The notes beneath the pieces are model-generated. The model saw nothing but the letters and a program-made list of their open reading frames with translations. It had not been told where the DNA came from and searched no databases. From a virus, in IMG/VR virus record IMGVR_UViG_3300005664_000121, positions 1-21,546 of that record: 21,546 nucleotides of DNA. One strand, given 5' to 3'. Of this stretch, positions 1 through 21,546 are shown in pieces; positions within the stretch are counted from its first letter, which is position 1; every line of letters begins with the position of its first letter. The translations under genes were made by a program, and so were the position numbers.

Positions 1-296
1 GAGCGAATGAGAAGCACAATATCCTCTGTAAGTTTTGCCCGAGGACTCTGCTCTCCACGAGCTTGTCGCCCCTTATTTACCATATCCTGGGAATTATCTT
101 GATGTGTCCCGGTAATTAGATGGGCTGGATTCACACAGCCTGGATTATCACAAATGTGCCGGACAACCTCTTTCGGCAACGCATTTGCAGCAATTCGGTG
201 AGCATAGGCCCAGTGATTGTTATACCAGGAGACACCATAACCGGCTTTATTCTTGGCGCCTGTCCACATCTGGCAGGGTGATGTCTCCTCGGTCAT
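1..296 (-). CDS. HNH endonuclease, partial (C-terminus beyond left edge)
   Basis: A likely free-standing phage HNH nuclease of the homing type that cuts DNA at sites lacking the gene. The visible 98 residues contain CQMWTGAKNKAGYG, then AHRIAANA, then the core RHICDNPGCVNPAHL followed by GTHQDN and MVNKGRQARGE. This is the usual order for the HNH_3-type phage family, with the CDNPGCVNPxHL metal and catalytic block intact. The ATG at 296 is preceded by AAAGGAG four to five bases upstream. The frame is still open at base 1 with a lysine/threonine-rich segment (KLTEDIVLLIR), which in this family precedes a short DNA-binding tail. It overlaps the end of the upstream small gene by 50 bases. The family call is strong; activity and target are unknown. 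Confidence 0.85.
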   Translation of the reverse strand, partial: MTEETSPCQMWTGAKNKAGYGVSWYNNHWAYAHRIAANALPKEVVRHICDNPGCVNPAHLITGTHQDNSQDMVNKGRQARGEQSPRAKLTEDIVLLIR

Positions 297-426
297 AAAA
301 CTCCTTTAAAATTTCCAAATGTTCTTTGTCTTCTTGAATACGCTTGCGAAACCGGACACTCTTTGAGTGATTCAAAGACATGTCCTGGTTCTTTTCAGAT
401 TTCTTGGTTGTCTGCTGCTTTTTCAT
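247..426 (-). CDS. Small basic/charged hypothetical protein (59 aa)
   Basis: Unrecognised small protein, MKKQQTTKKSEKNQDMSLNH at its start, rich in Lys, Arg and Glu, with a predicted helical middle (KSVRFRKRIQEDKEHLEILK) and an acidic end. No known domain is visible. It has an ATG start at 426 but no clear Shine-Dalgarno sequence. It overlaps the preceding 54-residue gene by 32 bases and the following HNH gene by 50 bases, which is longer than the usual overlaps here and lowers confidence. The upstream extension of the same frame would need a GTG at 483 inside the previous gene and is less likely. Confidence 0.45.
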   Translation of the reverse strand: MKKQQTTKKSEKNQDMSLNHSKSVRFRKRIQEDKEHLEILKEFYDRGDITLPDVDRRQE

Positions 427-559
427 ATAGCTTGTCAATGTGGTCATCCACCTTATCAATGAAGGCATCAATAAGGTCTTCACTTGTCACTTCAAGTAAT
501 TCAAGAAGTGTTATTTCATCTAGCTTACGAAGGGTTTCAATTAGCTCCAAGCGGTTCAT
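395..559 (-). CDS. Small acidic helical phage protein (54 aa)
   Basis: Starts MNRLELIETLRKLDEITLLE and continues with LLEVTSEDLIDAFIDKVDDH. The pattern LDE-(I/V)-TLLELL-x-(I/V)-(S/T)-SE(D/E)-(L/I)-(V/I)-xxF is one I recognise from small conserved proteins in many tailed phages, whose function is not established as far as I know. It is almost entirely helix-forming with regular leucine spacing, so oligomerisation or partner binding is plausible but inferred. The ATG at 559 lies inside the end of the preceding gene, with a GGAGAG about 12 bases upstream. Confidence 0.65.
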   Translation of the reverse strand: MNRLELIETLRKLDEITLLELLEVTSEDLIDAFIDKVDDHIDKLYEKAADNQEI

Positions 560-722
560 ATTCTAGTACACTCTCCAGCATCTTATTTACTTTATCCAAA
601 ACTTCTTGTTCACAATAGAAAGTTAATGTATGGTCTTTGTCGATTGCAAAATCAGACATAACCATGTTGGCACCAAAAGTGATGTAGTTTGGGGCACCAG
701 TCCATTTAATTGATTGTTTCAT
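537..722 (-). CDS. Hypothetical protein (61 aa)
   Basis: Unrecognised protein beginning MKQSIKWTGAPNYITFGANM, mixed charge, no signal peptide or membrane segment. The ATG at 722 overlaps the end of the phosphatase-like gene by 17 bases; a TTG four codons further upstream in frame is a weaker alternative. Position between the phosphatase-like gene and the small acidic helical protein suggests it is part of the same polycistronic message. Confidence 0.55.
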   Translation of the reverse strand: MKQSIKWTGAPNYITFGANMVMSDFAIDKDHTLTFYCEQEVLDKVNKMLESVLEYEPLGAN

Positions 723-1095
723 ACTGTTCCTCAAATGCTTTTACAAGCTCTGGATGCATATGAGGATACTGATCAGGAATACTCAACACCTTTGTTGGTG
801 TTTCCTTGAACACGTCTTCTCCAAATTCTGCAACTGCGTTAATATAGTTTTCTTTATTTACAAATACAATTTCTTGTGCCCAGGCCAACAAGGTGGGCGT
901 TAATGGAATTAATGCATCTCCCCAACTACCAGCGGCTCGTGTGTTATATTTAGGGGCATACAGACGTGCTGCGGTAGCACTGCGGAGGATGCCCATACTA
1001 CACACAAAGAGTACTTTCTTATCTGGGCCTTGGTATGGATTGCTAACCACACCATAACGAGCCTGTCGAATCTTATCGCTTAGTGTTTGCGTCAT
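706..1095 (-). CDS. Low-molecular-weight protein tyrosine phosphatase-like protein
   Basis: Probable cytoplasmic phosphatase of the low-molecular-weight tyrosine phosphatase fold, 129 residues (family usually about 140-160). The phosphate-binding loop is visible as VLFVCSMGILRSATAARL, giving C32-x5-R38-S39, the family's C(x)5R(S/T) signature. The general-acid loop is probably D108 in SIPDQYPHMHPEL near the C-terminus, where classical members have an Asp-Pro-Tyr type motif. The spacing between the two is shorter than usual. The ATG at 1095 lies inside the end of the DUF3310-like gene (23-base overlap). Family members dephosphorylate phosphotyrosine, or in some lineages act on arsenate or related substrates. 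A role in altering host phosphorylation signalling is inference. Confidence 0.75.
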   Translation of the reverse strand: MTQTLSDKIRQARYGVVSNPYQGPDKKVLFVCSMGILRSATAARLYAPKYNTRAAGSWGDALIPLTPTLLAWAQEIVFVNKENYINAVAEFGEDVFKETPTKVLSIPDQYPHMHPELVKAFEEQYETIN

Positions 1096-1297
1096 TCTCT
1101 ACCTCAAGACATTTTTGAATGAAATGTGCTGCCTTTTTCAAATCTTCAATACCACCTTTATGGCGCCACCTAGAGAGGTACTTTACTGCAGTACCATCGA
1201 GATAACCCAATCCCCAAGCAGTGATTACATCCCAGGGCTCGTGACCTTTGAACTGCTTGTAATGATCTCCAGCAATTTGAATGTCATTTGCATTCAT
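1073..1297 (-). CDS. DUF3310 / T7 gp1.7-like protein
   Basis: Short 74-residue protein with the DUF3310 hallmarks: HYK at 12-14, EPWDVITAWGLGYLDGTAVK at about 20-39, then YLSRWRHKGGIEDLKKAAHF. From memory, phage T7 gp1.7, which has nucleotide kinase activity on dTMP and dGMP, carries this domain. A role in nucleotide metabolism is therefore possible but untested for this short version. The conserved core is complete. The ATG at 1297 forms an ATGA overlap with the stop of the metallophosphoesterase gene, indicating translational coupling. Two ATGs exist (1297 and 1293, different frames); the first gives the family N-terminus. Confidence 0.8.
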   Translation of the reverse strand: MNANDIQIAGDHYKQFKGHEPWDVITAWGLGYLDGTAVKYLSRWRHKGGIEDLKKAAHFIQKCLEVENDANTKR

Positions 1298-2055
1298 AGA
1301 TACTTTTCTTTCAAATAATTTAGGGAAACAAACATAGGATGGTAGTGGCCGTCTTTAACTTCATGCTTCATCCAGATTCCTCGGTCATAAGTGTTACCTT
1401 GTGGCCCTAGATAATCTTCGTTGTGCTCATAACAACTGCCACAGAAAAGCCCTAATACGGGTCGTCCGTCTGCTGCGACTTCTCTATGCATGTCCCAGTT
1501 TTGAACGTGTCCCATGGTGCAGGACATGTGTTTCCGCTGAACAAGCATTCTAGCTGAAGCGACAGGGCGACCAAGAACACCAGAGGTAAAGTAGTGACAG
1601 TAAGCAACACCGTCGATAACCACAGGCTGCAAGAATGGAATAACCTCCCAACCAAATTCCTCATACTTTAAGTCTTTGGTTGAGATGGTTCCATCAAGCT
1701 TTGCATCGTTTTGGACCACGCGCTCGATGCGGTTTTCATGGTTGCCCATTGTGAGTACAAGCCTGGGTACATATTGCGAATGCTTTGTCTTACGCATTTT
1801 GGCATTATAGTCGCTGATCGGTGCCAAGAGTGCTTCCATGCCCTGATGTGCTGCCTGAATGTCGGCTTTATATCGCCTACCTTCAAAGTCTCGCTTGCCC
1901 ACATCATAAGAAGACAAACTAGGCATATCCGCAAAATCCCCGATACAAACCACCACATCTGGCTTTTTAGCCACGATGTAGTTTCCCATAGCGGTAAGAA
2001 ACGCTGTGTCGTTTCCTTGCTTGAATTGAACATCAGGGATTATGAGGTGTTTCAA
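1294..2055 (-). CDS. Calcineurin-like metallophosphoesterase
   Basis: A 253-residue protein of the calcineurin-like metallophosphoesterase superfamily, enzymes that use two metal ions to hydrolyse phosphomono- or diesters. The metal-binding blocks appear in order: IPDVQ (D8, Q10), CIGDFAD (D40, D43), MGNHENR (N105, H106, E107), AYCHYFTSG (H154) and MGHVQ (H183). The first block has Gln where the classical D-x-H has His. No signal peptide is seen, so it is probably cytoplasmic. The start is TTG at 2055, chosen because D8 lies eight codons in and no ATG precedes it; AGG sits seven bases upstream. It overlaps the upstream gene by 23 bases. Phage members are common but their substrates are mostly unknown; nucleotide or nucleic-acid phosphate is a guess. 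Confidence 0.85.
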   Translation of the reverse strand: MKHLIIPDVQFKQGNDTAFLTAMGNYIVAKKPDVVVCIGDFADMPSLSSYDVGKRDFEGRRYKADIQAAHQGMEALLAPISDYNAKMRKTKHSQYVPRLVLTMGNHENRIERVVQNDAKLDGTISTKDLKYEEFGWEVIPFLQPVVIDGVAYCHYFTSGVLGRPVASARMLVQRKHMSCTMGHVQNWDMHREVAADGRPVLGLFCGSCYEHNEDYLGPQGNTYDRGIWMKHEVKDGHYHPMFVSLNYLKEKYL

Positions 2056-2257
2056 GTTTAAACCTATCTATACGTAATTGTAGAATATCAAGGTAATCCG
2101 TCATTGACATCCACTGTTCTTGGAGAAGATTTTGATCTACTAAGGAGAGCTTTGTATACGAAGGAGTAGTTTTAAACTTAGTGAGGCTGTCTAGTTTAAG
2201 GAAAAGCTCCGCTGCTTCATCAACTACTCTTTGCTGGTAGGGTCGGTACTTAATCAT
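2033..2257 (-). CDS. Small conserved phage protein, crAss001_48-related type
   Basis: A 74-residue protein starting MIKYRPYQQRVVDEAAELFL and ending with a Y-x-x-IL-x-x-RI-x-x-F segment (YLDILQLRIDRFKL). The pattern K-P-x-QQRV-(I/V)-DE-x-AEL, then LxxQ-x-x-(S)M-x-x-Y-x-x-IL-x-x-RI is shared by a widespread family of small phage proteins that I associate with the name crAss001_48-related; no function is established to my knowledge. It is predicted to be mostly helical. ATG at 2257; it overlaps the preceding gene by eight bases. Confidence 0.7.
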   Translation of the reverse strand: MIKYRPYQQRVVDEAAELFLKLDSLTKFKTTPSYTKLSLVDQNLLQEQWMSMTDYLDILQLRIDRFKLETPHNP

Positions 2258-2447
2258 TTAAAGGAAGGTTTAGTTGACCGAGGTCTACTTGTTGTTCCAC
2301 CGGAACAACCCCGTAAGCTGCCGACAAGCCAGTTGCCATTAGGAAATTTAATCCAAATTGCAGGATGGCTTGTGTCTGCTTTTCATCAAGAGAGGCAGTA
2401 AATTGGAGAGAGCCATCAGCATTCTTAACAGGTACATCAATAATCAT
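2250..2447 (-). CDS. Hypothetical protein (65 aa)
   Basis: Unrecognised protein with an acidic N-terminal segment (MIIDVPVKNADGSLQFTASL) and a hydrophobic stretch from about residue 29 to 46 (ILQFGLNFLMATGLSAAYGV). That stretch could be a membrane segment or simply a buried helix. The ATG at 2447 overlaps the end of the HNH gene by four bases (ATGA), so it is probably translated by coupling. Confidence 0.6.
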   Translation of the reverse strand: MIIDVPVKNADGSLQFTASLDEKQTQAILQFGLNFLMATGLSAAYGVVPVEQQVDLGQLNLPLND

Positions 2448-2806
2448 CGTTGTTTTTCTTTCTTTTCTCTAAGAGTTTTTGCCTTATGGCAGGGAGTACA
2501 TAGGACTTGGAGGTTTGCCTTGGCGCAGAATAACCCCTCAATAAAGGCATCCCAGGTAGTGAAACCATGAATACCAATGATTGGGGTGATGTGATCGACC
2601 TCGACTTGCTTTGCTGGAAACTCATTATGACATGCGGCGCATCTGAAATGCTGTGCAATGCGACCAGTCGTTGCATTAATCTTTTTCTCTGTCTTAGCTT
2701 CATTTAGTGTTTCATACTTTGGGGGATAGCGTCTACTCCCCCCTCGAAGCACTGCAATAATGAACGCTTTCTTCCTCGCTGGGGTCCACGGCTTTTTCTC
2801 GGTCAT
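2444..2806 (-). CDS. HNH endonuclease (phage small HNH type)
   Basis: A 120-residue nuclease with a basic N-terminus (MTEKKPWTPARKKAF) and a complete HNH core. A zinc-binding pair C56-x2-C59 (RCAACHNEF) is followed by VDHITPI (D71, H72), then NLQVLC (N98) and C103-x2-C106-H107. This is the McrA/HNH arrangement common in phages near replication genes, where such proteins may be homing nucleases or DNA-processing enzymes. It is an intact ORF with an ATG start at 2806. That start lies inside the C-terminus of the 5'-3' exonuclease gene (74-base overlap), which is long for this window. Confidence 0.85.
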   Translation of the reverse strand: MTEKKPWTPARKKAFIIAVLRGGSRRYPPKYETLNEAKTEKKINATTGRIAQHFRCAACHNEFPAKQVEVDHITPIIGIHGFTTWDAFIEGLFCAKANLQVLCTPCHKAKTLREKKEKQR

Positions 2807-3470
2807 CTTTCCACATACCTCCAGGCTCTCGCCATATCCAAAGACATTTAGCGGTCATTGCAAATTCTTCATAGCAGGAGAATTTGTCTCGAACAGCCCA
2901 GTAATATTCCTCTTCCGAATTACATGCGTCCAGAATGTTTTTGGCTTTCTTTGGCCCGATTCCAGGCACGCCTTTAATTCCGTCAGCGGTGTCACCAATA
3001 AGACACTGATAATAAAAGAAACGAATAGCTTCTTCATTTGTAACGTAGTATTTTTCTTTCTTTACGAAGTTGTAATGGTCGCCCGGTATCATATCTAAAT
3101 CCTTGTCGATTGTACATATGACCACAGGCTCCTGCCTACCACGAAGTTCCATTTGCCGTACACCCAACATATCATCTGCTTCACAGCCCTGTGACCACTG
3201 GGCACCCCAAGACTCAGTCAGGAATCGCTTAACTTCCTTTTCCCAGCGTGGGCGTTTAGCGGTGATCCGATTGGCCTTGTACTCTGGATACACACCATAT
3301 CGAAAGTTGTTATTTCCTGATAACCAAAGCTCAACATCCTCGCTACCAAGCGTCTGACAGATGTCCCGTATGATACACTCTGAGCGGGCGTTGGCAACAA
3401 ACTCTTCATCATCTTCGGCACTAAAAGCCCCTCTGAAGCAAATAATGTCCGCGTCTAGGAGTAGTTTCAA
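2733..3470 (-). CDS. 5'-3' exonuclease (FEN/T7 gp6-like)
   Basis: A 245-residue flap/5'-3' exonuclease of the PIN-like FEN superfamily, which in phages removes RNA primers and flaps during replication or degrades duplex ends. Acidic metal ligands are visible: LLLDADI (D6, D8), CEADD (E97, D99, D100), TIDKDLD (D122, D124) and IGDTADGIKGVPGIGPKKA. The last holds D160 and D163 and forms the helix-3-turn-helix DNA-binding motif. The start is TTG at 3470, which forms a TTGA overlap with the upstream stop and follows GGAAGGGA six bases upstream; no earlier ATG exists and D6 lies near the N-terminus. Neighbours are the SSB-like and polymerase genes, consistent with one replication module. Confidence 0.88.
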   Translation of the reverse strand: MKLLLDADIICFRGAFSAEDDEEFVANARSECIIRDICQTLGSEDVELWLSGNNNFRYGVYPEYKANRITAKRPRWEKEVKRFLTESWGAQWSQGCEADDMLGVRQMELRGRQEPVVICTIDKDLDMIPGDHYNFVKKEKYYVTNEEAIRFFYYQCLIGDTADGIKGVPGIGPKKAKNILDACNSEEEYYWAVRDKFSCYEEFAMTAKCLWIWREPGGMWKDDREKAVDPSEEESVHYCSASRGE

Positions 3471-3730
3471 CCAAAATCCCTTCCACCAACTTTACTTGTA
3501 AGAGTGGCTTCCACTTCCCAAGTTGTTAAAGTTTTTCTGATAAACCTAATCTTCACTTTATACCCTTTGTTCCAGGCCCATATATAGGCTGCATCACGAA
3601 ACCGTTTAACGTCTTTGGCATCAAGCGGGTGGGTTCGTACAAAGTCCCCCACCCGTTGAAGGTTTTCAGTAAACGAATATTTATTCTTAGGAAACTGGTG
3701 GGTTATCTCCGTCCAGCGTTCGTGGGTCAC
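3467..3730 (-). CDS. Hypothetical protein (87 aa)
   Basis: Unrecognised basic protein beginning MTHERWTEITHQFPKNKYSF with the later segment RFRDAAYIWAWNKGYKVKIR, which suggests a compact alpha/beta fold. The start is GTG at 3730, forming a GTGA overlap with the stop of the SSB-like gene; its own stop forms a TTGA overlap with the exonuclease start. The double coupling between two replication genes makes a replication accessory role plausible, but this is inference from position only. Confidence 0.65.
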   Translation of the reverse strand: MTHERWTEITHQFPKNKYSFTENLQRVGDFVRTHPLDAKDVKRFRDAAYIWAWNKGYKVKIRFIRKTLTTWEVEATLTSKVGGRDFG

Positions 3731-4248
3731 TGAGGGATGTCATTGTCCTGCTGGAACAAATCAGCTTCTTGGTTGCCATACACAAAATCAACAAACTGCT
3801 GTGCTGTCACAAGCAAATCTTCCACTGATACGTTTGCATTAGCAAACTGAGGATGCTTTGAGAACTCAATAGCAGAACTAATTGAGCTTTGCTTGATGAT
3901 GTACATCTGCTTAATCTTCCGCTCTTCAGCGGTTTCATAAGTACTCACTGACGTTCGTCCTGCGGGAGCAGGCTTACCATCAGCGACAGGAGCGGCGTCG
4001 TTAGTCGTCGGGACAATTTTCGCCCATTGGTTGAAGCCTGCATCATTCTTCACAACCTCTACATCATATGTTTCACCTGACACCATCTTACGCACTTGAG
4101 CAAAGATAGCTGGGTTGGAGAAAGACATTATCTTCTGTGTACGGTTTTGACCATTGGAAGTGTATACCACTTCTGCCTTGTCATACTTGTTCTTACCGTT
4201 ACGAACTTCTTCAATCTTCACTTCTTGAATCACAATTTTAAAGGCCAT
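3727..4248 (-). CDS. ssb: Probable single-stranded DNA-binding protein
   Basis: A 173-residue protein that looks like a phage ssDNA-binding protein. Residues 1-80 alternate beta-prone stretches (FKIVIQEVKIEEV, KAEVVYTS, YDVEVVKNDAGFNQWAKIV), as expected of an OB-fold. A Pro/Ala-rich linker (about 81-98) follows, then a helical segment with EERKIKQMYIIKQSSISSAI that recurs in phage SSB-like proteins. The tail ends acidic (QQDNDIPQ), resembling the DDDIPF tip by which SSBs recruit partners. The ATG at 4248 has AAGAGG six bases upstream. It sits between the polymerase and 5'-3' exonuclease genes. The call rests on overall pattern, not a diagnostic motif; another OB-fold replication protein is possible. 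Confidence 0.6.
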   Translation of the reverse strand: MAFKIVIQEVKIEEVRNGKNKYDKAEVVYTSNGQNRTQKIMSFSNPAIFAQVRKMVSGETYDVEVVKNDAGFNQWAKIVPTTNDAAPVADGKPAPAGRTSVSTYETAEERKIKQMYIIKQSSISSAIEFSKHPQFANANVSVEDLLVTAQQFVDFVYGNQEADLFQQDNDIPQ

Positions 4249-4411
4249 TATTTACCTCTTGGTTAAGTTCTATTTCAATAATTTCATGATCAGCCACACT
4301 CTTACTTAGGCTGCTTCTAAATCGTTCGGCTGCTTCTTTGCTGTCAAAGACTGCCTTGGGCGCACTATATCCCTCATAGGGATAGAAAGAGATTACAATA
4401 AAAAGTTGCAT
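4238..4411 (-). CDS. Small hypothetical protein (57 aa), possibly leaderless
   Basis: Starts MQLFIVISFYPYEGYSAPKA and continues VFDSKEAAERFRSSLSKS; a small alpha/beta pattern I have seen in phage proteins of unknown function. The gene has no Shine-Dalgarno sequence, and the candidate promoter just upstream would place the transcription start about one base before the ATG at 4411. It follows the polymerase C-terminal gene by ten bases and overlaps the SSB-like start by 11 bases. Confidence 0.6.
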   Translation of the reverse strand: MQLFIVISFYPYEGYSAPKAVFDSKEAAERFRSSLSKSVADHEIIEIELNQEVNNGL

Positions 4412-4418
4412 TACTAAT

Positions 4419-4447
4419 AGTTTACCACACTAGTTCTTTCATGTCAA
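4419..4447 (-). promoter_or_regulatory. Sigma-70 type promoter inside the end of the polymerase gene
   Basis: Reading the minus strand, a perfect -35 TTGACA (4442-4447) is followed by a 17-base spacer and the -10 TAAACT (4419-4424, four of six consensus positions), with a TG one base before the -10 as in extended -10 promoters. The TAA of the -10 is the stop codon of the polymerase gene. It would drive the 57-residue gene, SSB-like gene and everything to the left. Confidence 0.6.
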
Positions 4448-5162
4448 GTTTGTTCATCCCGGTCTGGATTTCGCACGTTAAGGGCAAGCTAAAGGCATAG
4501 CCAAAAGACTCCTGACAAAGCCTTGGAACAGCCTCGACTGCTTGTTTCAGTAGCAGGGCAATTGCTTGTACATTCTGACTAGGACAATCTACTACAATGG
4601 AGTCATGCACCGTGCCAACCATGACAAATTCCAAACCGCTCTCTTGTAGCAGTCGATAAGCATAAATGCGGGCAAGCATAACAAGGTCTGCTCCGAAGCC
4701 TTGCACCGGGTAATTCTTAATTGTGGTAAGAGGCCAATCCCAGTCTCCACGCTTAAGAACTGGTTGAAAGGCGTAAAACCTGCCAGATGGGATGGTGATG
4801 TAGCCATTGCGTTTAACCTCAACTAATAGTTGGTCGTGCCATTTACGGATGCCTTGATACTTCTCATAGTAGCGGTCAATTACTCCTTGCCAGAAGAGTT
4901 CGGGTCGTCGGAATCCTTTAGTGTCCACTCCGGCAAAATCCGGGTCGTGAGCATAGCTGTATGCGCTTCCTCCATAGATGAGTCGGAATTTAAAAATCTT
5001 GGCAACCAGTCGTCCTGGTTTGCCGTCTCCAAGAGAAAAAGCTTTTCGGTTTGCATCATGTATATCTACCTTGTCGATAATTTCTTGTCGCAATATTGGG
5101 TCGCCGCTTAGTTCTGCAGCAACGACCACTTCCAGGCCCTTCACATCTACGTTCAAGAGCAT
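4422..5162 (-). CDS. DNA polymerase family A, C-terminal (palm/fingers) part of a split enzyme
   Basis: The 246-residue catalytic half of a family A (Pol I/T7-type) DNA polymerase. Motif A is at the extreme N-terminus (MLLNVDVKGLE, D6 and E11). Motif B is RLVAKIFKFRLIYGG, giving R51, K55, F59, Y63 and G64 in the canonical RxxxKxxxFxxxYG spacing. NYPVQGFGAD (Q154, G155) and motif C TVHDSIVVD (H186, D187, S188) follow. The residue after the catalytic Asp is Ser where Pol I has Glu. The exonuclease, thumb and TGR motif are missing here and encoded at 5540-6718, so neither product should polymerise alone. The ATG at 5162 comes one base after the nucleotidyltransferase stop, with GGGGAG 13 bases upstream, indicating coupled translation. 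The chain begins almost exactly at the beta strand that carries motif A. Confidence 0.9.
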   Translation of the reverse strand: MLLNVDVKGLEVVVAAELSGDPILRQEIIDKVDIHDANRKAFSLGDGKPGRLVAKIFKFRLIYGGSAYSYAHDPDFAGVDTKGFRRPELFWQGVIDRYYEKYQGIRKWHDQLLVEVKRNGYITIPSGRFYAFQPVLKRGDWDWPLTTIKNYPVQGFGADLVMLARIYAYRLLQESGLEFVMVGTVHDSIVVDCPSQNVQAIALLLKQAVEAVPRLCQESFGYAFSLPLTCEIQTGMNKLDMKELVW

Positions 5163-5163
5163 A

Positions 5164-5547
5164 TCAGTATAGTTTCTCCCCTTTAACTACAACCTCAAAC
5201 AATGCAATACGGTCTTCTTTCTTTAACAGATTTAATTTCTTTGCTAGCTCAGTAGCTGTCACCCACTTGCTAAACTGGTCTTGGTCGCTAACAATAATGT
5301 AGTTCACCAAGGCTTCATTAATTTTTTTCTTAGCAGAGAACCAGCTATTAACTTCGGGTTCACCATAAGTTTTATTGTCTTCTCCACCAATCTTCCAACT
5401 GGTTTCCCTTAGCTGCTTGTATGCTGCTTGTATATCCTCTACAAATAGCACAAAGTCTACATCAGTGGTGGTTACAGGTGGGTTGCAGATATACCTACTA
5501 CCTGTAGGCCATGCTGCTAGGTGAGCACACTCAATGTTGTTAAGCAT
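5164..5547 (-). CDS. Nucleotidyltransferase-fold protein lying between the polymerase halves
   Basis: A 127-residue protein with the minimal nucleotidyltransferase signature hG(G/S)x9-13-DhDh, here PTGSR followed by eleven residues and DVDFVLF (G16, S17, D30, D32 approximately). The C-terminal region LAKKLNLLKKEDRIALFEVV resembles small phage nucleotidyltransferases of unknown substrate. Family members transfer NMP from NTP to proteins, nucleic acids or small molecules; here the target is unknown. The ATG at 5547 overlaps the stop of the polymerase N-terminal gene (ATGCTTAA), and its stop is one base before the polymerase C-terminal ATG, so all three appear co-translated. A start at TTG 5571 is possible but would increase the overlap. 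Being set inside a polymerase is the striking feature. Confidence 0.65.
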   Translation of the reverse strand: MLNNIECAHLAAWPTGSRYICNPPVTTTDVDFVLFVEDIQAAYKQLRETSWKIGGEDNKTYGEPEVNSWFSAKKKINEALVNYIIVSDQDQFSKWVTATELAKKLNLLKKEDRIALFEVVVKGEKLY

Positions 5548-6718
5548 AGCGGCTGATGAAGAACTGATCAATTTCTGGAGGAATGTTTTGCATGTTTGGT
5601 GCAGAGCTACTAAGCCGACCTGTGACAGCTACGTTTTGGTTGTATTGTCCATGCACTAGGTTGTCTGTCCATTGGAACTTATCAAAGAGTTTGAAGATTG
5701 ATTCAAGCATCTCAACCACCTTTGTCTTCGCGCTACGTTCAAGAAGATGGGCCACAACTTGCTTGCCCTCTTTACCACCGCCGGAAAGCGAAGACAGCGT
5801 AGGTAAATCGGTTTGGTAATACCTTGTTGTTGCCTGCTGATCTCCCTTCGTCTTTTTAAGCTCAGTTCCCGAGAGAGGCTTAAAAAGCTGTGGGAAAGTA
5901 ACACATTCTTCGAACCACGAGTTCTTGATGTAAGACTCACCCTTCTTCGCACCAGATTTGTAGACGGCTGGTTCACTGATGGCCCAGTCAAAGACTAATG
6001 TGCCCCCGTAAAGAAAACAAGATAGATGGTCGCCACTATCCCAATTGAAGCTACCATGCTGGATAGGAGGAAGTCGTTTCGCAAGTTCCAGCTCAATTGC
6101 AGCCACTTGTTCTTTAAGTGTAGCCAAGTAAGGTGTAGCCGCAGCAGTGTCGAATAGTAGGCCACTACGCTCGATATGTGCCAGCACCTTAAGGTCTTCC
6201 CCCATGAGGTAGACCAAACGCTTTTGTTCATCTGTTAAGAGCCCCTGTTGAACCAGAAAGAGTTTTTCAGTTTGGATGACATCCCATTCATTATACTCCT
6301 GTAGAACAGGTAGAGGGATTTCAGTGGTTTGATAACCAGCATCCCAAAGTTCTTTAACGAGGTCTTTCTTTGTTTCAAGTCCATAGCGCTCCAGGCATTC
6401 GTTGAGGGATATAAATTGAGCTTTCTGCCCTGTGTAAACATGTTCGGCTAACTGGCAGTCCCATATTTTTACGTCATGAGGATATAAGTGAGAGCACCAG
6501 TGGTGGTCAAACTTAAAAGTAAACCCAATAAGAATAGTGCCAACTCTAACATGCTCCAAAACTGAACAGAAGTTAGGATCAGTGTAATACCCAAAGCGAA
6601 GACCGCTAGGAGAAGTATGAGCATATGAGACTACTTTGTTTCTGGGATCAAATGCGTGGCCCTTGTTGTAGGTTTGTGTCTCACAGTCCAGGCAAACGTA
6701 ATCTGTTGATAACTTCAT
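5540..6718 (-). CDS. DNA polymerase family A, N-terminal 3'-5' exonuclease and thumb part of a split enzyme
   Basis: A 392-residue protein carrying the proofreading exonuclease and the first part of the polymerase domain. Exo I is VCLDCET (D11, E13), Exo II is GFTFKFDHHW (D71) and Exo III is YNEWD (Y142, D146), all with catalytic residues present. Near the C-terminus comes TGRLSSSAPNMQNIP (about 366-380), the conserved strand and loop that precede motif A. The protein then stops after FFISRYA, where a complete enzyme would run directly into motif A. The ATG at 6718 is chosen over a TTG two codons upstream because it is ATG and still places Exo I near the N-terminus; no strong Shine-Dalgarno sequence is seen. 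The rest of the catalytic domain is at 4422-5162. Confidence 0.9.
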   Translation of the reverse strand: MKLSTDYVCLDCETQTYNKGHAFDPRNKVVSYAHTSPSGLRFGYYTDPNFCSVLEHVRVGTILIGFTFKFDHHWCSHLYPHDVKIWDCQLAEHVYTGQKAQFISLNECLERYGLETKKDLVKELWDAGYQTTEIPLPVLQEYNEWDVIQTEKLFLVQQGLLTDEQKRLVYLMGEDLKVLAHIERSGLLFDTAAATPYLATLKEQVAAIELELAKRLPPIQHGSFNWDSGDHLSCFLYGGTLVFDWAISEPAVYKSGAKKGESYIKNSWFEECVTFPQLFKPLSGTELKKTKGDQQATTRYYQTDLPTLSSLSGGGKEGKQVVAHLLERSAKTKVVEMLESIFKLFDKFQWTDNLVHGQYNQNVAVTGRLSSSAPNMQNIPPEIDQFFISRYA

Positions 6719-6771
6719 TTGCAAAGTTTACTAGAAATAAAAGTCAACCCATAGCATCTAATACTGTATAG

Positions 6772-7107
6772 TTATTTAGCGTGCTCATCACATAGGGTTT
6801 TTACCCATCCAAAAGGATTTCGTTCCTCTCCTGGCTTCCCACAAACTTCACAAAGTTTATAGCTTTCATCTTCTGCAAGCTGAATCCTCTTAAAAATATC
6901 GTCTGTGCCCTTTCCAATATAAAACCGAAGGCCACCAAACTTTTCCTTGACTTGATATACCTGACCATCCCAGCCAAGAGAGAACAGGTCATCAATAAGT
7001 CGATGTACTAACTTATGCCAACCAGCACCTACACAACCTAACACATGTTCTCTGGATGCTGGCTTACCAGAAAACCCCCAAGTCATTTCAGTTGAATTTG
7101 ATGACAT
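6772..7107 (-). CDS. Conserved phage protein with C-terminal zinc-ribbon-like motif (111 aa)
   Basis: Contains GWHKLVHRLIDDLFSLGWDG, then QVKEKFGGLRFYIG, then a Cys/His cluster CEVCGKPGEER followed by LCDEH (C-x2-C and C-x2-H). This combination recurs in many phage and bacterial hypothetical proteins whose function I do not know. The ATG at 7107 is preceded by GAGGT seven bases upstream and lies 20 bases inside the end of the helicase gene. The metal-binding pattern suggests structural zinc, possibly nucleic-acid or protein contact. Confidence 0.75.
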   Translation of the reverse strand: MSSNSTEMTWGFSGKPASREHVLGCVGAGWHKLVHRLIDDLFSLGWDGQVYQVKEKFGGLRFYIGKGTDDIFKRIQLAEDESYKLCEVCGKPGEERNPFGWVKTLCDEHAK

Positions 7108-8335
7108 CAATATACCTCGCAATTAATGGCTCTATTAGCACCTCAAAGTGCCCATGACGCAAGTCAGGCATCGAATCTTTATCACCAAGCAGCTTGTTCT
7201 TAATCACTGTGAGATAGCGCGCATACTGTTGTGCAGGATCGTTAGATCGTCCGATGCCGAGGATAAAGTCTGCTTCAGCTTGTTTAGCTGTCTTTGCATT
7301 AGCGACATGCTCCATGGTGAGGCGCCTAACCCCTTCGGCTGTCCCATCAGCTTGACATACTCCAATTGCTGCGTGGCTACCCTTAGCGAGTTCTCTAGCC
7401 CATTGATATATAGAGCCAAGTCTGAGGTCTTCTCTGTCATTCTGAAATCCTTTAATTTTATCAATCTGGTCGTAAACCACTAACGATGGGTTCAGTTGCT
7501 CGACAATGCGCTCAACATTACCACGGCTAATTAAAGCCGAATCAAACAGCCGAAAGCTATTTCCAACCTCTTGACGAAACCTGTCTCGATACTTCTTTAC
7601 ATTGGAGAGGATGACATCACTACTGACACCAAAGTAGGCACAGTAGACACGGAGCATTACTTTCCATCCGTCTTCCTCGTTGTTAAGCCAAATTATGGGG
7701 CCAGCATTCTGGCCTCCACTAAGCATCTCCGTGATTTCAGAAGCCAGGAAAGTTGTTTTGCCTGTCTCTGGTCGCGCGAAGATGAATCCGAAATCTCCTT
7801 TTCTAAGGCTGCCAAGGCTTTTGTTAAGGCAATCCAGACGCCATCTAAGTCCTGTGTCGTAGACGTGGTTGGAGAGGAGTTGTTCAAGGTCATTGTCTAC
7901 CTCTGGTAATGTGGTTTCAACACGATCTGTACGCCCCCAATTCTTCCAAAATTCGGTAAGGTCTTCTTCTGTTTTGAAGCCTTGACCCACTTGGAAAGCA
8001 AGCTCAGACAGCTTTAAAGACTTCTTCCTGGTGATGGTTTGATTTAAGATATCCAGACCTACATCTGGCGTTATCTCAGCCTTGTAAAGCTGGTCAAACA
8101 AAGCACCGTAAATATTCTTGTCTGAGTCTGGGTATGTCGCCCAGAAGGAAGCAGCTAGATCATCGAGTGTGAAGGAATGGGGGAGTCTTTCATGCAAAGA
8201 CATGAGACACAAGTACAAGAAAGAAATTTCACGGAAGGTGTCTTTAATGTGTTTAATGTCTATGAATTCTTTGTACTTGTTATAGTTCTCTTTATCTAAT
8301 AGTACTTTTAATAGTATTAGTTCATAGTTAAATAT
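7088..8335 (-). CDS. DnaB-like replicative helicase, start codon non-canonical
   Basis: Hexameric superfamily 4 helicase that unwinds DNA at the fork using ATP. Counting from the first ATG (8203): Walker A is ARPETGKTT (K149, T150; the leading Gly is Ala), Walker B is SLVVYDQID (D245), and sensor-like GVCQADGTAEG follows. The frame stays open 44 codons upstream of that ATG and encodes a helical segment (NYELILLKVLLDKENYNKY, then EFIDIKHIKDTF). This looks like the N-terminal part of phage DnaB-like helicases. It contains TTGs only near 8218-8224, without a ribosome site. The best ribosome site, AAAGGA, lies seven bases before an ATA at 8333-8335, which I take as the likely start (415 residues). 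A sequencing error turning ATG into ATA is the main alternative. The primase is a separate gene upstream, unlike the fused T7 gp4. Confidence 0.85.
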   Translation of the reverse strand: MFNYELILLKVLLDKENYNKYKEFIDIKHIKDTFREISFLYLCLMSLHERLPHSFTLDDLAASFWATYPDSDKNIYGALFDQLYKAEITPDVGLDILNQTITRKKSLKLSELAFQVGQGFKTEEDLTEFWKNWGRTDRVETTLPEVDNDLEQLLSNHVYDTGLRWRLDCLNKSLGSLRKGDFGFIFARPETGKTTFLASEITEMLSGGQNAGPIIWLNNEEDGWKVMLRVYCAYFGVSSDVILSNVKKYRDRFRQEVGNSFRLFDSALISRGNVERIVEQLNPSLVVYDQIDKIKGFQNDREDLRLGSIYQWARELAKGSHAAIGVCQADGTAEGVRRLTMEHVANAKTAKQAEADFILGIGRSNDPAQQYARYLTVIKNKLLGDKDSMPDLRHGHFEVLIEPLIARYIDVIKFN

Positions 8336-8356
8336 AAGAATATCCTTTAATGTATT

Positions 8357-8385
8357 AGTCTACACCTTTTTCTTGAAGTTGTCAA
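8357..8385 (-). promoter_or_regulatory. Sigma-70 type promoter before the helicase
   Basis: On the minus strand a perfect TTGACA (8380-8385), a 17-base spacer and TAGACT (8357-8362, four of six consensus). The TAG of the -10 is the stop codon of the small membrane-protein gene. The predicted transcript would begin near 8350, just ahead of the AAAGGA ribosome site of the helicase. Confidence 0.55.
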
Positions 8386-8668
8386 GTTCTTCTTGAGGAA
8401 CCTGTGTCAACGGGCCGCAGACAATGGTTTGTCCTGCTTCGTTCATCACAAAGCCTCCATTATGATAACATGCCTGCAACAAAAAGTCAACTCCTTCTAC
8501 TTGTCCAAGCGTCCTACCGACAGTTTCCCCTTGATGATGGGCAAAGAGAGAGCATCCTATCAATATGGATAGGGCAAGAAGGCCCTTAGCAGGCCGATAC
8601 CAGCGTTTTCCAGACCACTTGGCTAGGGTGGTAGCCACAGCCCACTTTGTTTCGCTTAAACGGATCAT
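8360..8668 (-). CDS. Small single-pass membrane protein (102 aa)
   Basis: Unrecognised. A basic N-terminal region (to about residue 28) is followed by one hydrophobic segment, GLLALSILIGCSLFA (about 29-43). A hydrophilic C-terminal part contains two further cysteines (QACYHNGG and IVCGPL). The basic N-terminus suggests an N-in, C-out orientation in the inner membrane with the cysteines in the periplasm, which is inference. The ATG at 8668 forms an ATGA overlap with the thyX stop. The last codons carry the -35 and -10 of the helicase promoter. Confidence 0.65.
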   Translation of the reverse strand: MIRLSETKWAVATTLAKWSGKRWYRPAKGLLALSILIGCSLFAHHQGETVGRTLGQVEGVDFLLQACYHNGGFVMNEAGQTIVCGPLTQVPQEELDNFKKKV

Positions 8669-9345
8669 TTCATTAATGCCTTTAATGCGTTGGGAAAACG
8701 TGATAGAAGGCTATTATACATGGCCTGCACCACATCTCGTGTCTCTTCTTGTGTGTGAGGATCAAGACGTAGGTTACAAACCCGTGCCCAAGCAGCCAGG
8801 CTTCCTGTCCACCACCACTCTGTCATCATGTTTTGAGGCAATACCATACGGGCTTGTTCAGGAGCTACCCCACGATTAAGTAGGTCATTATATAGACCGA
8901 GACAATCCTCAATCACTTGCTCAGGATAAAGGCTTGTAATTAGTTGTGGGTCCACAGTACCATCACTTCCTTGTTTGGCATTCACTGGCCGACCCCTCCA
9001 GGAATCCGGGAAGAAAAATTCAGGTTCTTCATCTACATAACGACGAGATACCTCATTCCACACCAACCCAACTTGATGCTTCCCTAATTGTCGTGCTATG
9101 AAGATTGGGGCTTTAATTACAAAGGTAGCGTTGACATGTCCAAAGGGGGTCCAATGTCCATGAGAAGCCAAGTAGTTAATGAGTTTAACATCGCGTTCTG
9201 CAATGTTGCCAGGGACTCCCCCACATCCTTCTACCAGAGGCTTCCACTCACTTTCTTTGTGGAAACTCACACGAGCCGCATTAACAATATCAAGCTCTGT
9301 ACCATCTACTTTACGTAGAACAACATTACATTTTGAGATTTTCAT
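8665..9345 (-). CDS. thyX: Flavin-dependent thymidylate synthase
   Basis: A 226-residue ThyX, which makes dTMP from dUMP using FAD and methylenetetrahydrofolate. N-terminal AARVSFHKE and LINYLASHGHWTPFGH are typical. The ThyX motif region reads IARQLGKHQ followed by VGLVWNEVSRRYVDEEPEFF (R85, K89-H90-Q91, N97-E98, S100, R102), so the usual RHR is KHQ and one residue appears inserted before NE. I recall similar variants in other phage ThyX proteins. The C-terminal block ARMVLPQNMMTEWWWTGSLA and NLRLDPHTQEE is conserved. The ATG at 9345 has AAGGA five to six bases upstream. It would supply thymidine nucleotides for phage replication independently of host ThyA. Confidence 0.92.
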   Translation of the reverse strand: MKISKCNVVLRKVDGTELDIVNAARVSFHKESEWKPLVEGCGGVPGNIAERDVKLINYLASHGHWTPFGHVNATFVIKAPIFIARQLGKHQVGLVWNEVSRRYVDEEPEFFFPDSWRGRPVNAKQGSDGTVDPQLITSLYPEQVIEDCLGLYNDLLNRGVAPEQARMVLPQNMMTEWWWTGSLAAWARVCNLRLDPHTQEETRDVVQAMYNSLLSRFPNALKALMK

Positions 9346-9589
9346 TAATTTCCTTAAAAAAATGTACTGGGATTAAATACCCACCACAGGGGATATTGGA
9401 GAGTCGTTTAGGGCTGTATAAACAAAGGACATACGCCTCTTTAGTAGCAATCCACCAACTACTATAGTCGTCTGGCCAGCCAGCATCTTTGAAGATTTGC
9501 TTGTGTTTGTAGTCTACTACATGGGGGCCACCAGACCAAAATCTTTTGTAATAATGTTTCCAGTGGTCATCTAAAACATATTTAAACAC
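9326..9589 (-). CDS. Hypothetical protein rich in Trp/Tyr (87 aa)
   Basis: Unrecognised. Contains HWKHYYKRFWSGGPHVVDYK and SSWWIATKEAYVLCLY; aromatic-rich and weakly basic, no membrane segment. The start is probably GTG at 9589, overlapping the primase end by 19 bases; no in-frame ATG occurs near. Its end overlaps the thyX start by 20 bases. The location between primase and thyX does not by itself define a role. Confidence 0.55.
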   Translation of the reverse strand: MFKYVLDDHWKHYYKRFWSGGPHVVDYKHKQIFKDAGWPDDYSSWWIATKEAYVLCLYSPKRLSNIPCGGYLIPVHFFKEINENLKM

Positions 9590-10335
9590 TGCTTAATCTC
9601 AGTAAAAGAGAGGCTTTTAGGGTCATTGTCTGTAACTACTGTACGAACAGGACAACCCACAAGGGCCTGCAAACCCACTGCCTTGCGCATGATCGTCCCT
9701 GCCTGATCCTTATCTAACCAGAGGACAACAGGCCGTTGCTCTTGCATCAGGTAGTAAACATGACAGGGATGCCAGTTTACACCAAACAAGGGCATTGCTA
9801 TGTAGCCAGCATTTGCGATTTTATGCGCGCTAACCAAGTCCTCGCACAATACAATTTTGTCTTGTGCTTCGGGATTGTCGCTGCCTGGGGCAGCTCCGAC
9901 AATTTCCGCGTGTCGGTGGGAATCTCCCCATACATACCATTTTCGTGGCGGTCGTTCGGGTAGGGCCATTCCCAACTGGGAGGAGTTTCCGACATATCGG
10001 CCGATTGAAAATTGCGTGGGGGAACCGACAAGGAACACGAGTCTTTCTTCTGAAGGAGAGTAGCCAATTTGGTCTTTCCAATAGCTCCAGGGAAGCCCAT
10101 ACTGAAGAAGCCACTTGAGGGCTTGTGCTGGAACTTCTCTGGTGAAGTCACTAGGAAGCAGAGCTTTTGCGACATTTAGTTCCTTTAATCGTGGAACATA
10201 GTGCTTAGGAAATTGATGATAATTACAGGAGAAGCAATGAGCAGACCCGTCAGGCCATACGACAAGATTATCTCCCCGTGAATCAGCACCACGTTCCCTA
10301 CATCGTGGACAAGGTTCTTCACGCTTTTGGCTCAT
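9571..10335 (-). CDS. DNA primase with zinc-binding and TOPRIM domains
   Basis: A 254-residue primase resembling the N-terminal half of T7 gp4; it would make RNA primers for the split polymerase. The zinc-binding domain is at the N-terminus: C9-x2-C12 (EPCPRCRERG) and C34-x2-C37 (AHCFSCNYH). The TOPRIM fold follows, with the acidic residue in VLCEDLVSAH (E165) and the DxD in VLWLDKDQAG (D208, D210). There is no helicase domain; that function is at 7088-8335. The ATG at 10335 is chosen because it puts the zinc finger close to the N-terminus. It overlaps the end of the preceding gene by 17 bases and has no strong ribosome site, so coupling is likely. Confidence 0.88.
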   Translation of the reverse strand: MSQKREEPCPRCRERGADSRGDNLVVWPDGSAHCFSCNYHQFPKHYVPRLKELNVAKALLPSDFTREVPAQALKWLLQYGLPWSYWKDQIGYSPSEERLVFLVGSPTQFSIGRYVGNSSQLGMALPERPPRKWYVWGDSHRHAEIVGAAPGSDNPEAQDKIVLCEDLVSAHKIANAGYIAMPLFGVNWHPCHVYYLMQEQRPVVLWLDKDQAGTIMRKAVGLQALVGCPVRTVVTDNDPKSLSFTEIKQCLNMF

Positions 10336-10612
10336 TATATTCAAAGATGAACAAGGTGTTCCGTCCTCTACCATCTGACCGATAGTTTTTATTCCTAGCC
10401 TTAATACCACGATAGACAATGGTCCATTGCGGTTGTTTCAGGAACCACTCCATCTCATCATTTTGATCAGGACCAAAGATGATGAGGTAGGTGTTTTTGG
10501 TATTTTTAAGTCTCTTTTTATTACTAGTATCTTCCGTAAGTACAACCGTGCCTAATCTGTAGGAATATTCACGATGAACAAGATCACTAACAGCACAAGT
10601 AATTAAACTCAT
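10319..10612 (-). CDS. Hypothetical protein (97 aa)
   Basis: Unrecognised basic protein beginning MSLITCAVSDLVHREYSYRL, with a beta-prone middle (NTYLIIFGP) and a lysine/arginine-rich region near RGIKARNKNYRSDGRGRN that could contact nucleic acid. ATG at 10612, two bases after the preceding stop. Placed directly before the primase. Confidence 0.6.
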   Translation of the reverse strand: MSLITCAVSDLVHREYSYRLGTVVLTEDTSNKKRLKNTKNTYLIIFGPDQNDEMEWFLKQPQWTIVYRGIKARNKNYRSDGRGRNTLFIFEYNEPKA

Positions 10613-10614
10613 TC

Positions 10615-10842
10615 TTAAGCCCTCGGCTTAGTCATTACAACAGTTAATGGGCCATTCTTGGTTTGGATGGTTTCCCGAAGGGTCTGTGATGAATCCAGCT
10701 TTGTAGCTTCCCCACGATAGAGCGCAATGCCCTTGGGATTAGTGATTTTCTTTACCTTAGAAATATCACCACCCCACCAACTACCACAGCATGAGCAGAA
10801 GGTAGCACCAGGAGTGTTCCAGGTTTCGTCCATGTCATACAT
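10615..10842 (-). CDS. Small protein with CxCC cluster (75 aa)
   Basis: Starts MYDMDETWNTPGATFCSCCG, then SWWGGDISKVKKITNPKG. The CSCCGSWWGG segment could be half of a metal site, but only one Cys cluster is present. The ATG at 10842 is preferred over more upstream starts because it has GGAAG six bases upstream and only an eight-base overlap with the previous gene. Function unknown. Confidence 0.6.
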   Translation of the reverse strand: MYDMDETWNTPGATFCSCCGSWWGGDISKVKKITNPKGIALYRGEATKLDSSQTLRETIQTKNGPLTVVMTKPRA

Positions 10843-11050
10843 CGTTGTCTTCCTCGAAGAGAGTGTCTTGTTCATTCCAATTGTCTTCATCATCGGGTGC
10901 CTCAAACGGGCTAAGGTCCGGTCGTCCCCTGGTGGGGATGTTCAACCCATCAAGACATTTGTTACATGTTTCCATAAACTCATTTGTCACGGCATGACGG
11001 AGGGTGCTTTCGTAATCCGAAAGCAGGCGGTTGCAGCAGTCACACCTCAT
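10835..11050 (-). CDS. Small zinc-ribbon phage protein (71 aa)
   Basis: Begins MRCDCCNRLLSDYESTLRHA and continues with ETCNKCLDGLNIPTRGRPDL, giving two C-x2-C pairs (C3/C6-type and CNKC) that should bind one zinc. The tail is strongly acidic (PDDEDNWNEQD, FEEDND). I recognise the pattern RCDCC-x-LSDYESTL...C-x2-CL from a family of small phage proteins with no assigned function. The ATG at 11050 forms an ATGA overlap with the GNAT-like gene stop. An acidic tail plus zinc ribbon fits a transcription or nuclease modulator, but that is speculation. Confidence 0.7.
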   Translation of the reverse strand: MRCDCCNRLLSDYESTLRHAVTNEFMETCNKCLDGLNIPTRGRPDLSPFEAPDDEDNWNEQDTLFEEDNDV

Positions 11051-11343
11051 GTGTTGCGTCCCCAGATTTGAACAACATTTCCTGTTTCGGAACTCTTGAA
11101 ACTATCGAAGAAGTGCCAGCCACAAGCTTCAAGAATCTTAATCTGGGGGATATTATCTTCCCTTACTGTGCAAAGCATGTAGTCATACCCAAGAGATGCT
11201 GCTTTCTCATTACTTTTGACGTGCTGTACTTTTCCATATCCCACGCCCTTCTCATAAATTAGAGCATGGTTTTTAACAACAATCTGGTTACTACCAGGGA
11301 AAGGATTCAATTCATAAAATCCATACTTAGATATAAAACGCAT
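11047..11343 (-). CDS. GNAT-like N-acetyltransferase family protein (98 aa)
   Basis: Short protein resembling the acetyl-CoA-binding half of GNAT acetyltransferases. An LIYEKGVGYGKVQHVKSNEK region matches the V/I-x-x-x-x-R/Q-G-x-G-x-G/A loop-helix area only loosely. It is followed by AASLGYDYMLCTVREDNIPQ and IKILEACGWHFFDSF, the typical N-x-x-x-x-x-(L/I)-x-x-x-G(F/W) end of the fold. I recall near-identical small proteins in other phages annotated as acetyltransferases. At 98 residues it lacks the N-terminal strand-helix elements, so activity is uncertain. The ATG at 11343 overlaps the preceding stop as TGATG. Confidence 0.65.
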   Translation of the reverse strand: MRFISKYGFYELNPFPGSNQIVVKNHALIYEKGVGYGKVQHVKSNEKAASLGYDYMLCTVREDNIPQIKILEACGWHFFDSFKSSETGNVVQIWGRNT

Positions 11344-11690
11344 CACTTGTTCTCCTGTGCTGCTTTCCAACAATCTTGTAACCAAAGTTTGGTTCCAGCG
11401 TCAGGCTCGACAAAGGAGGACTGGTGCAACCACTCTTCAAACGTAAGCTTCTTTAGGGGAGGACAATTCTCACAGCCCCTACCATTAGGGCCTGTTCGTA
11501 GGGGATTGCCACAACACTCTTTCTTTACAGCTTCAAAAGCTTTATTGATTCCATCCTTCCGACGGATGTAGTCACCAAGGGTTTTATCAACAAAGCCCAG
11601 TGGATTAACAGGATTAACCTGTTGTCCAGGCTTGTGTTCAGGATTGGTTTGCTTGTGTGCAGGGACAAAGGCAGTGAGTGTGGTACGCAT
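11343..11690 (-). CDS. Hypothetical Cys-containing protein (115 aa)
   Basis: Unrecognised. The N-terminal third is Pro/Asn-rich and probably disordered (AHKQTNPEHKPGQQVNPVNP). The middle has CCGNPL followed by GRGCENCPP, which could bind a metal, and the C-terminal third is helical with Trp (FEEWLHQSS, LWLQDCWKAAQ). The ATG at 11690 overlaps the stop of a tiny upstream ORF (TAATG), with GGAG eight bases before it. Confidence 0.6.
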   Translation of the reverse strand: MRTTLTAFVPAHKQTNPEHKPGQQVNPVNPLGFVDKTLGDYIRRKDGINKAFEAVKKECCGNPLRTGPNGRGCENCPPLKKLTFEEWLHQSSFVEPDAGTKLWLQDCWKAAQENK

Positions 11691-11773
11691 TATTTCTTCT
11701 CCAAGTTAAACAGATTAATCAAAGCATTAGCATACTTGTCGAGAGTGGTCCCCATCAGCCCGTTAGTATTCAT
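11690..11773 (-). CDS. Possible micro-ORF (27 aa)
   Basis: MNTNGLMGTTLDKYANALIN then LFNLEKK. Its ATG sits inside the last codons of the HNH gene and its TAA shares a base with the next ATG (TAATG), bridging an otherwise untranslated 72-base gap. The bridge, rather than the peptide, is the evidence; it could merely be a coupling leader or chance. Confidence 0.35.
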   Translation of the reverse strand: MNTNGLMGTTLDKYANALINLFNLEKK

Positions 11774-12368
11774 TATTATCATCACTTCCTTGTTTGGCAC
11801 GGTGCATTTCAATAACATTATAAGCAAACGTGAGGAGTTGTTCTGATGTTGCTGAGTTCTTCATTTGGTTGGCTAGGCGACTAATCACCTGTACATTTCC
11901 TTTGATGTATCCAAGTTCAGGAATAATTTTGTCTATGGAACTGTTGCTGTCTAAGTAACCTTGCCCAAGATGGTGTGTAAGCTCCATCCCAAGATAGGGG
12001 CAATGTGTGGGAATCACAATATCTTCCAACTCCAAATTAAAAGGAAGACCTTCTTTTGTGGCCCGCTCTTTAGTTTTACTAAGTAGTTTCTTTGCTCGAT
12101 TCTCTGGCGCTGCATAATACTCTCGTTGTTGCGCCAACATATCTACCTTATTAGATAAATAATACTGTTTACGATACTGCTGTTGGTGTACTTTTACGTG
12201 ACCCTTGCTATAGTATTCTTTTTTCTTTTGTGAAAGAATTTCTTTATTCTCAAAACGATACTGAAGACAGCACGCTTTGCAGTAAGGATTATGCCCATCT
12301 TTACGGTCTTTGGATTTATTAAAGTCCGTAAAGAGCTTGGTTTGTTTACAGTTTGCACAAGTTTTCAT
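11763..12368 (-). CDS. HNH endonuclease with N-terminal zinc ribbon
   Basis: A 201-residue phage HNH nuclease. The N-terminus has a zinc ribbon (C4-x2-C7, then C30-x2-C33 in YCKACC), followed by a basic, tyrosine-rich helical region that probably contacts DNA. The C-terminal nuclease block has THCPYLGMEL, SIDKIIPELGYIKGNVQVIS and RLANQMKNSATSEQLL, the recognised layout of the phage homing HNH family (D/N of the core in SIDKI and GNVQ). The ATG at 12368 has AAAGGA 11 bases upstream. A perfect host-type promoter lies just before the gene. The local sequence is more AT-rich than the ATP-grasp gene upstream, consistent with an inserted element, though it does not interrupt a recognisable gene. 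Confidence 0.85.
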   Translation of the reverse strand: MKTCANCKQTKLFTDFNKSKDRKDGHNPYCKACCLQYRFENKEILSQKKKEYYSKGHVKVHQQQYRKQYYLSNKVDMLAQQREYYAAPENRAKKLLSKTKERATKEGLPFNLELEDIVIPTHCPYLGMELTHHLGQGYLDSNSSIDKIIPELGYIKGNVQVISRLANQMKNSATSEQLLTFAYNVIEMHRAKQGSDDNNEY

Positions 12369-12412
12369 GGTAGTTGTAGTCCTTTCTTAATGGAATTAAT
12401 GTCTACAACTAT

Positions 12413-12441
12413 ATTATACACTAAAATCTCTTTCGTGTCAA
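12413..12441 (-). promoter_or_regulatory. Perfect consensus sigma-70 promoter
   Basis: On the minus strand TTGACA (12436-12441) and TATAAT (12413-12418), both exact consensus hexamers, separated by 17 bases. The -35 lies in the last codons of the ATP-grasp gene and the stop codon falls three to five bases before the -10. The predicted start is near 12406, about 38 bases before the HNH ATG. It should be used efficiently by unmodified host RNA polymerase and would drive the HNH gene and the primase/thyX side. Confidence 0.85.
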
Positions 12442-13212
12442 GCCGTAATAATCAATAATTGCATTTGCATATGAGTCGCATGTCGAATTTATGATTCCTG
12501 GTCTACTGTTCACTTCGAGAACATAGCATTGATTGCGCTTCTCATTGTAGATAAGGTCCACTGCCCCATACTGGTAACCCAATGCTGCAACAGCACGAAT
12601 AGCGAGATCGGCAGCGCCATTAGGAGGATTAACCCCATCACGAGAATAGATATAACCGTTGTGCAAATTACGGATACGAGTGTCACGTTCATCTTCATTG
12701 AATTCGCGCTTCTTCTTCTTTTGTTGAATGTCAATTACGTCGCTGCCAAAAACGTGAAAGCGGTATTCGGCTTTCTTGGGAATGTACTCAGTGTAGAGCG
12801 GAGCGCGAGGTATGTGCCCTCCGCTTGCTGGTTCAAATTCAACAATTCCTCTTCCGTTAGTTGCATTAATAAGTGTACGGGCAAAAACTGTCTTGCCAAG
12901 CTCTCCGACATTCGCACTCGTGAGTGTAAATCTTGGGCAAGAAATTCCTTGTTCAGTGAACTTCTCAAACTGTTCCACCTTATTCAAAGGGCGTTGGGTG
13001 ACAAGAAAATGCTGGCGGACGCTCTGTGATCGTCCTTGCCGCAGGACGTTCCCCTTACGGGAAACAACTGCTCGTCGCGCAGGAAGAATCTTCGGAGAAG
13101 CACGTCGATAAACAGGGCTCTCCACCTTATCTACCAGAGCACGTTGAAGGGCTTTTGCAAACTTGCTGCCAACAGGGTTGACAACAATATCAAAGGGCTT
13201 AATTGAGGGCAT
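12421..13212 (-). CDS. ATP-grasp ligase (RimK-like fold)
   Basis: A 263-residue ATP-grasp enzyme, which activates a carboxylate as an acyl phosphate and joins it to an amine. Visible elements: FARTLINATNGRGIVEF (about 110-126; R112 and the Gly-rich loop), YTEYIPKKAEYRFHVFGSDV (E142, E149, R151), YGAVDLIY (D219) and CYVLEVNSRPGI (E233, N235), the last two supplying metal ligands. The first 75 residues are basic and not recognisable, so this is a short member with a reduced preATP-grasp domain. The ATG at 13212 lies 14 bases inside the end of the class II amidotransferase gene. As the last gene of the amidoligase cluster it would form the terminal or initiating peptide-like bond; the substrate is unknown. 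Confidence 0.85.
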   Translation of the reverse strand: MPSIKPFDIVVNPVGSKFAKALQRALVDKVESPVYRRASPKILPARRAVVSRKGNVLRQGRSQSVRQHFLVTQRPLNKVEQFEKFTEQGISCPRFTLTSANVGELGKTVFARTLINATNGRGIVEFEPASGGHIPRAPLYTEYIPKKAEYRFHVFGSDVIDIQQKKKKREFNEDERDTRIRNLHNGYIYSRDGVNPPNGAADLAIRAVAALGYQYGAVDLIYNEKRNQCYVLEVNSRPGIINSTCDSYANAIIDYYGLTRKRF

Positions 13213-14431
13213 ATTGGTCTATTGCTACCGGGTAGGGTTTCGGGTTGGAGATGAATGCTGTTGCTACAGCCGTCTTATCGTTGAACAGGTTACTACGAAT
13301 TGCTGTGACATACCCCTCCCACCAAGGTGTGGCAACCATCTCCATCACCTCAGTCTCAGTCTTGTTATACACAAAGAAATGGCACACAACCCTACCTGCC
13401 AATGATTCATTGGGGGCAAGGAAGGCACCATACACATGCCATGTACGGCAATTAGCAGATTTATTCGCCGGCTGGTAGTCCACCATCTCAAACATCTGCT
13501 TGCGATTGGCACCACAGATACCCGACACTTCTTCCACTGCCTTGAGAGCGTCTTCCCGAGTCATGTGGTACTCAGGACATTTAGCAATCAGTATCTCTGG
13601 GAGCAAGAGGTCTACCTGATGGTCCAAGGATTCCACATATCCACGACTCCGTGGAACATCTGGAGTGTTGTTTGTATGAGCGATGCCGAAGTTGTGGTAG
13701 GTTTTGACAACTTTGGGAAACATGGGTTCTACCTTCGTATCCACCCTGTCCCAATTATTTCCTTTAATGGTTAGAGCAACGTGCATGTAGGGTTCCAACA
13801 AGACTGGAAGACCATCCAGAGCTACATCCTGACGCTGACATGCCGCCTGGATAAAGGTGTTCTCACTGGCCCAATAGAGAGTACCTGCCTTTGATTTGGC
13901 AAGCCACAGAGGGCGTTCGTTGTTGCGAATCAAGTTGAGGGTGTGTGTCTCCGTGTTGAACCATGCCAGGGCATAGGCTGCCTGTATCTTGCCAAGAGCA
14001 TCTGCAAGAGTGGGCTCCTCGGCAATTATGTGTGCTAATGCCTCGGTGTCAACCTCGGTGTTCTTCACACCCTTATGACAGCCACGCCAAGTACCATTCT
14101 GCACCAAAACAATCTTGTCATCAATCCAGAATGGGTGGGCATTCTGGTCCACGATGTTACCACGAGTGGCAGCACGATTGTGCCCCACAGCAAACAATCC
14201 ATCACGGACAAGCTGATTCTTGAACGACTTGAATTCCTTGGTTCCCAAGAAATCCGTAGCTGTGGAGGCTTCTTTGTGTATTAGCACATTGCTATGCTTG
14301 TCCACCCCAAAAACCCCAGTTGAGTCAAATCCTCGCAACTGGTCGTAAAACAACATCTCCGTAAAAACATCGGCTTCCGTTTGGGTGAAGCCGTTGTTAC
14401 AGGAAGAAGCAACCCCAATAATTCCACACAT
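13199..14431 (-). CDS. Class II (Ntn-type) glutamine amidotransferase with unknown C-terminal domain
   Basis: A 410-residue protein whose first 200 or so residues form an N-terminal-nucleophile glutaminase like those of GlmS, PurF and AsnB. The key elements are: Cys2 directly after the initiator Met (MCGIIGVAS), LRGFDSTGV (about 32-40), VGHNRAATRG (84-91 region), VQNGTWRG (N112, G113) and EVDTEAL (D128). These residues hydrolyse glutamine and hold the oxyanion, releasing ammonia. Residues about 230-410 resemble no synthetase domain I know, so the ammonia acceptor must be another protein or this region is novel. The ATG at 14431 overlaps the upstream amidoligase stop as TGATG. It is probably a partner of the flanking amidoligase and ATP-grasp enzymes. 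Confidence 0.88.
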   Translation of the reverse strand: MCGIIGVASSCNNGFTQTEADVFTEMLFYDQLRGFDSTGVFGVDKHSNVLIHKEASTATDFLGTKEFKSFKNQLVRDGLFAVGHNRAATRGNIVDQNAHPFWIDDKIVLVQNGTWRGCHKGVKNTEVDTEALAHIIAEEPTLADALGKIQAAYALAWFNTETHTLNLIRNNERPLWLAKSKAGTLYWASENTFIQAACQRQDVALDGLPVLLEPYMHVALTIKGNNWDRVDTKVEPMFPKVVKTYHNFGIAHTNNTPDVPRSRGYVESLDHQVDLLLPEILIAKCPEYHMTREDALKAVEEVSGICGANRKQMFEMVDYQPANKSANCRTWHVYGAFLAPNESLAGRVVCHFFVYNKTETEVMEMVATPWWEGYVTAIRSNLFNDKTAVATAFISNPKPYPVAIDQYALN

Positions 14432-15435
14432 CAGAGAACCCTCGCTTGCACCACGTCATTGGCGTTTACATGAACATCATCGAAGATTTGAAACCCGGCC
14501 GGAACGTGGTCAAGCTGTGCCCGCACACGGTTTATTTCCGCCATTTGACGGTGTATCGCATCTATCTCGGCTCGGCCAAACATCCTCCCAACCTTCTTCA
14601 CCATAGGTGTATCACCATCAAGCAAACCATACTTCACATCCAAAACACCTTCTTCCAAATAACGCTCGTAATTAGGCATGTTGAAGAAGACGGATGCCTG
14701 CTCCTTGAAGATCACAGAGAGGATGGTTTGGTATTCCGAAGACACATTAAGCTGTGTAATCATGGCCTTGATGGCTTCCAGAGTGTGGGCCTGCACAAAG
14801 GTATAAATCTGATTAATCAGACGACACCATTGCAGGATGCGTGCCACATCACAATGCCCCGCCATATGCCGCCATTCTACAGTGCCTTGTGTGTACAAAG
14901 GCAACAGGTTGAGGGCAGTGTACTTCTGCCATGAGCGGAACTTGGTGTGGTCGTGATCGTCCTTCAACACCTTGTAGGTGAGGTTGGTTTGATGCCAGGG
15001 AACACAAAAGATATTCTTATCCCGGTCATCACCCACCCACATAAACAGCAGCTTTTCAAGCAACTGGTACACCAGACACAGGGATTGTATCTGTTCCCAC
15101 TGCAAAGGAAGGCAGTTGGTGTGCACATGGATACTCGTGCGCTCCGAATAATTATTGACATCAATCGGATTCTTTTTGAAGAACATCTCCAAGCAATAGG
15201 CAAGATTGCTGTACGTCATTGGAGCCGTAATGAATTCCATTCCGTTGTTGCGGAGAGAGCCATCCCGGACACAAGACATACCGGGCACCTTCCATGCCTC
15301 GGCATCACCCACGCCCTCAATCTCCAGCTCCACACCATACAACAGATGTGGTGTGCCCACAGGAAGGGGAAGGGCCTTTGGAAAGTTCTTGGGCAGAGGG
15401 TTATTCAGCCCAGACAGTTCATGTAATGTAGGCAT
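14431..15435 (-). CDS. Amidoligase_2-type (glutamine-synthetase-fold) ligase
   Basis: A 334-residue member of the amidoligase group related in fold to glutamine synthetase/GCS, expected to form an amide bond using ATP. Motifs in order: LLYGVELEIEG (E36, E38, E40), VRDGSLRNNGMEFITAPM (D58, R62, E67), SIHVHTN (H103, H105, N107), KYTALNLLPL (Y172, N176) and TVEWRHMAG (E187, R189, H190). These are the acidic metal-binding and Arg phosphate-binding positions of the family. The C-terminal 100 residues are helical and less conserved. The ATG at 15435 shares bases with the preceding stop (TAATG). Family knowledge comes from computational surveys that predicted roles in peptide tagging or cell-wall-like modification; the phage substrate is unknown. 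Confidence 0.83.
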   Translation of the reverse strand: MPTLHELSGLNNPLPKNFPKALPLPVGTPHLLYGVELEIEGVGDAEAWKVPGMSCVRDGSLRNNGMEFITAPMTYSNLAYCLEMFFKKNPIDVNNYSERTSIHVHTNCLPLQWEQIQSLCLVYQLLEKLLFMWVGDDRDKNIFCVPWHQTNLTYKVLKDDHDHTKFRSWQKYTALNLLPLYTQGTVEWRHMAGHCDVARILQWCRLINQIYTFVQAHTLEAIKAMITQLNVSSEYQTILSVIFKEQASVFFNMPNYERYLEEGVLDVKYGLLDGDTPMVKKVGRMFGRAEIDAIHRQMAEINRVRAQLDHVPAGFQIFDDVHVNANDVVQARVL

Positions 15436-16034
15436 TAGGAAACCTTTATCGGAAGGTTGTTACGACGGATGGTGTCAGACAGTTCTTGGGCAATCATAGG
15501 ATTACTAAGAATAATCTCATTGTTGTTGACCAACTCTCCCACAGGATGGTTGTAAAAGTACACCTTGTTTGCCACGAGGGCGAAGTACTGGCTAAGGACA
15601 AATCCCCGAAGAGTGCCATCTAGATAGCTTCGGAAGGACTTCCCCTGCATTATGGGATTAAACACATCCTCCAACAAGGCTAGGGAAAGGTGACCCTCAG
15701 TGAGCTTGCCAAGAGAATTGCTCTCCATAACCATTGTGTTCTTGTCAGAGATACCACGACAAAACTGCTTCGCAGGTATCCGTTGCAAAAACACAAGCCC
15801 ACTAGGGCCGTAAAACCATCCCCGAGTGATGGGAAGGAACTCGAACTGCACGTCAGTCCCAGCATAGGCAAAGAACTCACCCGTGCTGGTAACAAACACA
15901 ACCCGTTCTTGGTCCACCCTTCGGATGTAGCTCAACACCTTCTGCTTCTTTTCAGGGTGGAGAAACCACCCGTAAGACTGCGAATAGCGTTGAACAAAGT
16001 CGTCCCTGTTATACCGGGTAAGCGTGTCAAGCAT
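15435..16034 (-). CDS. Unknown protein embedded in the amidoligase operon (199 aa)
   Basis: I do not recognise a domain. It is a soluble, beta-rich-looking protein with RVVFVTSTGEFFAYAGTDVQ, then FEFLPITRGWFYGPSGLVFL, then RIPAKQFCRGISDKNTMVME, followed by a helical C-terminal third. It has no cysteine cluster and no membrane segment. It lies exactly between two amidoligases with TAATG overlaps on both sides, so it is almost certainly made with them. Likely roles are substrate carrier, modification target or specificity factor; this is inference from position. The ATG at 16034 is set by the overlap. Confidence 0.75.
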   Translation of the reverse strand: MLDTLTRYNRDDFVQRYSQSYGWFLHPEKKQKVLSYIRRVDQERVVFVTSTGEFFAYAGTDVQFEFLPITRGWFYGPSGLVFLQRIPAKQFCRGISDKNTMVMESNSLGKLTEGHLSLALLEDVFNPIMQGKSFRSYLDGTLRGFVLSQYFALVANKVYFYNHPVGELVNNNEIILSNPMIAQELSDTIRRNNLPIKVS

Positions 16035-16813
16035 TAAAACACCATAGGAATTGAGTACTTGTCAATCAAATGCCGTGCAGCGGCAGAATTATTCTTGTTA
16101 ATGGCATCCAGGATTGCTTGTTGATCTTCTTCGACGGGCAAGTGCTCTGCGTCCAGAGCAAGTCGAGTGTTCTGGTAAACCCAGGATACCAATTCAGGGC
16201 GGAAAATCCAGAAGTTGGAGAGGGTGCGATATTCCACACCATAAGCCTTCGGACGGAATGCCCCGGCCTTGCCATAAAGCTTCTTCCGCAAACTACCGCT
16301 GTCCATCAGTTGCGAGGGCACACCCAAGAACAAATCACACCGACGAATCAGTGCTTCCCGGTCAAGGTTGGTGGTGTCTGTACCAATGTGGACATGCCCA
16401 CCGCATGAGCGGAGTGTGGCATCAGCAGCCTTCGGGCGGGGGTTCATCTTGTGGGTCCACGCATTGAAATCGGGATCACACCCAAATTCCAACGCACGCG
16501 GGTCTTGCAACTGGTCTTCAGGGAAGAACGCAGCAGAGTCCTGGGAGAATGATAGACCCTGTTGCTGCACCATCTGCAACAAATGCCGCATTGCCAACGT
16601 GATGTTGTTAACCAAGTCTTCTGAAGACTGACTGGCTGGAATGTTGTATTCCAGAGCCACGTTGTCCTCTTGAACGGCAAAGCCGGGGCCAATGGGCAAC
16701 GCTTGTGGCTGCATCTTACTACCACCAATACGACCAACGGCAGAAATCAGACTACCAGAGATGCTGTCAACCAGGAAAATCTCAGGGTCAGCGCCAACGA
16801 AAAGAGGTTTCAT
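16034..16813 (-). CDS. COOH-NH2 ligase-type amidoligase
   Basis: A 259-residue amidoligase of the phage COOH-NH2 ligase type (glutamine-synthetase-like fold). Motifs in order: FVGADPEIFL (D9, E11), VQEDNVALEYNIP (E49, E55), RSCGGHVHIG (H140, H142), SLRKKLYGKAGAFRPKAYGV (R176, R187) and VEYRTLSNFWI (E194, R196). These are the positions expected to bind two metals and ATP. The start ATG at 16813 forms ATGA with the upstream stop and has AAGGA about five bases before it; the stop forms TAATG with the next gene. Together with the second amidoligase it implies two distinct ligation steps. I recall this family in phiEco32-like phages. Confidence 0.85.
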   Translation of the reverse strand: MKPLFVGADPEIFLVDSISGSLISAVGRIGGSKMQPQALPIGPGFAVQEDNVALEYNIPASQSSEDLVNNITLAMRHLLQMVQQQGLSFSQDSAAFFPEDQLQDPRALEFGCDPDFNAWTHKMNPRPKAADATLRSCGGHVHIGTDTTNLDREALIRRCDLFLGVPSQLMDSGSLRKKLYGKAGAFRPKAYGVEYRTLSNFWIFRPELVSWVYQNTRLALDAEHLPVEEDQQAILDAINKNNSAAARHLIDKYSIPMVF

Positions 16814-16989
16814 TTAATGTCCTTAATCAATTCAACTGCAACCAAAACACCGTCATGAAAAGTGGCTCGTATGTTGTCAGAGCCTGCCTTACAAACGGAC
16901 CACCAAGTATCTGATGCATGGGTTTCTGCAGGAGCGGAGGGAACTTTGTCCTCATTACTTGCTCTTGCAAAACGATATTCGATCTTCAT
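16810..16989 (-). CDS. Small hypothetical protein (59 aa)
   Basis: Begins MKIEYRFARASNEDKVPSAP, then THASDTWWSVCKAGSDNIRA and TFHDGVLVAVELIKDIK. Not recognised; looks like a small soluble alpha/beta protein. Its stop overlaps the amidoligase ATG (ATGA). The ATG at 16989 has no ribosome site at normal spacing, but a perfect AAGGAGG lies 25 bases upstream with a hairpin between. Confidence 0.65.
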   Translation of the reverse strand: MKIEYRFARASNEDKVPSAPAETHASDTWWSVCKAGSDNIRATFHDGVLVAVELIKDIK

Positions 16990-17022
16990 GGCGTTTTAAG
17001 CGTAAGTCTAAACGCCTCCTTA
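16990..17022 (-). promoter_or_regulatory. Distant Shine-Dalgarno with intervening hairpin
   Basis: The minus strand reads TAAGGAGG (17015-17022), the full complement of the 16S anti-SD, but the next ATG is 25 bases downstream. Between them, GGCGTTT (17010-17016) can pair with AAACGCC (16990-16996) across a 13-base loop. Folding would bring the ribosome site next to the ATG at 16989, as reported for phage T4 gene 38. The last two G of the SD overlap the longest form of the stem, so a slightly shorter stem is more likely in the translating state. Confidence 0.5.
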
Positions 17023-17256
17023 GGTTTTGATGATGTAAAGGGTGTTCCTGGAACTACCGGGATGCACATCATTCCGGCAGTCAATAGACTTGTAAACGAT
17101 GTTTTCTTTCGGGATGTTGTGTTTCTTCATTAAATCTTCTAATTGGGTAAACGAAGTTCCGTAGGAACAGATGAACAGGTGGTAGTCCCCCGGTGTAGGG
17201 GTGAACACGGCGGAGACCCGATAACCCTCTCGGGAAAGGTTCCATTGCCTAATCAT
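17020..17256 (-). CDS. Hypothetical protein (78 aa)
   Basis: Unrecognised. Starts MIRQWNLSREGYRVSAVFTP, then DYHLFICSYGTSFTQLEDLM and ends in a beta-prone RNTLYIIKT. A compact alpha/beta pattern, no metal motif. The ATG at 17256 forms ATGA with the upstream stop. The TAA stop begins the strong Shine-Dalgarno sequence of the next gene. Confidence 0.6.
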   Translation of the reverse strand: MIRQWNLSREGYRVSAVFTPTPGDYHLFICSYGTSFTQLEDLMKKHNIPKENIVYKSIDCRNDVHPGSSRNTLYIIKT

Positions 17257-17606
17257 ATCACCGGCTTCAGGCGAAGACCAAGAACATCATCACCAAGGGT
17301 GACGTAATCAACCACAGTATTTTCAATTGGTAGCACCTTGTCCTTATCTGGATTGAGCATCACAGTGATGCCAACATGAACACACTTCTCCAGTCCGGAA
17401 TGGTAGTCCCAACCTGCATATTTATATGGGGCTGGATTGTTGAAATCATCCATGCTGTAAGCCATACGAGCCCCGCAGCATCGACACAATTCCCACACCC
17501 ACCAACCAGCCCCCTTTTCCTTGTTTTGGAAGAAGGGATGCTTCTGGTCGTAGAACGCCCTGGTGGGAATGTTGGTATTGGCGAAAAATATGTCAGTAGA
17601 TGGCAC
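17253..17606 (-). CDS. Hypothetical protein with CxCC motif (117 aa)
   Basis: Unrecognised. Beginning MPSTDIFFANTNIPTRAFYD, then WWVWELCRCCGARMAYSM and CVHVGITVMLNPDKD; the CRCCG segment could be part of a metal site. The start is GTG at 17606: it has AGGAG seven bases upstream and overlaps the amidotransferase end by 14 bases, while the upstream in-frame extension is only the shadow of that gene. Its tight linkage to the class I amidotransferase suggests a partner role in the same pathway. Confidence 0.6.
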   Translation of the reverse strand: MPSTDIFFANTNIPTRAFYDQKHPFFQNKEKGAGWWVWELCRCCGARMAYSMDDFNNPAPYKYAGWDYHSGLEKCVHVGITVMLNPDKDKVLPIENTVVDYVTLGDDVLGLRLKPVI

Positions 17607-18237
17607 TAACTTTCTCCTGAAAAACTTGCTTGATGTACCCAGTTGCTGGTGTCTTGTCACTCTGCATCTCAGGATGCCATTGGATGGCAAGCCCATTAAC
17701 ATCATTAAACCACACCATTTCCGGTTCCTGTTGATGATCCACAGAAGTAGATTCATCAAAGTAAACCTTGCTCAACAACTGATCGGGAGGAACTTCACCC
17801 AAGATTTCATGCTTGGTGTTTCCCGGCACCATCATTTGATGGTGCAGGCTATTCACCACATATTCCTTTCCTTGTGGTGTCACCATCACATGATGCGGAC
17901 CAGCATGACCGGAAACATGTTGCATGAGGTAGCCACCGGCCAATGCACACAGCATTTGAGCACCACGACACACCCCAATGATGGGAATGCCGAGAGTCTT
18001 TGCCTTCTGCATCATGCCCCACTCAACTTGATCGCGGAATGAGGGTGGGGTGCTAGCACCGCTGAACTTTCCAGGTGATCGACCGTAATACTCCGGGGGA
18101 ATGTCTTGACCACCCCAGACCAAGAGCACGTCACCGTGCTTCAGGATGTCTGGATCATTCGACGCCTTATAACCATTAAAGACATTAAAGGTATCGAACG
18201 GGTAGAAGTCCTTGTAGTAAGCCGAGACAAGTCTCAT
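17593..18237 (-). CDS. Class I glutamine amidotransferase / gamma-glutamyl hydrolase-like (peptidase C26)
   Basis: A 214-residue class I (triad) glutaminase-fold enzyme. The nucleophile elbow is IGVCRGAQMLCALAGG (C90), and the catalytic His and Glu are in AIQWHPE (H188, E190), the complete Cys-His-Glu triad. VWGGQDIPPEYYG (41-53) and NSLHHQMM (about 129-136) are the patterns seen in PuuD/peptidase C26 enzymes, which cleave gamma-glutamyl amides, rather than in GuaA-type amidotransferases. It could therefore remove a gamma-glutamyl group or supply ammonia. The ATG at 18237 forms ATGA with the upstream stop; longer in-frame starts only read through the preceding gene. It begins the recognisable part of the amidoligase cluster. 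Confidence 0.85.
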   Translation of the reverse strand: MRLVSAYYKDFYPFDTFNVFNGYKASNDPDILKHGDVLLVWGGQDIPPEYYGRSPGKFSGASTPPSFRDQVEWGMMQKAKTLGIPIIGVCRGAQMLCALAGGYLMQHVSGHAGPHHVMVTPQGKEYVVNSLHHQMMVPGNTKHEILGEVPPDQLLSKVYFDESTSVDHQQEPEMVWFNDVNGLAIQWHPEMQSDKTPATGYIKQVFQEKVSAIY

Positions 18238-18560
18238 TCTGGCAACAGACCTTTCGAGGAGAATTTGGAGATGGTGGTATTCAAGGCAGCCTCCGGGATG
18301 GGGGTTTGGTATACCCATTTGGTTTCTGAAATGAGGACAATGCAGCCCGGCTTTTGATGGGTTATTAATGTCGCTAATGACTTGGCAGAATCTTCATCGT
18401 CTGCCCAATAGACAGGACAGGGGTCTTCTCCCGGACGTGTGATTTGCCCAACACTGGGGAAGGCGTGCCCATAAGCAATGAAATCTCGGCCAGTGACTGG
18501 GTGACGGAACATCATGTCCCGAACTCGCGGCGAGTGAAGTGTGATGCAAAAACGTTTCAT
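18234..18560 (-). CDS. Hypothetical protein (108 aa)
   Basis: Unrecognised. MKRFCITLHSPRVRDMMFRH at the start, then FIAYGHAFPSVGQITRPGED and a C-terminal KPGCIVLISETKWVYQTPIP. Mixed alpha/beta, soluble. ATG at 18560, overlapping the previous gene by four bases (ATGA); its stop forms ATGA with the class I amidotransferase start, so it may be the first gene of that operon. Confidence 0.6.
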   Translation of the reverse strand: MKRFCITLHSPRVRDMMFRHPVTGRDFIAYGHAFPSVGQITRPGEDPCPVYWADDEDSAKSLATLITHQKPGCIVLISETKWVYQTPIPEAALNTTISKFSSKGLLPE

Positions 18561-18877
18561 TTCACATTCTTTCTGGTGAGTTGGAAGGGTGTTGCAACTT
18601 GCAGTTCCTGTGTGTCATCCAACAATATCTCAATGAAATGTGGCTTGTTAGACACCCAGATTACTTGCTTTAATTCGTCATATACCTTGGTGATTGTGGC
18701 CTTTCTTGTTGTTCCAACAATGCGAACTCGGTCGTCTTTCCTGAATGGATTGTGCTGGTAGGCACGCTCAAACAAACGCTCCTGAAAATCGTCATCCGCA
18801 GGATCGAGCTTACGGCGTTTTGCCTTGCTCTTTTCGCTGGGCGATAGTGTTCTGGAGACAATCTTGTACGTTATCAT
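18557..18877 (-). CDS. Hypothetical basic protein (106 aa)
   Basis: Unrecognised. A lysine/arginine-rich N-terminus (SEKSKAKRRKLDPADDD) is followed by a beta-rich part, RKDDRVRIVGTTRKATITKV, with a KOW/SH3-like look (charged strand, Gly, strand). Nucleic-acid binding is plausible but only suggested. ATG at 18877, overlapping the preceding gene by 68 bases, which is unusually long here and leaves the exact start uncertain. Confidence 0.55.
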   Translation of the reverse strand: MITYKIVSRTLSPSEKSKAKRRKLDPADDDFQERLFERAYQHNPFRKDDRVRIVGTTRKATITKVYDELKQVIWVSNKPHFIEILLDDTQELQVATPFQLTRKNVK

Positions 18878-19244
18878 TGATCCATTTAGCCTGTTCTTCC
18901 TTGGTGATGCACCGATAGAGCTTCCCTGGTGCCCATCGTGCCCACGGCTGAACGTGTGGGTTGAAGTTGTCCTTTAGTTGGAGTAAAAAGTGTGTCTCAG
19001 GTGCGCCGTAAGGATCGACCTTGTATTGCTCAAAGTCGTCCTGCACACAGACAACATAGCTGATCTGGTAAAGACTGGTGATATCCCCGTGTATGGAAGT
19101 CACCATCGCCCCCACTACCGGCGTCTGATCCAGGTAGTCTTGCAGCATTGACTGACTGCGCAACACTTCCCGTGTCTCCGGCCAGATAGAACCCTGTTGT
19201 GGAACAACCTTGGGTTTAACTTTGATAATTGCGTGGGTAATCAT
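18810..19244 (-). CDS. Hypothetical protein (144 aa)
   Basis: Unrecognised. Begins MITHAIIKVKPKVVPQQGSI, with a middle VVGAMVTSIHGDITSLYQIS and a C-terminal helical, Gln-rich segment. Soluble, no motifs. The ATG at 19244 shares a base with the preceding TAA (TAATG), fixing the start. Confidence 0.6.
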   Translation of the reverse strand: MITHAIIKVKPKVVPQQGSIWPETREVLRSQSMLQDYLDQTPVVGAMVTSIHGDITSLYQISYVVCVQDDFEQYKVDPYGAPETHFLLQLKDNFNPHVQPWARWAPGKLYRCITKEEQAKWINDNVQDCLQNTIAQRKEQGKTP

Positions 19245-19564
19245 TACACCACATACTTGAGGGTGTAGAGGTAGTCTTGTTCATACGACTCGGCCGCACA
19301 TGCAGCGGCCATTGACGAGAGCAGCTTGGGCAAGTCGCGGGGGTTGAATTTGGCAACTTCTGCTGTCAGGGCAAGTGATCGTCCCTCTTTCTTCACAAAC
19401 TCATCACGAGAGGAGCAGAAGGTGGCTTGCACCCGAATTTCACGAGGCTGCTCTCCTGGCATGATGTGGGCAGTGAAGCCACGGGGGGAATGGCGCAGCC
19501 GACTGGTGTCGTGCTTGGAAACGGGACGGTTGAAATGCACAAAGAAGGGTTTGAATGACATCAT
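19244..19564 (-). CDS. Hypothetical basic protein (106 aa)
   Basis: Unrecognised. Starts MMSFKPFFVHFNRPVSKHDT and is rich in Arg and Ser; the C-terminal part (LPKLLSSMAAACAAESYEQD) is helical. Two adjacent ATG codons (19564 and 19561) follow AAGGA at five bases; the first is taken. No known domain. Confidence 0.6.
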   Translation of the reverse strand: MMSFKPFFVHFNRPVSKHDTSRLRHSPRGFTAHIMPGEQPREIRVQATFCSSRDEFVKKEGRSLALTAEVAKFNPRDLPKLLSSMAAACAAESYEQDYLYTLKYVV

Positions 19565-19572
19565 TAATTTCC

Positions 19573-19821
19573 TTAATTCAGAACAACGAGTTGTTTCTCT
19601 TCTTGCGGGTTGATGGCCGCAGCAAGGGCTTTGGTGGTTTCATAACTGAGCTTCTGGCCTTTGGCAACGTAGACACCGCTGTGTCCACCCTTGAGGCGCG
19701 ACCAGGACGTGTTGTGATCGACCGTGGTCCCATTCGGGCCTGGAACAGAGTGAAGGCCCCATTGCTTGCCGTGGAACACATCAAACACATTGCGGGAAAC
19801 CCGCTGAACAAAGAATTCCAT
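19573..19821 (-). CDS. Hypothetical protein (82 aa)
   Basis: Unrecognised. MEFFVQRVSRNVFDVFHGKQ, then GHSGVYVAKGQKLSYETTKA and a C-terminal LAAAINPQEEKQLVVLN. The ATG at 19821 has GGAG five bases upstream and is preferred to an in-frame start farther upstream that lacks a ribosome site. Confidence 0.6.
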   Translation of the reverse strand: MEFFVQRVSRNVFDVFHGKQWGLHSVPGPNGTTVDHNTSWSRLKGGHSGVYVAKGQKLSYETTKALAAAINPQEEKQLVVLN

Positions 19822-19832
19822 TATTACTCCAC

Positions 19833-20093
19833 TTAAAACCTGTGACCAGCGATTTCTTTTTCTTCTTCTGTGAGGGATTCCCACACTTCACCGTCCACGT
19901 CCAGATGTAAGGGCTCCCCCGGAGCCCATGATGGACAGGGGTCTGGAATGTTCTTGTATTCCGGAGCTTTCTGGTAGAAGTTGTCAAAAGGTTTATGGAC
20001 ACCACGCCCGCATTCCTTGGTGGTTCCTTCCACCGTGTAATTGGAATATCCGTAGGCACGATAGACACAGTACCTACAGTTGTCGCATTGCAT
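19833..20093 (-). CDS. Small Cys-rich N-terminal protein (86 aa)
   Basis: Begins MQCDNCRYCVYRAYGYSNYT and has a further Cys in KECGRG and DPCPSW; the CDNCRYC cluster suggests metal binding. The C-terminal half is acidic with a Pro-rich linker (LHLDVDGEVWESLTEEEKEI). Function unknown. The ATG at 20093 follows AAAGGA by six bases. Confidence 0.6.
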   Translation of the reverse strand: MQCDNCRYCVYRAYGYSNYTVEGTTKECGRGVHKPFDNFYQKAPEYKNIPDPCPSWAPGEPLHLDVDGEVWESLTEEEKEIAGHRF

Positions 20094-20103
20094 GAGTATT
20101 CCT

Positions 20104-20262
20104 TTAATTGTTGAAAACCTTCAACTCACCTAGGCATTCCACAACGGGATGCCCACCGTGCTCTTGCTTGGCCTGTTGCAGGGCCTGCTCGGCTGTGTCG
20201 GCTTGTGCCATACCCAGCACCACATCAAACGGGTATTCCCCGCTAAGAACGAGATAGTCCAT
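20104..20262 (-). CDS. Small hypothetical protein (52 aa)
   Basis: MDYLVLSGEYPFDVVLGMAQ followed by an Ala/Gln-rich helix and a short beta-prone end (LGELKVFNN). Unrecognised but with good coding character and a clean ATG at 20262 that shares a base with the stop of the preceding micro-ORF; GGAG lies 12 bases upstream of the ATG. Confidence 0.55.
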   Translation of the reverse strand: MDYLVLSGEYPFDVVLGMAQADTAEQALQQAKQEHGGHPVVECLGELKVFNN

Positions 20263-20312
20263 TACATTTTCTCCACATTAAATTGAGTAATTGGTTCCTG
20301 CTCTTGGCTCAT
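20262..20312 (-). CDS. Possible micro-ORF (16 aa)
   Basis: MSQEQEPITQFNVEKM. Its ATG overlaps the stop of the hydrophobic micro-ORF upstream (ATGA) and its TAA overlaps the next ATG (TAATG). It may be only a coupling bridge that keeps ribosomes moving through the gap; no protein evidence can be seen. Confidence 0.3.
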   Translation of the reverse strand: MSQEQEPITQFNVEKM

Positions 20313-20371
20313 GAGATGAGTACCCACAAGGACAAGATAGAAATACACCAGATCAAGAAAAGCCACCTCAT
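20309..20371 (-). CDS. Possible micro-ORF encoding a hydrophobic membrane peptide (20 aa)
   Basis: MRWLFLIWCISILSLWVLIS, almost entirely hydrophobic with one basic residue at the start, so it could span the membrane N-in. It starts five bases after the preceding stop with a purine-rich GGGGA immediately before the ATG, which is too close for ideal spacing. GGAAGAG farther up is the better site. Confidence 0.35.
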   Translation of the reverse strand: MRWLFLIWCISILSLWVLIS

Positions 20372-20375
20372 TCCC

Positions 20376-20627
20376 CTACTCTTCCCAGGAAACCACCACG
20401 CACACCATGTCGGCGGGCGGTGGGAATTCTTTCCATCCTTTACAACAGGAAAGGGGAATGCGCGCGGTGTGCTTGGTTTTGGCAACACGATAGTCCCAGG
20501 AGATCCAATTCCACGCCGGGGTTGGCGCGGGTCTCCACTCCTCAGACCTGCCCACGAGGCGGGCTTCAATCGCCCGACCAGCGTCAAAAGCCATCATGAC
20601 GGCAATCTTTTCTTTCAGCGTATTCAT
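20376..20627 (-). CDS. Small conserved phage protein (83 aa)
   Basis: Begins MNTLKEKIAVMMAFDAGRAI, then EARLVGRSEEW and PAWNWISWDYRV. The combination of a short helix, a P-x-WNW-x-x-x-DYRV segment and a beta-rich end is one I recognise from phage hypothetical proteins of unknown role. The ATG at 20627 has AGGAG seven bases upstream. Confidence 0.7.
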   Translation of the reverse strand: MNTLKEKIAVMMAFDAGRAIEARLVGRSEEWRPAPTPAWNWISWDYRVAKTKHTARIPLSCCKGWKEFPPPADMVCVVVSWEE

Positions 20628-20635
20628 TAAATCTC

Positions 20636-20803
20636 CTAATGAAGCAGCAGCCGATCAACGTCTTGTTGGGTGATGAGCCCAACTTTGGCTAGCTCATGCA
20701 CAACGTCTGAGTAGGTTTCCCAGGCTGTGGCATCAAAGATGGACATCCCATCAATAGCTGGTTGACTGGCATTCAATGCCTGCAAAAGCAATGCATTATC
20801 CAA
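20636..20803 (-). CDS. Small hypothetical protein (55 aa), TTG start
   Basis: Starts MDNALLLQALNASQPAIDGM, then SIFDATAWETYSDVVHELAK and ends in QDVDRLLLH; helical. The start is placed at TTG 20803, which has AAGGT six bases upstream; the longer open frame reads back through the tRNA-like sequence and is not credible. It lies 14 bases downstream of the CCA of the tRNA half. Unrecognised. Confidence 0.5.
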   Translation of the reverse strand: MDNALLLQALNASQPAIDGMSIFDATAWETYSDVVHELAKVGLITQQDVDRLLLH

Positions 20804-20816
20804 TTTAATACCTTGT

Positions 20817-20869
20817 TGGTGCCCGGAGCGGGAGTCGAACCCGCAAGGCTTGGGCCGGCAGATTTTAAA
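20817..20869 (-). pseudogene. 3' half of a tRNA-Leu(UAA), possible attachment-site core or remnant
   Basis: The minus strand begins in an anticodon loop TTTAAAA (anticodon UAA), continues with the 3' strand of the anticodon stem TCTGC, then a long variable arm (GGC-CCAA-GCC). A perfect T arm follows (GCGGG-TTCGACT-CCCGC), then TCCGGGC, a discriminator A and CCA. The matching 5' half (GCCCGGA acceptor strand, D arm, GCAGA stem strand) is absent from the upstream 230 bases. It starts exactly in the anticodon loop, the usual boundary of tRNA-derived att sites. It differs in sequence from the complete tRNA-Leu nearby, so it is not a simple duplicate. Confidence 0.7.
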
Positions 20870-21005
20870 CAGACATACCACACCATAAAGCAAACAAATC
20901 TCTGTCTGCTAAATAGGAATAGTAGTCACCTTGTTCTTGCCAAACTGTCCAGAACTTTAAATCAAGTTCTTTGGTGTCCCATAAATCTAAAAAATCTTCT
21001 GGCAT
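20865..21005 (-). CDS. Small acidic hypothetical protein (46 aa)
   Basis: MPEDFLDLWDTKELDLKFWT then VWQEQGDYYSYLADRDLFAL and WCGMSV. Acidic and aromatic-rich; unrecognised. The ATG at 21005 follows AAAGG by about ten bases. Its TAA stop lies inside the anticodon-loop end of the tRNA half, so the junction of the tRNA-like sequence coincides with the end of this gene and may have truncated or supplied its C-terminus. Confidence 0.5.
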   Translation of the reverse strand: MPEDFLDLWDTKELDLKFWTVWQEQGDYYSYLADRDLFALWCGMSV

Positions 21006-21092
21006 CAGTTATGTGCCTTTCCAGAACATTGCCGGGAACAATAGGGACCGGCCCTCCCTTTACGCCAATTATTTTTGACGTGATTTAATTAG

Positions 21093-21176
21093 TGGTCGGC
21101 GTGGTGGGACTCGAACCCACAATCCCGAAGGCAACAAGGTTTAAGCTTGTTCTGTATCCCATTCCAGCACACGCCG
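21093..21176 (-). tRNA. tRNA-Leu, anticodon UAA
   Basis: A complete 84-base cloverleaf on the minus strand. Acceptor stem CGGCGTG pairs with CACGCCG over seven pairs. The D arm is CTG...CAG, and the anticodon stem ACAAG/CTTGT encloses the loop CTTAAAC (anticodon TAA). The long class II variable arm contains CCTTCGGG, the T arm is GTGGG-TTCGAGT-CCCAC, and discriminator A and an encoded CCA complete it. The long variable arm and the UAA anticodon identify leucine, decoding UUA. An extended -10 promoter lies 12 bases upstream. Confidence 0.93.
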
Positions 21177-21187
21177 TTTATACCTAT

Positions 21188-21196
21188 ATTATATCA
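21188..21196 (-). promoter_or_regulatory. Extended -10 promoter upstream of the tRNA
   Basis: The minus strand reads TGATATAAT: a perfect TATAAT (21188-21193) with TG one base before it, the extended -10 form. The position 17 bases upstream (TGATGG) does not match a -35, so the promoter would depend on the extended element. Predicted start near 21181, a few bases before the mature tRNA. Confidence 0.5.
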
Positions 21197-21213
21197 TGTT
21201 TAATCCCGGTCCA

Positions 21214-21546
21214 TCAGTCCACCCCAAACACTTCGTCGTCTTCCAGGTGTGCAGCCTTCGAGGCCATGCAGATCTCAGCCACTTCGAGGATGCCCTCATT
21301 AATGGCGTTAATTGTGCTCTTGTCGAGCACGTTGCTCCGCTTGGCAGCAACAATGGGTGCAGGAGCCGGGCGGCGTGGGCTGTGGTCGAAGTCGGTGACG
21401 ATGCCCAGGTTGGGGCGGGTTTCGGCACTGATGGCAATGCGACGGGCAACCCAATTGCCGGTACCACGGACATGATCGACCTTGCCTGCGTTGATCTGCT
21501 TGGCGGTTGCGTTGATGAGCGCGGAGGCCAGGGCGGTGGGACGTTG
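21214..21546 (-). CDS. GC-rich hypothetical protein, partial (N-terminus beyond right edge)
   Basis: The last 110 residues of a protein whose start lies outside the window. The visible part begins RPTALASALINATAKQINAG, continues HVRGTGNWVARRIAISAET and NLGIVTDFDHSPRRPAPAPI, and ends EDDEVFGVD. I do not recognise it. An Ala/Ile-rich helix, a mixed central part, a short Pro/Arg linker and an acidic end are visible, with no cysteine pair or membrane segment. G and C use is clearly higher than in the genes to the left. The stop is TGA at 21214-21216. It is the only gene visible beyond the tRNA region and probably belongs to a different functional block. Confidence 0.7.
   Translation of the reverse strand, partial: QRPTALASALINATAKQINAGKVDHVRGTGNWVARRIAISAETRPNLGIVTDFDHSPRRPAPAPIVAAKRSNVLDKSTINAINEGILEVAEICMASKAAHLEDDEVFGVD

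Follow-up and report, generated by a model that had tools for sequence, protein, structure and literature searches.

A phage cassette of this kind was predicted by comparative genomics by Iyer et al. 2009, as related in the later papers that cite this prediction, and it is in these papers that the name “peptidoglycan modification” cassette is used. The cassette has been treated by Hardies 2013 (for phi-RIO-1) and Duhaime 2017 (PMC5498523), and its carriers also include phiEco32. The relative in HP1 shows immediate expression, while the one in PaP3 is expressed with the replication genes (ORF32-48). We found no report of the cassette's product in the literature and no experiment linking it to the cell wall, a change in host peptidoglycan, with exclusion of superinfection, being given in the papers as a hypothesis. 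This bears out the initial annotation of the locus studied here, which had described a phage set for forming amide or peptide bonds, predicted by comparative genomics and with no established product.

The stretch of DNA analyzed (the window; 21,546 nucleotides) is a fragment of an uncultured tailed phage, a virus of bacteria, and carries a six-gene set whose members all lie on the minus strand: a Peptidase C26-type protein, a PF14395 ligase, an unnamed protein that we call orfX, an Amidoligase_2-type ligase, a class-II amidotransferase, and a RimK-like ATP-grasp ligase (Table 1). We regard it as practically certain that this block belongs among the known amidoligase/ATP-grasp cassettes. The PF14395 ligase is present with an intact active site, as is a second glutamine synthetase (GS)-fold amidoligase, which is supported by its PHROG match, by a Pfam score 1 bit under the cut-off, and by an AlphaFold2 (AF2) model with YbdK and GS as best matches at low TM-score; an ATP-grasp ligase and a class-II glutamine amidotransferase adjoin these two ligases. 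All four enzymes are common to the window and the known cassette, and so is the unnamed gene between the two ligases. The enzyme set, or most of it, is also found in PaP3, PA11, Alcaligenes phage QDWS535, VpJYP1, phiM6, and CW02, and the C26-type enzyme is likewise carried by PA11, CW02, phiM6, and VpJYP1. However, the proteins of these named phages share only ~15-45% amino acid identity with those of the window. The gene order of QDWS535 matches that of the window, whereas in PA11 and CW02 the class-II gene comes before that of the COOH-NH2 ligase. Many known cassettes, although not all, also contain a gamma-glutamyl cyclotransferase, which is absent from the 21.5-kb fragment, itself a part of the genome. 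The cassette type is thus not new and is already on record across hundreds of phages. Comparable clusters do exist, as had been proposed, but they are much commoner than was implied, with relatives of the PF14395 ligase in 317 phage records.

Table 1. Genes of the cassette and neighboring open reading frames in the window.
Feature	Position	Strand	Evidence or remark
RimK-like ATP-grasp ligase	12421..13212	-	phrog_2599 1e-45; Pfam RimK 20.5 bits, just under cut-off 21
Class-II (Ntn) glutamine amidotransferase domain with ~200-aa C-terminal domain of no assigned type	13199..14431	-	GATase_6 48.4 bits
Amidoligase_2-type GS-fold ligase	14431..15435	-	phrog_7469 7e-30; Pfam Amidoligase_2 21.0 bits, just under cut-off 22
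orfX, unnamed 199-aa core protein	15435..16034	-	motif RxPxRQxxRGIxxxN
COOH-NH2 ligase type 2 (PF14395), predicted carboxylate-amine ligase	16034..16813	-	Pfam 4e-12; phrog_3815 2e-75
78-aa unnamed ORF	17020..17256	-	no relatives among fetched loci
Unnamed ORF between C26 gene and COOH-NH2 ligase	17253..17759	-	relative in L021 only; start uncertain, overlaps C26 gene
Class-I amidotransferase-fold protein, Peptidase C26 type	17593..18237	-	Pfam, invariant residues, nearest PDB
108-aa unnamed protein	18234..18560	-	translational coupling (ATGA) to C26 gene; homologs at same place in 31 loci

The cassette genes are open at the positions given in the initial annotation, and the close linkage of five core genes described there was likewise found: the COOH-NH2 ligase is joined to orfX and orfX to the amidoligase by TAATG, the amidoligase to the class-II gene by TGATG, and the latter to the ATP-grasp gene by a 14-base overlap. 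For the most part, the set is thereby coupled in translation. In the C26 gene, whose longest reading frame extends to 18318, the ATG at position 18237 shares an ATGA with the stop codon of the gene upstream. The six-gene order recurs in 51 of 84 viral loci. Moreover, when the five genes from the COOH-NH2 ligase through the ATP-grasp ligase were compared with those of the related locus L021, the substitutions clustered at third codon positions; here we used codon-position counts only, because dS between the two loci is saturated. Taken together, the third-codon bias and the recurrent order indicate that the cassette is not a product of chance. The cassette genes adjoin replication genes, with thyX nearby.

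The enzyme classes can be assigned with high confidence. In alignments with relatives, the catalytic positions proved intact and invariant: DPE, E55, H140/H142, and E194/R196 in the PF14395 ligase; E36/E38/E40, H103/H105, and E187/R189 in the Amidoligase_2-type ligase; R86, T89, N112, G113, and D128 in the class-II domain; and D219, E233, and N235 in the ATP-grasp ligase. Of the two proposed GS-fold amidoligases, the second is supported in its fold by an AF2 model (pLDDT 88.4), which among solved structures comes closest to YbdK and the glutamine synthetases (best E 9e-6), although with a TM-score of only ~0.4. YbdK and the GCS2 gamma-glutamyl-cysteine ligases thus offer the nearest solved fold, but at a low TM-score and ~13% identity to the window protein. 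A profile comparison, uninformative on this point, detected no kinship between the two ligase families. The class-II amidotransferase was also correctly recognized; its Cys2 is present and its profile match, at the NCBIfam level, is GlmS/PurF-like. The same holds for the ATP-grasp ligase, whose profile picks up glutamate ligases of solved structure (E 3e-8).

The class-I protein calls for a different reading. The Cys-His-Glu triad on which its annotation as an amidotransferase was built is indeed invariant in relatives, together with the HHQ and Q-HPE columns, but the frame 17593-18318 scores far better as Peptidase_C26 (67.8 bits, cut-off 20.5) than as GATase (28.4 bits). Its nearest PDB entries are 3fij and the gamma-glutamyl-polyamine hydrolases SpuA and PuuD, and its best NCBIfam model is gamma-glutamyl-CDP-amidate hydrolase. 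It shares with PuuD and SpuA, which are among its best solved-structure matches, the catalytic Cys, HPE, and the CRGxQ motif, and differs from them in being embedded in a ligase cassette. Judged by sequence, the protein is nearer to the C26 gamma-glutamyl hydrolases than to ammonia-supplying amidotransferases and is likely a gamma-glutamyl amide hydrolase. Of the “both classes of glutamine amidotransferase” claimed for the locus, class II therefore holds and class I is doubtful, and the set reads better as one that makes and trims gamma-glutamyl or peptide bonds.

The initial annotation counted five core genes and left the fifth (15435-16034) without description. This gene, orfX, is a conserved core member of the cassette, with homologs in 67 loci. 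These relatives were reached via the neighboring ligase and profiles; as a single query, the window protein retrieved none from viral contigs or phage records. No Pfam, NCBIfam, or PHROG family matched it, nor did any PDB entry by sequence. Its AF2 model is confident (pLDDT 88.6), and comparison of the fold with the PDB gave nothing significant, the best hits being tudor/SH3-like pieces and TraI; its relatives by structure occur in phages only, and CW02 gp8 occupies the same slot. It is tempting to speculate, although we think it unlikely, that orfX represents an undescribed phage-only family with a PDB-unmatched fold that is a required amidoligase partner, either non-enzymatic or a new enzyme (for example, a carrier, a substrate-recognition subunit, or an activating subunit), and that the cassette produces a gamma-glutamyl modification for which no cellular example is known.

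What, then, might the cassette make? The reading that we favor, at slightly less than even chances, is that it makes and trims gamma-glutamyl or iso-peptide bonds, with a cell-wall peptide precursor as the most likely acceptor. In the cytoplasm, the three ligases would activate carboxylates with ATP as acyl phosphates and then join them to amines or amino acids, giving gamma-glutamyl or iso-peptide bonds. The class-II domain might use glutamine to amidate one carboxyl or might split a gamma-glutamyl amide, the C26 enzyme would strip gamma-glutamyl groups as trimming or deprotection, and orfX may hold the substrate or the partner proteins. The likeliest acceptor would be a precursor such as UDP-MurNAc-peptide, and an altered wall during infection could lead to superinfection exclusion or affect lysis timing. 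Most probably, what is made is a cytoplasmic precursor in modified form; a simple hydropathy scan found no obvious membrane segment or signal peptide in the six proteins, so a soluble precursor fits. The hosts of the PF14395 ligase family are very diverse (for example, those of phages of Pseudomonas, Escherichia, Rhizobium, and Cellulophaga), and the target should therefore be widespread. As the specific target, the wall precursor is the leading but unproven candidate, somewhat less probable than the general scheme, and the cassette set contains no muramyl-ligase or other wall-specific domain.

Enzymes of these types have other known targets: proteins and cofactors in the case of RimK-like ligases, and small amines and thiols in that of C26 and YbdK-type enzymes. 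The ligases could accordingly glutamylate a small amine or thiol (a polyamine or a cysteine/glutathione-like compound), from which the C26 enzyme and the cyclotransferase of the relatives would then cleave off the glutamyl group, on the pattern of the Puu polyamine pathway or of butirosin protection and deprotection. That the best solved matches are the gamma-glutamyl enzymes YbdK, SpuA, and PuuD, that the C26 protein is best modeled as a gamma-glutamyl-CDP-amidate hydrolase, and that cassette relatives carry the cyclotransferase all speak for such a pathway, but it leaves the separate RimK-like ligase and the class-II amidotransferase unaccounted for and the window fragment lacks the cyclotransferase; we consider it rather improbable. 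Slightly lower still we place the addition of glutamate or other amino acids by the RimK-like ligase and the amidoligases to a host or phage protein, in the style of ribosomal S6, with the hydrolase as editor. While phrog_2599 bears the annotation “ribosomal protein S6 glutaminyl transferase” and the ATP-grasp profile matches RimK structures, the similarity to RimK is distant and falls far under the curated NCBIfam cut-offs. Many relatives also encode, close to the ATP-grasp gene, a small zinc-ribbon protein whose tail is acidic, but none of its C-terminal residues is conserved, and in the window the distance to that gene is 1.4 kb. A search within the cassette for a small conserved ORF as a candidate peptide substrate found the widely recurring small ORFs outside it, the zinc-ribbon protein among them, and the ten long or neighboring proteins examined contained no substrate-revealing fusions.

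A nucleobase product, which the initial annotation had also listed, is disfavored, at least as bulk modification. The adjoining replication genes and the nearby thyX would suit a cassette that decorates phage DNA, for example with glutamylated thymine, yet in published digestions of relatives that bear the cassette, many restriction enzymes cut the phage DNA: that of tf by RsaI, HpaI, EcoRV, SmaI, and HaeIII, that of Delta by BamHI, and that of U17 by 11 of 16 enzymes. In addition, the subset of window ORFs scanned yielded no recognizable hydroxymethylase, base kinase, or glycosyltransferase. We thus give DNA base hypermodification very little credence.

The cassette is spread through hundreds of phages whose hosts differ widely. 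With orfX as a core part and the class-I enzyme read as a gamma-glutamyl hydrolase, the chemistry to search for would be narrowed to a soluble precursor bearing gamma-glutamyl adducts, and this reading yields a testable gene set.

The window, a linear virus record of 21.5 kb, comes from a tailed phage related by its DNA polymerase to Methylophilales phages MEP401/402, HMO-2011-type phages and Alcaligenes phage QDWS535; no near DNA relative was found in the phage collection. Its minus strand carries, between 12421 and 18318 and in this order, a gene for a C26/class-I amidotransferase-fold protein (the C26 gene), two small ORFs, a PF14395 COOH-NH2 ligase, an unnamed gene (orfX), an Amidoligase_2-type ligase, a class-II glutamine amidotransferase and a RimK-like ATP-grasp ligase. 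The initial annotation had described this block as a coupled phage pathway for amide-bond formation, and the observation holds: the enzymes are present with intact residues, and the junctions that it read (TAATG, TAATG, TGATG and a 14-base overlap) were borne out. The block is an already established cassette. The most likely start of the C26 gene is 18237, an ATG that shares the sequence ATGA with the stop of the 108-aa gene, so that coupling reaches one gene upstream. A stretch of 779 bases holding the two poorly conserved small ORFs separates the C26 gene from the COOH-NH2 ligase. In the fetched loci, zinc-ribbon ORFs sit at variable distance downstream of the ATP-grasp gene. Elsewhere in the window, a 135-aa ORF lies between the two ORFs of the split DNA polymerase.

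Features of the window
Feature	Position	Strand	Remark
108-aa gene	18234-18560	-	ATGA-coupled to C26 gene; homologs in 31 loci; without family
C26 gene	17593-18237	-	longest ORF to 18318
COOH-NH2 ligase	16034-16813	-	PF14395
orfX	15435-16034	-	199 aa
Amidoligase	14431-15435	-	Amidoligase_2 type
Class-II amidotransferase	13199-14431	-	
Class II, C-terminal half	13199-13815	-	~200-aa domain of no recognised type
ATP-grasp ligase	12421-13212	-	RimK-like
Small zinc-ribbon protein	10835-11050	-	CxxC...CxxC, acidic tail; 50 homologous ORFs in fetched loci
ThyX thymidylate synthase	8665-9345	-	
Family-A DNA polymerase	4422-6724	-	split: 5540-6724 and 4422-5162
135-aa ORF	5164-5571		
Calcineurin-like phosphoesterase	1294-2055	-	
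DUF3310 gene	1073-1297	-	
tRNA-Leu	21093-21176	-	anticodon TAA

Duhaime et al. 2017 (PMC5498523) described seven genes of RIO-1-like phages as a "peptidoglycan modification cassette" and listed phiEco32, 7-11, PA11, tf, MR299-2, LUZ24, PaP3 and CW02 as carriers. The genes are expressed immediately in HP1 (PMC7082346), and ORF32-48 of PaP3 belong to the middle genes (PMC4707531). Mass spectrometry of an SU10 preparation that had been PEG-precipitated but not gradient-purified detected the ATP-grasp, amidotransferase and YtfP proteins (PMC4281155), and is thus evidence that they are made, not that they are virion parts.

Loss of metal- or nucleotide-binding residues, on which the initial annotation would have given up its reading, was not seen. 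In alignments with relatives, invariant catalytic positions comprise Cys117/His215/Glu217 of the C26 protein (241-aa numbering), R86, T89, N112, G113 and D128 of the class-II domain, DPE, E55, H140/H142 and E194/R196 of the PF14395 ligase, E36/E38/E40, H103/H105 and E187/R189 of the amidoligase, and D219, E233 and N235 of the ATP-grasp protein. The last two enzymes score slightly below the Pfam cut-off and strongly in PHROG; the AF2 model of the amidoligase (pLDDT 88.4) best matches YbdK and glutamine synthetases, at low TM-scores. Codon-position differences from the nearest relative, L021 (for instance 89/65/158 in the PF14395 gene and 75/61/121 in orfX), indicate protein-level constraint on the five genes compared. 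Class-II Cys2 is present in all relatives whose start is read correctly. At two relative loci (L005:7947 and L020:8639) the frame stays open upstream as far as an Ile codon with Cys-Gly behind it (ICG), which suggests a rare AUN start codon that would keep the catalytic Cys2. The region of PaP3, PA11 and IME267 matching the C-terminal domain of this protein has a zinc-knuckle-like CxxC...CxxC motif.

Both classes of glutamine amidotransferase had been proposed; the class-I assignment is doubtful. The class-I protein scores 67.8 bits against Pfam C26 versus 28.4 against GATase, its best NCBIfam model (far below cut-off) is gamma-glutamyl-CDP-amidate hydrolase, and its nearest solved structures are Lin1909, SpuA (7d4r) and PuuD, the latter two being gamma-glutamyl-polyamine hydrolases. 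Together these matches favour a gamma-glutamyl hydrolase over an amidotransferase that supplies ammonia. The relatives PaP3, phiM6 and CW02 also carry a cyclotransferase, with which the predicted hydrolase would give a gamma-glutamyl make-and-trim theme.

Pfam, NCBIfam and PHROG gave no match of note for the window's orfX. Profile searches linked it to unnamed counterparts at the corresponding position in PaP3, IME267 (phrog_4877), PA11 (phrog_11055) and others, with the motif RxPxRQxxRGIxxxN, and reached Salinivibrio CW02 gp8, which is not among the training sequences and lies between that phage's two ligases, at 49 bits. The AF2 model of orfX is confident (88.6) and strand-rich with a few helices; it has no significant PDB match and matches nine viral proteins structurally, including H9D1D2, a 190-aa CW02 protein that we infer from its identical length to be gp8. 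Among the matches listed in phage records, most PA11-/PaP3-type orfX genes have an overlapping or adjacent gene annotated as amidoligase or COOH-NH2 ligase, and some records hold only hypothetical names or lack annotation.

Among phage records, 317 contain PF14395 relatives. Across the 84 viral_contigs loci fetched around this ligase, the window included, 51 have the exact order C26, COOH-NH2 ligase, orfX, amidoligase, class II and ATP-grasp, counting tracked genes only. A second layout (ATP-grasp, C26, COOH-NH2 ligase, class II, amidoligase; loci L064, L065, L053, L091 and others) lacks a detectable orfX and often has an additional class-II-like gene. Fetched loci carry orfX without the cyclotransferase gene (59), the reverse (10) or both (1); both are present in PaP3, QDWS535, phiM6 and CW02. 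The cassette looks essentially phage-borne, since one scan of bacterial and archaeal genomes (84,980 species) gave only five contigs, all metagenome-bin, and L093, cited with them, has polymerase, helicase and primase genes of phage type.

As to the product, a literature search mainly outside subscription journals found no paper establishing it. Of the candidates first put forward, a modified nucleobase is disfavoured as a bulk product because DNA of tf, Delta and U17 is digested normally by restriction enzymes. Wall, small-molecule and protein products stay candidates. Among these a cell-wall precursor leads, tentatively. The peptidoglycan idea, which Duhaime et al. (PMC5498523) credit to Iyer et al. 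and Hardies et al. 2013, recurs for phiM6 (PMC6256558) and U17 (PMC11945000), where the suggested roles are superinfection exclusion or preparing the cell for lysis. The six cassette proteins have no obvious membrane segment or signal. A gamma-glutamyl small molecule appears rather unlikely, and a protein adduct unlikely.

The window thus holds a further member of an established phage cassette, to which our analysis adds the reading of the class-I enzyme, a core unnamed gene, orfX, and a predicted fold for its protein. It also adds how often the gene order recurs and evidence that speaks against a DNA product.
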